Assembly: GCA_030648295.1 (NCBI GenBank)
Contig: JAUSID010000180.1
Coordinates: 1 to 64,000 of the forward strand
Source: Opitutaceae bacterium
Lineage (GTDB): Bacteria > Verrucomicrobiota > Verrucomicrobiia > Opitutales > Opitutaceae
Direction of reading: 5' to 3'
DNA length: 64,000 nucleotides
A program made the position numbers and the translations under genes. Shown in pieces: positions 1 through 64,000 of the stretch. The notes beneath the pieces were generated by a model. That model had not been told where the DNA came from, ran no database searches, and saw nothing but the letters and a program-made list of their open reading frames with translations. Within the stretch, counting starts at the first letter, position 1, and every line of letters starts with the position of its first letter.

Positions 1-1794
1 ATCTTCAACAGTCCCGAGCGCAACGACAACATCCGGGCCGAGCTCGCGTACCAGCTCGACCTCACGCGGAACAAGGGACGGTTCGGCCACATCCTGCGCT
101 GGGTCGGCAAGCACCGCGCGGCCGGCTATCACGAGACGCGGCTGATCACGACCGGCCGGTTCCGCTACCGCGAGCAAATCATCGACGATCACCCGTGGCT
201 TTCGAACACGAACCGCCAGAGCAACGCGGAGGCACGCGGCTATTTCAAATATTTCGTCGGCGACAACCAGGGCCAGAACATCGACCAGGCCCCGCCCGCG
301 CTCTATGGCGTCGGTGGAAACTACAATCTCTACTGGTTGAACGGCGTCACGCAGCAGTGGATCAACGAGCCGGTGGTGTTCGGCGAGACCGGCTTCGCGC
401 CTTCCAACCGGACCCGCCGCGAAATCCGCAGTCGCGGCCTCACCCTCCAGAGCTTCTTCGCCGACGACCGCATCGTCACGACCCTCGGCTGGCGGCGCGA
501 CAAGAACCGCAGCCGCAACTCGTTCGACGCGATCGTTAATCCGACGACCGGTCTCCTCGATTACAGCCCGCTCGAGCAGTGGAACCTGTTCACCGAGAAG
601 CAGGGCCCGACCAAGACTCGCGGCATCGTCCTGAAGCCATTCCGCAACTGGGCCGCCCTCGACCGGCGGGCCGACGCCGGCGGCTTGTTCGCCGACTTCG
701 TGCGCTCCGTGAGCGTGTTCTACAACGACTCCGACACGTTCCAGCCCGCCGACGCTCGATACACGCTCTTCGGCGAACTGCTGCCGAACCCGCAGGGCAA
801 GGGCAAGGACTACGGCGTCGCCTTCAGCCTCTTCCAGGGCAAGTTCGTCGCCAAAATCAACCGGTACGACAACAAGCAGCAGTTCGCCCGCGGCGGCGAC
901 GCCGGCATCGTCGCGACCCGTGCCAACCGGATCGATTTCGGCAGCGATGGATTCAATCTCGAGGATCAGGCCACCACCTGGGTCTCGAGCCTCCACCCGG
1001 AGTGGACCCCTCAGCAGCAGCGCGACGAGGTCTACAAGATCATGGGGCTCTCCGGCGGATTCATCGAAAACGTCACCGGCCGGAGCGTCGCGGAAACGCA
1101 GGACGTCGCCTCGAAGGGCTACGAGGTCGAGCTGAACTACAACCCGACGCGGTTCTGGACCATGCGCGCCAACATCGCGCAGCAAAAGACGATCGACACC
1201 AACATGTCGCCGAACATCCAGCGGTACTTCGACGACCGGCTGCCGGTCTGGCAAAAGGTCGTCGATCCCACGACCGGCCAGCTCTGGTGGACGACGCGGT
1301 ACGGCAGCTCCGGCACACCGCAAGCCTTCTACGAGGGCGTGGTGCTCGCTCCTTACAAGCTCGCCGTGGCCAATCAGGGCAAGCCGCGTTCGCAGGTGCG
1401 GGAGTGGCGGGTCAACGCACTCACGAGCTACAACCTCGCTGGCATATCGGAGAACAAGTGGCTCAAGGCGACGCGGGTCGGCGGCTCCATGCGCTGGGAG
1501 GACCAGGCTTCGATCGGCTTTCTCGGCGCGGCGCCCGACGCAGATGGCGTCATCCGCTCCCTCGACAAGAACAAGCCCGTCTTCGACAAGGCCCGCGCGT
1601 ACTTCGACGCGTTCGTCTCGCACCAATTCCGATTTTATCAGGACAAGATTCGGGCCACGGTGCAGCTCAACGTCCGCAATGCCTTCGAGAATGGCCGGCT
1701 CCAGGCGATTGGCGTCAGTCCGGATGGCAACCCGTACAACTTCCGGATCATCGACCCGCGGCAGTTCATTCTCACGGCGACGTTCGATCTGTAG
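1..1794 (+). CDS. TonB-dependent receptor, C-terminal part (5' end outside window)
   Basis: The reading frame is open from the first base and ends at TAG 1792-1794, so about 597 residues of an outer-membrane receptor are present. The signal peptide, TonB box and plug lie to the left of the window. What remains is a beta-barrel rich in alternating aromatic and polar strands with Asn/Asp-rich loops. It ends in a typical hydrophobic strand (L-T-A-T-F-D-L) of the kind recognised by the BAM complex. Receptors of this type import oligosaccharides or chelates using TonB-ExbBD energy. The substrate cannot be told from the sequence. The gene faces the minus-strand sulfatase across a hairpin, so it is probably not part of that locus's transcript. 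Opitutaceae genomes carry many paralogues of this kind. Confidence 0.88.
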   Translation: MFNSPERNDNIRAELAYQLDLTRNKGRFGHILRWVGKHRAAGYHETRLITTGRFRYREQIIDDHPWLSNTNRQSNAEARGYFKYFVGDNQGQNIDQAPPALYGVGGNYNLYWLNGVTQQWINEPVVFGETGFAPSNRTRREIRSRGLTLQSFFADDRIVTTLGWRRDKNRSRNSFDAIVNPTTGLLDYSPLEQWNLFTEKQGPTKTRGIVLKPFRNWAALDRRADAGGLFADFVRSVSVFYNDSDTFQPADARYTLFGELLPNPQGKGKDYGVAFSLFQGKFVAKINRYDNKQQFARGGDAGIVATRANRIDFGSDGFNLEDQATTWVSSLHPEWTPQQQRDEVYKIMGLSGGFIENVTGRSVAETQDVASKGYEVELNYNPTRFWTMRANIAQQKTIDTNMSPNIQRYFDDRLPVWQKVVDPTTGQLWWTTRYGSSGTPQAFYEGVVLAPYKLAVANQGKPRSQVREWRVNALTSYNLAGISENKWLKATRVGGSMRWEDQASIGFLGAAPDADGVIRSLDKNKPVFDKARAYFDAFVSHQFRFYQDKIRATVQLNVRNAFENGRLQAIGVSPDGNPYNFRIIDPRQFILTATFDL

Positions 1795-1854
1795 CAGGGA
1801 GGCGACGATTCGTTGCGTCGTTCATTCTCAATCCGATGTCGGCGAAGCCCGGCG

Positions 1855-1923
1855 GTAGCGGAAAGCGGGAGCTTTTCGCAGCCTTCGGCGGTCACCTGGC
1901 GAAAAGCTCACGCTTTCCGCTAC
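1855..1923. repeat. Hairpin repeat between convergent genes
   Basis: Two 25-base arms (1855-1879 and 1899-1923) are complementary except for two central bases, with a 19-base loop. The arm begins GTAGCGGAAAGCG. It sits between the convergent TonB receptor and sulfatase genes, so it could slow transcription from both sides. There is no T-run on either strand, so it is not a classical terminator. It looks like another of the dispersed palindromic elements in this window. Confidence 0.6.
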
Positions 1924-1998
1924 ATTGAGGATTCGACGTGCTTTCAAGCGTGCCGTACCGCCATATCCAAACGACGGGATCTCAGCCGGAAATATTCG

Positions 1999-3432
1999 CT
2001 ACCGAACTTTTCCGCCTGTTGCCTCGAGTTGGCGCGTGAGCTCGGCCTTGAGGTTCGCGAGCTCGGCTGCGTTGCCTTTCGCGGCGATCACATTTCGCAT
2101 TTCGTAGAGGTCGCGGTTGAGATCATACAGCTCATCCGAGTCGGGCAGGTCGACGTAATGGATGTATTTCCATCCTTCGGTCCGGATGGTCTGGTAGCCC
2201 ATGTTGCGCGTGCGCGGAAACACGTTCTCGGAAAAATGCTCGATCAGGAATGCGTCACGCCACCCGGGCGCGTTCTCGCGCAGCAGCGGCACCAGCGACT
2301 TCCCGTGCAGTCCGGCGGGAGGCGTCGCGCCGGCGAGCTCGGCCAGGGTCGGCGCGAAATCGAGCGTGAGCACCATCTGGTTGCGCCGCGTCGCCGGCTT
2401 GATCAGCGGCGGGTAGCGCAGGTACAGCGGAATCCGGATACCCTCCTCATACGCGAGCCGCCGCTCCACGCTGAGCCCGTGCTCGCCATAATAATAGCCA
2501 TGGTCGCTGGTGAAGACGATCAGCGTGCGGTCGAGCCGCCCGGACACTTCGAGGGCCTTGAAAATTTCGCCGACCCCCTCGTCGATCGCCGCGAGCATCC
2601 GCAGCCGGCCGAGAATCGATTCATCGCTTGTGCCCGTCGTCTTTGGCGACAGCGGCTCCACGCCGGGAAGCTTCCGCCGCAGCGCCGGTTTTCCCTGCGG
2701 CGGCTCGAGCGCGTTGGGCCGGCGCGGCACTTTCACGCCGGCATACAGATTCCGGTGCCGCTCTGCCGGGATGAAGTTCGACGCATTGGGATCGGAGAGC
2801 GAACCATCGGCCCGTTGCACCGTTTCGGGATGCACCGCCTTGTGCGCGAAAAACAGCAGGTAGGGTTTCGTGTGCTTTGCCCGGATGAAATCAACTGCCC
2901 GCGCATTCAGGATGTCGGTGACGTAGCCGTGCGTCTGTTCCGACCGGCCGTTCACATTCAGCTCCGCATCGAACGACGAGCCCTGGCCCTTCAGGCACAT
3001 CCATTGATCGAAGCCCGGCCGACGGCTGTCATCGTTGCCCATGTGCCATTTGCCGATGAACGCGGTTTCGTAGCCGCTCCGTTGCAGCCATTGCGGAAAC
3101 GTCGCCAGCTGGTGACTCGCGGGGCTGCGATCGGTGTTGTCGACGATCCCGTGCGAATGCGTGTGCAGCCCGGTGAGGATGTTCGCGCGGCTCGGCGAGC
3201 AAATGACCGTGGTCGCAAACGCGTTTCGAAACATCGCGCCCTCCCGGGCGACGCGATCGATGTTCGGCGTCTTGCTGAAAGGATGCCCCCCCACGCTGAG
3301 ATCGTCCCAGCGCACATCGTCCGCGAGGATGAAGATGATGTCCGGTTTACCCGTGTCAGCCGCGGCGGCTGACACGGGTAAACCGTAGGTGGCGAGCAGG
3401 AGGCCTGGGAGAACCAAAAAGCGATGGAGCAT
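1999..3432 (-). CDS. Secreted sulfatase (formylglycine-dependent, arylsulfatase family)
   Basis: The enzyme would hydrolyse sulfate esters on a sugar or related substrate outside the cytoplasm. Starting at ATG 3432 it has 477 residues with a signal peptide ending near Ala-Ala-Ala-Ala-Asp. The metal-binding Asp pair is in LADD (about 38-39). The formylglycine motif C-S-P-S-R begins at Cys78, so it needs a formylglycine-generating enzyme encoded elsewhere. A later D-H-G-Y-Y-Y-G-E-H-G segment is a standard sulfatase metal and substrate motif. The frame stays open upstream to 3498, but that extension precedes a good signal peptide and is not favoured. The gene is last in the minus-strand run with a lyase, a TonB receptor and an SGNH hydrolase. 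A perfect 41-base palindrome lies inside the signal-peptide codons. The exact substrate is unknown. Confidence 0.9.
   Translation of the reverse strand: MLHRFLVLPGLLLATYGLPVSAAAADTGKPDIIFILADDVRWDDLSVGGHPFSKTPNIDRVAREGAMFRNAFATTVICSPSRANILTGLHTHSHGIVDNTDRSPASHQLATFPQWLQRSGYETAFIGKWHMGNDDSRRPGFDQWMCLKGQGSSFDAELNVNGRSEQTHGYVTDILNARAVDFIRAKHTKPYLLFFAHKAVHPETVQRADGSLSDPNASNFIPAERHRNLYAGVKVPRRPNALEPPQGKPALRRKLPGVEPLSPKTTGTSDESILGRLRMLAAIDEGVGEIFKALEVSGRLDRTLIVFTSDHGYYYGEHGLSVERRLAYEEGIRIPLYLRYPPLIKPATRRNQMVLTLDFAPTLAELAGATPPAGLHGKSLVPLLRENAPGWRDAFLIEHFSENVFPRTRNMGYQTIRTEGWKYIHYVDLPDSDELYDLNRDLYEMRNVIAAKGNAAELANLKAELTRQLEATGGKVR
3344..3384. repeat. Perfect 41-base palindrome inside the sulfatase coding region
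   Basis: Twenty bases on each side of a single central G are exactly complementary. The element encodes residues 17-30 of the sulfatase, across the signal-peptide cleavage region and the start of the mature chain. The left arm begins GGTTTACCCGTGTCAGCCGC. Confidence 0.85.
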
Positions 3433-3503
3433 GGGTAAGCTGGTTGTTTGAGGGTTAATCAACTCGCTCTTGGCGCGCCCAAAGCCGTATCGATTCAATG
3501 GAT

Positions 3504-3612
3504 AACCGCGAATGGACGCGAATGGACGCGAATTCCAGAGCAGGAAGGGGAGGGTTGCCCAACCGACATTCGCGTGAATTGGCGTCTATTCGCGGTTGGC
3601 CTGAATTGTTCG
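3504..3612. repeat. Dispersed long-armed inverted repeat, copy 1 (CGCGAATGGACGCG family)
   Basis: The left arm (3504-3535) contains tandem GCGAATGGAC units. The right arm (3568-3598) reads back as the complement and is followed by GAATTGTTCGG. The same element lies in reverse orientation at 38854-39012 with about 50 extra internal bases, and a half copy lies at 52731-52762. It fills most of the gap between the ceramidase-like and sulfatase genes. No convincing gene lies within it. Confidence 0.75.
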
Positions 3613-3719
3613 GCAAAGACACCGACCTCCGCTGCAGCGCGCAGCGCTGCCTAAGCCGCCGGTCCGGAGTCTTCATTCCTTCCATCGACTTCATTCGAAA
3701 TGCCAGATCAGACCGGCGG

Positions 3720-5117
3720 CTAAGGGGTGGCCTTCATGTCGCGGTGCGCGACCAACTGCCGGACCGCCGAGTCAACCAGCGCCTCGCCGGAGCCGGGGTT
3801 GCTGCGCGTGCTGGCGGGAGCCGCGCCATACGCACCCTCGCGGGTGGCTTTTCGGTTGGCGACATAGCCAATCGCGCCGTTGGCGAGCGAGTTGATGAAC
3901 GTGAATTGATACGGCGAGTTCTGCTTAATCGCGAGGCCGAGCTCGACGAACATTTCGCCCGGCAGCCCGACAAACGCGAGCTCATCGCCCACGGTGATGA
4001 CCATCACCTCGGCCTCGAACGTGTACTTCCCGTCCACCAGCTTCACCATCAGCTCCCCATCATGGAACTCAGGCCGGTTGCCGAACTGCTTCGCGAGCGC
4101 CGGTGCTTTTCCCTCGAGGACCAGCAGTCGGACGATTTCGCGTGAGACCTTCAGCGGCGCGGCGGCGATGGGTTGCAGTCGCTGGTAGCCCCGCACGACC
4201 TCGGCCGCGACCAGTGCGCCAATGCGGGCCGCCTCCTGGAATCCCTTCGTGCGCCGCGGCTTTTTCGGATCGAGCAGGTAGTAATGGTTGATGTTCCCTG
4301 CCGCGCCGATGGTGAACTGGGTCAACATTCCGGGCCCTTTCACATCAGCGAGAATCTTGGAGATTTCGTACGGAAAATCGGCCGAGTACTCGAGGCCGCC
4401 GGTCGTATCGAGGTGAAGGGCGAAATTGATCAGCGTCGCCAGCGGCTCGCCCTTGCTCGTCTCGGCATAGAGCATCGGCATCGATGGGTCGGTCGGTCCG
4501 GCAGGGCGGACCACATTGACGAGCAACTCATCCTGTCCCTTCGCCGGATTGGAGACGACGGTGCCGTCCTTCATCAGGAACCGGCGGTTGAACGCCACTC
4601 CCGGGACTTCCGCGATCGTCGCATGCAGCCGCGCCTCGACGAGATTCTGCCCGGCGCGCTGCACCGCTTCCGCGATCAGCCGGGGCAACCGCTCGAGGTA
4701 TTCGGCCGCAGTCTTCTTCTGTTCCGCGCTGGGGTTGGCGAAGAACCGCGGGCGGATGTTCGGCCCGGTGTGCGTATGCGTCGCGGTGACCATCACGTTT
4801 TCGGCCGGCACGCCTGAAATTTTGGCCGCCTGCGCGCGTGCAGCGGCGCTGATGTGCACCGGAATGCTCGTGAGATCGCACGCGACGATGGCGGCTTTCA
4901 CGCCGCCACTTTCGAAAACCACGGCCTTCGCGTGCAGCGGATCATGCGTGCCGGCGGCCGCGATGACGGGAAACGGCGGGCGCTGCGGCACCTGAAACGG
5001 CATCCCCGCTGGGGGCGTGATGTCGACAGCGGCCTGACCGACGCGGAGAGTTTGCGCGATGGAGGTGGAGATGATTGCCACCAGGACCAACGCCAACCTC
5101 AGGTGAACTCGGGCCAT
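3720..5117 (-). CDS. Neutral/alkaline non-lysosomal ceramidase-like secreted protein
   Basis: The N-terminal half matches the neutral/alkaline ceramidase fold: V-D-I-T-P-P near the mature N-terminus, H-D-P-L-H-A-K, and the metal-binding A-T-H-T-H-T-G-P segment. From ATG 5117 the product is 465 residues with a clear signal peptide (M-A-R-V-H-L-R-L-A-L-V-L-V). The longer frame from 5282 would translate a dispersed palindromic repeat and is not favoured. Proteins of this family in polysaccharide loci are often annotated as ceramidases, but many lack evidence for lipid substrates. Here it sits between an SGNH hydrolase and a sulfatase, so a role as a deacylating or carbohydrate-related hydrolase is also possible. 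Family confidence is good; substrate confidence is low. Confidence 0.82.
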   Translation of the reverse strand: MARVHLRLALVLVAIISTSIAQTLRVGQAAVDITPPAGMPFQVPQRPPFPVIAAAGTHDPLHAKAVVFESGGVKAAIVACDLTSIPVHISAAARAQAAKISGVPAENVMVTATHTHTGPNIRPRFFANPSAEQKKTAAEYLERLPRLIAEAVQRAGQNLVEARLHATIAEVPGVAFNRRFLMKDGTVVSNPAKGQDELLVNVVRPAGPTDPSMPMLYAETSKGEPLATLINFALHLDTTGGLEYSADFPYEISKILADVKGPGMLTQFTIGAAGNINHYYLLDPKKPRRTKGFQEAARIGALVAAEVVRGYQRLQPIAAAPLKVSREIVRLLVLEGKAPALAKQFGNRPEFHDGELMVKLVDGKYTFEAEVMVITVGDELAFVGLPGEMFVELGLAIKQNSPYQFTFINSLANGAIGYVANRKATREGAYGAAPASTRSNPGSGEALVDSAVRQLVAHRDMKATP

Positions 5118-5137
5118 ACGGGCACGAGTTCTGGCCC

Positions 5138-5200
5138 CGGGAGGGCGCGGCTCCGGCCCGCCCTGAGGCATGGCGGGCGAGACGCCCGCGCTCCCAGGAA
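5138..5200. repeat. GC-rich palindromic repeat (GARASRP family)
   Basis: It contains a GGGAGGGCGCGGC half and the core GCGGGCGAGACGCCCGC followed by GCTCCCAGG. The same core recurs at 6962-7025, 10581-10606, 10764-10789, 36070-36095, 43796-43821 and 44073-44098, with a related form at 19882-19982. It lies just upstream of the ceramidase-like gene. Confidence 0.8.
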
Positions 5201-5224
5201 AGCAGCCAACGGGTGAATCGCGTC

Positions 5225-7042
5225 TCATTTCAGCTCCTTGATTCGGATATCGCGAAACCGCACCACCGCGCCGGGCTTCCACACCGTGAGGTTCGGCACG
5301 TTGGGATGCACTTGCAGCGCGATGCCGCCGGTGGGATGCAAGCCGGCGGTGGTTTTTTCCGTGTGCTGAAAATCGGTCAGCAGCCGGTCGTTCAACCAGA
5401 CGCGAATCCGCGCCGGTTCGCCTTCCATTCGGATTTCGAGATCATTCCATTCATCCGGCCGCACGAGCTTCTCCCCCTCGCGGTTTCGGCAAACGTACGC
5501 GTGGCCGATGAACGGAATGAAAATCGCGCCCACGTCCGAACCGGGCCGGTAATCGAGCGTGATTTGATGGCTGAGCCCATCGGGCCCCACGCGCACGAAA
5601 ACGCCCGTGTCCATCGGATACGTCAGATGAACGCGCAGCTTGAGGACGAAATCCTTGAACGGCCCTTCGTGCCAGAGCAGTCCGCCCTTGCCCGGTGGAT
5701 CCTGCGTTCCGCGCAACTCGCCGTCCTCCGCCCACCACTTTCCGGCGAGGTGCAACGGCGGCATCCCGTCGTGCGGTTTCCATCCGTTCAGCGTTTTGCC
5801 GTCGAACAGCGCGGTGAACCCTTCGTCGTCCGCGACGGCATGGCCTGCCTCGCGCAGCGCCGTCCGCAGGATCGGCGTCAGCCCGGCCGCCATCCGCGAG
5901 AAACCGAGATCGGTCGGATGCGTGCCGTCCACCGTATCCTCGCCGTCGCCGCCGAGCAGATGCGACGCGTGCACGTAATGAACGTGTTTGTCGCCGGCGG
6001 CCTTTAGTTGCTCGAATAATCGGCGCAAATACGCGTTCGTGTCCGTCACCTTGGTCCGGCGCGACTCGATCAACCCCGTGTCGGCGTAGTTCACGTTCTC
6101 CACCAGGATGATTGGCGTCCGCGGATGCTTCGCCCGGAGCACGGCCACGAACGGCTCCACCCGTTCGCGCACCTGCGCAACGTCGAGATTCGGCAGGCTG
6201 TCGAGCACGTACGCCGCCGGCTCCAGCTCGGCGAGCAGTTGAGCCATTTCCGGCTCGGTCTTGCCGTTGCCGCTGAAGCCGAGATTCACCGTCGGCCAGT
6301 CGAGCGCCCGGTCGACGATCGCCGGATACGCCATCCCCGGACGTGACGCGCACCCGCCTTGGAGAATCGACGTGCCGTAGAAAACAATCGGCTTTCGCGC
6401 CGCATACCGATCCGGTGCCGGCTCGAAGCTCGCCCCTTTCGGCACGCCGATTTCAACGGATTCGATACCGTTGTAGAGCGGAAGGTAGAGCAGGTATTCG
6501 CGCTTCGCCGGTTTCAGCCCCCGGACGAGCGTCTTTTCATTCGTGCCCGCCTCGGGGCGGCCGACCGCGAGAAAATGCCATTCGCCCGCGTCGCGGACGT
6601 ACAAGTCAACCCCGCTGACGCCGCTGGCGGCCATGTGCGACTTCGCGAGCCGGTCGGGTTTGCGGACTTTCCACCGGGCGCGAATGAACGGCGCGTCGGT
6701 GACAAACCGATAACGCATTCCGGTCGAGTCCTGGGCGAGGGTCCACACCGGAGGACGCACGACACCTTCGGCCGTTGCCGGCAGCCGGTCATAACGATGT
6801 TTCGTTTCCTTCCACCCCTGGCCTTCGAGCGGAAGTTCGGCGAGGTCGTGCCAGACGACATTGCGTTCGGCTTCGGGAACCGTTTGCGCGAGTGCGGGAG
6901 CGGCGATTGATGCCAGCAAGAGACCGCCGATGACATTGCCGATCCGCCATGTGGCGCCGATCCTGGGAGCGCGGGCGTCCCGCCCGCTTCGAGCCATTGC
7001 GGGCGGGACGCCCGCGCTCCCAGGGAAGTTCGTCATGTTCAT
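5225..7042 (-). CDS. SGNH/GDSL hydrolase fused to a DUF1080 (3-keto-disaccharide hydrolase) domain
   Basis: This is a secreted two-domain esterase/glycan enzyme of up to 605 residues. The first half carries the SGNH hydrolase signature: the nucleophile block Y-G-T-S-I-L-Q-G-G near residue 220 and the catalytic Asp-His in D-G-T-H-P-T-D near 370. The C-terminal 200 residues start at L-F-D-G-K-T-L-N-G-W-K, the DUF1080 concanavalin-like hallmark. The ATG at 7042 overlaps the TGA of the upstream TonB receptor (TGATG), implying translational coupling. Oddly, residues 5-30 are encoded by two copies of a palindromic repeat just before the hydrophobic signal core (I-G-N-V-I-G-G-L-L-L-A-S). An internal ATG at 6997 is the alternative start. 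The locus suggests deacetylation of pectin-like oligosaccharides, which is inference. Confidence 0.87.
   Translation of the reverse strand: MNMTNFPGSAGVPPAMARSGRDARAPRIGATWRIGNVIGGLLLASIAAPALAQTVPEAERNVVWHDLAELPLEGQGWKETKHRYDRLPATAEGVVRPPVWTLAQDSTGMRYRFVTDAPFIRARWKVRKPDRLAKSHMAASGVSGVDLYVRDAGEWHFLAVGRPEAGTNEKTLVRGLKPAKREYLLYLPLYNGIESVEIGVPKGASFEPAPDRYAARKPIVFYGTSILQGGCASRPGMAYPAIVDRALDWPTVNLGFSGNGKTEPEMAQLLAELEPAAYVLDSLPNLDVAQVRERVEPFVAVLRAKHPRTPIILVENVNYADTGLIESRRTKVTDTNAYLRRLFEQLKAAGDKHVHYVHASHLLGGDGEDTVDGTHPTDLGFSRMAAGLTPILRTALREAGHAVADDEGFTALFDGKTLNGWKPHDGMPPLHLAGKWWAEDGELRGTQDPPGKGGLLWHEGPFKDFVLKLRVHLTYPMDTGVFVRVGPDGLSHQITLDYRPGSDVGAIFIPFIGHAYVCRNREGEKLVRPDEWNDLEIRMEGEPARIRVWLNDRLLTDFQHTEKTTAGLHPTGGIALQVHPNVPNLTVWKPGAVVRFRDIRIKELK
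6962..7025. repeat. Inverted pair of GARASRP-family repeats within the start of the SGNH gene
   Basis: One unit (6962-6987) and its reverse complement (6999-7025) form a long stem with an 11-base loop. Both lie inside the open frame of the downstream hydrolase. They would be translated if the coupled ATG at 7042 is used. Confidence 0.8.
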
Positions 7043-10000
7043 CAGAATGTCCCTTTGATCCCAAACGCGTACTGCCCGCCGTGCCGCTGCACGCGGAACT
7101 GCTTCGCGTATTCCGGCGTATCACCACCGTAGCGATACGCGGCGGGATTCTCGCCGAGGGCATTTCGCGCGTTGGCAAACAACGCGACCCACGGCGTGAG
7201 CCGGTAATCCACGTTGACGTCGACCGTCGTCCGCTCGGCGTCCCATTGATAACCGTCGAGCGCGCCGACGCCGGGGATTCGCGTGCCGCGCGTCAGCCCG
7301 CGGTAATTCCACTTCGCCATGACGACGAGCGGCCGGCGCGTGAACGTGACACCCCAGTTGGCGCTGCCGGAAATGATGTTGCCGAAACTCGGCTGGGTCT
7401 CGGCATCGAGATCGAGCTTCGTGCCGTTGGCAAACACCTCGAACATCCGGCCCCATGGCCCGAGAAACCCGAGCGAGTGTTTCACGTTCACTTCGATGCC
7501 CGACATCCGCGCGTGCCCGAAATTCCGCTGCGTCGTGATCTGCCAGCCGACGTAGCGCGGATCGAGGTCGAGCGCGATGAGGTCCGCCTCGGTCGCGATC
7601 GTCACGGCGTTGCCGAAGAAATCCTGCACGTCCTTGCGAAACGCGCCGACGCCGAGCAGCCCGCCGCTCGGTGAATAATACTCGAATGTCAGGTCGAAAT
7701 TGTCCGCGGTCCACGGTTTGAGCCCGGGATTGCGCAGGCTGATCGTGCCGGGCAGCGCGTTGGGATCCGTCGAGTTGTCCTCGTCGAGATCGTTGACCGT
7801 GGCGTTGGGGATGATCTGGTTGAAGTTCGGCCGCCCGTAGGTCTTCGCATAGGCGAGTCGGGTGAGGAAGTTGTCCGTTACATTATACGTCAGATGCACG
7901 CTCGGATGATATCCGTCGTAGGTCTTCTTCGCGCGCGCCCCGCGCTCGGTGCGGGTCAGCCTCAGCTCCTCGAGCGAACCCGCCGCGCCCGCCTCCGGCC
8001 GCCGGATCCGCTGGCCGGCGGCGTTGTGCGCGAAGGTGCCGTTCGCGTTGCGCACAAACACATTCGATGGTTCGAGCAGCGCGCCCTGACCCTTGCCCGT
8101 CGTCTTTTCGTAGCGCACGCCGGTGAGCACATTCAGCCGGTTCCGGAACAGCCGGAATTCCGTCTGGAAAAACGCCGCATCCACCGTCTCCTGGAACCGT
8201 TCGGAGTTGGTAATCCGAAACGTCTCCTCCGCCACCTGCTGCGCCGCCGTCTTCGTGAACAGCCGCGGATTTTCCTGATACGCCTCCCATGCGCGGTGCG
8301 GCGACGACCATGGCACGCCGCTGAATCCGAAGCTCGCGTCGCGGTTGGCGTAAACCTGCGCGGCAAATGGCGCCGCCGAATCGGCCGTGGCCGCGCTGCC
8401 GTCGGGTCCGAGATAGGTCCGGTTGATCTCCTCCCGGCGCGTGTCCCGTTCCTGATACCGCTGCGCCGCGCCGAACTGGACGGCAAGCGGGAATGAAAAC
8501 CGGTCGAACTGCCGCCGCACGCTCAGATCCAGGGTCCGCACTTCGTCGAGGATCGTGCGCAGCGAAGAGCGCGCTCCGGTGAGCCGGTAATTGTTGATGT
8601 CCCGCCAGTCGATCGGCTGGTTCGCGTTGTTGAATGTCTCCACCCGCCCCGGCCCCTCGTTGCTGACATCGGAATACACGAGACGCAGCGGGCCGTTCAG
8701 CGCCGAGGTGACGTTGAAGAAGTGCCCGCGGTCGGTGTCCCGGAAATACGTGCGCGACTCCGACATGCTCGCGCCGCCCTCGATTTTCCAGTCGCCATCG
8801 TCGAACCGGTAGCGCGCGTTCCCCGCCTTCGTCGTGCCGCGGATGTTGAAGAACTGGCCGTCGAGCGTGATGCCCCCGCGCCCCGTGGCGCCGCTGGTGA
8901 AGTCCGGCCCGAAGGTGAGCGGCATGCCACCGGCCACGCTGGGCGTCGCGACCGTGCCCGCGTTCGACGTCATCTGGTGCATGCCATAGTAGGTCCAGAA
9001 CTTGTTCAGCTGCCCGCCGACCGAGAGGACGGAGTTCGGCGTGACGCGCCAGTCCGCCTTCAGGCTGCCCGAGTCGCGATTCGTGTAGCGCGGCGAATCC
9101 TGGAGGATGTGCTGTTGCAGGTAGGGCCGGGCAAAGGTCGCGCCCGTGCCGACCGCCGTCGCGTTGTACACCTTCGCCGAAACGTAGGCGTCGTTGAACT
9201 GGTTCGAACTCAGGCCTGAGACGACGACGCCAAACCGGTCGTTCACCGGCAGCGTGTAGTTGAAGTCGGCGCTCGGCAGGACCCGATATTCCTTGGTCTC
9301 GAAGGAGTGGGGCACCTGCTTGAACGTGAGGTCGCCCTGGTTCGCGGTGAGATAAAGCCGGTAGGTCAGCTGCGCCTTCTTTCGCTCGAACGCGCTCTTG
9401 CTCACCATGTTCACCGTGCCGCCCAGCGTATCCGCGGGCTGCGACGGCGTCGGCACCTTCGTCAGCTCAACCCGCGAGATGTTGTTGATCGAAACCTGCT
9501 CGAACTGGAACACCCGGGTCGAGCCGCCGTAGTGCGCGTTGGCCATTTGCGCGCCGTCGGACGTGACGCTGGTCAGATGGCTGTTCAGCCCGCGTACCGA
9601 GATCGAGAGGATCGTCGGATCCGCGAAATCCGCGGTGACACCCGGCAGGAATTTCATGAACTCGCCGACGTTGCCCTCCGCGATGTCGCCGAAGGCGCCC
9701 GCGGCGACGACGTTCTTGATGTTGGGCGAAAACCGCTGCTCGTTCGTGGCAATCGTCTCGGCGTCCATTTCCTGGGCGGCGACGACAAACTTTCCGAGCC
9801 GGACGACGGTCCCCGACGCTTCGGCGGCCGAGCCGCCGAGATCCACATTTTGCGTGGCGATGCCGCCCGTGGGCACGCTGACCGTGATGGTTTGGGCTGC
9901 CATCCCGGTGTAGAAAACCTCGAGTGTCACGTTCCCGGCGGGCGCATTCGCAAAGCGATAGGTGCCGGATTCATCGGTGAACGTGACGAGATCCGAGCCC

Positions 10001-10203
10001 TTGACCGCGACGCGGGCGTTGTGGAGATACTGGCCCGTTGCGGAATTCTCCACCCGGCCCGTGAGACTGCCGGTGGCGACCGCGGCTCGTGGCGCGCTTT
10101 GAGCCCCCCGCGCCGTCTGAGGTGAGACGACAATGGCGAGCAGGGCGAAAACAAGGGGCTGAGTCGCAGCCGTCGCAAACCGCCGGGGATTCCATTGCAT
10201 CAT
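7042..10203 (-). CDS. TonB-dependent receptor with N-terminal carboxypeptidase-regulatory-like domain
   Basis: From the ATG-ATG at 10203 this is about 1053 residues. A signal peptide ends near A-R-G-A-Q-S. A CarboxypepD-regulatory beta-sandwich follows (G-S-L-T-G-R-V-E-N through V-D-L-G-G). Next comes the Opitutaceae-style V-R-L-G-K-F-V-V-A-A-Q-E segment that precedes the plug. The plug contains I-S-V-R-G-L-N-S and P-A-D-T-L-G-G-T-V-N. A long beta-barrel ends in F-G-I-K-G-T-F. It would import an oligosaccharide across the outer membrane. It lies between the PL26-like lyase and the SGNH hydrolase, with a TGATG overlap to the latter, so its cargo is probably the lyase product. The frame is open upstream to 10404, but that part has no signal-peptide character. 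Confidence 0.93.
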   Translation of the reverse strand: MMQWNPRRFATAATQPLVFALLAIVVSPQTARGAQSAPRAAVATGSLTGRVENSATGQYLHNARVAVKGSDLVTFTDESGTYRFANAPAGNVTLEVFYTGMAAQTITVSVPTGGIATQNVDLGGSAAEASGTVVRLGKFVVAAQEMDAETIATNEQRFSPNIKNVVAAGAFGDIAEGNVGEFMKFLPGVTADFADPTILSISVRGLNSHLTSVTSDGAQMANAHYGGSTRVFQFEQVSINNISRVELTKVPTPSQPADTLGGTVNMVSKSAFERKKAQLTYRLYLTANQGDLTFKQVPHSFETKEYRVLPSADFNYTLPVNDRFGVVVSGLSSNQFNDAYVSAKVYNATAVGTGATFARPYLQQHILQDSPRYTNRDSGSLKADWRVTPNSVLSVGGQLNKFWTYYGMHQMTSNAGTVATPSVAGGMPLTFGPDFTSGATGRGGITLDGQFFNIRGTTKAGNARYRFDDGDWKIEGGASMSESRTYFRDTDRGHFFNVTSALNGPLRLVYSDVSNEGPGRVETFNNANQPIDWRDINNYRLTGARSSLRTILDEVRTLDLSVRRQFDRFSFPLAVQFGAAQRYQERDTRREEINRTYLGPDGSAATADSAAPFAAQVYANRDASFGFSGVPWSSPHRAWEAYQENPRLFTKTAAQQVAEETFRITNSERFQETVDAAFFQTEFRLFRNRLNVLTGVRYEKTTGKGQGALLEPSNVFVRNANGTFAHNAAGQRIRRPEAGAAGSLEELRLTRTERGARAKKTYDGYHPSVHLTYNVTDNFLTRLAYAKTYGRPNFNQIIPNATVNDLDEDNSTDPNALPGTISLRNPGLKPWTADNFDLTFEYYSPSGGLLGVGAFRKDVQDFFGNAVTIATEADLIALDLDPRYVGWQITTQRNFGHARMSGIEVNVKHSLGFLGPWGRMFEVFANGTKLDLDAETQPSFGNIISGSANWGVTFTRRPLVVMAKWNYRGLTRGTRIPGVGALDGYQWDAERTTVDVNVDYRLTPWVALFANARNALGENPAAYRYGGDTPEYAKQFRVQRHGGQYAFGIKGTF

Positions 10204-10479
10204 GATGAGGGGTAAGCCGAAGCCGCGCGGTGCCGGAGGTGGAGTCACTGTGCCCGGGGGGAGGCAATGCAACGAAGGGACGGTCGCGCGGAATGGGGCG
10301 AGCGGCTGATGGTCGAAGCCACTCGCGGAACCTGTCAACGAATACCCGGAAGTTTTTATCATGCCCCGGCACACGGATCTCGCGACGTATCCAGATTTCA
10401 CCATCGGGCAGCAAGATGTGGGTCGGACAGCCGCGTAAGGGGCTGTGCCGGCGTCGGGACCGCAGCGTCATTCTTTCGA

Positions 10480-10556
10480 GGTGGAGCGGCTTGACCTCAA
10501 GCCGCTGACGAAACGACAACCCGCAGCAAAGCGCGTTGAGGTCAACGCGCTCCACC
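10480..10556. repeat. GTGGAGCG inverted repeat pair
   Basis: GTGGAGCGGCTTGACCTCAA at 10480 is itself self-complementary around GCTTGA/TCAAGC. A related unit on the opposite strand (GCGCGTTGAGGTCAACGCGC then TCCACC) follows at 10530-10556. A third relative is at 62592-62620. This is a dispersed intergenic repeat; its function is unknown. Confidence 0.6.
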
Positions 10557-10580
10557 GTTCAGTTCCGCATCGAATCCATT

Positions 10581-10606
10581 GCGGGCGAGACGCCCGCGCT
10601 CCCAGG
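10581..10606. repeat. GARASRP-family palindromic repeat
   Basis: The core GCGGGCGAGACGCCCGC is followed by GCTCCCAGG. It matches the copies at 36070-36095 and 44073-44098 base for base over the core. Confidence 0.75.
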
Positions 10607-10763
10607 TCGGAAAACGCAGCCATGCAGTGAGAATGCACCGGGCTGCGTGCCGCCAGGGGATGAAGTGGCTGCGGCATCCCTTCGACGAGCTCAGGGCAGG
10701 CTCTGCCGCAGATTTTTCGAATGTGGTAATCGAATACACCGCCGGCTGGAAGCCGGTGCCGGC

Positions 10764-10789
10764 CCTGGGAGCGCGGGCCTCCGGCCCGC
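10764..10789. repeat. GARASRP-family palindromic repeat, inverted orientation
   Basis: CCTGGGAGCGCGGGCCTCC and then GGCCCGC form the reverse orientation of the repeat, with a C/C variation in the central loop. It directly abuts the pyrimidine-rich hairpin at 10791. Confidence 0.7.
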
Positions 10790-10790
10790 A

Positions 10791-10870
10791 TCTTTCTCTT
10801 AATCTTTCTCTTTCTCCGGGTTGGACGAACGATTCGACGAGAAAGATTAAGATTACGAGAAAGAGAAAGA
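10791..10870. repeat. Pyrimidine/purine-rich long hairpin, copy 1
   Basis: The left arm (10791-10816) is built of TCTTTCTC units. The right arm (10839-10870) is the purine complement GAGAAAGATTAAG and similar units. The loop is about 22 bases. A second copy with the same design lies at 52094-52190. It sits downstream of the minus-strand lyase gene, so a role in 3' end protection or termination is possible. Confidence 0.65.
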
Positions 10871-10924
10871 GCCGAGGAAGTCCCCTTCGCTGCGGCCCAC
10901 TTGCCGCGCTATGCAGAACTCGCG

Positions 10925-13732
10925 CTATCGCTTCGGCGCCGGTTCCGGTGGCGGCGGCGGTGGATTGCGCGCGTCGAAGTTGGGATCGGGTCCCGGCGGG
11001 CCGCCCCGTCCGCGACCGCCCCGACCACCGCGCGCACTCTCCTCGGCGCTGATCGGGGGGAACTCCGCCGGCAGGTGCGCTCCCGCCATGCCCAGCATCG
11101 CGATCGTCTCGAGCCCGGTTTGCGCCGCGCCATTCGTGCCGGCCAGCCCCTCGTCGATTGCGTTCAACGACTCGGGGCCTTCGATCTTTCGCAATGTGCC
11201 GCTGAACCGTGACCCGCGGCCGGTTCGCACGAGGGCGCCGACCGCGACCTTCAGGAACGCGGGATTCTGCGTGCAGTGGTAAACATACGCGGCAAGCCGG
11301 CCGTCGCGCACGAACGCGGCGTCGCCGCCCTCGGTGCCCGAAGCCATGTCGCGGACGATCGCGTCCCGCGGCGCGTTGTAGAGCCGGCAATATTGCAGCC
11401 ACAGCTTGTGCCACCGCCGGTCATCGAGCATCAGCCCGAGCTCCATCGCCACCTCGGCGCCGCCCATGATCGTGGCGAGATTGTACACGCCGGCCTCGTC
11501 GCTGAGCTGAAAAAGCTTTCCCGTCGCCGGATCGTAGCCGAGCACGAGGTTGCGTCCCGTGCGCATGCCGAGCGGCATCGAGCTGAGGCTCTCCACGCCG
11601 GCGAGGATTTTGTCGCGCCACTTCGTGTCACCGGTGCGCTCCCACTCGGTCATCCAGTTGCCGGCGAACGCGAACCAGTCGGGTCCGAGCCGGACGCGCG
11701 TCGGAGCGATTTTTTTCTCCGCCTCGGTGATGGGCTGCGCGAGCCGCATGGGATCGAACTCCACGGTCTTGAAGTCGACATCCAGCACCTCTCGCATCAG
11801 GTCGCCGCACCGCTCATCCGTGGTCAGGTAGTAATAAAACCGCCGATACGCGGCCTGGCTGATCCGCGCCTCCTTCGCGCCGCACCCCCAGTGGCGGACA
11901 TTGTGTCGCGAGCCGAGCCCGGCGAACCGCCCGAGATGGTACACGTCGACCTCGCCGGTGTGGCGGGTCATGGCCTCCGCCATCCGGAAAACATCCGCCC
12001 GGCCGGAGCGCAGGAAACTCAGCCAGAGCCACATGTCGGTCCCGAGCTCCGAATTGTCCCACGCCATGCCCCCGAGATCGTAGCGCCAGACGTGGCGCTC
12101 GTTGTCATACGAATGCATCACGTCGCCAAAATCCCAGAAGCCGTACCAGCGGTGCTGCTCGGGTTGCTGGAGATAAAAGTTCAGCGTCGCGTCGAGCCGA
12201 TCCTCGATCGCCTTCTTCACTGCCGTCGAGCGATCAGGCAGCCCCCACGGGCCGAAGGCGCTCGCCGCATGGTAATAGTCGGGCGGACAGACGAGCCGCG
12301 GCGGCTGCGCGCCGGTTTGCGCGAGCGCGACGGTCGCCTCGCGGCTCGGGACGTCCGCGCTGGGAAACAACGTCAGCTCGCTCGTGCGGGCCACGCCGTG
12401 GGCCGTGCTGAACCCGGGCTGCACGTCTTCATACACCGCTTCGAGGCCGTGCGGCCGCGTGTCGTAGTGCCGCATGTCCATCGCCGGTGCATCCGGCGAC
12501 CAAAGCCAGACTGTCAGCTCGGCCGACGCGGTGCTCGCGCGCCGGACTTCCAGGGCGGTCGGGTGCGATTGCCAGAAATTCCGCAGGCTCACGCCGAGAC
12601 CACCGCTGACATCACCGGCGTAAACGAAGCCCGAAGCGCGGCGGCCGGCGCCGGCGGGAATCCACGCGCTCTCCGCGTTGGTGCGTTTCTCAATCGTGAA
12701 CCCGTCGGCGTTCGGCTGGGAAAGTTTGAACGCATCCCATACCGCCCAGTCGGCGAGCAGGTTTTGCCCGCGGCTGTTGACCGCGGCGCGATTCGCGACG
12801 CGCAGTCCGTCAGCTTGTTTCGGATACACATCACCTCCGCCCGCCGGATCGGACACGAAGCGGCCACCGCGGCCGATCATCGGCTGCACCGGCTCGGCCC
12901 AAAGCCCGGCGCCCTCGCCCGCGAACCGGATGTGACGGTTGTGGACTTCCTCCCGCATCGGCACGGCAAAAACGACGCCGAGCCCGCGAATGAAGTCCTT
13001 CTCCTGCTCGCCGTCGTACACAACCGAATGCACCATCCGTACCGACTCGCTGCCCGCGTGGAGATACAGCCGGACGACGAAGGGCAGCCACTCGCGATTG
13101 GTGCGGGTGCCGCGATGCCGGCCCTCCAGCCGGAGGACGGCGCGCACCGGCCCGGACTGCTCGACCGTGGCCGACTCGAGTTTGGTTTCAAACAACTCCC
13201 GACCGGCAATGTCGGCGGGCCCGCGCTCCGGGCCGTCCTGGAGGACGCACACAAGTTTTCCCGCCCGCGCGATTTCCCGGCCATCGATGGCAATCGAGTC
13301 GATGAGTGAAGACCCCCACTGCGGCACGCGGAGTCTCACGCGGCCGGTGTCGACCTCGATGGTGGAGTCGCTGCGGCGCACGGTGACGCGGCCGTCTGTC
13401 GTTGCGGCGGCCGCACCGGTGACAAGCTTGAACTCCGCCATCCCGGGTCCGGCGACGGTGGCGAATCCGCTCCACTTCAGCGAACCGTCCGGCCAATACG
13501 CGAGCGGCCAGGTCTGGAGCGGCCGGGTTTTGCCGTCCGCGGTTTGAAGCGTGAACGTCTGGTTTTTTTGCACCGTGCCGCGCGCCCACGGTACACCCCA
13601 GCTGACGCCGGTCGTGACCGCGGGCGGGGCGCCGTCCAGCCATTTGATCGGGACCGGTTGGATGGTTTGAGCATTGGCCGCAGAGATGACGCCGGCCAAC
13701 AGCAGGAGAAAACAAGAGCAGCGAGTATTCAC
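10925..13732 (-). CDS. Exo-rhamnogalacturonan lyase family protein (PL26 / YetA-like), secreted
   Basis: The product resembles the three-domain PcRGLX/YetA family of exo-acting rhamnogalacturonan lyases. It has an N-terminal beta domain with G-V-S-W-G-V-P-W and Y-W-P-D-G-S-L-K-W, then a beta-sandwich, then a large helical toroid (W-Y-G-F-W-D-F-G-D-V-M-H-S-Y, D-M-W-L-W-L-S-F). I chose GTG 13732 because it opens directly onto a compact signal peptide ending A-N-A-Q. An ATG at 13852 would add 40 residues with no obvious role. The mature protein is about 915 residues. The last 35 residues are an unusual Arg-Gly repeat followed by a proline run. It heads the minus-strand saccharide locus and could make the oligosaccharide taken up by the adjacent TonB receptor. 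Pectin backbone as substrate is inferred from family resemblance only. Confidence 0.78.
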   Translation of the reverse strand: MNTRCSCFLLLLAGVISAANAQTIQPVPIKWLDGAPPAVTTGVSWGVPWARGTVQKNQTFTLQTADGKTRPLQTWPLAYWPDGSLKWSGFATVAGPGMAEFKLVTGAAAATTDGRVTVRRSDSTIEVDTGRVRLRVPQWGSSLIDSIAIDGREIARAGKLVCVLQDGPERGPADIAGRELFETKLESATVEQSGPVRAVLRLEGRHRGTRTNREWLPFVVRLYLHAGSESVRMVHSVVYDGEQEKDFIRGLGVVFAVPMREEVHNRHIRFAGEGAGLWAEPVQPMIGRGGRFVSDPAGGGDVYPKQADGLRVANRAAVNSRGQNLLADWAVWDAFKLSQPNADGFTIEKRTNAESAWIPAGAGRRASGFVYAGDVSGGLGVSLRNFWQSHPTALEVRRASTASAELTVWLWSPDAPAMDMRHYDTRPHGLEAVYEDVQPGFSTAHGVARTSELTLFPSADVPSREATVALAQTGAQPPRLVCPPDYYHAASAFGPWGLPDRSTAVKKAIEDRLDATLNFYLQQPEQHRWYGFWDFGDVMHSYDNERHVWRYDLGGMAWDNSELGTDMWLWLSFLRSGRADVFRMAEAMTRHTGEVDVYHLGRFAGLGSRHNVRHWGCGAKEARISQAAYRRFYYYLTTDERCGDLMREVLDVDFKTVEFDPMRLAQPITEAEKKIAPTRVRLGPDWFAFAGNWMTEWERTGDTKWRDKILAGVESLSSMPLGMRTGRNLVLGYDPATGKLFQLSDEAGVYNLATIMGGAEVAMELGLMLDDRRWHKLWLQYCRLYNAPRDAIVRDMASGTEGGDAAFVRDGRLAAYVYHCTQNPAFLKVAVGALVRTGRGSRFSGTLRKIEGPESLNAIDEGLAGTNGAAQTGLETIAMLGMAGAHLPAEFPPISAEESARGGRGGRGRGGPPGPDPNFDARNPPPPPPEPAPKR

Positions 13733-13929
13733 GTTAACGGTTCCGGGAAACGCCAAGGCAAGTGAAAGCGAGAAGCAGCGGCGCGGGGTCAGGCGTGGAG
13801 CGATGACGAAAAGAATCGCGGCGCGTTCTGTTTTTCCCGAGCCGAAAAACACCTGTCTATCGACGGACAGTCAATCCCGCCGACTTCTTTACGCCGGCCG
13901 CGTTTCGGCTACGTTCCGTCTTTCCTGTG

Positions 13930-16056
13930 ATGAATCACTCGCACCCGAAAACCACGAAGTCATGCTGTCACGCACCCGCGGCCGCTCCAGCTCCGGGCGC
14001 GGCCGCCGAGCCGGCTCACGCCGAAGACCACGGCGCTCATCACCATGGGCACGCGATGCCGGCGGGTGCGTCCGCGGCGCCGGACGCACCGGTGTACATG
14101 GGGCTGCCGCATGAACGCTTCCTGCGGCCGCGGTTCTGGGTCGCGCTCGTGCTCGGCGTTCCGGTGATCGTGCTCGCGATGGGTGAAATGATCGCGCCGG
14201 AGTTTTTCCACCGCTTCGATCCGAAGGTGCTCGCGTGGGTGCAACTGGTGTTGACCACCCCGATCTTTTTCTGGGCGGGTGCGCCGCTGAATCGCCGCTG
14301 GTGGCTGTCACTGCGCAACCGTGACACGAATATGTTCACGCTGATCGTCACCGGCACGGGCGCGGCGTACCTGGCCAGCATCGCGGCGGTGCTCTTCGGG
14401 GAGCATTTTCCGGCGGCGTTGCGCACGGAGCACGGGGTTCCGCTCTACTTCGAGGCGGTGGCATTCATCACGGCCGTCGTGCTGCTCGGGCAGATTCTCG
14501 AGCAGCGGGCCCATGCGCGCACCGATGCCGCCATTCGCGCGTTGATGGATCTCGCGCCGAAAATCGCCCACCGGCTGGATGCGAACGGCCACGAAACCGA
14601 TGTTCCGCTGGCCGTCGTCGAGGCGGAGGACCGGTTGCGCGTGCGACCCGGCGAGCACGTGCCGGTGGATGGGGCGTTGCTCGAGGGCGGCACCGAGATC
14701 AACGAGTCGATGTTGACCGGCGAGCCGGTGCCGGTGCCGAAGCGCCCGGGCGACAAGGTCAGTGCTGGAACCTTGAATACAACGGGTTCGTTCGTCATGC
14801 GCGCCGAGCGGGTGGGGCAGCACACGCTGCTGGCCCAGATTGTCCGGCTGGTGGAGGAAGCGCAGAACAGCGAGGCGCCCATCGCGCGGCTGGCCGACCG
14901 CGTCTCGGCCTGGTTTACCCCGGCGGTGATCGTCATTGCCGGGATCACTTTTGCCACGTGGTTCTGGTTCGGACCCGAACCCGCGCTCACCCACGCGTTG
15001 CTCAACGCGATGGCCGTGCTGATCATCGCGTGCCCCTGTGCGCTCGGGCTGGCCACGCCGGTCTCGCTGATTACGGGCATCGGCCGCGGGGCGCAGGTGG
15101 GAGTGCTGATCAAGGATGCGGCGGCGCTGGAGCGGCTGGCGCATGCCGACACGCTGTTGATTGACAAGACCGGCACGCTGACGGCGGGTATGCCTCGCGT
15201 GGTGCGAATCATGCCGGCGGCGGGATTTTCGGAGGAAAACCTGCTCGCGCTGGCTGCGGCGGCGGAGGCGCCCAGCGAACACCCGCTCGCACGCGCCATC
15301 GTGGCGGCGGCCGGAGCACGGGGTCTGACGGCGAGCCCCGCGATGAACTTCGCCGCGGAAGCCGGCGTCGGCGTGCAGGCGACGATCGAAGGCAAACTGG
15401 TCAAGGTCGGCCGCGCCGCGGCCGCCGGGGCGGCGAACGCCGCGGAAACGGTTGTGTCCGTGACGGTCGATGGCGCCGCGGCGGGAACGCTGGCGCTGGC
15501 GGACACGATCAAGGCGACAACGCCCGCGGCGGTGCGCGAGTTGCAGCGGCTTGGGCTGCGCGTCGTCATGGTGACGGGCGACCGCGAGGAAACGGCGAAG
15601 GCGGTGGCGAGTGAACTCGGGCTCAATGGTTATCACGCCGCGGTCACGCCGGCGCGAAAGCAGGAACTTGTGCGCGAGCACCGCGCGCGCGGCGAGTCGG
15701 TGGTATTTGCGGGCGATGGCTTGAACGACGCGCCGGCGCTCGCCGCCGCCGACGTCGGGATCGCCATGGGCACCGGGACCGACATCGCCATGCACAGCGC
15801 GGGAATCGTGCTGGTGAAAGGCGATCTTACCGCGATGGTGCGGGCGGTGCACCTGAGCCGCGCCACCCTGCGGAACATCAAACAGAACCTCTTCTGGGCC
15901 TTCGCCTACAACCTTGCCGGTCTGCCGCTCGCCGCCGGCGTCCTGTATCCGTTTACCGGATGGTTGCTCAACCCGATGGTTGCGGCGGTGGCGATGAGCC
16001 TCAGTTCGATCACCGTCGTCTCGAATGCACTGCGGCTGCGCCACGCGGCGGTTTGA
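13930..16056 (+). CDS. copA: Copper-translocating P1B-type ATPase
   Basis: This is an inner-membrane pump that exports Cu(I) using ATP. It has 708 residues from ATG 13930; a GTG lies immediately before. In order: a His-rich N-terminus with an H-H-H-G-H run but no heavy-metal-associated CxxC domain, paired transmembrane helices, the actuator loop with T-G-E-P, and the membrane metal motif C-P-C (about 368-370). Then follow the phosphorylated Asp in D-K-T-G-T (about 412), the nucleotide-binding S-E-H-P, and G-D-G-L-N-D-A-P. C-P-C fits CopA-type (Cu+/Ag+) rather than CopB-type pumps. The His-rich tail may replace the missing N-terminal metal-binding domain. No copper chaperone or regulator is next to it; a YfiR fragment follows directly. 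Confidence 0.93.
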   Translation: MNHSHPKTTKSCCHAPAAAPAPGAAAEPAHAEDHGAHHHGHAMPAGASAAPDAPVYMGLPHERFLRPRFWVALVLGVPVIVLAMGEMIAPEFFHRFDPKVLAWVQLVLTTPIFFWAGAPLNRRWWLSLRNRDTNMFTLIVTGTGAAYLASIAAVLFGEHFPAALRTEHGVPLYFEAVAFITAVVLLGQILEQRAHARTDAAIRALMDLAPKIAHRLDANGHETDVPLAVVEAEDRLRVRPGEHVPVDGALLEGGTEINESMLTGEPVPVPKRPGDKVSAGTLNTTGSFVMRAERVGQHTLLAQIVRLVEEAQNSEAPIARLADRVSAWFTPAVIVIAGITFATWFWFGPEPALTHALLNAMAVLIIACPCALGLATPVSLITGIGRGAQVGVLIKDAAALERLAHADTLLIDKTGTLTAGMPRVVRIMPAAGFSEENLLALAAAAEAPSEHPLARAIVAAAGARGLTASPAMNFAAEAGVGVQATIEGKLVKVGRAAAAGAANAAETVVSVTVDGAAAGTLALADTIKATTPAAVRELQRLGLRVVMVTGDREETAKAVASELGLNGYHAAVTPARKQELVREHRARGESVVFAGDGLNDAPALAAADVGIAMGTGTDIAMHSAGIVLVKGDLTAMVRAVHLSRATLRNIKQNLFWAFAYNLAGLPLAAGVLYPFTGWLLNPMVAAVAMSLSSITVVSNALRLRHAAV

Positions 16057-16129
16057 CGCGGCCGCGGAACTGACGCGAGCCCAGCCACGAGCGCTGCCCG
16101 CACGCGTGGCCGGGGCGGGAGGGGGGCGG

Positions 16130-16351
16130 TCAGAAGATTTCCGATACTTCGGTGACGCCCCGGTCATCACGGTGGGTGAGGTCACCGACTTCGCGCGCCG
16201 CGGCGGCTCGATCCGGTTTTATCTCGACGGCAACAAGGTGCGTTTCGAGATCAACCCCGTCAGCGCGCAACGCGGCGGGGTAAAGCTGAGTACCCAGCTG
16301 CTGAGCGTTGCCCGCGTGCTGCCGCCCGAATCGCCCAAGCAGGGCGAGTGA
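16130..16351 (+). pseudogene. YfiR-family (DUF4154) C-terminal remnant
   Basis: The frame ending at TGA 16349-16351 encodes about 65 residues that match the end of YfiR-like periplasmic proteins: P-V-I-T-V-G-E-V-T-D-F-A-R-R-G-G, then V-R-F-E-I-N, then L-S-T-Q-L-L-S-V-A-R-V-L. YfiR proteins repress a diguanylate cyclase and are normally about 170-190 residues with a signal peptide. The N-terminal two thirds are missing. The frame runs upstream into the 3' end of copA with no start that would give a signal peptide. I read it as a truncated leftover rather than a working gene. Confidence 0.7.
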
Positions 16352-16354
16352 CCG

Positions 16355-16543
16355 CTATATGTCGGGCGACACCGCGAGCAGTTCAGGCGCCTCGTCTTGC
16401 CACACTTCGCGTTCGGCCTGACGCCAGTGTTCCAGGGCATTACTGCGATCCACGCCGTATTGGCGCGATAATTCGTCAGCTCGCCGAGCTATCCGTTGTT
16501 CCAGCCGGAACAGTTCTTCGTCGAGGTTTTCGCGGGGGTTCAT
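16355..16543 (-). CDS. Small DUF2934-like protein
   Basis: This is a 62-residue acidic/basic helical protein starting at ATG 16543. The middle, I-A-R-R-A-D-E-L-S-R-Q-Y-G then A-L-E-H-W-R-Q-A-E-R-E-V-W, resembles DUF2934: a short helix, a turn, and a helix ending H-W-x-x-A-E-x-E. Function is unknown for the family. The gene is convergent with the YfiR remnant. The assignment rests on one short motif, so the gene is likely but not certain. Confidence 0.55.
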   Translation of the reverse strand: MNPRENLDEELFRLEQRIARRADELSRQYGVDRSNALEHWRQAEREVWQDEAPELLAVSPDI

Positions 16544-16683
16544 GCGCGTTTTGGGGACGCGGAGGATATTGCAAAATACTGCCGCGGGGTATCGGGAAAA
16601 CGCCTAATCCGCTCACTTTTTGCTCACAAGTTGTTCACAAGGGTGGCCACTGAGTCCGCTGGCATATTCCTTCGCTTGATTCT

Positions 16684-16698
16684 GTAGCAGTTTGCTAC
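16684..16698 (+). promoter_or_regulatory. Inverted repeat, candidate operator of the toxin-antitoxin pair
   Basis: GTAGCA and TGCTAC are separated by three bases, ending 12 bases before the antitoxin ATG. A TTGATT at 16676-16681 and TACGAT at 16696-16701 could be promoter boxes overlapping it, although their 14-base spacing is short. Type II antitoxins commonly repress their own promoter through such sites. Confidence 0.45.
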
Positions 16699-16710
16699 GA
16701 TAGGTGTGGC

Positions 16711-17100
16711 ATGGCAGCAACAACTCCACTCTGTTTCGATAGCGCGTTCGTGAATGAAGCCCGGTCCTCGGCCACGCTCATGGATCGTTCGGTAACCGCC
16801 CAAGTCGAGTTCTGGGCCAAACTGGGTCGCGTCGCCGAAGCAGTATTTGCGCACGACCGCATCAGGTTGCTCAAGGAAACGGGTCGCGTGCAGGACCTGG
16901 TCAGCCTGTTGGCGAAGGTGGACACCCCGGAGGGGCGCGAACTCGCCAAGGCCGAAATCGGGCGCCACGGCACACCCATTTATGGCACCGACCCGGCGCA
17001 TCCCGGACTCATCGTCCAAAAGCTGCCTGACGGCACCAAGCGCCTCGGCAGGTTCGTCAACCGGCAGTTCATGGCCGTGAAAGAAAGCGCCGCTCGCTGA
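16711..17100 (+). CDS. ParD-like antitoxin
   Basis: The product has 129 residues. The N-terminal block S-V-T-A-Q-V-E-F-W-A-K-L-G-R-V-A-E matches the ParD-like antitoxin family (PF11903 type), whose ribbon-helix-helix-like region carries R-S-x-x-x-Q-x-E-x-W-A-x-x-G. The C-terminal half (I-G-R-H-G-T-P-I-Y-G, then L-P-D-G-T-K-R-L-G-R-F) presumably binds the toxin. Its stop overlaps the toxin start as TGATG, so the two are translated together. It is expected to neutralise the zeta-type kinase and repress the operon. Confidence 0.8.
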   Translation: MAATTPLCFDSAFVNEARSSATLMDRSVTAQVEFWAKLGRVAEAVFAHDRIRLLKETGRVQDLVSLLAKVDTPEGRELAKAEIGRHGTPIYGTDPAHPGLIVQKLPDGTKRLGRFVNRQFMAVKESAAR

Positions 17101-17666
17101 TGCCGGCTCCACGCCTCATCTTTTTGGCCGGCCCGAATGGCGCTGGCAAATCGACCTATTACCGCACATTTCTCAGCACGTCGGGCCTCCAGTTTGTCAA
17201 TGCGGATGAACTCACTCGCAAGCTCGGCGTCCCCAACACCGAGGCGGCGAAATTCGCTGATGGCGCGCGGGACGCACTCCTGGCGAGCGGGGAATCGTTC
17301 ATCACCGAGACTGTTTTCTCAGATCCGGTGGGCGCGAAGCTCAATTTTCTGCGCCGGGCGATTGCAGCCGGCTACGATGTCCAGGTTCACTTCATCGGCA
17401 TCTCGGGGGTTCCGCTTTCCGAGGCACGCGTGATGCAGCGAGTGGCGCAGGGTGGCCACGACGTTCCTTCAGACCGGCTTGAGCGGCGCTTCCACCAGTC
17501 GCTTCGGAACCTCGCCGAAGCTACCACCTTTGTCCCGGACGTGCGCGTGTTCGACAACTCCGACATCGACCAACCCTTCCGCCTCGTGCTCCGCACTGAA
17601 CGAGGGCAAATCATGTTCCGCGCGCATCCGTGCCCTGAATGGCTCGCGGCGGTCGCTCGCGCCTGA
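17100..17666 (+). CDS. Zeta-toxin family P-loop kinase
   Basis: This is a 188-residue protein with a Walker A motif G-P-N-G-A-G-K-S-T at about residues 12-20. V-N-A-D-E follows near 36, then G-E-S-F-I-T-E-T-V-F-S, the segment that holds substrate-binding residues in zeta-like kinases. Zeta toxins phosphorylate UDP-N-acetylglucosamine and block cell-wall synthesis; related chromosomal kinases may have other substrates. It begins inside the stop codon of the ParD-like antitoxin. Pairing zeta with a ParD-like partner, rather than epsilon, is common for chromosomal versions. Confidence 0.85.
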   Translation: MPAPRLIFLAGPNGAGKSTYYRTFLSTSGLQFVNADELTRKLGVPNTEAAKFADGARDALLASGESFITETVFSDPVGAKLNFLRRAIAAGYDVQVHFIGISGVPLSEARVMQRVAQGGHDVPSDRLERRFHQSLRNLAEATTFVPDVRVFDNSDIDQPFRLVLRTERGQIMFRAHPCPEWLAAVARA

Positions 17667-17726
17667 CCGCCGACGTTTCCGGGAGGATTTTTAAAAACTC
17701 AGATGATGTGGTCCTCCGGCGGCGCG

Positions 17727-19619
17727 TCAGAGGTGCACGGGCAGGCCGATTTCAATGATCTGGGATGGCGGAATCTTGTAGTAATCTTTCGCCGGTCGCG
17801 CGTTTCGGCTCAGGAAACCATAAAAATGTTTCTGCCACTCCGGCATCCGGGCGTCGCCGCCACCCATGATCATCTCACGATTGAAGATATAGGTCGCCGC
17901 GGCGGGATTGATCGGGACTCCGCGCTCCGCGACTTGCTGGAGGAGGGCCGTGGCGTCGGGCGATTCCATGTATCCGTATCGACCGATCACGCGCCAGATC
18001 CCTTCGCCGATCTCAATCAACTCGAGTCGCTCCGTCTCGGCGACGTGAGGCAGCTCGATCGTGCTCAGGCTCAGCAGGAGCACGGTTTCATGCAGCGCCC
18101 GGTTCGACTTCACGTGGTGCAGCAGTGCAATCGGGGTGCCGTGCGGCGATCCGGCCATGAATACCGCGGCGCCAGACACTCGCGTGATGCGCTTGCTGCG
18201 GGCGATGCCGGTCAGCTCCGGCTCGGTGACGCTGCTGCCATAAACGCGCCGATAGATTTCCGACCGGCCCACCTTCCACGTGTGCATGGTTGCCAGCACG
18301 ACCACGCCAATCGCGAGCGGAAACCAGCCGCCCTCGTGAATTTTGCGCGCGTTCGCGCCGAAAAAACCGAGGTCCACCAGCAGAAACGCAGCGCAGATGG
18401 CGCCCGCCTTCCAGGGGTTCCAGCGCCACCGCTTCGCCACGACGAGATAGAACGCGATCGTTGTGATCGCCATCGTCCCCGTGACGGCGATGCCGTAGGC
18501 GGCCGCGAGATTGGCCGTCGACGAGAAGAGCAACACCGTGGCGATTGACCCGATGGCCAGCGCCTGATTGACGAACGGCACGTAAATCTGTCCGGCATGC
18601 TCCGCGTTCGTATGCGCGATGCGGAGACGCGGAAAATAGCCGAGTTGAATCGCCTGGCGCGTGAGCGAATAGGCGCCGGAAATCAGCGCCTGGCTGGCGA
18701 TAATCGCGGCGGCGAAGGAAAGTCCAGTCAGCGCGGCGCGCGGGAATCCCGGCGGAGCGAGCGCGAAGAACGGGTTCTCCGCGCCCTGCGGATGCGCGAG
18801 GAGAAACGCGCCCTGGCCGAAATAATTCAGCAGGAGCCCGGGAAACGCCGCGCCATACCACGCCCACGCAATGTATTTCCGGCTGAAGTGTCCCATGTCC
18901 GCGTAGAGTGCTTCCGCACCGGTGATCGTCAGCACGACGGCACCGAGCAACGCCGCAATTTCCACCGGCCGGTGCTTGAGCAATGCGAGTCCGTAGCCCG
19001 GGTTGACCGCGCGGAGCACGCCGGGGTTGTGCGCCAGGTGCCAGATCCCGAACCCGGCGAGCGTGCCGAACCAGAGCAGCATCACGGGCCCGAACACGCT
19101 GCCAATCCGGTGCGTGCCCTTGTGCTGAAACCAGAAGAGCACGGCGAGAATCCCGGCGGCGACTCCAGGAACCAGATGCTCGAAGGCTGGGTTGATTGCC
19201 GTGAGACCCTCGGCTGCGCCCAGCACCGATATCGCGGGCGTGATGACACCATCGCCGTAGAGCAACGCCGCGCCGATTAGGATCAACACGACCGTGATGC
19301 TCATGCCTCTTTCCTGGGGCGCCGTCCGCGTCTGCAGGAGCGCCAGAAGCGCAAAGATGCCGCCCTCGCCGTCATTGTCCGCCCGCGTAACGAACATGAG
19401 GTACTTCACGCACACGACGATCACCAGCGCCCAGAACATCAGGGAGAGAATGCCCAGCACGCCCGCGGTCGGATCGATGCCGGCCGGCAGGTGATCACGA
19501 CACTCCTTCATCGTGTAAAGCGGGCTCGTTCCGATATCGCCGAACACCACGCCCAGCGCCCCGAGGCTCAGGACGAGTTTGGCGCGGACGCTGAGCGGCG
19601 AAGGGGCCGGAGGGTTCAT
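17727..19619 (-). CDS. kup: KUP-family potassium uptake transporter
   Basis: This proton-coupled potassium importer of the inner membrane has 630 residues, normal for the family. The N-terminus L-G-A-L-G-V-V-F-G-D-I-G-T-S-P-L-Y is the KUP signature, followed by twelve hydrophobic segments and a cytoplasmic C-terminal domain of about 170 residues. ATG 19619 is the obvious start. It is divergent from kdpD-kdpE with about 460 bases between, including a nested inverted repeat. A potassium transporter of a different class next to the Kdp sensor pair suggests the pair may regulate kup rather than a Kdp ATPase, which I do not see here. Confidence 0.95.
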   Translation of the reverse strand: MNPPAPSPLSVRAKLVLSLGALGVVFGDIGTSPLYTMKECRDHLPAGIDPTAGVLGILSLMFWALVIVVCVKYLMFVTRADNDGEGGIFALLALLQTRTAPQERGMSITVVLILIGAALLYGDGVITPAISVLGAAEGLTAINPAFEHLVPGVAAGILAVLFWFQHKGTHRIGSVFGPVMLLWFGTLAGFGIWHLAHNPGVLRAVNPGYGLALLKHRPVEIAALLGAVVLTITGAEALYADMGHFSRKYIAWAWYGAAFPGLLLNYFGQGAFLLAHPQGAENPFFALAPPGFPRAALTGLSFAAAIIASQALISGAYSLTRQAIQLGYFPRLRIAHTNAEHAGQIYVPFVNQALAIGSIATVLLFSSTANLAAAYGIAVTGTMAITTIAFYLVVAKRWRWNPWKAGAICAAFLLVDLGFFGANARKIHEGGWFPLAIGVVVLATMHTWKVGRSEIYRRVYGSSVTEPELTGIARSKRITRVSGAAVFMAGSPHGTPIALLHHVKSNRALHETVLLLSLSTIELPHVAETERLELIEIGEGIWRVIGRYGYMESPDATALLQQVAERGVPINPAAATYIFNREMIMGGGDARMPEWQKHFYGFLSRNARPAKDYYKIPPSQIIEIGLPVHL

Positions 19620-19842
19620 GGAACGAATAACTATCCGCGACCCCGACCACGAGGACCAAGCAGTTTCGCGGGTCTTAGCGAAATCTTAGCGTCTTTGCCC
19701 CGGGTCTTAATGCCATGAAGGCGCCCCCATCGATCGGCCAGAGCCGCGAACTGCCGGATGCTCGCGTCCGCTCGCCTTCTGGTTCACTTGATGCGATCAC
19801 CCGCGCTGCAGCCGCGATCGCACGACATGTGTTCGAGCTCAT

Positions 19843-20013
19843 GGCGCAAATCAGGTTTTGAGCGCGCCCACGTGATCCGGCGTGGCACGGGCGTCTCGCC
19901 CGTGGGTTTGTGAGTGGCATGGGCTTCCAGCCCATGATTTGGCGGCGCTCCGCGCCGTCCACGGGCGGGACGCCCGTGCCACTTTTCAAACCGCTCAAAA
20001 CCTGATTTGCGCC
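19843..20013. repeat. Nested inverted repeat between kup and kdpD
   Basis: Perfect 22-base outer arms (19843-19864 and 19992-20013, starting GGCGCAAATCAGG) enclose 127 bases holding three further palindromic units. These are a GGCACGGGCGTCTCGCCCGT unit at 19883, an ATGGGCTTCCAGCCCAT unit near 19919, and an inverted CCACGGGCGGGACGCCCGTG unit at 19959. The inner units are relatives of the GARASRP repeat. The whole could fold into one branched hairpin. Confidence 0.8.
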
Positions 20014-20077
20014 GAACTCGGGAGCGGCCGGGCGACGCTTGCACCGGCAATCCACTCGACCCAACGTCGACGACTCG

Positions 20078-22747
20078 ATGCCCGAGCGCCGACCCAATTC
20101 CGACGCGCTGCTGGCTTCCGTCGGCCGGGAGGAAGCGCGTCCCCGGCGCGGACGGTTGAAGGTGTTTTTCGGGATGTGCCCGGGGGTGGGCAAGACCTAC
20201 GCCATGCTCCGGGCCGCGCAGCAGGAACTCCTCGATCGCGTCGATGTGATCGTCGGAGTCGTGGAAACACATGGCCGGTCCGAAACCGAGGCGCTCCTCG
20301 TCGGGTTGCCGGTCATGCCGCGGAAGCAAATCGAACACCGCGGCATCACGCTGACCGAGTTCGATCTCGAGTCCGTCCTGGCCAGCAAGCCGCGGCTCGT
20401 GCTTGTCGACGCGCTCGCGCATGCGAACGTGCCGGGCTCCCGGCATCGCAGGCGCTATCAGGATGTCACGGAGCTGCTGGACGCGGGCATCGATGTTTTC
20501 ACGACGCTCAATGTCCAGCACCTCGAAAGCCGCGCCGATGCCGTGCGGCAGATCAGCGGTGTCCCGGTGCAGGAAACGGTGCCCGATTCGGTCATCGAAC
20601 TGGCGGAGCAAATCGAGCTGGTCGATCTCACGCCCGTGGCGCTGCGCGAGCGACTCGCCGACGGCAAGGTCCATCTCGGCGACGGTGCGGCCACGGCGGC
20701 GGAAAACTTTTTCAAGGAGACGAACCTGACGGCGCTCCGTGAACTCGCCCTTCGGTTCGTCGCCGAGCGCGTGGACAAGCAACTCCGCGAATTGCGGGCC
20801 ACCGGAGCGCCGCATGCCGTCTGGCGTTCCGGTGAACGGCTGCTCGTCGCGGTAGGGCCGAGTCCGTTCTCCACCCAACTCGTCCGCTGGACGCGCCGGA
20901 TGGCGGCGGCGCAGGCCGCCGCCTGGATGGCCGTCAGTGTCGAGTCGTCCCGGCAGCTTGCCGCTGAAGCACGTCGCCGCCTGGAACAGAATCTTGCGCT
21001 CGCGCGCGAACTCGGGGCCGAGATTGTCGTGACGCACGACGAGGACGTTGCCGAGGCGCTGGTGCGCGTCGCGCTCCAGCACAACGCCACCCAAATCGTC
21101 GTCGGCAAGCCCCGCACGCCACGCCTGCTGAATGTTCTTCGGGGCGGGAGTCTCGTGGATCGTCTGCTGCGCCGGAGCGGTTCAATCGACATTTACGTTG
21201 TCCCGGGTGAACGCGCCGCTGGCAAATCAACTGTCCACCTCGAATGGGAACCACCGCAACCGGCGCCGGCGCGCGAGTTCATCGAAGTGTTTGCCGCGCT
21301 CGCCGCCCTGTCGGTGGCGAGCTCGTTTCTTGTCAGCTATATCGGATATCTGGCCGTGGGTTTACTTTACCTGCTGGCCACGATTGCGCTGAGTCTGCGC
21401 GTTGGCCGCTGGCCCGTTCTGGTCGCCGGCGTCGTGAGCGCGCTGAGCTGGAATTTCCTTTTCATTCCGCCCGCCTTCACGTTTCAAATCGCGAAGTTCG
21501 AGGACGGCATGATGTTCGCGACGTATTTCGCGGTCGCGCTCATCGCGGGACAGTTGACGGCGCGGATTCGCGACCAGGAACGGCATGAGCGACTGCGCGA
21601 AGAACGGGCCATGGCGCTTTTTCATCTGACCCAGGCGCTCAGTGCCGCGCGCTCGCTCGATGAAGGTGTCTTCGCGGCTTTGCGACAGGCGGATGCGATT
21701 TTCAGTGGAAAATCAGCTTTGCTGCTGGGCGGTTTGGATGACAACGCCCTCGCGTCACACTCCGCCAGTTCACTTGCTCTTTCCGACCAAGAGCGGGGAG
21801 TCGCGGATTGGGTCTGGCGAAACCGAAAAAAGGCCGGCCGCTTCACCGACACGCTGCCATCGGCGGAGGGGTTCCACGTTCCGCTGGTGCGGGAAGACAC
21901 GGCACTGGGGGTTTTCGTGATTGCGGTCGCGACCGACACCATGCTCACGCTCGCCCAGCGTGATCTGGCCGAGAGCTTTGCCGCCCAGCTCGCCTTGCTG
22001 GTCGAGAGCGAGCAGTTCCGCGCCGCCCGTGAACGGGAGAAGTTGCTGGCCGAATCGGAGAAGCTGCACCACGCCCTGCTCGATGGGGTCTCGCACGAGC
22101 TGAAGACGCCGCTCGCCGTACTCCACAGCGCGGCGGAGAGCCTGCGGCAGGCGGACGAAGCGACCCGCGGCCAGCTCATCGACGAAATCCTGACGGCGAC
22201 GCGCCGGTTGCACCGGCTCGTCAACAATCTGCTCGATCAAACCCGGTTGGAATCAGGCGCCCTCAAGCCGAAACCCGACTGGTGTGATGTGCACGACCTC
22301 GTGAACGCCGCCCGTGAGGGGGTGGGGGATCTGCTCGCCGGGCATCCGTTGGAAACATCCATCCCATGCGACATGCCGCTTTTCCGCGCGGACTTCGCGC
22401 TGATGGAGCAGGTCATTGCGAACCTGTTCCTCAACGCGGCCCTGCACACGCCCGCGCAGACGCCGGTGTTTTTCGCCGCGGGGGTGGAGGGGGCGCGGCA
22501 GCGCGTGTTCTTCACCGTGGCCGATCGCGGGCCCGGGTTGCCGGCAACGATGCGCGATCGCTTGTTCAAGAAATTCCAACGCGGCGACGCGGCCCGCGCC
22601 GGCGGGCTCGGGCTCGGCCTGTCGATCATCAGCGGATTTGTGGCCGCGCAAGGCGGTGAAGTCGTCGCCGGCGAAAACCCCGGTGGTGGCGCCGTGTTCA
22701 CCGTTTACCTTCCCCATGCGGCGCATGCCAGCGTGCCGAACGAATGA
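20078..22747 (+). CDS. kdpD: KdpD-type sensor histidine kinase
   Basis: This membrane kinase senses potassium/turgor and phosphorylates KdpE. It has about 889 residues from ATG 20078; the frame is open from 20039. Domain order: KdpD sensor domain with Walker A G-M-C-P-G-V-G-K-T, a universal-stress-protein-like domain, four closely spaced transmembrane helices (V-A-S-S-F-L-V-S-Y-I-G-Y and following), a GAF-like region, HisKA with the phospho-accepting His in D-G-V-S-H-E-L-K-T-P, and HATPase with G-P-G-L-P and G-L-G-L-G-L-S. The usual D-E-L-A-H-T-N motif reads D-A-L-A-H-A-N here, losing the acidic residue. It overlaps kdpE by ATGA. No kdpFABC is nearby. Confidence 0.93.
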   Translation: MPERRPNSDALLASVGREEARPRRGRLKVFFGMCPGVGKTYAMLRAAQQELLDRVDVIVGVVETHGRSETEALLVGLPVMPRKQIEHRGITLTEFDLESVLASKPRLVLVDALAHANVPGSRHRRRYQDVTELLDAGIDVFTTLNVQHLESRADAVRQISGVPVQETVPDSVIELAEQIELVDLTPVALRERLADGKVHLGDGAATAAENFFKETNLTALRELALRFVAERVDKQLRELRATGAPHAVWRSGERLLVAVGPSPFSTQLVRWTRRMAAAQAAAWMAVSVESSRQLAAEARRRLEQNLALARELGAEIVVTHDEDVAEALVRVALQHNATQIVVGKPRTPRLLNVLRGGSLVDRLLRRSGSIDIYVVPGERAAGKSTVHLEWEPPQPAPAREFIEVFAALAALSVASSFLVSYIGYLAVGLLYLLATIALSLRVGRWPVLVAGVVSALSWNFLFIPPAFTFQIAKFEDGMMFATYFAVALIAGQLTARIRDQERHERLREERAMALFHLTQALSAARSLDEGVFAALRQADAIFSGKSALLLGGLDDNALASHSASSLALSDQERGVADWVWRNRKKAGRFTDTLPSAEGFHVPLVREDTALGVFVIAVATDTMLTLAQRDLAESFAAQLALLVESEQFRAAREREKLLAESEKLHHALLDGVSHELKTPLAVLHSAAESLRQADEATRGQLIDEILTATRRLHRLVNNLLDQTRLESGALKPKPDWCDVHDLVNAAREGVGDLLAGHPLETSIPCDMPLFRADFALMEQVIANLFLNAALHTPAQTPVFFAAGVEGARQRVFFTVADRGPGLPATMRDRLFKKFQRGDAARAGGLGLGLSIISGFVAAQGGEVVAGENPGGGAVFTVYLPHAAHASVPNE

Positions 22748-23442
22748 ATACGCCGCCGGCCAAGGGTGACATTCTGGTGATCGACGATGAGGTGCAGATT
22801 CGGCGATTATTGCGGATTACGCTCGAGTCGGCGGGCCATTCGGTGCGCGAGGTGGAAACCGGTCTGCTCGGTCTCGACGAGGTCGCGCGCCGCGCGCCCG
22901 ATGCCATCATCCTCGACCTGGGCCTGCCCGACCTGCCGGGGCTCGAGGTTTTGCGCCGGCTGCGTGAGTGGTCGCGGGTGCCGGTGCTCGTGCTGACCGT
23001 GCTGGCCGCCGAGTCAGACAAGATCGCGGCGCTCGATGCCGGCGCCGACGATTATCTCACGAAGCCCTTTGGCGGAGGCGAACTCCTGGCGCGGCTCCGG
23101 GCCATCATGCGCCGCGCGCCCGGCGGGGAAGAACTCGCCGCCGTGACGTTCGGTGACATCACGGTGGACCTGGCTGCGCGGATCGTGCGCCGCCATGAAG
23201 CCGAGGTGAAACTCACGCCGCGCGAATACGCGCTGTTGCGAATTCTCGTTGTCCACCGCGGCCGGGTGGTCACGCATCAACAAATCCTGCGTGAAGTCTG
23301 GGGACCGAAGTCCGAAGAGAACACGCATTATCTTCGCGTGCACATGACGCATCTGCGGCAAAAAATCGAAGCCGATCCGCACCAGCCGCGTCATCTTAAG
23401 ACCGAATCCGGCATTGGTTACCGCCTGGTCGAGGAGTGCTGA
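22744..23442 (+). CDS. kdpE: KdpE-type response regulator (OmpR family)
   Basis: This two-domain regulator has 232 residues. The receiver has the acidic pair in I-D-D-E, the phospho-acceptor Asp in I-I-L-D-L-G-L-P, and Lys in L-T-K-P-F-G. The C-terminal winged helix contains L-T-P-R-E-Y-A-L-L and ends G-I-G-Y-R-L, as in OmpR/KdpE. The ATG overlaps the kdpD stop (ATGA), so the pair is coupled. Targets cannot be read directly; the divergent kup is the closest candidate. Confidence 0.93.
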   Translation: MNTPPAKGDILVIDDEVQIRRLLRITLESAGHSVREVETGLLGLDEVARRAPDAIILDLGLPDLPGLEVLRRLREWSRVPVLVLTVLAAESDKIAALDAGADDYLTKPFGGGELLARLRAIMRRAPGGEELAAVTFGDITVDLAARIVRRHEAEVKLTPREYALLRILVVHRGRVVTHQQILREVWGPKSEENTHYLRVHMTHLRQKIEADPHQPRHLKTESGIGYRLVEEC

Positions 23443-23635
23443 TGAGCCCGACGCGGTGCGCACGCTTGCGCGTTTTCAAACGGGTCGGATTGGGAACGCG
23501 TCAAATTGAGGCAAAGCTTGACGATAGTTCGAATACTCACACCTCCCGGGACGCTGATCGGTCGCGCGAGCCAGCGTCGCGTGCTGCAAAGGGCAGCGAG
23601 CAGGAACGGCTTCACTATGGATCAATGAGCCGATT

Positions 23636-26600
23636 TCACCTGACCTCCACGGGGATGTTCTCGGAGTGGCTGTTGAACTCGGGGGCGTACATGCACTGGA
23701 TCTCGGCGAGGCCTGTCTGGTACCGCCCCTTTAGCTGCACCCGGGTGGAGTATTCGAAAACGTAGACCCCCTTCGGGAGGTAATCGATGAAGAAGTGGGA
23801 GGCGGTGTCGCGGGTGGACTCGTAGTAGGCGAGGCCGTCCTGATGGCGATAGCGGCTCAGCACGTTGACGGGTTCGGTGCCGCTGCCGCGTTGGTCTTTC
23901 AGGTGGACGTACTCCATGTCACGGTCCGTGCGGAGTTCGAGGCGGACCACGAGTTCGTCGCCGACCGCGACCGGGCCGGTGACCGCCTTCAGCACCGGGC
24001 CCTTGCCGGTCGTCTCTTTGATGAAAAGGAACTTTTTCAATTTCAGCGGGGTGCCCTCGTGCGGGGTGATTTTGGCGACGTCCTCGAGGTACTGCCAGTG
24101 GATGCTGCCCCAGCTCACGCCGTCGTCGTGTTTCTTGACCGTGATCTGGCCCATCGCGGGCTTGATCGTAGTGGCGCCGAACTTCGTTTGATAGAAACCG
24201 GTGCCGGCCTCCACCTTCTCGGGCTTGATCGTTTGCCCCGCGAGCGCGACCTCGACGAGAGAGTCACTGGACAGCAGCTTGCTGCCGCGCAGCAGGAGGC
24301 CGTAGATGGCATCGGCGGTCGCCTTGGTGGTCTTCCAGTCCTGCGTCTGCTTTTGTTTCAGCAACCAGACTTTGCAGTCCTCCACCGCTCCGGTGTCGTT
24401 GGTCACCTCGGCAAAGGCCTCGATCATCAGTGCCTGCGTCTCAATCGGCGCGCGGTACCACCACCAGCTCAGTTCGGTGTCGCGCCAGAACCGGCCGAGT
24501 TCCGCGTCGGTGACGCTGCGCTCCTTGAGGGAGGTCATGATCGCGCGTGGCACGTCGGCGTCGCCGAAACGCTGCAGCGCGAGGGCGAGATGCGCCTGGC
24601 TCTGGCAGGAGTCCAGCTTGACCCAGAATTTGCGCGACTGGCCGAGGAAAAAATCGACGGCTGCTCGGTGCGTCTCGGCCACGGGCTGGTCGGCGAGGAA
24701 GAAGCTGCGGCCGTAGAGATAGAGGGCGTCGAGGTAGCTCGGAACATAGTCCATCGGGTTTGAGCCCTGGAGAATTTTGCGGTGGCGTTCGGTCATCCAG
24801 GCGTCGAGCGCAGTGAGCGATTTGACGGCGGGCTTGGCATCGAGGGTCACGCCGAGGTGCCGTAGCCGGCCGAAACCGGTCATGATATAGAGACTGATAT
24901 ATTCGCTGGAGGGGCCGCCGGGGAACCACGGCCACAGCCCGTCGCCGCGTTGTCGCTCGGCGAGGGTGCGCAGGCCGCGCGCGGTCTCCTCGTCGAGACG
25001 GTTGGCCTCGAACAGCAGTCCGACATTTCGGCGGGCCTCGCCCTCGGCCTTCGCCTGACGGAGCCACGGCGTCTCCTCGATCATCACCGATTTCAGGTCT
25101 TGGTTTTTCTCCAGAGGACTGTCGAGGGCAGGCGTGTTTTTCCAAAGATCGAAGATGCGGCGGATCTTCGGGTCGGAACTGGCGATGTGCCGGGCGAGCG
25201 CGTTGGCGTAGAGCCGGTTGAAGACCTGCTCGCTGCACTCGTACGGATACTCCATCAAATACGGCAGCGCCATCACGGCGTACCACGCGGGCTGCGAAGT
25301 CATCTGCACAGTGAGCAACTGGTGCCGCAACGTGTTGGAGGAGCCGGACCCGAGGAGTTTCGCGAACGCAAACTCCTTCGTGGACTGGCCGCGGATGGGC
25401 AGCGGGAGCGACTCCGCGACGAGGATACGGCGGCTGAGGACCGGCAAGAAACCTTCCTCGCCATCGCTGGACGACGCGGTGGCGGCGACGGCCTTGTAGG
25501 TGAGAAAGCCGAGGCCGTCAGGCACCGCGATGCGCCACGAGAAGCTCCGCGACTGTTTGGCCGGGAGCTCGAAGGTTTGCTCGGGGGCGCGATGGCCGAG
25601 GGCGACGTCCACCGACGCCACCGTCGCGGCGTCGGCGAAGGTGAGCTTCACGGTGCCAGTCTGCGGGCGGTCGGTCCGGTTGCTGACCTTGACGGTGAAC
25701 TCGAGCTCGTCGCCCTCGCGCACGAAACGCGGCGGGTTCGGCTCGACCATGAGGTCCTTGGCGGTGACAGCCTTGTCGGTGAGGAAACCGGCGCGCAGTT
25801 CCTTGTCGTGGGCGAAGCCGAGGAATTTCCACTCGGTCAGCGCCTCGGGCATGGTAAACGTGAGATGCACCGTGCCGTCCTTCTTCGCGAGCAGGTGGGG
25901 AATGAAGAACGCGGTTTCGCTCAGGTTCTTGCGGGCAGTAATCTGGGTGAGATCAGGCTTCGCGGGCGCCGGGGCCACGGGAGCCGGCCCGGGGGCCATA
26001 GCGGCCATCGCCATCGGCGCGGACGCCATGATTGCCATGGCATTGCCCGTTCGCTCCGCGCTAACCACGAACGCATCAAGTCTGACCTCGCCATCATTCA
26101 TTACTGCGCCACCGACGGCTCCCAGAGTTCGACCGAGCCCACCAAAGCCCCAGCCCCAAAGGCTGGCGATAATCTCCGGGGGGTAGGCGCGATAGCGCCA
26201 GTTGGGCTCGCGACCGGCTGGGCCGTCCCAGCCATCGACAATGCGGAAGGGGCGGACGCTGTTCTGCAATTCGGCGGAGATGCGGCCGAATTCCCAGCGA
26301 AAGACCGGAAAGGCCTGGGGCCACGAGTGCGGCGCGTACTGGTCGAGCGAGGCATCATAGAGCGCGGCGACCATCTCGGCCACGCGGCCCTTGGCGTCGG
26401 GGCCGGACACGGTGGCCGTCCAGGTCTCCCGCTGGCCCGGGACGAGCTTTGAACGAAAACTTTCCCACTTCACAGTGAGTTGTTTGTTCGACCACGGCAC
26501 TGTAACGATGCGCTCGTTAAGGTAGGCGCGGTTTTCGCGGACGTAGGTGACGCGCACGGTGAACCCGCCGCGCATCTCCGGGGTGACGGGCAGCTCGATC

Positions 26601-29593
26601 CGCTCCTGGGTCCGTCGGGCGGAGGTCCAGTAGCTTTGCAACGGCTGGCCGGCGCACTCCAGTTCAACGAAGGCGCGACCGAAGTCGTAGCCAGTGCCCC
26701 ACACCGCGGAGAAACTTTCCCCCGGTTCGAGCGACCACTTGGGCGCGATGAAACGGTTGGCGCGCTTGACCGTGTAACGCGCATCGCGCGGAGCATTCAC
26801 CTCGATGGTCTGCCGGGCCGTGATTTTCTTGCCGAACCGGTCGGTCGTCTCGAGCGAAGCGCGGTAGATGCCGGCTTTCAGGGGCGCGGTAAGCTTGGTC
26901 ACGCCGGTGGCGTCGGTCTTGAAGGGGAGCCTCGTAATTTCGGCGCCGAGTTCCCAGGAGTCGGGGTTCGCCGGATCGGGCTTCGGCTCGGTCGAGCTGG
27001 TGCGCCATCGGTAGGGGTCGGACCGCAGGGCCGCCCGCTCCACGGCTGGCGGCTGTCGGAGAGTGTGGACCGTCACCGTGCCGCTGGCCGCGTGCGGTTC
27101 GCCATCGAGCGACTCTGTTCCGAGAGTGAATTCCACCGGCTGGTCCGGTGTCTGCCACTCGGCGGCGGTGAGCGAGGCCTGGAGGGCGGTGTAGCCCGCA
27201 CGCACAATGCGGTTCTCGGAGCGCGTTTCGCCGGTCGTGTCCGTGACGTCGGCGTGGACGGTGAAGGCGAAGATCGGTTCATCCTTGGCCGGCACAGCGC
27301 GGTCGGGCTCGGCGGGAAACTGGATCTGGAAGGTCCCGTCGGGTTGGGTAACGGCGGTGCCGTGGGCGATGGCCTTGGTGGCTGGGGGCTGTCCCCACCA
27401 CCACCAGCACCAGTACGGAAGCTGCACGGCGCGCTCGACGCGCCACTTCACCTTCGCCCCGCCGATGGCGGCGCCGGTGTAGGCAGTGGCGTGGCCTGCG
27501 ACGGTGACGGGTTCGCCGAGCTTGGCGGCCACCACGGGCGGATCAATTTCGACGCGGAATTTCGGGCGCTTGTATTCCTCGACCCGGATGCTGGTCTGGC
27601 TGGATCGGTTGAGGACCTGCAGGCGCATGCGTCCCATCACGCGGTCGCGCGGCGCGGTGAACACGCCGCTGAACGAGCCGTAGTCATTGGTCCGGTGCGT
27701 AGCGCGGGCGATCTCCAGCCCGTTGACGTCGTTGAACACCACGATGAGGCTGAGACCCGCGATAACGGAGTAGTTGCCGGCGTTGCGATCATGCCGGAGG
27801 AAAACGCCCTTGTAGTTGATCGTCTGACCCGGTCGATAGATCGCGCGGTCGGTGAAGAACACGGCTTGGGAGTCGGCGTGGTCGCGGTTGCCGCCGCCGC
27901 CGTACGCATAGATTTCACGGTGGCTGGAGACTGCATGGCCACGGTATTCAGCGAGGAGGGCGAACGGGCGGCTGTCAGTGGTTACGAACTGGAACTGGCC
28001 GTCCTGGTCGGTCTCGGTCGAGGGCAGAGAGCTGAAGCGACTCTGGTTGTCGCGCTGCCAGAACCTCACTAGCGCACCAGCGACCGGATCGCCGCTATTG
28101 GCCTGAAGCACGAAACCGCTGTGCTTCCCGCCGTCGGTGCGCATCCGCGACACTAGCGCGAGGTCGCTCACCCAGACGGTGGCGACGCTGACCTGGTCTT
28201 CTTTAACACCAAAGGCGGGTTCGTGGCTGGCCACGATGAGATAGAACCCGGGCTTCAACTTGGTCGGCGAAGGAAGGTTTTCCGTACGCGGTTTGAAATC
28301 GGTGGTCGGCGGCAGATCGGCGCTCCATTCGAGAGTCGGTGGAGTGGCGAGGAGTTTTTCGAGTCGCTCTTGATCAATTGAATCGCCCCACCGCGATTCC
28401 TCGAGATGGGCGGTGAAATCGACGGCCATGGCACGGAAATAGACCTTCGTGATATTGCGGTACGTGACATTGAGGGTGGGCCAGGGGGCGTTCCAGACGT
28501 ACTCGGTATCAAGCTGCGCGGACTTGGCCTCGATTTGTTCGATGACGTTAAAACACAGGGCCCCGCCCGCGGTCTCCGGAAAAGCGTCGAAGCCGCGCTG
28601 GGCCAGTTCGCGGGCCTGCATCGGATCCTTTTCCGCATTGAGCTGGGTGGCCAGCGTGGCGAGCGCGCGGGCGGAGATCTCGTGCTTGGCCGTGGCCTCA
28701 ACGAAGCGGCGGAGTGCGGCCTTGAAGCGGTCGTCCTTGTCCTCACCGCGAGCGACATTGCGACCGTAGGTCAGGCGCGCGAGGTCGGCGTCGTAGTAGG
28801 CGGCGAGGTGGGTGTCCGACTGGTGAAACTTCAGTAGGGTCTGATAGAGCGCGATGGCTTTCAGTTTCGGCGAGGCGCGGTCGGTAGTCTGGGGCGTCCA
28901 ACGAGCGAAATCAGCCGGGGCGGCGAAGATCGGGCCGGTGGCCTCCACCTCGAATTCATCCTCGGCGGTCACCGACGCATGTTCGCCCGTCTGGTAAAAC
29001 TGCAGAGCCTCGTAGGCAAGAAAGTCGAAAAGGGTGGGACGATAGTTGTCCGGCACGGTGCCGATGGGCAGCAGGTTGTCCCAGTCGCGGATCGGCGAGG
29101 CCTTGAGCGTCGCCTCGTCGGCGAGTGCAGCGACGAAATGCCGGTCGATCTCGGCGAGTATGCGCGCGAGGTCCCACGTCTGGAGGTCAGGGCCGGGCGC
29201 CGTAGCGGTCTGGGTGCGCTGCATGAACCGCCAGCGGTTCTGCTGGAAGTAGTGCCAATACCAATGCGCGAGGATCCCCTCCAGCATCGGCTTCATCGCG
29301 GCGGGCGCCTGAGCCAGCTCCGCCTGCAGGCGGACAATTCTCTCCTCCGGTTTGTTGCCCTGGATGGTGCCTTGGAGCGCGATCTTCCGGCCGATGCCCT
29401 TGACCGCCTCGGCATAGGATTTTTCGGCGAGCGCGGCGGTGATGATCGGTTCCAGTCGCTCGATAGCGGTCTGGGGCCTGCCCTGCTGGGTCGCCGATTC
29501 CACTTCGCGCCACTCGGCATCACGCGGACCGGCTCGGCTATCTGGGGCAAGCACGGCCAAGGCAAGGACCCACCAGACCAAAGGGCGATTCAT
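23636..29593 (-). CDS. Very large bacterial alpha-2-macroglobulin family protein
   Basis: This secreted protease-trap-like protein has 1985 residues with a signal peptide (W-W-V-L-A-L-A-V-L-A). It has an N-terminal helical region of about 400 residues and then macroglobulin beta domains, with MG2 near 575 (F-F-T-D-R-A-I-Y-R-P-G-Q). A tryptophan-rich stretch (Y-W-C-W-W-W-W-G) lies near 725. The A2M domain is near 1220 (N-L-S-E-T-A-F-F, then P-E-A-L-T-E-W), the thioester-domain toroid near 1446-1760, and C-terminal sandwich domains follow. The thioester site reads Y-E-C-S-E-Q instead of C-G-E-Q, so Cys and Gln are kept but Gly is lost. Near residue 1170 a segment L-D-A-F-V-V-S-A-E-R resembles the pre-plug motif of TonB receptors. 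A PBP1C-like partner is not adjacent. Confidence 0.9.
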   Translation of the reverse strand: MNRPLVWWVLALAVLAPDSRAGPRDAEWREVESATQQGRPQTAIERLEPIITAALAEKSYAEAVKGIGRKIALQGTIQGNKPEERIVRLQAELAQAPAAMKPMLEGILAHWYWHYFQQNRWRFMQRTQTATAPGPDLQTWDLARILAEIDRHFVAALADEATLKASPIRDWDNLLPIGTVPDNYRPTLFDFLAYEALQFYQTGEHASVTAEDEFEVEATGPIFAAPADFARWTPQTTDRASPKLKAIALYQTLLKFHQSDTHLAAYYDADLARLTYGRNVARGEDKDDRFKAALRRFVEATAKHEISARALATLATQLNAEKDPMQARELAQRGFDAFPETAGGALCFNVIEQIEAKSAQLDTEYVWNAPWPTLNVTYRNITKVYFRAMAVDFTAHLEESRWGDSIDQERLEKLLATPPTLEWSADLPPTTDFKPRTENLPSPTKLKPGFYLIVASHEPAFGVKEDQVSVATVWVSDLALVSRMRTDGGKHSGFVLQANSGDPVAGALVRFWQRDNQSRFSSLPSTETDQDGQFQFVTTDSRPFALLAEYRGHAVSSHREIYAYGGGGNRDHADSQAVFFTDRAIYRPGQTINYKGVFLRHDRNAGNYSVIAGLSLIVVFNDVNGLEIARATHRTNDYGSFSGVFTAPRDRVMGRMRLQVLNRSSQTSIRVEEYKRPKFRVEIDPPVVAAKLGEPVTVAGHATAYTGAAIGGAKVKWRVERAVQLPYWCWWWWGQPPATKAIAHGTAVTQPDGTFQIQFPAEPDRAVPAKDEPIFAFTVHADVTDTTGETRSENRIVRAGYTALQASLTAAEWQTPDQPVEFTLGTESLDGEPHAASGTVTVHTLRQPPAVERAALRSDPYRWRTSSTEPKPDPANPDSWELGAEITRLPFKTDATGVTKLTAPLKAGIYRASLETTDRFGKKITARQTIEVNAPRDARYTVKRANRFIAPKWSLEPGESFSAVWGTGYDFGRAFVELECAGQPLQSYWTSARRTQERIELPVTPEMRGGFTVRVTYVRENRAYLNERIVTVPWSNKQLTVKWESFRSKLVPGQRETWTATVSGPDAKGRVAEMVAALYDASLDQYAPHSWPQAFPVFRWEFGRISAELQNSVRPFRIVDGWDGPAGREPNWRYRAYPPEIIASLWGWGFGGLGRTLGAVGGAVMNDGEVRLDAFVVSAERTGNAMAIMASAPMAMAAMAPGPAPVAPAPAKPDLTQITARKNLSETAFFIPHLLAKKDGTVHLTFTMPEALTEWKFLGFAHDKELRAGFLTDKAVTAKDLMVEPNPPRFVREGDELEFTVKVSNRTDRPQTGTVKLTFADAATVASVDVALGHRAPEQTFELPAKQSRSFSWRIAVPDGLGFLTYKAVAATASSSDGEEGFLPVLSRRILVAESLPLPIRGQSTKEFAFAKLLGSGSSNTLRHQLLTVQMTSQPAWYAVMALPYLMEYPYECSEQVFNRLYANALARHIASSDPKIRRIFDLWKNTPALDSPLEKNQDLKSVMIEETPWLRQAKAEGEARRNVGLLFEANRLDEETARGLRTLAERQRGDGLWPWFPGGPSSEYISLYIMTGFGRLRHLGVTLDAKPAVKSLTALDAWMTERHRKILQGSNPMDYVPSYLDALYLYGRSFFLADQPVAETHRAAVDFFLGQSRKFWVKLDSCQSQAHLALALQRFGDADVPRAIMTSLKERSVTDAELGRFWRDTELSWWWYRAPIETQALMIEAFAEVTNDTGAVEDCKVWLLKQKQTQDWKTTKATADAIYGLLLRGSKLLSSDSLVEVALAGQTIKPEKVEAGTGFYQTKFGATTIKPAMGQITVKKHDDGVSWGSIHWQYLEDVAKITPHEGTPLKLKKFLFIKETTGKGPVLKAVTGPVAVGDELVVRLELRTDRDMEYVHLKDQRGSGTEPVNVLSRYRHQDGLAYYESTRDTASHFFIDYLPKGVYVFEYSTRVQLKGRYQTGLAEIQCMYAPEFNSHSENIPVEVR

Positions 29594-30106
29594 GGTGATG
29601 CTGAGCTGCTATACCAAGACAAACGGGAAGACAGTTTATTAGAACGTAACGTGCCGACGGCAACATGGCACTGATTGCCGCTCCTGCGTTCGGTGAGTAT
29701 CAGCTCGCAGCAACCTGAGCAGCCCGTAAATGCGATGGAAATGGGCGAGGCGGCAGCCGACCTGTTCTCGCGTGTGGCTGCATTCGCGAAACACGTCGCA
29801 ACCATCGGCGTTGGCTTGGAACGGACGACCAGTGCCTACAACAACGCAGGGGCTAACCGATCAGGTATTGCCTCCCCAACCATGTGGCCTGTTCTAAACA
29901 TGGGTCGTGTCCCGAAAAGGACCTTTTTTCGCCGCGCAGGCGGGCCACGTTATCACAAGTTGATTGCGCGAATAGCCCCGATTGAAACAGTGCAGCCCGA
30001 ACGGGGTCAGGTATTAACTATTTCAGTGATGCGGTTGGGCCGCCTCGCGAAAGTCTCATTGAAAAACCTAACTGACCCCCTCGCTGCGCCCCCTCCCGCG
30101 CGGAAC
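29594..30106. other. 513-base intergenic stretch with gene debris
   Basis: It separates the macroglobulin gene from the AsmA-like gene, both of which read away from it. It holds the RmuC-like remnant described separately. A short inverted pair GGGGTCAG (30003-30010) and CTGACCCC (30072-30079), 61 bases apart, resembles the ends flanking REP-associated transposase genes. No transposase is present between them. Confidence 0.4.
29699..29850 (+). pseudogene. RmuC C-terminal remnant
   Basis: About 50 codons read E-M-G-E-A-A-A-D-L-F-S-R-V-A-A-F-A-K-H, then I-G-V-G-L-E-R-T and S-A-Y-N-N-A. This resembles the helix near the end of the DNA recombination protein RmuC (…L-Y-x-R-x-A-x-F-x-x-H…G-x-x-L-x-x-A-x-x-x-Y-N-x-A). 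RmuC is normally over 350 residues. Here the match stops abruptly where a G-S should follow, and nothing upstream belongs to it because the macroglobulin gene starts there. The resemblance is short, so the call is tentative. Confidence 0.4.
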
Positions 30107-31456
30107 ATGCGAAAGCGAGCGCGCGTATTCAAGGCCATCGCGGCGTCGCTGGCTATCGTTGTTTTGGTCGCCGCCGTTTTCCATTTTTCCGGCGATGCGC
30201 TTTTGAATCGATTCCTCAGGCCGAAACTCGAGCGGGCGTTCTCCGCGCATCTTCCCGGATCGTCCCTGCATCTGGGTGCGTTTCGCTACGACTTTTGGAG
30301 CAATCGCCTGGGGTGCGACTCCGTGGCCATGACCCGGACGGACGGGGCGCCCGCCAGCGCGGGTTTGATTTCAGCGACCGGTGTGCATTGGGGCCGGTTG
30401 CTGGTGGGCAAACCCAACCCGGCGCAGATTTTCAGCAGCGCCCAGCTTGAAGTCACGGACCTCTCGGCCGTGTTGGCAGAGTATCGCGTCCGATGCGGGC
30501 ATCTTCGAATTTCAGTTCCGGATTCTGAAATCGCGGCGCAGGCACTGACACTGCAGTTGGTCATGAGCGACGAAGCGTTCTTCGCCTCGGCTCCCTTTCG
30601 ACGTGTGCGCTATCAGCTGGCGGTCGCATCCTGCTCCCTGCGGGGCGTGGGTTTCGCCGAGTTGCTCAACGGCCAGGCGTATCGCGCCCGGTCGGTCGAA
30701 TTGGCCGGTCCGGTTTTTGAGTCCTTGGTCAATCGCGACAAACCGCGCCGTCCGTTGACGGAGAGCCCGCCCATGCCGCATGAGGCGCTCGCCGCGATCA
30801 CAAGACCGTTCCGCATCGACCGGCTCACGATCACCGATGGACTGATCAAGTATGCCGCCCGGCGGTTCGAAGGAGCTGAACCCGGCGTGCTCAAGTTCTC
30901 CGCGGTACAGATCAGCGCGAAGGAAATCGCGAATGCGGCGGCGGGCGGCCAGGCCATCGGACTACTGGCGGAAGGCAGGCTGATGGACGCGGGAACAATG
31001 ATCGTGCAGATGCGTATCCCGGTGGCGCCCTCCACGCTGGCGTTTCAATATTCGGGAAAGTTAAGCGCGATGGACCTGACCCGCCTCGACGGGTATATGG
31101 ATGGTTCGGGACGCATCCAGATCAGGTCCGGCAGCGCGAGCGAGGCGTTGTTCGACATCGACGTGGTGGGTGGCCATGCCCACGGCGCCTTGCGGGGAGT
31201 GTACCGAGACTTGCAGGTGACGGTTGTCGATCCGGACACTGGCAGCGAAAGAGGCGTCACCAATCGCGTGGCTACAATTCTGACCAATCAGTTGAAGGTG
31301 AGGAACGAGAACACACCGGACAAGGCAGGCGCATTGAAAGCAGGGAAAGTCGATTATGCCCGCAAGCCGGAGGAGACCTTTCTGCAGTTTGCCTGGCTCG
31401 CGCTCCGCACCGGCGTCATGGATTTGATCAGTTTGCAAGCGGGCCCAATCCCATAG
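30107..31456 (+). CDS. AsmA/DUF748-like membrane-anchored periplasmic protein
   Basis: From ATG 30107 the product has 449 residues: a basic start (M-R-K-R-A-R-V-F-K), one transmembrane helix (A-I-A-A-S-L-A-I-V-V-L-V-A-A-V-F), then a long periplasmic repeat-rich beta region. Segments such as F-R-I-D-R-L-T-I-T-D-G-L-I-K-Y and the near-terminal R-K-P-E-E-T-F-L-Q-F-A-W-L-A-L-R-T-G resemble AsmA-like/DUF748 proteins. That group is linked to envelope lipid transport or outer-membrane homeostasis. The open frame starts earlier (29675) but crosses gene debris, so the internal ATG before the transmembrane helix is preferred. The stop is TAG. The exact role is unknown. Confidence 0.68.
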   Translation: MRKRARVFKAIAASLAIVVLVAAVFHFSGDALLNRFLRPKLERAFSAHLPGSSLHLGAFRYDFWSNRLGCDSVAMTRTDGAPASAGLISATGVHWGRLLVGKPNPAQIFSSAQLEVTDLSAVLAEYRVRCGHLRISVPDSEIAAQALTLQLVMSDEAFFASAPFRRVRYQLAVASCSLRGVGFAELLNGQAYRARSVELAGPVFESLVNRDKPRRPLTESPPMPHEALAAITRPFRIDRLTITDGLIKYAARRFEGAEPGVLKFSAVQISAKEIANAAAGGQAIGLLAEGRLMDAGTMIVQMRIPVAPSTLAFQYSGKLSAMDLTRLDGYMDGSGRIQIRSGSASEALFDIDVVGGHAHGALRGVYRDLQVTVVDPDTGSERGVTNRVATILTNQLKVRNENTPDKAGALKAGKVDYARKPEETFLQFAWLALRTGVMDLISLQAGPIP

Positions 31457-31866
31457 GGTCAGCGTTGAGCCGGGGGACTCAGGGCCATTCGAGGCGCAAG
31501 GGCCGACGAAACACCAGCTCCGCCATCAAGAGCGCTTCAGGAGCGCAGCTCAGCATCGGAGACATCGCGGCGGTTCTTTCTTCGCGGTTACCAGCGGCGC
31601 ATTCCACGTCCTATGCCGCGATGGCGACGATGAATCCCAACAGGGAACAACGGGTGGCCGGGCGGCGGAAGAAAGGCGGCAGGGGAGCATCACCGGACTA
31701 GACGCGCAAAGGAACGGTTGCGCTTACATGGGCGGGTAAGATTTCGGGAAAAGTTTTCGGCGGCGCCAAAGATCTGGCCAAGGAGGCGACGTGCCGGTAC
31801 GTTCCGAGCGAACCCTGCGTTGCTGTGAGCGTGCTGCCCCCGGAAGAAATCTCTGTTGCCGCGCCG
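31457..31866. other. Intergenic stretch before the sigma factor, nothing convincing
   Basis: An open frame of 78 codons (31465-31701) has Arg/Lys/Ser-rich composition and no family resemblance, so I do not call it a gene. The stretch should hold the promoter of the sigma factor operon, but no clear boxes are visible to me. The sigma frame is also open with a GTG at 31825. Confidence 0.5.
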
Positions 31867-32376
31867 ATGTCGCGGAACTGGATCGTGGAGAATTTCACGC
31901 CGCACGAAACGGAAATCCGCGGCTACCTCCAGGCACGATTTCCGGCGGTGGACGCGGATGACGTCGTCCAGGAGTCTTATCTGAAGCTCCTCAGGTTGCG
32001 CGCCGTGCAACGAATCGAGTCGGCGCGTTCGTATTTTTTCTCCGTCGCGTGCAACACCGCGCTGAGCCTTTTTCGCCGGCAAAAAATCTATTCCGACGTG
32101 CCGGTCAGCGAGTTGCCGCCGGCGCTGCTCGCAGCGGAGGGCTGCGATGGTTCGGAGGTTGCCTGCGCGCATCAGCGCCTCGAACTCGTCACGAGCGCGA
32201 TCGACCGGCTTCCGGCGCGTTGCCGCGCGGTGATGGTGCTGAGCGTACTCGAGGGCCGGTCGACCGCAGTCATCGCCCAGGAACTCGGCATGGCGGAATC
32301 CACCGTGCGCGTGCAGCTCGTGCGCGGTGTGCACCGGTGTCGTGATTACATGCAGGAACGCGGCGAGAAAACCTGA
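31867..32376 (+). CDS. ECF-type RNA polymerase sigma factor (FecI-like)
   Basis: This extracytoplasmic-function sigma factor directs transcription of the neighbouring receptor when its FecR partner is triggered. From ATG 31867 it has 169 residues, normal for FecI-like proteins; a GTG at 31825 would add 14. Region 2 contains the core-binding D-A-D-D-V-V-Q-E-S-Y-L-K-L-L followed by S-A-R-S-Y-F-F-S-V-A. Region 4 has L-P-A-R-C-R-A-V and the helix-turn-helix S-T-A-V-I-A-Q-E-L-G-M-A-E-S-T-V. The fecR-like gene starts 3 bases after its stop and the TonB receptor remnant follows, forming the usual triad. Confidence 0.88.
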   Translation: MSRNWIVENFTPHETEIRGYLQARFPAVDADDVVQESYLKLLRLRAVQRIESARSYFFSVACNTALSLFRRQKIYSDVPVSELPPALLAAEGCDGSEVACAHQRLELVTSAIDRLPARCRAVMVLSVLEGRSTAVIAQELGMAESTVRVQLVRGVHRCRDYMQERGEKT

Positions 32377-32379
32377 GAC

Positions 32380-33408
32380 ATGAAGACATCCGAGAGAAGT
32401 GCCACGCATTCCATCGCCGATGCCGCCGGTGATTGGTTCCTGCGTCGTCAGGCCGGTCTCACCGCGGCGGAGCAGGTGGAGTTCGAGGCTTGGGTTGCGG
32501 CCGACGCGCGGCACGCCTCCGAGTTGGAGCAATTCGCGGCCACGTGGCGGGAGTTGAACCAGCCGCGCGAACAGGGCTTCGCGGAGGTGGCGCGGCAGAC
32601 GCTCGAGCATCGTCGGACGCAGCGCGTGCGTCGTCGGAAAAAGGCTGCCTTCTTCGCGACCGGCCTCGCCGCCGCCGCGTTGGTGGCCGTTGCCATGACC
32701 CCGTTTGGCCTTGGGGCAAGACCGCATGGCCTGCCGCAGTCGGTTGTCATGCGACCCGATCGGCAGACCTTGCCCGATGGATCGACCGTCGAGCAAAATG
32801 CGGGATCACGCTACGAGGTGCTGTTCTCCGCGCACGAGCGCCGCATTCGGCTGATCCGCGGCGAAGCCCACTTCACCGTGGCGAAGGATCCGGCGCGGCC
32901 GTTTGTCGTTGCGGCAGGCGCGGTGGCCGTGCGGGCGGTCGGCACGGCGTTTTCCGTGCGGCATGATCCGGTCGCGGTGGAGGTTCTCGTCACCGAGGGT
33001 CGGGTGGCAGTCGAGCGAATTTCGACGGAGCCGCCGATATCCGGCCCTGTTCGCGTCCCGGCGCCGCCGACGTTGGTAAGTGCCGGCGGACGCGTCACGG
33101 TGCCGGTGACGATTTCACCGCCGGCGGCGCTGCCGTCGATGTCAGTGACACCGGCGCAGCTCGCGCAGTCGCTGGCGTGGCGCCACAAGCGCATTGAATT
33201 TACGGAGACGCCGCTCGCCGAAGTGCTCGATCTCTTCAATCGGGAAAACACGCTGCAGCTTCAGGTCGGCGATGCAGACACGGCGAAGCTCGAGGTTTCG
33301 GGCATCTTTTGGTCCAACGATGCCGAGACGTTCGTGCGGCTCGTCGAGACCGGTCTGAACCTGCAATCGGAACGCAGCGCGAACCGGATCGTGCTTCGCC
33401 GCCGGTAG
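32380..33408 (+). CDS. FecR-like anti-sigma regulator
   Basis: This inner-membrane protein has 342 residues. A cytoplasmic N-terminal DUF4880-type region carries the F-E-A-W-V-A-A-D-x-R-H motif. One transmembrane helix follows (A-A-F-F-A-T-G-L-A-A-A-A-L-V-A-V-A). The periplasmic FecR domain reads L-P-D-G-S-T-V-E-Q-N-A-G-S and G-E-A-H-F-T-V-A. The C-terminal secretin/TonB short-N-terminal-like region includes R-I-E-F-T-E-T-P-L-A-E-V-L. It relays occupancy of the STN domain of its receptor to the sigma factor. Its receptor gene, immediately downstream, appears broken, so the regulatory pair may now be orphaned. Confidence 0.88.
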   Translation: MKTSERSATHSIADAAGDWFLRRQAGLTAAEQVEFEAWVAADARHASELEQFAATWRELNQPREQGFAEVARQTLEHRRTQRVRRRKKAAFFATGLAAAALVAVAMTPFGLGARPHGLPQSVVMRPDRQTLPDGSTVEQNAGSRYEVLFSAHERRIRLIRGEAHFTVAKDPARPFVVAAGAVAVRAVGTAFSVRHDPVAVEVLVTEGRVAVERISTEPPISGPVRVPAPPTLVSAGGRVTVPVTISPPAALPSMSVTPAQLAQSLAWRHKRIEFTETPLAEVLDLFNRENTLQLQVGDADTAKLEVSGIFWSNDAETFVRLVETGLNLQSERSANRIVLRRR

Positions 33409-33516
33409 CGCGGGCGCAAAAACTTTTCGCGGCCTGTAAGCGAGCAACGCCTTCCGGTAGTCTCCAAGTAGAACCTCGATCGTCGCGAGGGTCGTTGCTT
33501 CGCGACGCCATCCTCC

Positions 33517-35734
33517 ATGTTTTCCGCTTCATTTCTCCGGCGTCTGGCCCGTGCATCCCGCGCGGCGCCTTCCCTGTTGTCGCTCCTCGGTTTACTCTGG
33601 GTGACCTCGGCGAGCGCGGACGAGTCGAGCAAACGCGTGTTTAATATCCCAGCCGATGCCGCCGAGAAAACGCTGAAGGTTTTCTCCGAGCAATCGGGCC
33701 GCAGCATGGTCGTCGGCGTCGCCACCGTGAAGGGCATCCGCACCAATGCCGTGAACGGCGAATTCACGGTTCGGGAGGCGCTCGACCGGATGCTCGCGGG
33801 CACCGGGCTCGTCGCCACACACGATGAAAAGGGAGGGGCGTTTACCGTCAGGAAAGCGGAGGACAACAACGACTATTTCGCCGACCTGCGCGGCGTGCTG
33901 GCTTCGACGGTCGCCACCGCGCAGCAGAACACGATGATCATCGACCCGAGCGTGGTCGATTACTCGGTCAATCCCGCGGGCCCCGGCGCCCAGCGCGACA
34001 CGCGGTTTTCGAACTGGATGGTCGGGATCGAGCAGAAACTGCCCGCGCGCACGTTCCTCTCGCTGGGGTTCAATCACCAGGCCTACAACTTCGTCGGCTA
34101 CGATCCGGGCGAGGGCACGTCGAACACGCTGTCCGGCGATCCCAACGAGCTCCTGCCCGCGGGGCCGACCACGACGCAGGCAAACCCGTTTGCCGGCCGC
34201 TACTACGTCGAGACGAACTGGTATCGGCGCGACCGTAGCGAGGATTTCAATACACTCCGCGCGGCGCTGGCCCACGAGTTCGACCTCGGCCCCTGGGGCC
34301 AATACCGCTGGGCCGCCCTGGTCGAGCACGAACGCAGCAGTTTTCAGCGCGACGAGCGCCGCGAAAGCTGGGATCGGCAGCCCGTTCAACGCGCAGCCGG
34401 AAAACAACGCCAACCAGGTCTGGCGGCGGTATTATCTCACCGAGGGCCAGTGGGGCAGCTATCGCGTGCCCGCGGCCAACGGCCCGTTGATCACCAATCG
34501 CACCGATCCGGTGACCGGCCGCACGCTTTCGTCGCGCTGGGTGCAGCGCAACACGAACATCGACGACGACAACCAGCGGCTCAACACGCGACTCATCGGC
34601 GGACAGGCGGCGTTTTTCCAGCGCCGGCTCATCGGCACCTTCGGCTACCGCCGCGACGAGGTGCGGCTCGAGAACCGCGGCACCGCGCGCGATCCCGCCA
34701 CCCAGGAATTCGTGGTGGATTACGGCACCGTCGCCGGGTCGCGCGACAACGCGCAGACGCGCACGCTCGGTGCCGTGTGGCACGTCACGCCGGCGGTTTC
34801 CCTCACCTACAATCGCTCCAACAACAATGCTCTGCCGAACAACGCGCACCGCGTGCTGCCGGGCTCGGCGCGGCCGGCGGCAGGCCAGGGTCGCGGCGAG
34901 GATCTCGGTGCCGGCCTGGAACTGTTCGATGGCCGGCTCAATTTCCGCGGTACGTATTTCACCACCTCGGGCCGGCAGGAATCCGACTTTCGCAGCATCA
35001 TCACGATCGTGACGAATCGGAATATCCGGATTCTGAATGCGCTGGTGAACGCCGGCCAGATCACCACCGCCGCGGCCGACGCGCACCAGGTGAACTCCAA
35101 CGGCGGTTACTCCGATCGCGAATCCGAGGGCTGGGAATTTCGCGTGGTCGCGAATCCCACGTCGAACTGGCGGCTGCAGGCGAACTACTCGATCACCGAC
35201 GCCGTCGAGAGCAACATCATCCCCGAAGTGCGCGCGTGGGCCGACGAGAACATCGCGTTCTGGAGCCGCACCGACACCGCCGTGCTCACCAGCAGCAATA
35301 TCTCCATCGCGCAGGAGATCGCGAACCTGCGCGACGACATCGCCGCGCAAACCTCCGCCGAAGGCCGCGGCGCGATCGGCAACCGCCGGCACAAGGCGAA
35401 TCTCTTCGTGCGCCACGATTTCTCGCGGGGCCCGAAGGGCCTCTACGCCGGCGGCGGCTGGCGTTACCAGAGCAAAATGCTCACCGGCCGGAATCTCGCG
35501 ACCAATCTCCTCCAATACAGCGACGCGATCATCCGCACCGATTTGCTGCTCGGCTATCGCTTCAGGCTTTCCTCCACAAACCGCCTGCGCGCGCACGTGC
35601 AGCTCAATATCAGCAACGTGCTCGACGACGACGACCCGATGATCCTGCGCCGGACGCCCGACGATCTCTACGTGCGCCGGTTCAGCGTGGTCGAGCCGCG
35701 AACCTTCCGGCTCAGCACCACGATCGAGTTTTAG
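33517..35734 (+). pseudogene. STN-type TonB-dependent receptor, internally deleted and frameshifted
   Basis: The first frame starts at ATG 33517 with a signal peptide and a complete STN signalling domain (R-V-F-N-I-P-A-D-A-A-E-K-T-L-K to A-F-T-V-R-K). It then jumps straight into mid-barrel sequence (Y-F-A-D-L-R-G, then V-D-Y-S-V-N-P-A-G-P-G) with no TonB box or plug. Comparison with the intact receptor at 45992-48919 indicates roughly 300 residues are missing around 33870. A second lesion near 34350-34385 shifts the barrel into the +1 frame, where it continues cleanly to F-R-L-S-T-T-I-E-F and TAG 35734. Without a plug it cannot be a gated receptor. The STN part could still be made. It is third in the sigma/FecR triad. 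Confidence 0.82.
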
Positions 35735-35736
35735 CC

Positions 35737-35990
35737 GGCTCCCCTCCCGCGAGCTATGTCAACGGCCAAATCCTCGTGCAAGCAACGGACTCCGCCCTGA
35801 CGACCGGCACGCCGGGAGTGATCACCTATTTCCCGGCCGCGGAGTTCGGCGACGTGCTGGTGACAGCGCCATCTGGATGCACGACGCCAGCGGCAACTCC
35901 AGTATCGCGGATGAGCTCGAGTCCTTCGGGCAGCCCAATGTCAAAATCGCCGGTCCGGGCGTGTATACGCTGCAGACGAAGCCGATGTGC
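35737..35990 (+). pseudogene. Remnants of a secreted carbohydrate-active protein
   Basis: Directly after the receptor, one frame reads A-S-Y-V-N-G-Q-I-L-V-Q-A-T-D-S-A-L then G-T-P-G-V-I-T-Y, up to about 35865. This looks like the last strands of a LamG-like domain. Another frame then reads D-S-A-I-W-M-H-D-A-S-G-N and P-N-V-K-I-A-G-P-G-V-Y-T-L-Q-T-K, up to about 35990. Neither has a start or a complete domain, and they are in different frames. I interpret them as leftovers of one or two deleted genes. Confidence 0.5.
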
Positions 35991-36069
35991 GTGCGGGCGA
36001 GAGCGGTCACTTGTCGAGGCACGGCCGTCCCGGCCGGAGTGGTTTTTCGAAATCGGTACACCAAACACT

Positions 36070-36095
36070 GCGGGCGAGACGCCCGCGCTCCCAGG
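36070..36095. repeat. GARASRP-family palindromic repeat
   Basis: A single unit with core GCGGGCGAGACGCCCGC then GCTCCCAGG. It lies between the gene remnants and the 3' end of the minus-strand glycoside hydrolase. Confidence 0.75.
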
Positions 36096-36125
36096 CGAAT
36101 CCGAAATCCGCAATTCGAAATCTTT

Positions 36126-38681
36126 TCACGGCCACTCGACTTCGTACCACAACGTCCGGTGTTCCGGGCCAATCTTAAAACGCGATCGCTCGGCTCCATC
36201 CGCGGCGACGATCTCGCGGCCGCGCTGTCCTCGACCGTCGAGCACGAACACCCGCGCGCCGCGTCGCGGCAATGTGATCTCCGCGGCGATGCCGTTGACC
36301 TGCGCCGGCCCGGTGCCCCACTGGTTGCCGACCGAGGTGCGGGCTTCGTTCCATTTCATCCCGCTGTTCTGCGCCGAGCCCACCGCCGCCAGCAACGCCC
36401 GGCTGCTTTGTTCCAGCGGCTGGCCGTCCATGCTCGTGAGCACAAGCACGGCGTAGTCGCGCTCCACTGCGCCGACCGCCAGCGTCATGCCGCTGAGTGT
36501 GAACCGCTGTCCGCCGACGAGTCCCCACATCGCGCGAGTGGCGGGCGTGTTGAGAATCACGTGAGCGCGATTGGCCTCGGTTGCATCCCAGATCGCGCGG
36601 CCGTCCGGTGAGGCGAGCCGTTTTCCCGGTGGCGCAGACACCTTTGCCGCCGTCGTCGCTTTCGGATCAATCCCGAGCCGGTGCGTGAGCCCAAGCGTCG
36701 CGGGCAGCATCTTGTCCACCGTGCCGGCCGCGGTCAGCGGCAGCGGTGCGAGATCGCCATGCCGGAACATCCGCGCGAACGCACTGAAGAGCGCGAGCTT
36801 GGCCGGCTGGCCATTGAATGAGAAATAGCGCTGGACCTTGTCCGAATACCAGCCGCCGTCGCCGCCGCTATGATATTGGAAAAAGAATATGCCGTCCCAG
36901 TCCTGAAGCGCCGCGATCATCGCCGCGAACGGCACGACGCTGGCGGCGTAGTCGTGCGGATCGGGGATGTTCCATTCCGACATCGTGTACGGCCGATCCA
37001 GCAGCCGCCACGGGGCGCGTCCCAGCATCGCATCCGTCTCCGGCGTGCGCTCCATCGGCGTGTTCGGGAGGTTCCAGTCCACGGGATCCCACGGTTTGCG
37101 CGGGAACCGCGGATGCTGCCAATACGCGTGAATGTCCGCATAGTCGCACGTCGCCGCCACGATTTGGGGCGAGTGATAATTGATCTGCGACGCGGTGATC
37201 GGCACGCGCACGCCGAGATCCTTTTTCAGAAAGTCGACGAGATCGCGGATGAACGCCGTCTCGGTGTCGGCCATGAACCGGAGCGCGTCGCGTTGCGCGA
37301 GTTCGCTCCAGCCGGCGACCGGAATATCAACCGTGCGCGCCTCGAGCGTCTGACCCGCGGGCACCACGACCCAATCGCCTCCCCGCCGGAGCGTGAGTCC
37401 CGCGAGCGAAAACGCGACCGGACTGGTGCCGAATTTGAAGCAGATTCGCGCCATACCCGGAATCTCATCGCTGGCGCGAAACACGCGATGGATGCGCTGC
37501 CACTCGGACCCGAGCGAGAGCGTCTCGCGGAATCCGACCGGGTTCCAGTTGGCAGGACCCGCGTTCGAAACATCGACGAAGAGCGACCGCGACGCGGTTG
37601 CGCGGACCCAGAACGACAACGTGTGGACCTGGCCGGGTTCGAGTTTGAGGTTCGGAAACTGGATTTCGTTTGCGCTCATCTCGCCGCCGGCACTGGCGGG
37701 CTGGAGCAGCAGCGCGGGGGTGCCGGGCTCCGGGCCCGGCTGGCCGAAGCGCGTCGCGAGCGGATGCTCCGCGCTCTGCTTGACGCGCCACGCGCCCAGG
37801 CCGGCCTTCCACGCGCTGGAGTCGGCCAGGGTCGCGCCGAGCGGTTCGTTCGCGCCGGCCCACGACTTCCGCAGCGCCGCGGTGTTCGCGTAATGCTGCG
37901 TGAGCCACGCGTTCCACTGGCGCTTGAATTCGCCGCGATACGGTTCCGGCAGTCCCGCCGCAATGTCGGGCCCGAGTTTGCTGAACGAGTTCTCGTTCGT
38001 GATCTCGATCATCGCGATGCCCGGATCATCGACGCGCCGGAGTTTCCGGTACGGATTTTCGTGCCGCAGGTAATCGCGGCAAAACTCCTTCAGCGCCGCG
38101 CGCATCGCCGGCATGAAGTAGAGCAGGTACTTATCGTACCGGACGGCGTAGGGCAGCCCGTCACGCACCACGCCCTCGGCGCGGCCAAGTTCGCGACCGA
38201 CATGCAGGTTCAGATTCGCATAGATGCCGTGGCGGTGCAGTTCGTTGAGAAAATAATCCTGCCGCTCGATCTGGTCGGGGTTCAACGTGCGGTGGCCGGC
38301 GACGACGGCGCCCCAGATCCCGCGCGGCGCCGGCGACGTGTCGTGATGATGCATCCGCACGGCGTTGACGCCCAGTTTGGCGAGGTGCGCGGCGACCTTC
38401 GCGGCATCGGCGTGCTCGGGAAAATTCGCGCCGAAGCAGGTGTTGAAACCCCAGATCCTAAGCCGGCCGGCGTCCGTGAAAAAATGGCCGTCCTGCACGC
38501 GGACAAATCCGTCGGCCCCAGCGGCTCGCGGCGAAAGCGCCGACAGATTGGTGATCGACGGCGAAGCATCATCGCCGGGAATGACAAAGGGGAATCGCTC
38601 GTCCGCGGCACGGGCGGCAAACACGGCTGGAATTGCGCCGGCGCAAAGCAGCCGGAGTAAACGCGTCACGGAGGGGCACAT
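36126..38681 (-). CDS. Secreted clan GH-A-like glycoside hydrolase
   Basis: From ATG 38681 the product has 851 residues with a signal peptide (L-L-R-L-L-C-A-G-A-I-P-A-V-F-A). The N-terminal part resembles TIM-barrel cellulase-type hydrolases: R-I-W-G-F-N-T-C-F-G, L-G-V-N-A-V-R-M-H-H-H-D, then I-T-N-E-N-S, which supplies the likely acid/base Glu. A beta-sandwich resembling a carbohydrate-binding module interrupts around 330-460. The barrel then resumes with Y-T-M-S-E-W-N, the likely nucleophile Glu, and the protein ends in a beta-domain. The frame is open to 38771 but that extension lacks a signal peptide. Substrate unknown. It stands alone, next to the broken TonB triad, with which it may once have worked. 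Confidence 0.78.
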   Translation of the reverse strand: MCPSVTRLLRLLCAGAIPAVFAARAADERFPFVIPGDDASPSITNLSALSPRAAGADGFVRVQDGHFFTDAGRLRIWGFNTCFGANFPEHADAAKVAAHLAKLGVNAVRMHHHDTSPAPRGIWGAVVAGHRTLNPDQIERQDYFLNELHRHGIYANLNLHVGRELGRAEGVVRDGLPYAVRYDKYLLYFMPAMRAALKEFCRDYLRHENPYRKLRRVDDPGIAMIEITNENSFSKLGPDIAAGLPEPYRGEFKRQWNAWLTQHYANTAALRKSWAGANEPLGATLADSSAWKAGLGAWRVKQSAEHPLATRFGQPGPEPGTPALLLQPASAGGEMSANEIQFPNLKLEPGQVHTLSFWVRATASRSLFVDVSNAGPANWNPVGFRETLSLGSEWQRIHRVFRASDEIPGMARICFKFGTSPVAFSLAGLTLRRGGDWVVVPAGQTLEARTVDIPVAGWSELAQRDALRFMADTETAFIRDLVDFLKKDLGVRVPITASQINYHSPQIVAATCDYADIHAYWQHPRFPRKPWDPVDWNLPNTPMERTPETDAMLGRAPWRLLDRPYTMSEWNIPDPHDYAASVVPFAAMIAALQDWDGIFFFQYHSGGDGGWYSDKVQRYFSFNGQPAKLALFSAFARMFRHGDLAPLPLTAAGTVDKMLPATLGLTHRLGIDPKATTAAKVSAPPGKRLASPDGRAIWDATEANRAHVILNTPATRAMWGLVGGQRFTLSGMTLAVGAVERDYAVLVLTSMDGQPLEQSSRALLAAVGSAQNSGMKWNEARTSVGNQWGTGPAQVNGIAAEITLPRRGARVFVLDGRGQRGREIVAADGAERSRFKIGPEHRTLWYEVEWP

Positions 38682-38853
38682 GGCGGATTTGTTTCTGGCA
38701 GAATCGGGCCGCGACGAAATCCAAACCATGCCGCAATTCTTGCGATCTTCGTGCGAGCCGGGAAATCTCACACTCTCTTCTGCGGCGATACCGCAGAGCG
38801 TCCGGATGCGTTTGCGCCGATGCCGCCCTCGCCGATTTCCCGGCTAAGCCGGA

Positions 38854-39012
38854 ACAATTCAGTTCAACCGCGAATAGACGCCAATTCACGCGAATGGAGA
38901 GGACGCTTGGGGGAGCATGGAAACGATCAACCAAACGGTGACCATGGTCTCACTTGGGCAATCCTCTCCCTCCTCCTCTGGAATTTGCGTCCATTCGCGT
39001 TCATTCGCGGTT
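38854..39012. repeat. Dispersed long-armed inverted repeat, copy 2 (CGCGAATGGACGCG family)
   Basis: The left arm (38866-38897) and right arm (38987-39012) are complementary. Read on the other strand, it matches copy 1 at 3504-3612 through the arms, the CCAGAG-GGAGGG-TTGCCCAA centre and the flanking GAATTGTTC. It carries about 50 additional bases between the centre and one arm. The 470-base gap it occupies (38682-39152) holds no convincing gene. Confidence 0.78.
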
Positions 39013-39037
39013 GTCCTCTGAATCTTTACGGCTAAGG

Positions 39038-39060
39038 ACAAAACCGCCTGGCGGTTTTGT
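39038..39060 (-). terminator. Palindromic hairpin with flanking A/T runs, likely bidirectional terminator
   Basis: Eleven-base arms around one central base: ACAAAACCGCC pairs with GGCGGTTTTGT. On the minus strand the GC stem ends in TTTTGT about 95 bases after the stop of the 39153-39794 gene, as expected for intrinsic termination. Additional GCTAA/TTAGC pairs extend the stem. Confidence 0.55.
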
Positions 39061-39152
39061 GTTAGCCCGCATGAACTCGAGGCCGGCGGAGAGACGCCGC
39101 ACCGTGGCGGTCGGACAGGTGTGAAAACCAATCAGAGGGTCAAAAATGCGGG

Positions 39153-39794
39153 CTAATCCATTCGCTCGTCCGCGTCACCTTGCGGTTGATCCACGCCATC
39201 GATGCGATCGCATTCCGGATGATCGCACGGCGTGAAGCCCGTGGCGCGATGACGGCAAAGCGATCCAAATCCCTCGATTGCATCGGTCGCGATTTGCCGG
39301 AGCGCGAGATCGAGCGCCGTGACCGCGGCGTCGCGTGCCACGGGATCGAGCGTGGGTGCCTCGGCTTGCAGCAGCACCAGCGCCTCGAACAGCGCCTGGC
39401 GGCCGGCGCGAAAATACGAAAGATAAGGATTCCGTCCACAGGGGCAGTCCGGGGCTGATGCCGGCTGCTCGGCGCTCCCGCAGCGCAGCGCGGCGAAAAT
39501 GGCATCGAGTGTCTCGTCGAGCATGAAGATCAGCGCGCGCGGATTCGCGAGGGGAGTGTTGACGGGCTCCACGAACAACAGCTCGAGCCAGCGCGAGCGA
39601 ATCTGTCCGCGCCTCAGTCGCATCGCCTGTTCCACTTCCTTCTGCATGACCACGGTGCGGGGCTCGGTGCTGCAGGAAACGGCCATCGACCATTTTCCGT
39701 TCACAATCGCGCGGGTTGTCGACCCGGTGCCCCCCGCTTTATTCGGAAGTGACGGCGCCGCCGAAAAACCATTCATGACCGGGCTGTGATCCAT
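39153..39794 (-). CDS. Uncharacterised protein downstream of an FNR-type box
   Basis: I do not recognise the family. From ATG 39794 it has 213 residues; an ATG at 39776 is an alternative that leaves a longer leader after the upstream box. The centre is helical (K-E-V-E-Q-A-M-R-L-R-R-G-Q-I-R-S-R-W-L-E-L-L-F) with a conserved-looking P-L-A-N-P-R-A-L-I-F-M-L-D-E-T. The C-terminal half has Cys-containing patches C-P-C-G-R-N-P-Y and T-P-C-D-H-P-E-C, which could bind a metal. There is no signal peptide or membrane helix. It is the last gene of the DUF2249-to-DUF59 set and has its own FNR-like box, suggesting expression at low oxygen or under nitrosative conditions. Confidence 0.65.
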   Translation of the reverse strand: MDHSPVMNGFSAAPSLPNKAGGTGSTTRAIVNGKWSMAVSCSTEPRTVVMQKEVEQAMRLRRGQIRSRWLELLFVEPVNTPLANPRALIFMLDETLDAIFAALRCGSAEQPASAPDCPCGRNPYLSYFRAGRQALFEALVLLQAEAPTLDPVARDAAVTALDLALRQIATDAIEGFGSLCRHRATGFTPCDHPECDRIDGVDQPQGDADERMD

Positions 39795-39833
39795 TGGAAT
39801 GCAGGAGCCTAACACGGAGTTCCTCCGCTGCCC

Positions 39834-39847
39834 TTGACGCAGATCAA
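39834..39847 (-). promoter_or_regulatory. FNR/NnrR-type box upstream of the 39153-39794 gene
   Basis: TTGACGCAGATCAA matches the FNR/CRP-family consensus TTGAT-N4-ATCAA with one mismatch. Its centre is about 46 bases upstream of ATG 39794, and it overlaps the stop codon of the small Cys-rich gene. A second box of the same design precedes the first gene of the set. Confidence 0.65.
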
Positions 39848-40062
39848 GGGTTTCTGGCCCTGTCCGTTTCCGTCGTGCCCCAGCGTTTCGCCTCCGCTTT
39901 CCGTCGGTTTTCCTCCTCGCGTTCCCGAATCCGGTGTTCGACCGGCACGGCAAACACGGCCTTGCTCCCGAGCACGCAGCCAGGCCGGCCCGGCACGCAG
40001 TCGGTCTTCAACCGCAGGCAGCCGTCGGAATTGATTTCAAAATGAGGACAGGAAAAACTCAT
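39844..40062 (-). CDS. Small Cys-rich protein
   Basis: This 72-residue protein from ATG 40062 starts M-S-F-S-C-P-H-F. It has four cysteines in its first 30 residues (C-P-H, G-C-L-R-L-K, D-C-V-P-G-R-P-G-C), which could hold an iron-sulfur cluster or zinc. The C-terminal half is a charged helix (E-H-R-I-R-E-R-E-E-E-N-R-R-K-A-E). The start lies 41 bases after the DUF59 gene, in the same direction, and the longer frame upstream overlaps that gene. I do not recognise a named family. The clean start, compact Cys pattern and operon position support it as real. Confidence 0.65.
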   Translation of the reverse strand: MSFSCPHFEINSDGCLRLKTDCVPGRPGCVLGSKAVFAVPVEHRIREREEENRRKAEAKRWGTTETDRARNP

Positions 40063-40103
40063 CGGGGACGAAGCGGTGTGCGTCGGATGCGCCGGCAGGA
40101 CGA

Positions 40104-40418
40104 TCACTCTGTGCCGAGGTGGCGGCGCGCTTCGGCGCTCAACATGTTGGGATTCCACGCGGGTTCGAACACCAGGTCGACGTTCACGGATTTGACGCCG
40201 GGCAGCCGCGCCAGCGCATTCTTCACGCCTTCGTGGATCCACGCGCCGGACGGGCAGGTTTCGGTCGTCAACGTCATGACGACGTCGATACTGCCGTCGG
40301 TTACCTCGACGCTGTAAATCAGCCCGAGGTCTACGATGTTGACCCCGAATTCAGGGTCGGGGATGGCGCGGAGCGCCGCCCAGGCGGAGGTGGAATCGGT
40401 GACAGCTTCGGAGTTCAT
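40104..40418 (-). CDS. DUF59 / MIP18-family iron-sulfur assembly protein
   Basis: A 104-residue single-domain protein with the MIP18/SufT-like core: L-R-A-I-P-D-P-E-F-G-V-N-I-V-D-L-G-L-I-Y, V-V-M-T-L-T-T-E-T-C-P, and P-G-V-K-S-V-N-V-D-L-V-F-E-P-A-W-N-P. The Cys in T-E-T-C-P is the conserved family Cys. Such proteins help mature iron-sulfur proteins. Its ATG overlaps the stop of the upstream membrane protein by ATGA. In this context it may help build or repair clusters under low oxygen or nitric oxide. Confidence 0.9.
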   Translation of the reverse strand: MNSEAVTDSTSAWAALRAIPDPEFGVNIVDLGLIYSVEVTDGSIDVVMTLTTETCPSGAWIHEGVKNALARLPGVKSVNVDLVFEPAWNPNMLSAEARRHLGTE

Positions 40419-41827
40419 GTGACGGCAGCAGGCATGGGCGCGGCGGCGGGAATTTCCGGCCACCACAGGTGTTTGAGGACGCCGATCATATCGAGCGTGA
40501 AAAGTGCGACGCCGGCGGCCAGCACCCACGCGCCGGCTTGAAGCATCGTCTCGTTCAAAGTCCATGCACCGACCAGCAGCGGCGCCACGGCGGCGGTCTG
40601 AAGCCCGAGGCCCCACCGCTCCAGCCGCGGCCGGGTCAGCGCTGACGCGGCGGGCGTTGGCACGCGGCCGACCTTGGGGCCGTAGGCGCGCATCCAGGTC
40701 AGGAAGGGCACGATTTTGCACATCATCCCGGCGATGCATGGCAACAGTCCACCGGCAATCGCGATCAAGGCGTACACCATCGCACTGAATCCACCCGGCG
40801 CCGAGCCCCACGGCGATCCGGGCCACGCGAGGGCGATCCCCGCGACCATCGCGGAGCTGATGCCGGCGCCGCCGACGAGAAACCAGCGGGTTCCAGGATC
40901 GAATGCGCGCTTCCGACGTGTCGCCAGCGCGCGCTTCATCGCCACGGCCGAGCAAATCCAGCCCGCGGCAATCGCCAGCGCGAAAAGAGTGGTCGGCAGC
41001 GCGACTCCGGCGGCGAGTGCCACCACCAGCCCGATCATCCCGAGTTGCGAAAGCCAGAGTCCGGCGTTGATGAGTCGCCAGTCGCGGACTTCGCCCAGCG
41101 TGAACATCGGCACGAGTTGAAACGCGACGCCTTGGAGAAGCGTGATGAAGACGCCGACGAGTCCGAGATGGGCATGCGCCCGCAGCAGCGACAGCGGATC
41201 CAGCGGGATGAAGTGCCAGAATCGATTGGCGGCGAGGGTGACGCCCACGAGCGCGGTCAGCAGCATCCAGCCCGCGGCGAGCGAAATCGACCACGCGACC
41301 GCGCCGCTGCGGCCCGATCGCTTCACCGTTCGCCACGTGTTGTCGGCGAAGAGAATGATGCCGAGCGTCACCACGAATCCGAAGTGTCCGAGCAGCGCGA
41401 GATCCCAGACCCAGAACGAATACACCATCCCGGGAACGCCGACGGCGTGCAGCCCGAAATGCCACCACGCGCGCCGTTCGCTGCACAACGTGGTGCCGAG
41501 CGCGACGGGCGCGAGCTGGTAAACCGCGCCGCACGCGACGGTGATGAAAAATCCGAGCACCCACGCATGCGTGAGGGCCACGACCTGCGGGCTCGCATGC
41601 GTGAGGCTGAGCAGCGCGGGCTGCGCGAGCAGCAATCCGCTCGAAGCGACGAGCCAGGCGAGAGCCAGGCCCATGAACGCGAGCGGCAGCCGGCCCTGGT
41701 TGGCGAGCCAGCTCGAGCCCGGCCCCACGGGCAGCGTCGCGGCGCGCAACGGTGGCCGCGGCGCGGCGCGTTCAAGCGCGCTCAAGCTCGGTGACCCAAC
41801 TGCCGTCGGGCTGAGCGGTGCATGCAT
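40415..41827 (-). CDS. 12-TM membrane protein, NnrS / haem-copper-oxidase-like
   Basis: From ATG 41827 the product has 470 residues with about twelve hydrophobic helices. Several helices contain His residues placed as in haem-binding polytopic proteins: L-T-H-A-W-V-L-G-F-F, L-L-G-H-F-G-F, and R-A-H-A-H-L-G-L-V-G-V-F. It resembles the loose NnrS/cytochrome-oxidase-I-like group found in nitric-oxide-responsive operons. I would not assign an enzymatic activity. The start overlaps the DUF2249 gene by about 56 bases; a start at 41857 is also open. The end overlaps the DUF59 start by ATGA, so the genes are coupled. Confidence 0.72.
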   Translation of the reverse strand: MHAPLSPTAVGSPSLSALERAAPRPPLRAATLPVGPGSSWLANQGRLPLAFMGLALAWLVASSGLLLAQPALLSLTHASPQVVALTHAWVLGFFITVACGAVYQLAPVALGTTLCSERRAWWHFGLHAVGVPGMVYSFWVWDLALLGHFGFVVTLGIILFADNTWRTVKRSGRSGAVAWSISLAAGWMLLTALVGVTLAANRFWHFIPLDPLSLLRAHAHLGLVGVFITLLQGVAFQLVPMFTLGEVRDWRLINAGLWLSQLGMIGLVVALAAGVALPTTLFALAIAAGWICSAVAMKRALATRRKRAFDPGTRWFLVGGAGISSAMVAGIALAWPGSPWGSAPGGFSAMVYALIAIAGGLLPCIAGMMCKIVPFLTWMRAYGPKVGRVPTPAASALTRPRLERWGLGLQTAAVAPLLVGAWTLNETMLQAGAWVLAAGVALFTLDMIGVLKHLWWPEIPAAAPMPAAVT

Positions 41828-42335
41828 GGCGGAATCCGCGTTGAGTGGCCTCGCCAAACAGGTGGCACGGCTCGCGATCGGTGAGAGCGCGCAGCGCGCC
41901 GCCGGCCGGCAGCGATTCGAGCGCGTTCAAGATTCGGATCAGCGGTTCCGGTGGCTCCAGCCCGCGGGCGTCGAGCTCATATCGCTGGCTTCCGCAAGAT
42001 GAGGCGGAGGGCGCGGCCGCAGGCGCGGTGCCGCACACCGGACCCGGCTCACGGCTCGCGACGGGCGCCAGCTTGGTGATCTTCACGCGAAAATCCTCGG
42101 GCCCGCGCTCGAGGTATTCCCAGGCGAACGCCTCGCCGAACTCCGCCGAGAACTGATAATAGAGCGGCACGGGGTCGTGATCATTGAGCAGCACGAAGTA
42201 TTCGCCGACGGGCAGGTCGAGCCAGCGCTGGAAGATCTGCGCGTGCTTCACGCGACACGGAATGGGCCGGACATCGAAGACGGCGCACGGATCGATGGGG
42301 CCGGAGGACGGTTGGACTGTGTTGGGGACGAGCAT
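41772..42335 (-). CDS. Tandem DUF2249 protein
   Basis: From ATG 42335 the product has 187 residues containing two DUF2249 (TusA-like) domains. The first reads F-D-V-R-P-I-P-C-R-V-K-H-A-Q-I-F then L-N-D-H-D-P-V-P-L-Y-Y-Q-F. The second reads Y-E-L-D-A-R-G-L-E-P-P-E-P-L then L-T-D-R-E-P-C-H-L-F. DUF2249 proteins often occur with hemerythrin/YtfE and denitrification genes and may handle nitric oxide or sulfur. I chose 42335 over 42386 because an FNR-type box centred at 42427 would place the transcript start near 42386. It is first in the set of minus-strand genes. Confidence 0.82.
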   Translation of the reverse strand: MLVPNTVQPSSGPIDPCAVFDVRPIPCRVKHAQIFQRWLDLPVGEYFVLLNDHDPVPLYYQFSAEFGEAFAWEYLERGPEDFRVKITKLAPVASREPGPVCGTAPAAAPSASSCGSQRYELDARGLEPPEPLIRILNALESLPAGGALRALTDREPCHLFGEATQRGFRHACTAQPDGSWVTELERA

Positions 42336-42420
42336 GGATGTGATGGGTGGTGGGTGCTTCACACCGGAAGGGCGTGGCGCTTTCACGGGTTGAGTATCTC
42401 ACGTGGCGGCCCGACGCGCA

Positions 42421-42434
42421 TTGATGCGGGTCAA
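42421..42434 (-). promoter_or_regulatory. FNR/NnrR-type box upstream of the DUF2249 operon
   Basis: TTGATGCGGGTCAA matches TTGAT-N4-ATCAA with one mismatch. Activation at the usual -41.5 position predicts a transcript start near 42386 and a leader of about 50 bases before ATG 42335. Confidence 0.68.
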
Positions 42435-42485
42435 GGAGCCCGCGTTTTTCCCACCGCGGCACCACGGGCCGCAACCAAGGGACGT

Positions 42486-42600
42486 CCCTCTTGGAAATCT
42501 TGAAATCGGGCATCTTGAATCGGGCATCTGCCAATTTCCAATCCATTGAATTTGTCGGGTCTTCCAAATGACAGATTCTAGATGACCGATGACCGATTTC
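42486..42600. repeat. GAAATC/GGGCATCTG intergenic repeat, copy 1
   Basis: It contains GGAAATCTTGAAATCGGGCA and repeated GGGCATCT pieces, then a partly inverted AAATGACAGATT and GATGACCGATGACCGATTTC. The same words occur at 56676-56793 on both sides of a short centre. It lies in the 5' flank of the epimerase gene; nothing else coding is visible in 42436-42746. Confidence 0.55.
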
Positions 42601-42746
42601 ACGATTCCCCAAAATCGTCGCGAAAGTGCACGATCCGGATCGATATCAGCACACGCTGGTTGGCCAGCTTTGGCGTCTTCCCATCTCCGTTCCTGCCGGC
42701 TTGTGGACGACGCGGCGGCGCCCAAGCTCCGTTTCGTCCGCTCAAC

Positions 42747-43781
42747 ATGAAGTTACGGTTCCACCTCTACACGCTCGAACTCAGGCACGCGTTCACGATC
42801 GCGACGAGTTCGCGGACGACCACGCCCGCGATGCTGCTCGAGCTCGAGCACGACGGGATCACGGGCCATGGCGAGGCCTCGATGCCCCCGTATCTCGGTG
42901 AAACCCAAGCGAGTGCGGCGGCGTTCTTCGCCCGCGCGGAAACCCTGCTGGCGCCGTGCCGCGATCCCTTTCTGCTCGAGGAAATCCTGCCGGCGATCGA
43001 CGCGCTCGCTCCCGGAAACACGGCGGCGAAGGCGTCGATCGATATCGCGCTTCACGACTGGGTGGGAAAAAAACTCGCGGCGCCCTGGCATCGGTTGTGG
43101 GGACTGGATCGCGCGAAGGTTCCGCTCACTTCCTACACCATCGGCATCGATACGCCGGAAATGGTGCGGAAGAAAACGGAGGAGGCCGGGGCTTATCGAA
43201 TCCTCAAGGTGAAACTCGGCCGTGGCGCTGCTGCCGACCGGACGTTGATCGAGACGATCCGCGAGGTCACCGACAAGCCGATCTCCGTCGACGCGAACCA
43301 GGGCTGGAACGAGCGCGAGCAGGCGTTGGAGATGATCGAGTGGCTGGCGGAGCGCGGAGTGATTTTCATCGAGCAGCCACTGCCAAAGGAACGTCTGGAG
43401 GACACGGCGTGGCTGTGCGAGCGGACTCCGCTGCCCCTGATCGCCGACGAAAGCGTGCAGCGGCTCGGTGACGTCGCGAAGGCGGCGGGCTTGTTTCACG
43501 GCATCAACATCAAGCTGATGAAATGCACCGGGCTGCGCGAAGCGCACCGGATGATCACGGTGGCACGCGCGTTCGGATTAAAGGTGATGCTCGGCTGCAT
43601 GACTGAAACCTCGTGTGCGATCTCGGCCGCCGCGCAGCTTTCGCCGCTGGTGGACTGGGCCGATCTCGATGGCGCGCTGCTGATCGCGAACGATCCCTTC
43701 CGCGGTGCGACGGTGGAGGACGGAAAGGTGATGCCCTCAGATGCACCGGGCATCGGCGTGAAAAAGATCCGTGCCAAGTAG
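42747..43781 (+). CDS. Dipeptide epimerase (enolase superfamily, L-Ala-D/L-Glu epimerase-like)
   Basis: This cytoplasmic enzyme of 344 residues would interconvert L-Ala-D-Glu and L-Ala-L-Glu from recycled peptidoglycan. The superfamily catalytic set is complete: Lys154 and Lys156 in K-V-K, metal ligands Asp182 (V-D-A-N-Q-G-W), Glu209 (F-I-E-Q-P-L) and Asp234 (I-A-D-E-S), and Lys256 in I-N-I-K-L-M-K. The C-terminal D-L-D-G (307-310) is the dipeptide-epimerase specificity motif that binds the substrate amino group. ATG 42747 begins the conserved domain; the open frame extends upstream to 42582 through a repeat. Exact dipeptide preference is not certain. Confidence 0.88.
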   Translation: MKLRFHLYTLELRHAFTIATSSRTTTPAMLLELEHDGITGHGEASMPPYLGETQASAAAFFARAETLLAPCRDPFLLEEILPAIDALAPGNTAAKASIDIALHDWVGKKLAAPWHRLWGLDRAKVPLTSYTIGIDTPEMVRKKTEEAGAYRILKVKLGRGAAADRTLIETIREVTDKPISVDANQGWNEREQALEMIEWLAERGVIFIEQPLPKERLEDTAWLCERTPLPLIADESVQRLGDVAKAAGLFHGINIKLMKCTGLREAHRMITVARAFGLKVMLGCMTETSCAISAAAQLSPLVDWADLDGALLIANDPFRGATVEDGKVMPSDAPGIGVKKIRAK

Positions 43782-43795
43782 GCCGGCGAGTCGTC

Positions 43796-44098
43796 CCTGG
43801 GAGCGCGGGCGTCACGCCCGCAAAGCTCGGAGCAGCGTTCGCCCCCGGAGATCGAAGTCGCGTCTTGAGCGGCGCTTCGTAGGAGCCGAGGTGACGAGGC
43901 TGTGTGAAAACTCATCAATACCTCCCCTGCGTGTCATTCTGAGCGCAGCGAAGAATCCAAGAGACCGATGGCATACGCGCATCCTGCTGGATTCTTCGCT
44001 GGCGCTCAGAATGACAGCGTTTTCTCACAGCCTGCTTCCGAGGCTGGAAAGCCGGTTCACGACTCGGTAATTGCGGGCGAGACGCCCGCGCTCCCAGG
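43796..44098. repeat. Cluster of four dispersed repeats, no gene
   Basis: This 353-base gap holds GARASRP units at 43796-43821 and, in opposite orientation, at 44073-44098. It also has a TAGGAGCCGAGGTGACGAGG unit at 43879-43902. A long hairpin at 43932-44016 has arms that begin TGTCATTCTGAGCG and end in CGCTCAGAATGACA. The hairpin words (CATTCTGAGCG-CAGCGAAGAATC) are widespread in many unrelated genomes. No coding potential is seen. Confidence 0.72.
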
Positions 44099-44134
44099 AC
44101 AAGCGCTCCCAAGATACCCTTAACTGACCGCGAG

Positions 44135-45661
44135 CTAGCGCCCGATCGCGCGGCGAATCAGGTTGTGCGTGATCTGTTGCACCCGCGGGTCCGGCCCGTG
44201 CGGTCGCGACGAGTGCGACCACGGCAGCATGTGGCCGGGTGGAGAGGAAAGCCCCTGCACCCAGAAGATCGTCGCGGCGTTGAACACGAAATTGTTTTTC
44301 GGCCCCGGAAAAACCGTCGCGGTGTAACGCGGGGTTTGCGTCCCGCTGAACACCAGCCCCTCCGCCACCACCTCGAGTCCGGGAATCTTTGCCGGCGCGC
44401 CATGATGCTCCCAGCCGACCAGCCCCGGGATGCTTTCGCCTTTCTTCATGCCCGTACCGGCGAAAACCCAGTGGTCCGGCTTGGTGCACGTCCAGTCCGC
44501 GCCGCCATTGAAGGGAATGATCGTCCGGGCGCCGATGATCAGGCTCTCGTCGGGTCCGACGCGCTTGAATTCCTTCGTCAGCACACGGCGCGCATTCTCC
44601 ACCTCCTCGTCGCTCAACCCGGAGTAATGGCCGACTCGTTCGATGATCCGCCCCGGCCGGCCGTCACTCGATGGCTGAAACTCGCTCACGCCGAAGCAGG
44701 AATTTCCACTGAACCACAGAACCGAAACACCCGACTGAATCGCCTGCTTCACCGCCTCGTATTGCCGCAGATCCCAATATTCGTCGTGCCCCACGCTCAG
44801 CATCGTCTTGCAGCGGGTGATTTGCGCGGCCTCGACGCAGTCGGCGTTCGAGCAATAGGTCACGTCGTAGCCGTGCTGCTCCAGCCAATACGCGAGTGGA
44901 AACTCGAAGCACAGCCACTCGCCGGACCCGATCGACTGCGGGTTCTCGTAGATTTGCGCGTACTTGCCGTAAGGCCGGTCGAAGCTCGCGGCGACATTGC
45001 GCGCGTGCGCGCCGGCGGGAGCGGTGTACAGCGACGTGTTTTCCGGCCATTTGTTGTATGACTGCCAGGTGTTGTCGCTGCACTGGAGCAGCACATCGGC
45101 GCGACGCGTGTCGCGGACGATGAACACGATGTAGTTCTGCCAATACGGCTTGTCGTCCGACGCCGGGATGGTCGTGAGCCGGCCGAGGTAAACGCCGCTG
45201 GGCCAGTCCGCCGGAATTCGCAGCGATGCCGTGCGGTTCCAGCGGCATTCCACCAGCCGCCGCTCGCCCATCGTCGGCACGACCTGGGGTTCGCCCTCGA
45301 ACGGCCCGAGTGTGGTCATCAGCCGGGCGCCACGGCCGCCATAATATCCCGTCCGGAAAATCTCGATCTTGAATCGGGCCGCCGGCGTGGTGCTGACGAA
45401 CAAGTCGATCGACTCGCCGGCGAGCACCGATTGTTTCGCGGCATAACCTTCCACCGCCGGCGCGCGGACGCCCTGCGCCTTGTCGAGCCGCACGCGCGTC
45501 AACTGCCAGTCGATCGCCCCGGCGCGTTTGTTTTCCTCAACGATGACCGAACCGCGGGAACTCGCCGCCCGCGCGGGCGCGACGCCGGAAAGCAGCGCGG
45601 CGGCAGCGGTGCCTTGAATAAACTGGCGTCGTCCAACGCGGCTGGCCTCGCGCGAATTCAT
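44135..45661 (-). CDS. Tat-exported N,N-dimethylformamidase large-subunit-like protein
   Basis: From ATG 45661 the product has 508 residues. The twin-arginine signal G-R-R-Q-F-I-Q-G-T-A-A-A-A-L-L shows export in folded form. The mature protein resembles the C-terminal domain of N,N-dimethylformamidase beta subunits: I-F-R-T-G-Y-Y-G-G-R-G, S-Y-N-K-W, F-E-F-P-L-A-Y-W-L-E, V-G-H-D-E-Y-W, and S-G-N-S-C-F-G. Most proteins with this domain have no proven substrate, so amide hydrolysis is a family inference only. It stands alone between repeat-rich gaps. The open frame to 45697 adds 12 residues before the Tat motif and is less likely. Confidence 0.8.
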   Translation of the reverse strand: MNSREASRVGRRQFIQGTAAAALLSGVAPARAASSRGSVIVEENKRAGAIDWQLTRVRLDKAQGVRAPAVEGYAAKQSVLAGESIDLFVSTTPAARFKIEIFRTGYYGGRGARLMTTLGPFEGEPQVVPTMGERRLVECRWNRTASLRIPADWPSGVYLGRLTTIPASDDKPYWQNYIVFIVRDTRRADVLLQCSDNTWQSYNKWPENTSLYTAPAGAHARNVAASFDRPYGKYAQIYENPQSIGSGEWLCFEFPLAYWLEQHGYDVTYCSNADCVEAAQITRCKTMLSVGHDEYWDLRQYEAVKQAIQSGVSVLWFSGNSCFGVSEFQPSSDGRPGRIIERVGHYSGLSDEEVENARRVLTKEFKRVGPDESLIIGARTIIPFNGGADWTCTKPDHWVFAGTGMKKGESIPGLVGWEHHGAPAKIPGLEVVAEGLVFSGTQTPRYTATVFPGPKNNFVFNAATIFWVQGLSSPPGHMLPWSHSSRPHGPDPRVQQITHNLIRRAIGR

Positions 45662-45712
45662 CGTTGCATCGCTAGCGCGAGGGCAGTGCCGCGGCAAGCC
45701 GGATGCAGTCTG

Positions 45713-45838
45713 GGGACTGGAGACTGGAGACAGGAGCCAGGGGACAGGGGACAGAGGACAGGCGACAGGGGACAGAGGCCAGAAGCCAGATGTCAGATGT
45801 CAGATGTCAGACGTCAGACGTCAGATGTCAGAAGTCAG
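45713..45838. repeat. Simple tandem repeats including an AGATGTC heptad array
   Basis: A run of GGGGACAG-like octamers (about 45739-45776) is followed by seven tandem heptads of AGATGTC with single-base variants (45788-45836). It lies upstream of the Tat-exported protein gene. It is too short and irregular for a CRISPR array. Confidence 0.75.
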
Positions 45839-45854
45839 TGGGACGGGGACCGCT

Positions 45855-45965
45855 GTAGCAGCCGACGTAAGGAGGCTGGACGTAGCGGTGAGCGCGAAGC
45901 GAGCCGGACGGTGAATTCCGCTCTGCTTTCGACGCGCCCAACAGCCTCGTCACCTCGGCTGCTAC
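45855..45965. repeat. GTAGCAGCCGAGG inverted repeat pair
   Basis: GTAGCAGCCGACGTAAGGAG at 45855 is matched by the reverse complement CAGCCTCGTCACCTCGGCTG ending GCTAC at 45965. About 60 bases lie between. Single units of the same family are at 43879-43902 and 49384-49407. It lies just downstream of the TonB receptor gene end. Confidence 0.7.
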
Positions 45966-45991
45966 GGAGTCGGCCGACTACGGAGCCGCCT

Positions 45992-48919
45992 TCAGAACTC
46001 CAGCGTCGTCGTCAGCCGGTAGCTGCGCGGCTCATTGAGGTACACGCGACGGACGCCGGTGTAGTTGTCGTTGTAGCGGCCGACGTTCGCGAGATACGAG
46101 TTCGAGATGTTCTTCACGTTGAGCTGCACCGTGAGGTTCATCTTCGTCCGCGGTACGCGGGTGCGGTAGCCGGCGAACGCGTCCCCCAACAGCGATTCAT
46201 TTCCCCAGTAAATATGGCCGCTCTCCCGCTGCCAGCTGAGGAAGTTCTTGCCGTTGTATCGAATCGAACCGCCGAGGAACAGGCCCCTCAGCCGGCCTTC
46301 GCGAAACGCGTAGCGCGCCGTCCCGTTGAGCTTGTGCGGACGCGTTCCGAACGGCGAATTCTGCCGGTCAACCTGGTAGGCCATCTCGCTGTAGAAGTTC
46401 GTGACCGCCTGCTCGAACGCGGCGAGCTCCGTCGGGTTGTTCGCCAGCAACGCACGCCACTCGGGCACCCGGGTGTCGAAAAAGTCGAAGACCTCGGTGA
46501 AGAAGTTTTCGCGGCGCCGCTTCGAGTGCGAGTAGCTGGCCCGCAGGGTCAGGTTCCGCGTCGGATTGGCCACCGCCTCCACCTCGATCCCGTTCGTGTT
46601 CACGTCAATCGAAGCCGACGTCCACGTGATTGCCTGCCGGTCGAAGTCCGCCTGTGAGATTCTCCCGGCGCTGAGCAGCGAGTCGAGCATGGTGCGGAGA
46701 TTGTCCACGCCGATGTCGTTTCCGCCCGGCAGAATCGGCGCGTCGTTCAGCTGCTTCGTTTCGAACCACGTCGTCCGGATGAACAGCCGGTCGTCGCCGA
46801 GAATATCGAGCATGAAGCCCATGTCGCGGCCGCGGCCTTCCGTCGGCTCCGGCACATCGCCGTACGGCAGCACCGTGCGATCAAACCGCGGCGTGCCGTT
46901 GTTCTTCGACATGTTGTAGAACACCGAGAACCGCCGCGTCGCGTGCAGCACGGCTCCCGAGGTGAAGGTCGTCGGCTTGTAGTGGTGATTCACATACTCG
47001 CCGTTGAAATACCACTCGCCGGCCGAGAGCATCCCGGACTGCACCCGCGGATCGTTCGGGTCGAGGACGCGGGCCTCCTGGGCGTTCTTGAATTTGATGT
47101 CGTCGCGCCGCGCCCCGACCGTCGTCACCAGCCGGTCCTTGAACCAGAAGCTCTGGCTGGCGAACATCAGGGTGCTGATGTCCTTCACCGTTTGGGTGTT
47201 GGCCCGGGCGCGCGACGCGTACGTCGCATGGATTTCGCGACCGTTGAAGATGAACGGGGAGACCGGGATGCTTGGGTTGCCGCCATAGTAGGTGCGGAAA
47301 TCGCCCTCGACGATGTAGTTCCGGCGGTAAAGCTGATTCGCCGCACCTTCGGCGTTCGTCGCGTTCGAAATCGGCACATTGTTCTGGTCGACGAGGATTT
47401 CGTCGCGCCAGCGGCGGGTCCGATCCTGCTGCGCCTCCTCGATCAGCCCGGCCACCCGGTGACGGCCGAACCAGCGTTTCGAGCTGCCGACATCCCACGC
47501 CGCGCTGAGCCGGTAAACCTCGTTCTCCGTCAGGACCCAGTCCTTGAACCAGCGGGCTTCGAAATACGTCTGGCCGGCATAGGGGTTGGTGATGCTGCCG
47601 GCACTGAAGTTCGTCAGCGGCAGCGTGAGGTTCGGATCCGCGCGGATGTTGGCCACCGTCGGCGTCATGCCGTTGGCCTCCACGTCGGTGACGTTCTTGA
47701 AGTACGCGAGCTCGACCACGACGTCCTTCGGCAGTCGTTGCTGCACCTGGAATTGCCGCGTATTAAAGGTCTGGTGACGGACGCCGCCCGGCCCCGTGAG
47801 GCTGTAGTCGTAGGGCACCATCGAGGGCGGGACGAGCGTCTCGGCGCCGTAGCGGTTGTTCGTCTCGAACTCGCCGCGATAGTTGTAGATCGTGCCGTCC
47901 TGGTGGTTGAAGATGAACCGGTTTGTGGTCGCGCTGATCCGGGTCGTCCCCGGCCGGACGGCCGTGGCATCGAAGACGGGGCGGCCCGCGTCCTGCCAGC
48001 CGGTGATTTGATCCTGTGCGTTCCAGCCGAGGGTGAGGCTGTTGTCCATGTGCCCTTTTTCGAACGAGACGTGGACAGTCGTATGTTTGAACGGCTGGTA
48101 CCCGATCGCGGCGGTCCAGCGCGCCTGGTCACTGAAATTCCAATACCGCCAGCCCTCGCTGTTCTGGTACAAACCGAGCAACCGCAATGATAGCTTTCGC
48201 GGAATGATGACCTTGTTGTAGTCGCCCTCATAACGCTCGAAGCTCCAGGACCCGAACATTCCCTTCAGCGTGGTGCGGTTGCGCATCAGGTTCGCCTTCT
48301 TCCCGGTGAGCGACACCAGCCCTCCCGCCTGGCCGAGCCCGAAGAGAATCGAGTTGGGGCCGCTCGCCACCTCGGCGCGTTCGACGTTGTAGAGGTCGAC
48401 CGGTACGTTGGATTCGACGAAGTCGCGCGATGCGCCGGCGGGCGAGCCGCGCATCCGGAACTGGTAGTCGTTTCCGTCGGCGCCGCGGCCCTGCGGGTTG
48501 TTGAAGCCCGCGTTCGCATCCTCGACGTCGATTTCCACGTTCGTGGCGTGACCGAGCATTTCCTCGAGATTGGTCGCGGCGATGTCGGCCAGGAATTCCG
48601 GCGTAAATGCGGACACGGAGGCCGGCGTGTCGCGCAGCCGCGAATTCAGCCGGCTGCCGCTGGTCGTGTTCGCCGCCTGGTAACCGACATCGTTTTCGGC
48701 CCGCACTTCGAACGGCGAAAGCTCGACCACCGGCGCGTTCGGATCCACCGGAGCGGGCGTTACTGGCGCGGCCGGCGGCGTACCCGCGACGGGCAACGAT
48801 GTCACGGTCGAGTCAGCGGCCGCGGTCGTCGACGACGATTCCGCCGCGACCGCGTTGATCGCACCGCCTAGCAGCAGCAGTGACAGCGCGGCGGGTCGCA
48901 GGCGGCGGGGAAATGACAT
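45992..48919 (-). CDS. TonB-dependent receptor (Opitutaceae type)
   Basis: From ATG 48919 the product has 975 residues with a compact signal peptide (M-S-F-P-R-R-L-R-P-A-A-L-S-L-L-L-L). ATG 48949 is an alternative. A Pro/Ala-rich linker leads to V-V-E-L-S-P-F-E-V-R-A-E-N-D-V-G-Y and G-S-R-L-N-S-R-L-R-D-T-P-A, the hallmark of receptors in this family. The plug has Q-F-R-M-R-G-S-P-A-G and A-S-G-P-N-S-I-L-F-G-L-G, and the barrel ends Y-R-L-T-T-T-L-E-F. It should import an iron chelate or a small oligosaccharide; no enzyme or sigma factor nearby indicates which. It is the intact model against which the broken receptor at 33517 can be aligned. Confidence 0.93.
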   Translation of the reverse strand: MSFPRRLRPAALSLLLLGGAINAVAAESSSTTAAADSTVTSLPVAGTPPAAPVTPAPVDPNAPVVELSPFEVRAENDVGYQAANTTSGSRLNSRLRDTPASVSAFTPEFLADIAATNLEEMLGHATNVEIDVEDANAGFNNPQGRGADGNDYQFRMRGSPAGASRDFVESNVPVDLYNVERAEVASGPNSILFGLGQAGGLVSLTGKKANLMRNRTTLKGMFGSWSFERYEGDYNKVIIPRKLSLRLLGLYQNSEGWRYWNFSDQARWTAAIGYQPFKHTTVHVSFEKGHMDNSLTLGWNAQDQITGWQDAGRPVFDATAVRPGTTRISATTNRFIFNHQDGTIYNYRGEFETNNRYGAETLVPPSMVPYDYSLTGPGGVRHQTFNTRQFQVQQRLPKDVVVELAYFKNVTDVEANGMTPTVANIRADPNLTLPLTNFSAGSITNPYAGQTYFEARWFKDWVLTENEVYRLSAAWDVGSSKRWFGRHRVAGLIEEAQQDRTRRWRDEILVDQNNVPISNATNAEGAANQLYRRNYIVEGDFRTYYGGNPSIPVSPFIFNGREIHATYASRARANTQTVKDISTLMFASQSFWFKDRLVTTVGARRDDIKFKNAQEARVLDPNDPRVQSGMLSAGEWYFNGEYVNHHYKPTTFTSGAVLHATRRFSVFYNMSKNNGTPRFDRTVLPYGDVPEPTEGRGRDMGFMLDILGDDRLFIRTTWFETKQLNDAPILPGGNDIGVDNLRTMLDSLLSAGRISQADFDRQAITWTSASIDVNTNGIEVEAVANPTRNLTLRASYSHSKRRRENFFTEVFDFFDTRVPEWRALLANNPTELAAFEQAVTNFYSEMAYQVDRQNSPFGTRPHKLNGTARYAFREGRLRGLFLGGSIRYNGKNFLSWQRESGHIYWGNESLLGDAFAGYRTRVPRTKMNLTVQLNVKNISNSYLANVGRYNDNYTGVRRVYLNEPRSYRLTTTLEF

Positions 48920-49186
48920 CGGAATCAGGCTCGATGGCGCGAATTGCATGGGAGGAAGGTGGTTCACCGGTTGCCGCTGCGTTTTTGGTCACCGAACGCA
49001 GCCGGCCAACGATGTGCCCCAATTGCGGATTCCGCCAATCAGGAAATCAGCCGCCGCCTGAGATTTTCTCCGCCCCCGCCGTCGCAATGGTCGGGTTCTG
49101 TCGCCCCGCCGCGTGGGTCGCGTGCGGCCGAAAGGTAGGGAATGAACTTAGCCACGGCGCCGGCGATGCTGTGCTACGATGCCGGC

Positions 49187-49378
49187 GTGAACGACCACGA
49201 TTACCACCAGCTTCTCACCTCGCTCGACTCCGCGTTGGAAATCCTCGAACAGAATCGCACGCCGGACAGTGCGGTCGTCGCCGCCTTCGACACGCTGAAA
49301 TAGGCACGGGCCCGGGTTGTCCGCGCCGTGGACGAGCAAACCTCGATTCGTGACGACGGCGATCTCGTCGCGGTGTAA
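49187..49378 (+). pseudogene. Small ORF interrupted by an in-frame TAG
   Basis: From GTG 49187 (or ATG 49142) the frame reads N-D-H-D-Y-H-Q-L-L-T-S-L-D-S-A-L-E-I-L-E and continues to F-D-T-L-K. It hits TAG at 49301-49303, then goes on in the same frame with A-R-A-R-V-V-R-A-V-D-E to TAA at 49376-49378. The two halves look like one helical protein of about 63 residues. I know no family. The clean continuation suggests a recent nonsense mutation, or chance. Confidence 0.35.
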
Positions 49379-49383
49379 GCACG

Positions 49384-49407
49384 TGTAGCAGCCGAGGTAA
49401 CGAGGCT
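49384..49407. repeat. GTAGCAGCCGAGG family repeat, single unit
   Basis: GTAGCAGCCGAGGTAACGAG followed by GCTG, the same word as at 45855-45878, lies six bases after the small interrupted ORF. Confidence 0.6.
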
Positions 49408-49540
49408 GGCTGATTCCGTTCAGATTTACCGTCGCGGAGTTTCTTCGGCGGCACCTGGCGGCGCCGATCAATCCGGGTTGCGCCCGCCGCCGTGAGCCGT
49501 CAGTCGGTTTTTGCGCGGCAAATCCAAGCCGCCCCCACGA

Positions 49541-51010
49541 ATGGACTTCCCTCGCGGCCTTCACTCCCGCCAGCCGGACCCGTCGGCAGCGCCAATGCCG
49601 CCGGCGAAATCGCCCGGCGGATATGCGGCCGCGCCTCCCGGCCCCGCCGAACCGGCGCAGCGCGACGCCGCGGAAGCGGCGGAAGAGAGTTACCGGGTGC
49701 TCTTCCGCAGCAATCCGCTGCCGATGTGGGTGTTCGATCGCGAAAACTTTCGTTTCCTCGCGGTGAACGAGGCGGCCGTCCGGCATTATGGATACTCCGA
49801 GCAGGAGTTTCTCCAGTTGCGCGTGACCGATATTCGGTCAGCGGCGGATGTGCCGGAATTCCTTGCGGCGATCGCGACCGAAACACCCGCGACGTACACG
49901 GGGTGTACCCATCATCGCAAGAAGGACGGCACCGTGATCGAGGTGGAGATCACGAGCCACCGGATCAAATTCGAGGGCCGGCCGGGCCGGCTGGTGCTGG
50001 CGCGCGACATCACGGCGGAGAAGGCGGCCCAGGAGAAGTTGCGCGAGCAGGCGGCGTTGCTGCACCGCGCCCCGGACGGAATCGTGGTGCGCGATCTCGG
50101 GCACGTAATCCATTTCTGGAACCATGGCGCGGAGCGGCTTTACGGCTGGTCGGCGGCTGAAGCGGACGGACGTCGGGTGGACGAACTGCTGCAAATCGAT
50201 GCGACTGCGTTTCGAACGGCCGTGGAAGTGTTGCGGGCGACCGGTGAATGGGCGGGCGAATTCGCGGTGATCACGCGGTAGGGCACGGCACTGACGATGA
50301 ACTGTCGCTGGTCGTTCCTGCGCAGCCCCGCGGGCGGCGAACCAAAATCGATTCTCGCGTTTGATACCGACATCACGGATCGAAAAAAACTCGAGGCGCA
50401 GTTCATCCGCGCCCAGCGAATGGAAAGCATCGGTTCGCTCGCCGGGGGAATCGCGCACGATCTCAACAACCTCCTGGCGCCGATCACGATGGCGGTCGAC
50501 TTGTTGAGGGCAGAGGGGAAGAGCGCCGACGGCGTCCACGTGATCGAGATCCTCGAGCGCAGCGCCAGGCGAAGTGCCGGGCTCGTGCGGCAGGTGCTGG
50601 CCTTTGCCCGCGGCGCGCAGGGGGCCCGGATCGTCGTGCAGATTCGCCATGTCGTGGACGATGAGCCGTCGATCCTGACGGTCACCCGCCAGACGCTGGA
50701 GACCTTCGGCTACCGCGTGATCACGGCGGAGAATGGAGCCGAAGCCGTCGGCGTCCTCGCGGTGGAGCGCGACAACGTCGCCGTGGTAATCACCGACATG
50801 ATGATGCCAATCATGGACGGGCCCGCGTCGGCGATGGCGATGCGGAAGATTAATCCCCGGCTCAAGATCATTGGTGCCAGCGGACTGGATACGGTGGCGA
50901 GCAGCCGCGCCGCCAGCGCCGGCATAGTTCACTTCCTGCCCAAACCGTTTTCCACGGGCGCGCTGCTCACGCTGTTGCGCGTGGTCCTCGCGAGCGAGCC
51001 GGCGGCGTAG
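49541..51010 (+). pseudogene. Hybrid PAS histidine kinase with in-frame stop and no ATPase domain
   Basis: From ATG 49541 the frame encodes two PAS domains (R-V-L-F-R-S-N-P-L-P-M-W-V-F and A-P-D-G-I-V-V-R-D) and runs into TAG at 50279-50281 inside the second PAS. The same frame then resumes with G-T-A-L-T-M-N-C-R-W, finishes the PAS, and gives a HisKA box (G-S-L-A-G-G-I-A-H-D-L-N-N). It jumps from V-L-A-F-A-R-G-A-Q-G-A-R-I directly to a receiver domain (V-V-D-D-E-P-S-I-L, then V-V-I-T-D-M-M-M-P-I-M-D-G). The HATPase domain, normally about 200 residues between those points, is absent. It could not autophosphorylate as it stands. The first 246 residues could still be made as a PAS-only protein. 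Confidence 0.8.
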
Positions 51011-51057
51011 GGCGGCCGGATGGTCTGAAAACGAAACGACGTTCCCGCCCCGGTTTT

Positions 51058-51126
51058 GCGGACGGCGCAGAGGCCGTCCCTCCACGAATGGGATTCCGAA
51101 AACAATACATGGAGGGCCGGGCTCTG
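51058..51126. repeat. GAGGCCGTCCCTCCA / TGGAGGGCC repeat
   Basis: GGACGGCGCAGAGGCCGTCC then CTCCAC is followed by ATGGAGGGCCGGGCTCTGCC. Related words in inverted order appear at 62666-62785. It lies in the 348-base gap before the response regulator, which shows nothing else recognisable. Confidence 0.5.
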
Positions 51127-51358
51127 CCCCGGCCGGATGAAACAAAAAACGAAAGACGGCCAGCCCGCCACCTCCTTTTTGTACCGGATGCGGGATGGGG
51201 TCCGCACCTACCTCGAGCGGTTGTGTCTCCTAGGTGGAAGTTCGATCGGGGACACCCAACCCCACGGCGTGGTGGGTCTACACCCAACAGTGCGTCCACG
51301 ACGGCGATGCTACAGTGCCGCCGTTCCTTCTGATTCAACAACTCATCCCCCGCCTCCC

Positions 51359-51928
51359 ATGCAAGTTCAGCTGCTCGACTCCCACTCCGACGTTGCGCCG
51401 GCCGCCGATTCCGTCGTTGCAACCGCCGCCCTGCCCGATCTCGCCGTACCGATGACCATGGGTTCGACTCCGGTCGTCACCCTGCCGCCAGCCCGATCCG
51501 TCCGATTCGACCGGGGTTGTCCGCCGATCCTTGTGGCCGACGATGACGCCGACGACACGTTCTTCATCCAACGCGCGATTAAGAAGACCGGCGTAAGGAA
51601 TCCGGTCGTGGCCTTCGATGACGGATCCGAAGTCGCCAATTTCCTCGGTAGCGTGCGCCGCCCGACCGCCAGCCTGAAGCACCGTCCGCCCCTGCTGCTC
51701 TTCCTCGATCTGAAGATGAAGGGACTCGGAGGCTTCGATTTCCTCGAATGGGCGCGGCAGCAAAAAACGCTGGCTCCGCTGACGATCGTGATTCTCTCCC
51801 ACACCAGTGAACCCGAGGCGATGGCGCGGGCCATGGCGCTCGGCGCCCACCGCTACCTCGTCAAGTATCCGAGTGTGCAGACGTTCGCGTCGATTGTGCA
51901 CAGCGTTTTCCCGCAAACAGTTTTTTGA
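51359..51928 (+). CDS. Stand-alone receiver-domain response regulator (Rcp1-like)
   Basis: From ATG 51359 the product has 189 residues. About 55 flexible N-terminal residues precede a single receiver domain: L-V-A-D-D-D-A-D-D-T-F-F acidic cluster, phospho-acceptor Asp in L-L-F-L-D-L-K-M-K-G, S-H-T-S, and Lys in Y-L-V-K-Y-P-S. No output domain is present, so it would pass phosphate on or act by protein contact, as Rcp1-type regulators do. It follows the broken hybrid kinase in the same direction but is about 350 bases away and has its own terminator. Its kinase is not identified. Confidence 0.85.
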   Translation: MQVQLLDSHSDVAPAADSVVATAALPDLAVPMTMGSTPVVTLPPARSVRFDRGCPPILVADDDADDTFFIQRAIKKTGVRNPVVAFDDGSEVANFLGSVRRPTASLKHRPPLLLFLDLKMKGLGGFDFLEWARQQKTLAPLTIVILSHTSEPEAMARAMALGAHRYLVKYPSVQTFASIVHSVFPQTVF

Positions 51929-51971
51929 GCGCCGGATTAGGCACCCGGCGAAAGGACGGTTGTGTTGTTGA

Positions 51972-52022
51972 CCGCGGGCGGTCCGGCGTGAGTGACGCCG
52001 GTCCGCCCGCGGCATCTTTTTT
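51972..52022 (+). terminator. Intrinsic terminator of the response regulator gene
   Basis: An 18-base stem (51972-51989 with 51995-52012, one mismatch) with a 5-base loop is followed by CATCTTTTTT. It lies about 45 bases after the stop of the receiver gene. This is the clearest rho-independent terminator in the window. Confidence 0.88.
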
Positions 52023-52093
52023 GGCGACTGTTGCCCCGATGGAAAACGCGGCGCACGTGGCGCTCGCGCTCAAGTTTGAACCGCGTTCCCGTT

Positions 52094-52190
52094 CGTTCTC
52101 TTTCTCTTTATCTTAATCTTCCTCTTTCTCCCTCTCAGCGGTCGGGTCGATTTCAGGGGAGAAAGAGAACGAGAAAGAGGAAAGAGAACG
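52094..52190. repeat. Pyrimidine/purine-rich long hairpin, copy 2
   Basis: A pyrimidine arm (52094-52134, CTCTTTCTC units with an ATCTTAATC insert) and a purine arm (52157-52190, GAGAAAGAG units) flank a 22-base loop. It has the same design as the element at 10791-10870. Confidence 0.65.
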
Positions 52191-52239
52191 ATTCTGGGAT
52201 ACGGCCAGTTAGAGCCGTCCCGGTCGCAGGTTCGACTAC

Positions 52240-52660
52240 TCACCGTCCGAACCGCGGCCCTCGCCGCGCCGCCGTATCCGGGGTTCCCACACGCAGGCTC
52301 GCATTGATGGCGCGGCGGGTGAACGGCTCGCTCGCCGGCGCGGCGTCGAGCCGGGCCACCAGCGCCGGCAACGCGCCCGGGATGCCCAGATCATCGTGAA
52401 TCGCGCGCGCTGCCTCCTGGAGCACGAGCACATCGCGATCGCCAAGGAATTCCGCGACCGCCTCCGACCTCTGGCGCCGCAGCGCGACCCCGACGCTGGT
52501 GAACCCGACGTCGTCGGGGATCCACATCGTGTGCTCGCGGATGTCGAGGTCGCCGACTTTTCGGCGCGTCGTCGCGGAAACATACACCCGGCCCTGCGGA
52601 TCGACGGCGCACGCGACGGGATCGGGGACGTCGATGAGAGTACGTCCGCTTGGACGACAG
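52240..52660 (-). pseudogene. Shrunken PVC-type haem-binding / NHL-domain protein
   Basis: The frame contains P-V-A-C-A-V-D-P-Q-G-R-V-Y-V-S-A-T-T-R-R-K-V then D-L-D-I-R-E-H-T-M-W-I-P-D-D-V-G-F, as in the beta-propeller of large secreted PVC proteins. It passes at once to L-Q-E-A-A-R-A-I-H-D-D and P-F-T-R-R-A-I-N-A-S-L-R-V-G, which belong to the HEAT-like region hundreds of residues further on. The signal peptide, most of the propeller, and the cytochrome c end (no C-x-x-C-H) are absent. Its 5' side merges into a CGCGAATGGACGCG repeat. I read it as a deletion remnant. Confidence 0.68.
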
Positions 52661-52730
52661 GTTGGAAGATCGGCAAGAGCGGCAAGACCGGCAACCATAC
52701 GAGCAAGCCAACCAAGAATCCCCGTGGGTT

Positions 52731-52762
52731 GAATTCGCGTCCATTCGCGTCCATTCGCGGTT
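52731..52762. repeat. Half copy of the CGCGAATGGACGCG element
   Basis: GAATTCGCGTCCATTCGCGT and a following CCATTCGCGGTT correspond to one arm of the elements at 3504-3612 and 38854-39012. The other arm is missing, and the copy abuts the shrunken PVC protein. Confidence 0.7.
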
Positions 52763-52772
52763 TCCCACCCCT

Positions 52773-52809
52773 GCCAATTCTATGTCACACGTGTGACATA
52801 AAATTGGCA
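52773..52809. repeat. Palindrome centred on TGTCACACGTGTGACA
   Basis: A perfect 20-base palindrome, TATGTCACACGTGTGACATA (52781-52800), is flanked by GCCAATT and AATTGGC, giving an almost continuous 37-base inverted repeat. It lies 75 bases upstream of the GDPD gene. It could be an operator or a cruciform-prone repeat. Confidence 0.75.
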
Positions 52810-52883
52810 GACACCAGACGGGGTCGTTTCATGATGTTGATTCGCGTTGATTTGCGCGCGGACTATCCTGCGCATCGACTGCC

Positions 52884-53621
52884 ATGGAAATCATCGCCCA
52901 TCGGGGCGCCTCTCACGACGCGCCGGAAAACACCCTTGCGGCCGCCCGGCTGGCGTGGGCGCAGCAGGCAGACGCGCTCGAATGCGACGTGCACCTCACG
53001 CGCGACGGCCGGCTGGTTGTGGTGCATGACGATGATCTCCAGAGGGTCGGCGGACGGGCGATGCGAATCGCGGACGCCACGCTGGCGGAATTGCGCGAAG
53101 TCGACGTCGGCGGCGGGACTAATCCCGATTTTCGCCCCGAGAAAATCCCGGAGCTCGATGAATTGATTGCAATCACGCCGCCGTCCAGACGCCTTTTCGT
53201 TGAACTCAAAGGCGGCCCGGCTCTGGTCGAGGAACTCGCGCGCAGTTTGGCGCGAACGCGGTTTGATGAGACGAGACTGGTCGTGATTTCGTTCAATCTC
53301 GAAGCGGTGCGCCGCGCCAAGTCGCGCCTGCCGCGGACCGAGGTCTGCTGGATTGTCGACCGCGAGGGCGCGATGGCGCACGCCACGATCGCCGAGCTCG
53401 TGCAACAAGCGCAGGGCGCCGGACTTGATGGATTGGACCTCGATTATCAATGGCCGGTTGACGGTGCTGTGGTCCGAAGCGTGCATGCGGTGGGCATGAA
53501 GCTGTATGTGTGGACGGTCGACGACGTGAACGCGGCGTATCGCCTTTGCCGTGACGGGGTGGATGGGATCGCGACCAACCGGCCCGGCTGGATGCGGGGT
53601 GAGCTTCAGAAAACCGTTTGA
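52884..53621 (+). CDS. Glycerophosphodiester phosphodiesterase
   Basis: This enzyme of 245 residues splits glycerophosphodiesters, products of phospholipid deacylation, into glycerol-3-phosphate and an alcohol. The catalytic set is present: His6-Arg7-Gly8 at the N-terminus, P-E-N (14-16), E-C-D-V-H (33-37) with Glu33 and Asp35 as metal ligands, and V-V-V-H-D-D-D. Later motifs V-E-L-K-G, Y-V-W-T-V-D and G-I-A-T-N-R-P complete the TIM barrel. There is no signal peptide, so it is cytoplasmic, like UgpQ. It lies just upstream of a patatin phospholipase and the beta-oxidation genes, consistent with membrane lipid turnover. Confidence 0.92.
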   Translation: MEIIAHRGASHDAPENTLAAARLAWAQQADALECDVHLTRDGRLVVVHDDDLQRVGGRAMRIADATLAELREVDVGGGTNPDFRPEKIPELDELIAITPPSRRLFVELKGGPALVEELARSLARTRFDETRLVVISFNLEAVRRAKSRLPRTEVCWIVDREGAMAHATIAELVQQAQGAGLDGLDLDYQWPVDGAVVRSVHAVGMKLYVWTVDDVNAAYRLCRDGVDGIATNRPGWMRGELQKTV

Positions 53622-53791
53622 GCAACATCGCCCCCGCGCGGTTTTAGCACGGCCGGACTCGGGTATGCGCCCCATCTCACGGTGGGCGAAAACGTCCCGT
53701 TACCGAATGGAACGTCCGTGATATCGTCTCGGTCGTAGTTTGGTACCTTGACCAAGAACTACACCCGAAACTTTACCAGCCCCTTCCGGCC

Positions 53792-55027
53792 GTGAGCCCA
53801 CAACCACCTAAAGACGCCCTGCTGCTCGCCGGAGGCGGCGCGCGTGGTGCGTATCAGGTGGGCGTCCTGCGCAGCCTGGCGCGCGCCTTTCCCGACCTGA
53901 ATTTCCCGATTGTCACCGGCGTGTCCGCCGGCGCGATCAACGCGGCGACCCTCGCGAACACGGTCGAGCCATTTCCCATGGCGGTCGAACGGCTCGCCCA
54001 GCTGTGGGAGAGCCTGACGCTCGAGCAGGTGTTTCGCAGCGATTTCCGCGCCGTTGGCGCCAAGATGCTGAACTGGACCTTCCGGTTGCTTTCCGGCGGT
54101 GCGCATCTGACCCCGTCCACCCGCGGCATGGTCGATACCGAGCCGCTGCGCCGTTTCCTTTCGCGGGTGCTCGACACGCCGGATGGAGTCTTGCACGGCG
54201 TGGCGGAAAACATTCGCCGCGGCCGGCTCTCCGCCGTCGGGATCATGACCACGCAATATCCGACTGCGCAATCAGTCACGTGGGCCCAGGGCGCCCATGT
54301 GCAGCCGTGGCAGAGTGCGGAGCGCAGTGGGGTGAACACGACGCTCACCGTCGAGCACATCATGGGCTCGTCCTCGCTGCCACTCGTTTTCCCCGCCGCG
54401 AAAATCGACGGCGCATGGCACGGCGACGGCGGCATCCGGCTGACGTCGCCGCTTTCGCCGGCGGTCAGTCTCGGCGCGGATCGGATCATCGCCATTTCCA
54501 CGTCGGTCGAACCTGGCCGCTGCGAGGCCGATCGGCCGACGGAACATTATCCTCCACCCGCGACTGTGATCAGCGTACTGCTCGAGTCCGTTTTCCTCGA
54601 CATGCTCGACACCGACGCGAGCGAACTGCGCCGGATGAACCAGCTGATCGCCGAACACCCGAAGAGCCAGGAACTCGGGCTGCGTCGGGTGGACGCGCTT
54701 GTCCTGCGTCCGTCCCAGGATCTGAGCGTCATCGCGAGTGAGTTCGAACCCGAACTGCCGCGTGTGCTGCGCCACGTAATTCGCGGCCTCGGCAGCCTCG
54801 AGACGAACCGCTCGGACATGATTGCGACCCTGCTCTTCCAGCCGCTGTTCATCCGCAAGATGCTGGAAATCGGCGAGCACGACGGCGAGAAGCGGATCGA
54901 CGAAATCGCGACCTTCCTCGGCCGCGCGCCGGTCGGGTCGAACCGCACCTCCGGCGCGATCGACAGCCGCGACGCGGCATCGTCATCGGCACGGCGAGTC
55001 TCCCCCTCCGAGTCGATCGCGGCGTGA
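53792..55027 (+). CDS. Patatin-like phospholipase
   Basis: This serine acyl hydrolase has 411 residues from GTG 53792; no ATG is nearby and the conserved domain begins at residue 10. The oxyanion loop G-G-G-A-R-G is at 14-19, the nucleophile Ser45 is in G-V-S-A-G, and the catalytic Asp is in G-D-G-G near 215. The C-terminal 150 residues are typical of longer patatins with a helical tail. It would release fatty acids from phospholipids. It is followed 61 bases later by an acyl-CoA ligase-like gene, which points to lipid catabolism. There is no signal peptide. Confidence 0.88.
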   Translation: MSPQPPKDALLLAGGGARGAYQVGVLRSLARAFPDLNFPIVTGVSAGAINAATLANTVEPFPMAVERLAQLWESLTLEQVFRSDFRAVGAKMLNWTFRLLSGGAHLTPSTRGMVDTEPLRRFLSRVLDTPDGVLHGVAENIRRGRLSAVGIMTTQYPTAQSVTWAQGAHVQPWQSAERSGVNTTLTVEHIMGSSSLPLVFPAAKIDGAWHGDGGIRLTSPLSPAVSLGADRIIAISTSVEPGRCEADRPTEHYPPPATVISVLLESVFLDMLDTDASELRRMNQLIAEHPKSQELGLRRVDALVLRPSQDLSVIASEFEPELPRVLRHVIRGLGSLETNRSDMIATLLFQPLFIRKMLEIGEHDGEKRIDEIATFLGRAPVGSNRTSGAIDSRDAASSSARRVSPSESIAA

Positions 55028-55088
55028 GTAGTCCCTACACTTCGGCCGTCCGCTTCCAACCCCTTCGGTCCGCTTTCCCCCATTCCCC

Positions 55089-56672
55089 ATGTCATCCGCG
55101 CTTACCCGCCGCTGGCAGAGTCTCGACCGCGACACCGCGCTCGCCCTCCAAGGCCGCAAACTCCACCGCTTCCTGCGTGATTCCGTGCTGCCGTTTTCCG
55201 GCCATTACCAGCGCGTCTTCCGCGAATGCGGACTCAGCGCGGGCGATTTCCACTCGGTCGACGACCTGCGGAAACTGCCGTTTTCCTCGAAGGAGGATCT
55301 GCTCCCCACGCCGGACAACCCGCGCCGCAGCCTCGGCTTCGCGCTGATTCCGGATCCCAAGGTGCTCTCGAAACGGCCGGGCGTGATCGCTCGTGCGCTT
55401 CTTCGCGGCCGCGCGCGCGTGAAGGATGAACTCGATCGCGAGTGGCGGCCGACGTTCATGACCGCGACGACGGGACGCTCGACCGAGTCGATTTCGTTCC
55501 TCTACTCGCAACGCGATCTCGCCAACCTCGCCACGGGCGGCGGCCGCATCGCCGAAATCGCGCGCGTCACCCGCGAGGAGCGGATGCTGAACATGTTTCC
55601 GTTCGCCCCGCACCTCGCCTTCTGGTGCATGCATTACGCGGGACAGGATCGAAACACGTTCTCGCTCGCGACCGGCGGCGGCAAATGCATGGGCACCGAG
55701 GGCAACCTCCGCGCGATGCAGAAGCTCAAGCCGCAGGTGGTGGTCGCGATGCCGACCTTCATCTATCACGTCCTCCAGCAGGCAATCGACGAGAAACTCC
55801 GGCTCGAGGGCATCCGGCTGATCTGCCTCGGCGGCGAGAAAGTGCCGGACGGCACGCGCCGCAAGCTTTCCCAAATGTGCGAGCAGCTCGGTTCGCCCGG
55901 CGTACAGGTCATCGCCACCTACGGCTTCACCGAGGCGAAGCTCGCCTGGACCGAGTGCCCGGTCGATGCCTCGGCCGCGCCCACCGGGTATCATCTTTAC
56001 CCCGACATGGGGATCATCGAGGTGGTCAATCCCGAGACCGGCCAGCCGGTGCCGGATGGCACGCGGGGCGAAATCGTGTGGACGCCGCTCGACCAGCGCG
56101 GGACCGTGGTGCTGCGCTACCGCACCGGCGACTTCATCGAGCACGGATTGACGTGGGAACGATGCCCGTGCTGCGGGCGGCAGCTGCCGCGGTTGATGGG
56201 CCGGATCTCCCGCGTATCCGAATTTCGGGCACTGCGTTTCCAGAAAATCAAGGGGACAATCGTCGACTTCAACGAACTCGAGCACGCGCTGGACGACGTG
56301 CGCGGGCTGGGCGCGTGGCAGATCGAGCTGCGCAAGGTGCACGACGACCCCCTCGACCTCGACGAGATTGTCCTGCACGTGGCCCGGATGCAGGACGCGC
56401 CCGCCGCGGCGCTCGAACGCACGCTGCGCGACCTGCTCCAGGCGGAGTTCGAGCTGCGGCCGAACCGGATCCTGTTCCACTCCGCCGAGGAAATCAAAGT
56501 GCTGCACAAGGTCGGGATCGCGCTGAAGGAGCAGAAGGTGGTCGACAACCGGCCGAAAGCGACGGTGGCGGTCGCAGTGAACCATTCGGACGGCATGAAA
56601 CCACCGCTCGTGGAAGTGAACGGCCGGAGGAGCGCGACGTCGCTGCGCGAACCGGAGGAGACGCGCGCATGA
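55089..56672 (+). CDS. PaaK-like AMP-forming acyl/aryl-CoA ligase
   Basis: The product has 527 residues and resembles phenylacetate-CoA ligase-type adenylating enzymes: L-P-F-S-S-K-E-D-L, the ATP-binding loop T-A-T-T-G-R-S-T-E-S, L-G-G-E-K-V-P-D-G, A-T-Y-G-F-T-E-A-K, and Y-R-T-G-D-F. A C-P-C-C-G cluster near residue 360 may bind zinc, as seen in some PaaK relatives. It would activate an acid to its CoA ester. Its place ahead of thiolase, FadJ-type and acyl-CoA dehydrogenase genes suggests it feeds beta-oxidation. The acid could be a fatty or aromatic acid; sequence alone does not decide. Confidence 0.82.
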   Translation: MSSALTRRWQSLDRDTALALQGRKLHRFLRDSVLPFSGHYQRVFRECGLSAGDFHSVDDLRKLPFSSKEDLLPTPDNPRRSLGFALIPDPKVLSKRPGVIARALLRGRARVKDELDREWRPTFMTATTGRSTESISFLYSQRDLANLATGGGRIAEIARVTREERMLNMFPFAPHLAFWCMHYAGQDRNTFSLATGGGKCMGTEGNLRAMQKLKPQVVVAMPTFIYHVLQQAIDEKLRLEGIRLICLGGEKVPDGTRRKLSQMCEQLGSPGVQVIATYGFTEAKLAWTECPVDASAAPTGYHLYPDMGIIEVVNPETGQPVPDGTRGEIVWTPLDQRGTVVLRYRTGDFIEHGLTWERCPCCGRQLPRLMGRISRVSEFRALRFQKIKGTIVDFNELEHALDDVRGLGAWQIELRKVHDDPLDLDEIVLHVARMQDAPAAALERTLRDLLQAEFELRPNRILFHSAEEIKVLHKVGIALKEQKVVDNRPKATVAVAVNHSDGMKPPLVEVNGRRSATSLREPEETRA

Positions 56673-56675
56673 AAT

Positions 56676-56793
56676 CGAACCCGACCATCGTGAAATCGGG
56701 CATCGGGCATCTGAAAATATGAAATACGCGAACCGCTGACGCCCGAGATTCCAGATGCTCAATTCCAGATGACAGATTTCAAGATTTCCCGAC
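56676..56793. repeat. GAAATC/GGGCATCTG intergenic repeat, copy 2
   Basis: GTGAAATCGGGCATCGGGCA on one side and CCAGATGACAGATTTCAAGA on the other form a loose inverted repeat. It uses the same words as 42486-42600 and fills the gap between the ligase and thiolase genes. Confidence 0.6.
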
Positions 56794-56797
56794 TGTT

Positions 56798-58084
56798 ATG
56801 ACCTCGCCCCTCTACATCGTCGACGGCGTCCGGACGCCTTTTTGCAAAATGGGCACGGCGCTCGCGGGCGCTGATGCCGTCGAACTCGGCCGGACGGTGG
56901 CCGCCGCCGTGCTCGCGCGCACGGGGATCGACGCGGGCCAGATCGATGAGGTGATCTTCGGCTGCGTCGGACAGCCGATCGACGCCGCCAACGCGAGCCG
57001 CGTCATCGCGCTTCGTGCCGGCGTGCCGGACCATGTGCCCGCGATCACGGTGCATCGCAATTGCGCGTCCGGTTTCGAGGCGCTCACGCAGGCGGCGGAG
57101 AAAGTGGCGGCCGGTCGCGGCGACATCTTCCTCGTCGGCGGGACGGAAAGCATGTCGCGGTATCCGCTGCTCTACAACGACAGCGCGACCAGGAAATACG
57201 GGCAGCTGGCGAAGGCGAAGTCGGCGGGCCAGAAGCTCGCCCAACTGCTGCGTTTTCGCCCGGGCGATTTCGCGCCGAAGGTCGCGCTGCAACTCGGCCT
57301 GTCGGATCCCGTGTGCGGCTGCAACATGGGCCAGACGGCCGAGACGCTGGCGCGCGACTGGCGGATCACGCGCGACCAGCAGGATCAATTTGCGCTGCAA
57401 TCGCACCATCGCGCGGCCGCGGCGAAGCAGAAGCTCTCCGAGGAAACCTGGCCGGTGTATCCGCGCGGTGGACGCGCGCCCGCCGCCGTGACCGGGGACA
57501 ACGGCGTGCGCGAGAACCAGACGATGGAGGCGCTGGCCAAGCTGCGCCCGGTTTTTGAAAAACGCGGCGGTACCGTCACCGCGGGCAATGCCTCGCAGAT
57601 TACGGACGGGGCCGTCGCGCTCCTGGTCATGAGCGAAGCCGGGTTGCGCCGCACCGGACTCACGCCCCTTGGCCGCCTGGTCGATTACGCTTATGCCGGC
57701 TGCGAGCCCGCGCGGATGGGACTCGGCCCGGTGTACGCCATCGCGCGCGCCGAAAAACGCACGGGCCTCGGCCTGAAGCACGCCGAGATCATTGAAATCA
57801 ACGAGGCTTTTGCCGCCCAGGTGCTGGCCTGTCAGGCGGCGGCCGCGTCCGGGGAGTTTGGCCGGAAAAACCTCGGGCGTGACCGTCCGCTCGGCGAAAT
57901 CCCCAACGAAATCCTGAACGTCAATGGCGGCGGCATCGCGCTCGGCCACCCCGTCGGTGCGACCGGCGCGCGGCTGGTCCTCACCGCGTTGCGCGAGCTC
58001 AACCGGCGGCAGGCGCGCCGCGCGCTGGTGTCGTTGTGCGTCGGTGGCGGCCAGGGCGCCGCGCTCTGGCTCGAAGCCGCCTGA
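56798..58084 (+). CDS. Acetyl-CoA C-acyltransferase (thiolase)
   Basis: This 428-residue enzyme carries out the last step of beta-oxidation, cleaving 3-ketoacyl-CoA with CoA. The active-site Cys89 is in H-R-N-C-A-S-G. The second half has N-E-A-F-A-A-Q, G-G-G-I-A-L-G-H-P-V-G-A-T-G-A-R with the catalytic His, and C-V-G-G-G-Q-G with the second Cys. The length fits FadI/trifunctional-type thiolases. It lies directly upstream of the multifunctional hydratase/dehydrogenase, with which it probably forms a complex, as in the FadA-FadB or FadI-FadJ pair. Confidence 0.93.
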   Translation: MTSPLYIVDGVRTPFCKMGTALAGADAVELGRTVAAAVLARTGIDAGQIDEVIFGCVGQPIDAANASRVIALRAGVPDHVPAITVHRNCASGFEALTQAAEKVAAGRGDIFLVGGTESMSRYPLLYNDSATRKYGQLAKAKSAGQKLAQLLRFRPGDFAPKVALQLGLSDPVCGCNMGQTAETLARDWRITRDQQDQFALQSHHRAAAAKQKLSEETWPVYPRGGRAPAAVTGDNGVRENQTMEALAKLRPVFEKRGGTVTAGNASQITDGAVALLVMSEAGLRRTGLTPLGRLVDYAYAGCEPARMGLGPVYAIARAEKRTGLGLKHAEIIEINEAFAAQVLACQAAAASGEFGRKNLGRDRPLGEIPNEILNVNGGGIALGHPVGATGARLVLTALRELNRRQARRALVSLCVGGGQGAALWLEAA

Positions 58085-58126
58085 AGATACCGGACCCGGC
58101 CTCCCCCATCGTGAACTGACCACACC

Positions 58127-60394
58127 ATGAACATCACCCGCAGCGACAGTGCCGATGGCACCTGCATCCTCACCTTCGATCGGCAGGGATCGTCGGCCAA
58201 TGTGTTCGATCGCGCCACGCTCGACGAACTCGACGCGCACCTGGCGGCACTGGAAAAGGAAACCGGCATTCGTGGTGTGGTGCTGGCGAGCGCGAAGCCA
58301 AAGATCTTCATCGCTGGTGCGGACCTCAACGCCTTCAAGCACGCGGACGAGCGAAACCTCGCCGACATCGTCAATCTCGGTCATGGCGTTTTCAGCCGGC
58401 TCAACCGGCTGCCGGTCCCGTCCGTCGCCGCGATCAATGGCGTGTGCCTCGGCGGCGGGCTCGAGGTTGCGCTCGCGTGCGACTGGCGGGTCGCGTCGCT
58501 CGACCAATCGACCAAGCTCGGGCTCCCGGAAACGCAGCTCGGAATCATTCCCGCGTGGGGCGGATCCACCCGGCTGCCGAAACTGATCGGGCTGCCGCAG
58601 GCGCTCGGCCTCATCCTCACGGGCAAGCAGCTCGCGGCGCAACCCGCGCTGAAGCTGGGGCTCATCGATGACGTGACGCATCCGGAATATCTGCTCGAAT
58701 CGGCGCGGCGGTTGCTGGCGCGGGGCAAACGCGCCGAAACCGCGCGGCGGCTGACGAGCCGGATGCCGGTAAGTGCGCTGGTCGCGGCGAAGGCGCGTCG
58801 TGACGTGCGGGCCAAAACCCGCGGGCATTACCCGGCGCCGCTGAAGGCGATCGAGGTGTGCGCGGCGGCGGTCGGTGCGCCGGTGCCGGAAGGGCTCGCG
58901 CGGGAGAAGGCGGCGTTCCTCGAACTCGTTCGTTCGCCGGAATGCCGGAACCTGATGAATGTTTTTTTCCTCCAGGAGCGCGCCAAGAAAATCCAGTTGC
59001 CGGCGGCGGACGCAAAACCGCGTTCTGCCGTGTCGATGATTCGGAAAGTCGCCGTTATCGGCGCCGGCACCATGGGCGCGGGCATCGCGCAATGGACCAG
59101 CGCCCGCGGGCTGGCGGTCCGGTTGAAGGACATCAATCCCGAGGCGCTCGCCCGCGGGATGCATGCGATCGAAAAGGTCTACGCCGACGCGGTGAAGCGC
59201 CGTGTGTTCACGCTGCCGGAGGCGACGGCCGGGCTCGACCGCATCACGCCGATTCACACCGACGTTTCGCTCACCGACGTCGACCTCGTGATCGAGGCGG
59301 CGCTGGAGAAACTCGAAATCAAACAGCAGGTTTTCCGCGAGCTCGAGCGTGCGGTCGGACCGGATACGATCCTGGCGACGAACACCTCGGCGCTTTCGAT
59401 CGACGCAATCGCCTCGGTGCTCGCGCGACCGGAACGGCTCGTGGGCCTGCACTTCTTCAATCCCGTGCACCGGATGCAGCTGGTCGAAATCGTCCGTGGG
59501 CCGCGGACGTCGCCCGCTGTGCTCGAAGGCGCACTGCAATTCGTCAAGGCCATCGGCAAGCTGCCGGTGATCGCGAAGGACAGCCCCGGGTTCCTCGTCA
59601 ACCGGATCCTCCTGCCGTACATGGTGGAGGCGGTGTGGCTTTTCACCGAGGGTGTGCCGGCACCGGAGATCGATCGGTTGATGCTCGATTTTGGCATGCC
59701 GATGGGGCCGATGCGGCTGGGCGATGAAGTCGGGCTCGATGTGGCGCAGCACGTGGCCAAGGATCTGGAGCGGCGGCTGCCGAATCCGGTGCCGATCAAC
59801 GACACGCTGGAGAAAATGGTGGCGAAGGGCTGGCTCGGGAAAAAATCCGGCCGCGGTTTCTACCTGCACCCGACGAAGGGCAGCCACACGCCGCCGAACC
59901 CCGAGGCTGGCTTCCTCCAGCCGGAAAAATCGCGCCCGTCCAACCCGGCCTCACGGCTCGATCGCATGGTGCTGATCATGATCAACGAAGCCGCGCGCGT
60001 GCTCGAGGAAGGCGTGGTCGACTCGCCCGAGGACGTCGATTTCGGGATGATCATGGGAACCGGATGGGCGCCGTTCCGCGGTGGGCCGCTCCGATATGCG
60101 GATACGCTGGGCGCAGCCGAGATCGTCCGCCGGCTCGAGGTACTGGTGCGCGACGTCGCGCCGCATTTTGCCCCCTGCTGGCGGCTGCGCGAAATGGCGC
60201 GTGAGCAGCGTGGTTTTTACGACGCCGACGCCGCGACGGGGCCCGGCCGCGACCAGACCATTCAACTCAATCTGCCCGCGGTCGAGCCGCGGCTCGACGT
60301 CGATGTCCCGCTTGTTTCCGGCAGCGGTCCACTCGGCCAGCGCGTGATGCCGGCGGCGACGCCACCGAGCCGTCAGGCCGCGGGCGTGAAGTGA
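58127..60394 (+). CDS. FadJ/FadB-type enoyl-CoA hydratase / 3-hydroxyacyl-CoA dehydrogenase
   Basis: This bifunctional beta-oxidation enzyme has 755 residues. The N-terminal crotonase domain shows the oxyanion and CoA sites I-A-G-A-D-L-N-A-F and N-G-V-C-L-G-G-G-L-E. The catalytic Glu region is L-P-E-T-Q-L-G-I-I-P-A-W-G-G. From about residue 303 the NAD-binding domain begins with V-A-V-I-G-A-G-T-M-G-A-G-I-A. L-H-F-F-N-P-V-H-R-M carries the catalytic His of the dehydrogenase. Two C-terminal helical domains follow. It starts 42 bases after the thiolase stop and is followed by an acyl-CoA dehydrogenase, so one operon is likely. Confidence 0.94.
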   Translation: MNITRSDSADGTCILTFDRQGSSANVFDRATLDELDAHLAALEKETGIRGVVLASAKPKIFIAGADLNAFKHADERNLADIVNLGHGVFSRLNRLPVPSVAAINGVCLGGGLEVALACDWRVASLDQSTKLGLPETQLGIIPAWGGSTRLPKLIGLPQALGLILTGKQLAAQPALKLGLIDDVTHPEYLLESARRLLARGKRAETARRLTSRMPVSALVAAKARRDVRAKTRGHYPAPLKAIEVCAAAVGAPVPEGLAREKAAFLELVRSPECRNLMNVFFLQERAKKIQLPAADAKPRSAVSMIRKVAVIGAGTMGAGIAQWTSARGLAVRLKDINPEALARGMHAIEKVYADAVKRRVFTLPEATAGLDRITPIHTDVSLTDVDLVIEAALEKLEIKQQVFRELERAVGPDTILATNTSALSIDAIASVLARPERLVGLHFFNPVHRMQLVEIVRGPRTSPAVLEGALQFVKAIGKLPVIAKDSPGFLVNRILLPYMVEAVWLFTEGVPAPEIDRLMLDFGMPMGPMRLGDEVGLDVAQHVAKDLERRLPNPVPINDTLEKMVAKGWLGKKSGRGFYLHPTKGSHTPPNPEAGFLQPEKSRPSNPASRLDRMVLIMINEAARVLEEGVVDSPEDVDFGMIMGTGWAPFRGGPLRYADTLGAAEIVRRLEVLVRDVAPHFAPCWRLREMAREQRGFYDADAATGPGRDQTIQLNLPAVEPRLDVDVPLVSGSGPLGQRVMPAATPPSRQAAGVK

Positions 60395-60463
60395 TCGCCG
60401 CACGCACCCGATTTTCCCGCGCACCCAAATGCCCTGCGGTCTGCCAGCGCCAGAATCAACTTC

Positions 60464-62539
60464 ATGAAAACTTCCGACCTGATGGAACCGGCCGGCCCGA
60501 AAAAGGCCGCCGCTTCGCCCGAATCAACGGCGCGCGTGCCCACGCGTTCCGCTCCCGCCGTTGTGATGCCCGTCGGCGCGGACGCGTCCCGCGGCTCGCC
60601 CGCGACGCCTCCGCCGGAGCGCGACCTCGAGCCGGCCAGCGTCATCGACACCTCGAAGATGAATCGCGAGCAGCGCGAGGCGCTGGAACTCACCGAGGCG
60701 GCGCGCGCCACCACGAACTACCGCAGCTTTGCCGGCGACCTGTTCATGGGGCGGTTCGCGCTCGATCACGTGTATCCGTTTCCGATGCAGCCGCCGCTCG
60801 ACATCGAGGCGGGCCGGCCATTCCTCACCGAACTGGCGCGGGTGCTGAAGGAAGAAGTTGATCCCGATCAGATCGACGCGGACGGCGAAGTTCCGGACAA
60901 GGTGATCAACCGGCTGGCGCAGATGGGTGCGTTTGGCATCAAGGTGCCGAAGGAATACGGCGGGCTCGGGCTGTCGCAGGTGAATTACAGCCGCGCCGCG
61001 ATGCTGCTCGGCAGCGTGGACGCGAATCTCACCGCGTTGCTCTCGGCGCACCAGTCGATCGGTGTGCCGCAGCCGGTGAAGTTGTTCGGCACCGAGGAGC
61101 AGAAGAAGAAGTACCTGCCGCGGGTGGCGCGGGGGGAAATTTCCGCGTTCGCGCTCACGGAGGCGACGGTTGGTTCCGATCCGGCGAAAATGGCCACGCG
61201 GGCGGAGCCGACGGCTGACGGCCGGCACTTCATCATCAATGGCGAAAAACTCTGGTGCACGAACGGAACGCGTGCCGGCGTGATCGTGGTCATGGCGCGA
61301 ACGCCCGACAAGGTGAGCGCCAGCGGCCAGGCGAAAAGCCAGATCACGGCGTTCATCGTCGAGATGAACACGCCCGGTGTCGAAGTCGTGTCCCGCTGCC
61401 ATTTCATGGGCCTGCGCGCGCTCTACAACGGCGTGATCCGGTTCACGAACGTGAAAGTGACACGCGAGGCCATCGTCGGCGGCGAGGGGCGTGGATTGAA
61501 GGTCGCGCTCACGACGTTGAACACGGGGCGGCTGACGATTCCGGCGGCCTGCGTCGGATTGATGAAACGCTGCCTTGGATACGCCCGCGAATGGGCGGCT
61601 TCGCGCGTCCAGTGGGGCGCGCCGGTCGGCAGGCACGCGGCGATCGCGGACAAGATCGCGCGCATCGCGGCGAACACGTTCGCCTGCGAAGCGATGGCGC
61701 TGCTGACGTCAGCCCTGGTGGATCGCGACAAGGCCGACATCCGGCTGGAGGCGGCGATGGCGAAAATGTGGGGCACGGAGGCCGCCTGGCGCGCGGTCGA
61801 CGAGACGATGCAGATTCGCGGCGGTCGCGGCTACGAGACGGCGCAGTCGCTGAAGAGCCGCGGCGAGGAGCCGGTGCCGATCGAGCGGATGATGCGGGAC
61901 GCGCGCATCAATCTGATCTTCGAGGGCTCGTCCGAAATCATGCGGCTGTTCCTGGCGCGCGAAGCACTCGACCCGCACCTGAAGGTCGCCGGGGCGGCAT
62001 TGGATTCACGGCTGCCCGCCGGCAAGCGGCTGGGCGCCGCGGCGAAGGCATTTCGGTTTTATGTGACGTGGTATCCGGGGCTGTTGCTGCCCCTCGACTG
62101 GCTCGGGGCCTTGAGCTGGTCGAAACGGCCGCGCGGCGGCGTGCCCGCGGAGCTGACGCCGGCGTTCAAGCCCGCCCTGGCCTACGTGGCGAAGACGAGC
62201 CGCCGGCTCGCCCGGGCGCTGTTCCATGCGATGGCGAAACACGGGCCAAAGCTCGAGCGGCAGCAGCTCACGCTTGGCCGGATCGTGGATATCGGTACGG
62301 AGCTGTTCGCGATCTCCGCCGCCGCGCTTTACGCCGACGCATGGGTGAAGCGGCACGATCCGCAGCACCCGCGCGCCGAGTTGGAGCAGCTGGTGCAATG
62401 CTTCTTTGCCGACGCACGCTCGCGGATCGCCGCAAGTTTTGCCGGGCTGACCCACAACAACGATGCGCGAAACTACAAGCTGACGCAGTCGCTGCTGGAC
62501 GGAAAGCACCCGTATTTGCGCACCGGAATCGTGGAGTAA
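60464..62539 (+). CDS. Acyl-CoA dehydrogenase, long C-terminally extended type
   Basis: This FAD enzyme of 691 residues performs the first oxidation of acyl-CoA. A Pro/Ala-rich N-terminal stretch of about 60 residues is followed by the helical domain (F-G-I-K-V-P-K-E-Y-G-G-L-G-L-S), the beta domain (A-F-A-L-T-E-A-T-V-G-S-D and N-G-E-K-L-W-C-T-N-G) and the C-terminal FAD domain (M-Q-I-R-G-G-R-G-Y-E). An extra helical region of about 190 residues follows, as in VLCAD/ACAD9-like enzymes, which prefer long chains and associate with membranes. It completes the beta-oxidation set started at 55089. Confidence 0.92.
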   Translation: MKTSDLMEPAGPKKAAASPESTARVPTRSAPAVVMPVGADASRGSPATPPPERDLEPASVIDTSKMNREQREALELTEAARATTNYRSFAGDLFMGRFALDHVYPFPMQPPLDIEAGRPFLTELARVLKEEVDPDQIDADGEVPDKVINRLAQMGAFGIKVPKEYGGLGLSQVNYSRAAMLLGSVDANLTALLSAHQSIGVPQPVKLFGTEEQKKKYLPRVARGEISAFALTEATVGSDPAKMATRAEPTADGRHFIINGEKLWCTNGTRAGVIVVMARTPDKVSASGQAKSQITAFIVEMNTPGVEVVSRCHFMGLRALYNGVIRFTNVKVTREAIVGGEGRGLKVALTTLNTGRLTIPAACVGLMKRCLGYAREWAASRVQWGAPVGRHAAIADKIARIAANTFACEAMALLTSALVDRDKADIRLEAAMAKMWGTEAAWRAVDETMQIRGGRGYETAQSLKSRGEEPVPIERMMRDARINLIFEGSSEIMRLFLAREALDPHLKVAGAALDSRLPAGKRLGAAAKAFRFYVTWYPGLLLPLDWLGALSWSKRPRGGVPAELTPAFKPALAYVAKTSRRLARALFHAMAKHGPKLERQQLTLGRIVDIGTELFAISAAALYADAWVKRHDPQHPRAELEQLVQCFFADARSRIAASFAGLTHNNDARNYKLTQSLLDGKHPYLRTGIVE

Positions 62540-62591
62540 GGTTGCGCGCTGCGCGGGGAGAACCCCCCAATCGGAAATCCTTTCGCTGCAG

Positions 62592-63154
62592 GGTGGAGCG
62601 CGTTGCTCCTCAACGCGCTTCTTCGGTACGTCAAGTTGAACACAACGTCGTTAAATTTCGGACATAGATGGAGGGCCCGCCTCCGCGCGGGCCGGTCGCA
62701 TTCCGAAGAACATTCCATTCGGAAAAAGTCGAAACGTGGGTTGACCCGGAAGCGGACGACGCGGAGGTCGTCCCTCCATCGATACTCAATATCTGTGACG
62801 CGCTGTATAGGTTTACCCATTGAATTCCAGACGTAGCGGCTTGAGGAGCCTCTCTCGGGGCCCTGAGCCCGTCGAACGGGCAAGCCGCACCACCTCGGAC
62901 ATTGTGTCGAAGCGCTGCGCGCAAGCTTAGCCCGTTTATTTCATAGCCAGACGAACCAAGGCATGGGTCACAGAGGACACAGAGCTCGGACACAGAGGCA
63001 GCAGGAGGCCACAAGGTGTTTGGACGCGCCTGATGCGAATGGGCAGGCATTCCAAATTGGATCGAAGGGTTTTCCTCTGTGAACCATGGTCGCCTTCGGC
63101 GCCGCCATAGGCGGGTAAACTCTGTGTCGGAGCTCTGTGCGCTCTGTGACCAAA
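62592..63154. repeat. Repeat-dense intergenic region of four families
   Basis: The 649-base gap (62540-63188) between the dehydrogenase and ubiE contains a GTGGAGCGCG hairpin (62592-62620). A TGGAGGGCC/GTCCCTCCA pair encloses 100 bases (62666-62785). A CCTGAGCCCGTCGAACGGGC element lies near 62864-62884. Long imperfect arms of CACAGAG words (about 62963-62998 and 63119-63154) enclose 120 bases. No plausible gene lies within; short frames translate to repeat text. Confidence 0.65.
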
Positions 63155-63188
63155 AGGTCTTTTTCATTCCGCCTGTGAAATGTCCGGG

Positions 63189-63920
63189 TTAGCGCGGTTT
63201 TAGCGCCGAGTATTCGCTGAACAACCCGATCATTTTTGTCCGTTCAACTTCGCCGAATCCGGCCGCGCGCAGCGCTGCGAGCACGGTTTCCGGCGGGACG
63301 CACGCGTCCATCGTCTCCCAGTAATAACGCATCATGTCGCGGGCGTCGCGGCTGCGCGTGAAAAGCTGCGTGAGCGCGGGATAGACGCGGCCGAAGTAGA
63401 CGCGAAAAAAGAAGTTCGCCAGCCGGCCCGAGGGCTTCGTGACCTCGAGAATCAGCGCCTTTCCACCCGGCCTCAGCACGCGGTGATATTCGCGAAACGT
63501 CGTCTCGAGATCCGTCACGTGGCGGAGCGCGTAGCCCATGGTGAGGAAGTCGAACGTGCCGTCGGAAAATGGCAGCGCTTCTGCACGCCCGACGACAAAT
63601 TTGGCGGGCAGCTTCTCGCGGGCGACGGCCAGCATGCCTTCACTCGGATCGAGGCAGGTGATGTTTTCCGCAGCGCCGAGAATCTTGGCCGCCTCCACCG
63701 CCACCAGTCCGGTCCCGCACGCGACGTCGAGCACGTGCATCCCGGGCTTCAGCCCGTGACGTTGCTGCACCCAGCGCCGATAAAACGAGCCGCTGCGGAG
63801 AAAACCCCAGTCGACGACGCCATCGTAGTATCGTGCGCCCGCGTCGAACAGGTGGTTCACGAACGCCGGTTTCGCATCGGTGCTCGGATAATGCTCCGTG
63901 AGCGGTGGGTGAGGCAGCAT
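63189..63920 (-). CDS. ubiE: UbiE/COQ5-family demethylmenaquinone methyltransferase
   Basis: This S-adenosylmethionine-dependent methyltransferase performs the last C-methylation of menaquinone (or ubiquinone) synthesis. From ATG 63920 it has 243 residues. Motif I is V-L-D-V-A-C-G-T-G-L-V, followed by C-L-D-P-S-E-G-M-L, F-V-V-G-R-A-E-A-L-P-F-S, and G-Y-A-L-R-H-V-T-D-L, the UbiE-type post-motif region. R-V-L-R-P-G-G-K follows. The frame is open further, through a TTG at 63989 and to the window edge, so a longer N-terminus cannot be excluded. Menaquinone is the more likely product in this phylum. Confidence 0.88.
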   Translation of the reverse strand: MLPHPPLTEHYPSTDAKPAFVNHLFDAGARYYDGVVDWGFLRSGSFYRRWVQQRHGLKPGMHVLDVACGTGLVAVEAAKILGAAENITCLDPSEGMLAVAREKLPAKFVVGRAEALPFSDGTFDFLTMGYALRHVTDLETTFREYHRVLRPGGKALILEVTKPSGRLANFFFRVYFGRVYPALTQLFTRSRDARDMMRYYWETMDACVPPETVLAALRAAGFGEVERTKMIGLFSEYSALKPR

Positions 63921-64000
63921 GAGGAGTTTGGCGGAGGAATCTGGCGGATGCGGTGCGGTGACTTCCAGTTGGCGCAGATCCGCCGGCAAGGCAATGCGCC

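Follow-up and report, generated by a model that had tools for sequence, protein, structure and literature searches.

We report that a group of minus-strand genes at positions 39153-42434 of the window (the whole stretch of 64,000 nucleotides that was analysed, from contig JAUSID010000180.1 of an Opitutaceae bacterium) probably forms an accessory operon of a denitrification regulon under a DNR-like activator, whose products would maintain heme or iron-sulfur centres or remove nitric oxide (NO); we put the probability of this reading at roughly 0.6. Judging from the sequence, FNR/DNR-type regulation of the operon is near certain. The genes encode a DUF2249 protein, a 12-TM protein, a DUF59 protein, a 72-residue Cys protein (Cys72) and a last open reading frame (P213). 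A literature search, outside which most subscription papers fall, found no description of this operon in Opitutaceae.

Two 14-base palindromes of the same design were noted in the preliminary description, and both match the pattern exactly; they are the only exact TTGAYNNNNRTCAA matches in the window, which in addition has six one-mismatch sites. Box 1 (TTGACCCGCATCAA on the minus strand, read as TTGATGCGGGTCAA on the plus strand) is located at 42421..42434 and box 2 (TTGATCTGCGTCAA on the minus strand, TTGACGCAGATCAA on the plus strand) at 39834..39847, where, as described earlier, it covers the stop codon of the preceding gene, Cys72. Each box is followed on the minus strand, 22 nt further on, by a -10-like hexamer, i.e. 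GATACT at 42393..42398 (predicted +1 near 42386) and TAGGCT at 39806..39811 (predicted +1 near 39799), the background of such hexamers in the window being 2.5%. In class II promoters the activator site is centred near -41.5, and at the sequence level both features of this promoter class, an upstream TTGAY-N4-RTCAA site and a -10 element at a fixed distance, are present here.

Conservation of the boxes was studied at 30 loci with a 12-TM gene, one per genome and with the window included, and a site was detected upstream of the operon at 21 of these. Where 370 nt or more of upstream sequence was available (26 loci), the box was found in 19 and the reversed control in none. Genomes that bear the regulator have 2.9 sites per Mb, and this density predicts approximately 0.05 chance sites over 26 x 700 nt. 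The 21 loci have 23 boxes, 20 of which carry the hexamer [TGC]ANNNT at spacer 22, the class II FNR/DNR spacing; at each other spacer between 10 and 35 it occurs at most once, and three of the 23 have it in the opposite direction. The exact box is absent from seven of the 26 loci (L068, L071, L072 and L074-L077); of these, L068 alone has a correctly spaced site with one mismatch. Hence, the proposed FNR/NnrR-type control of the gene set is supported with respect to box 1, but conservation did not in general extend to box 2. The one close relative (L054, same contig as G413:C22) has a box ahead of a Cys72-P213 pair, and in four further loci from denitrification islands (L169-L172) the region immediately before the P213 homologue has no box. 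The suggestion that the last gene has its own promoter therefore has the correctly spaced TAGGCT hexamer in its favour and the lack of general conservation of box 2 against it.

In the genome of the window, a 294-contig draft with 4% contamination, we detected 24 sites compared with 4 control sites. Seven of the 48 site orientations carry the hexamer at spacer 22 (background 2.5%), and these belong to both window sites, a second copy of the operon on contig C40 (possibly a foreign contig or the product of a misjoin), a YwiC-like gene, nirK, an alginate-export-like porin gene and a TonB receptor gene. The genome scan advised in the preliminary description thus placed spaced sites ahead of nirK, the YwiC-like gene and the second operon copy; the raw excess of sites is not regulator-specific. 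Specifically, 1263 sites and 517 controls were counted in 138 genomes without a regulator homologue, and 1558 sites and 481 controls in 113 genomes with one (G490 was left out for its 88 control copies). Since genomes lacking the homologue also show an excess, the genome-wide excess is weak evidence for a regulon, and as proof of one the 24 to 4 ratio loses weight. The same excess, the random occurrence of such 14-mers and the location of several of the 24 sites inside genes could suggest that the boxes are chance palindromes and that the operon is outside FNR/DNR control. We consider this very improbable, given the conservation of the box at the operon relative to the reversed control and the -10 hexamer at 22 nt in 20 of the 23 boxes, and on these two grounds we reject a chance origin of box 1.

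A gene for an FNR/CRP-family regulator, on whose presence the earlier proposal of FNR-type control depended, was found at G000:C95, and its product is close to DNR. The best solved relatives are DNR (3dkw, 86.7 bits, E 1.6e-23) and, tied with it, 3fx3, a 'cyclic nucleotide-binding protein' (86.6 bits, E 1.8e-23); the alignment with DNR runs the length of the regulator, with homology in both sensor and HTH parts, and shows ETxSR in the recognition helix. It is without a curated name because the best NCBIfam model, FtrB, scores 94.4, below its cut-off of 211. Classical FNR has an N-terminal Cys cluster for [4Fe-4S]; by eye, Cys residues are scattered and the part ahead of the sensor domain has no CxxC cluster, and the Fnr model score is 56.7, below the cut-off of 228. 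A regulator homologue (E<=1e-20) is present in each of the 43 genomes that carry the 12-TM gene, compared with 114 of the 252 genomes searched; as the genomes are related, Fisher values for such counts overstate independence. For 18 of the 43 the homologue is only distant (42-54% identical) and may not be an orthologue. Class II regulons of DNR/FNR (Crp family) in denitrifiers share with the present one the TTGAY-N4-RTCAA palindrome, the ETxSR helix, the -10 at 22 nt and nirK behind a spaced site; here, in contrast, an accessory operon encoding two unnamed families is among the targets.

The first gene (41772..42335, minus strand, ATG at 42335) encodes a two-domain DUF2249 protein of 187 amino acids, and the DUF59 (FeS_assembly_P) gene (40104..40418, minus strand, 104 amino acids) has its start codon overlapping the stop of the 12-TM gene within an ATGA. 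Both family calls made earlier hold, with Pfam scores above cut-off (PF10006, 147 vs 29.5 bits, in two stretches; PF01883, 66.2 vs 23.5). The second half of the DUF2249 protein also matches TusA weakly (31.4 vs 28.6), and among 34 homologues His31 is present in 94% and His53 in 97%. The genome has six DUF2249 matches, which are confined to three places, namely the window operon, its C40 copy and the region downstream of nirK on contig C214. DUF2249 proteins have been associated with denitrification before: four such genes are induced under denitrifying conditions in Haloferax mediterranei, according to the excerpted text of PMC11218638, and in Thermus thermophilus, as excerpted from PMC6282519, expression of the DUF2249 proteins DrpA and DrpB during nitrate respiration depends on the Dnr regulator DnrT, and nar expression no longer depends on nitrate when both proteins are lost. 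The likeness is in the domain and the regulator type; the same excerpts describe no 12-TM or DUF59 partner, and DrpB has a DUF1858 domain in addition to two DUF2249. At E<=1 only DUF2249 and TusA were matched in Pfam by the window protein, and as DUF1858 is missing it was rejected as a DrpB. Cys55 of the DUF59 protein is present in 36/36 homologues; the SufT and SUF_assoc equivalogs were rejected (NCBIfam 88.4 vs 202.6 and 93.5 vs 143.4, below cut-off), and the literature search gave no record linking DUF59 with NO.

The 12-TM gene (40415..41857, minus strand) has an uncertain start, between 41857 and about 41728, since the first codons of its reading frame overlap the DUF2249 gene. The protein scores just below threshold with Pfam COX1 (33 vs 34.8) and its profile matches CcoN (E 2.8e-4). 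An AlphaFold model (pLDDT 69, pTM 0.72) superimposes on CcoN with a VIA Z score of 32.7 (389 residues, rmsd 3.2) and on NO reductase chains with VIA Z scores of 32.4 and 30.9; as modelled, the protein has the three-unit fold of the heme-copper oxidase superfamily. The likeness to cbb3 oxidase CcoN and NO reductase NorB (Z 31-33 over about 375-393 residues) does not include the catalytic ligands, a set of six His in TM2, TM6, TM7 (two) and TM10 (two). Among 25 homologues the invariant His residues are 97, 133, 228, 230 and 463, which by the model helices are in TM2, TM3, TM6, TM6 and TM12, respectively, and none is in TM7 or TM10. With most metal ligands missing, we rejected a catalytic oxidase or NO reductase. 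Of the label "NnrS/oxidase-like" in the preliminary description, the oxidase-like fold stands but the NnrS identity does not, as Pfam PF05940 matches 0/25 members at E<=1. Pei et al. in 2014 reportedly described NnrS and other non-catalytic heme-copper-oxidase homologues, which resemble the window protein in having 12 TM, the same fold, few His and a denitrification context. NnrS differs from it in the Pfam result and in that a separate annotated NnrS is present beside the 12-TM gene in three alphaproteobacterial loci.

Cys72 (39844..40062, minus strand, 72 amino acids) and P213 (39153..39794, minus strand) remain, as stated earlier, without recognisable function; both are conserved families and neither has an accepted match in Pfam, NCBIfam or solved structures. 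In Cys72, Cys5, His7, Cys15, Cys22 and Cys29 are invariant among 27 aligned sequences, and matches were found in 45/252 genomes. A match to MBA1 by a single sequence of the 27 (E 0.003) is not believed, and 13 pattern stretches in viral contigs gave 0 confirmed members. Denitrification genes are near Cys72 at only 12/25 loci (10/23 places), and the protein is probably a small helper binding metal or FeS. For P213 the family homology starts near Met50 (conserved region 39153-39647), so the 213 residues given earlier are likely an over-call and about 164 are more probable. Similarly, the five genes had been described as tightly packed on the minus strand, and the strand is correct, but the family homology of the last gene begins about 197 nt past the Cys72 stop. 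The earlier C-D-H-P-E-C patch is not a feature of the family: 31 aligned members have CxC (27/31 at each Cys) and CxxC (26/31 and 29/31), and the window protein retains three of these cysteines. Matches to NifQ (one of 31 members, E 0.015), RsbRD_N (one of 31, E 0.038) and DUF2999 (2/31, E 0.013) are not believed. P213 was matched in 24/387 genomes sampled from the phylum, all 24 in the same family, and an AlphaFold model made with two sequences is helical and of low confidence (pLDDT 50, pTM 0.31). Its relatives are near cbb3 or denitrification genes at 16/17 places, and P213 probably represents a helical family accompanying heme-copper oxidases and serving their sensing or maturation.

The genome of the window has a NirK above the curated cut-off (349 vs 296) and no NosZ over the TIGR04246 cut-off. 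NirK over cut-off is present in 28/43 genomes with the 12-TM gene, compared with 89/252 overall. Of the 18 wide-context loci, 10 have the operon close to a gene for a DNR-like, NirK, NosZ or azurin-like protein, and at eight no neighbour of these four kinds was found. A search of a plasmid collection gave 207 DUF2249 records and, for the 12-TM protein, three weak ones (E 2e-4 to 8e-4); five regions among the DUF2249 records plus one 12-TM match were inspected, and Cys72 and P213 had no match in the collection. A trio of 12-TM, DUF2249 and metal-sulfur cluster assembly factor genes was identified in denitrification islands on four alphaproteobacterial plasmids (Gemmobacter, Shinella, Ensifer and Paracoccus). 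Three of the four have nirK and NnrS next to the trio, three have nor genes next to it and three have Crp/Fnr genes nearby. The 12-TM proteins match that of the window by hhalign (prob 99.5), and their sole invariant His residues, two in number, align with His97 and His228. In these plasmids, unlike in the window, the 12-TM gene is ahead of DUF2249, identity is about 28%, Cys72 and P213 are missing, and none of the four loci scanned has a strict box ahead of the trio; strict sites are near nirK (L189:9179) and inside the 12-TM gene (L191:7105).

We infer the roles of all operon proteins from these data. The DNR-like Crp/Fnr activator (G000:C95) would bind box 1 near -41.5 and recruit RNA polymerase at a class II promoter with GATACT as -10, from which DUF2249, 12-TM, DUF59 and Cys72 would be transcribed together, while box 2 would separately drive P213; the signal would be NO or nitrite at low oxygen. 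The 12-TM protein would be a non-catalytic heme-copper-oxidase homologue, probably with one heme between His97 (TM2) and His228 (TM6), and its partners would be the soluble DUF2249 protein and DUF59, the metal-sulfur assembly protein. While NirK makes NO, the three together would most likely either keep heme or iron-sulfur centres working or clear NO from the membrane.

The DUF2249 and 12-TM proteins could instead form a signalling module for nitrate, nitrite or NO with feedback on the regulator. Such a role has been proposed for DrpA/DrpB, whose DnrT dependence and effect on the nar response to nitrate (excerpts of PMC6282519) agree with it, as do DNR-like genes near the operon in six relatives (L128, L131, L132, L136, L137 and L139). 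We regard this as unlikely because the window protein lacks the DUF1858 of DrpB, and the recurrent DUF59 partner would suit maintenance more than sensing. Another reading, to which we also give little credence, is that the 12-TM protein and its partners serve the maturation of the heme-copper oxidase or NO-reductase-like complex that the regulon itself includes, encoded by the C214 operon with its SCO1 and COX1 genes, and do not act in general NO defence. The shared site type and fold and the genes surrounding the P213 relatives are in keeping with it; however, in Shinella and Ensifer the genes next to the trio are norQ, norD and one annotated as the large subunit of a nitric-oxide reductase, and not this oxidase operon, and 15 of the 43 genomes with the 12-TM gene are without NirK over cut-off.

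In a tentative extension of the preferred reading, which we hold to be rather doubtful in its full form, the operon and P213 might represent an undescribed system for maintenance of heme and metal centres round a catalytically dead heme-copper oxidase with one heme at a non-canonical TM2-TM6 site, a system that denitrifiers of different phyla have in common. P213 might be a new helical family with four cysteines, serving heme-copper oxidases in oxygen respiration (cbb3, with a PocR-type regulator) as well as in nitrogen-oxide respiration. The conserved and functionally blank trio of 12-TM, DUF2249 and DUF59 is now placed behind a well-defined promoter of the denitrification type, and the unnamed families Cys72 and P213 gain a physiological setting that is testable by single gene deletions. 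Finally, the 22-base rule between box and -10 sets sites that are likely to function apart from the numerous palindromes that arise by chance, and thereby would allow a simple reading of the remaining regulon in related genomes.

Between two exact TTGAY-N4-RTCAA palindromes, both upstream of minus-strand genes as the preliminary description had it (box 1, 42421-42434; box 2, 39834-39847), lie the genes for a two-domain DUF2249 protein, a 12-TM protein, a DUF59 protein, whose start is an ATGA overlap, and the 72-residue protein Cys72. Box 2 indeed sits over the stop codon of Cys72, ahead of the fifth ORF, P213. This protein had been given 213 residues; the ORF is present, but since family homology begins near Met50, a predicted length of approximately 164 residues (39153-39647) is safer. 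The window also carries a TonB-receptor-like ORF (33517-36456) whose translation, read by eye, loses its receptor likeness after approximately residue 285, and which may be out of frame or decayed.

The 12-TM gene was found in 43 of 252 family genomes, and conservation of the box was analysed for 30 loci of this gene, one per genome and including the window. A site is present upstream of the operon in 21 of these; where the upstream sequence reaches 370 nt or more (26 loci), a site is present in 19 and the reversed box pattern used as control in none, with approximately 0.05 sites expected by chance (2.9 sites per Mb). Box 1 is thus conserved in related Opitutaceae. The exact box is absent upstream of the operon in L068, L071, L072 and L074-L077; among these, a correctly spaced box with one mismatch is present in L068 alone. 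Moreover, a -10-like hexamer, [TGC]ANNNT, is positioned exactly 22 bases past the box in the operon direction for 20 of 23 boxes, i.e. at 20 of 21 box-bearing loci. No other spacer between 10 and 35 gave more than one occurrence, and in the opposite direction spacer 22 gave 3 of 23; the hexamer itself has a background of 2.5% in the window. Box 1 is followed at this spacing by GATACT and box 2 by TAGGCT, with predicted transcription starts near 42386 and 39799, respectively. In class II FNR/DNR promoters the site is centred near -41.5, and the 22-base spacing is, as predicted from sequence, the geometry of such a promoter. That the operon is controlled by an FNR/DNR-type protein is, on these data, close to certain. 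The promoter of its own suggested for the last gene has the TAGGCT hexamer in its favour, but box 2 is, in the loci compared, not generally conserved: a box precedes the Cys72-P213 pair in L054, and none was found directly upstream of the P213 homologue in L169-L172.

An FNR/CRP-family regulator, which the preliminary description presupposed, is encoded on contig C95. It is the one clear HTH_Crp_2 protein in the genome (the sole Crp model used), two further matches resembling MarR proteins by eye. Its top solved relatives are tied, DNR 3dkw (E 1.6e-23) and 3fx3 (E 1.8e-23), and the alignment with 3dkw runs through the recognition helix, ETxSR. A cupredoxin-like gene (read by eye) adjoins it, and near the intact gene lies a 76-residue stretch (C95:30651-30872) that shares 80% identity with the N-terminal region of the regulator ORF. 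Regulator homologues (E<=1e-20) are present in 43 of 43 12-TM genomes vs 114 of 252 overall (Fisher 7e-18), and NirK over cut-off in 28 of 43 vs 89 of 252 (Fisher 1e-5), both values being descriptive only because the genomes share kinship. The homologues are at least 57% identical in 25 of the 43 genomes, and orthology is probable at best for these, since the other 18 are 42-54% identical. Among 18 wide-context operon loci (L121, L123-L139), ten have a DNR-like, NirK, NosZ or azurin-like gene nearby and eight have none.

The genome-wide number of sites was never the main support for FNR/DNR control. The genome has 24 sites vs 4 reversed controls (9,122,190 bases, 294 contigs), which alone proves little of a regulon because genomes lacking a regulator homologue also show an excess: with G490 omitted, the family search gave 1558 sites vs 481 controls in 113 genomes with a homologue and 1263 vs 517 in 138 without. 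Even in the latter, TTGAYNNNNRTCAA is approximately 2.4-fold over the reversed control (252 family genomes), candidate causes being composition or other Crp-type regulators. G490 has 88 copies of the control pattern, far above every other genome, perhaps a repeated element or the site of another regulator.

In the genome scan suggested earlier, with the spacing included, the hexamer is at spacer 22 in 7 of the 48 orientations of the 24 sites. These are the two window boxes and sites before a second operon copy on C40, a YwiC-like gene (named from a clustered relative), NirK (score 349 vs curated cut-off 296), an alginate-export-like porin and a TonB receptor, the last lying 371 nt downstream of a site that may be due to chance. 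Two operons have near-match hexamers ahead of them: TACAAC before the HCO operon of C214, and AATGAT before the C20 operon for a cytochrome c and a type II molybdoenzyme. The window operon, its copy on C40 and the stretch after NirK on C214 account for all six DUF2249 matches of the genome; no NosZ scored over the TIGR04246 cut-off, the one model used. The box-led C214 operon (L018:3426-10710) encodes a full COX1 protein (209.7 bits), SCO1, a cytochrome b-ferredoxin protein and, just below cut-off, second COX1-like (33.6 vs 34.8) and COX2-like (21.9 vs 22) proteins. Its main subunit I has GHQSQQ at the place of the oxidase Tyr motif and is a candidate B-family NO reductase. On C20 (L003:1-3465), genes for a type II molybdoenzyme-like protein and a cytochrome c/ethylbenzene-dehydrogenase-type heme b protein follow a box whose spacer-22 hexamer is AATGAT; they may encode the nitrate reductase of the regulon. 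The C40 12-TM copy (L007:1821-2705) stops at residue 272 of 480, tail to tail with a short ORF that by eye looks like aconitase; gene order there is like that of G413, a different genus, and misassembly, a foreign contig or rearrangement are possible.

Cys72 and P213 have no accepted match in Pfam, NCBIfam or solved structures. Cys72 matches occur in 45 of 252 genomes, 35 of them with a regulator homologue, and Cys5, 15, 22 and 29 as well as His7 are invariant (27 aligned of 29 sequences found). Denitrification genes are near Cys72 at 12 of 25 loci with context, several of which were fetched via the 12-TM gene (10 of 23 places without two duplicates), and absent near the remainder. Of 387 genomes sampled from the phylum, 24 have a P213 match, and all 24 belong to the same family. 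Of 33 matches, 15 wide-context loci (L160, L167-L180; 6-kb radius) were inspected; 14 have PocR-AraC/cbb3 genes (11) or denitrification HCO/NirK/DNR genes (4) nearby, L172 having both and L179 neither, or 16 of 17 places when L145 and L054/L121, found via other genes, are added. At L160, L167, L168, L174-L176, L178 and L180 the P213-family gene lies beside a PocR-AraC regulator and a cbb3 oxidase (CcoNO-P-G) operon. Neighbour names were tested on one representative each: PocR, CcoN and CcoO are over the NCBIfam cut-off, NosZ is over its cut-off, and FixP- and FixG-type, cupredoxin, FGE-type (NirV-like), YwiC, cupin and Crp-type regulator proteins were also named.

The 12-TM protein had been called NnrS/oxidase-like. 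The NnrS part was rejected, Pfam NnrS matching 0 of 25 members, and the oxidase likeness stood: Pfam COX1 matches just under cut-off, a profile built from 25 homologues hits the cbb3 oxidase subunit CcoN (E 2.8e-4), and an AlphaFold model (8 sequences; pLDDT 69, pTM 0.72) resembles CcoN (Z 32.7 over 389 residues, rmsd 3.2) as well as NO reductase chains (Z 32.4 and 30.9). His97, 133, 228, 230 and 463 are invariant. A catalytic oxidase was rejected since the six-His active site is absent, there being no invariant His in TM7 and TM10 of the model. In 4 sequences of alphaproteobacterial relatives (hhalign probability 99.5) only two His are invariant, aligned with His97 and His228, from which we infer a single heme between TM2 and TM6; the 12-TM protein resembles an inactive oxidase carrying one heme.

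Five plasmid regions of 18 listed 12-TM/DUF2249 matches were examined. The 12-TM relative (a "hypothetical protein"), DUF2249 and a "metal-sulfur cluster assembly factor" occur together in Gemmobacter, Shinella, Ensifer and Paracoccus. Of these four, all but Paracoccus have nirK and annotated NnrS nearby and all but Ensifer have Crp/Fnr genes; nor genes are close to the trio in Shinella and Ensifer, as is norD in Paracoccus. None of the four loci has a strict box upstream of the trio. The Halorussus plasmid lacks the trio, and DUF2249 there adjoins an iron-sulfur cluster repair protein. DUF59 proteins assemble metal-sulfur centres. Induction of DUF2249 genes under denitrification is reported for Haloferax (PMC11218638), and a role in nitrate respiration for Thermus (PMC6282519). 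The main rival explanations are that the operon serves sensing or oxidase maturation. From the DUF59 role, the DUF2249 data and the dead-oxidase appearance of the 12-TM protein, we favour that the operon would maintain heme and FeS centres, or handle NO at the membrane, during denitrification.
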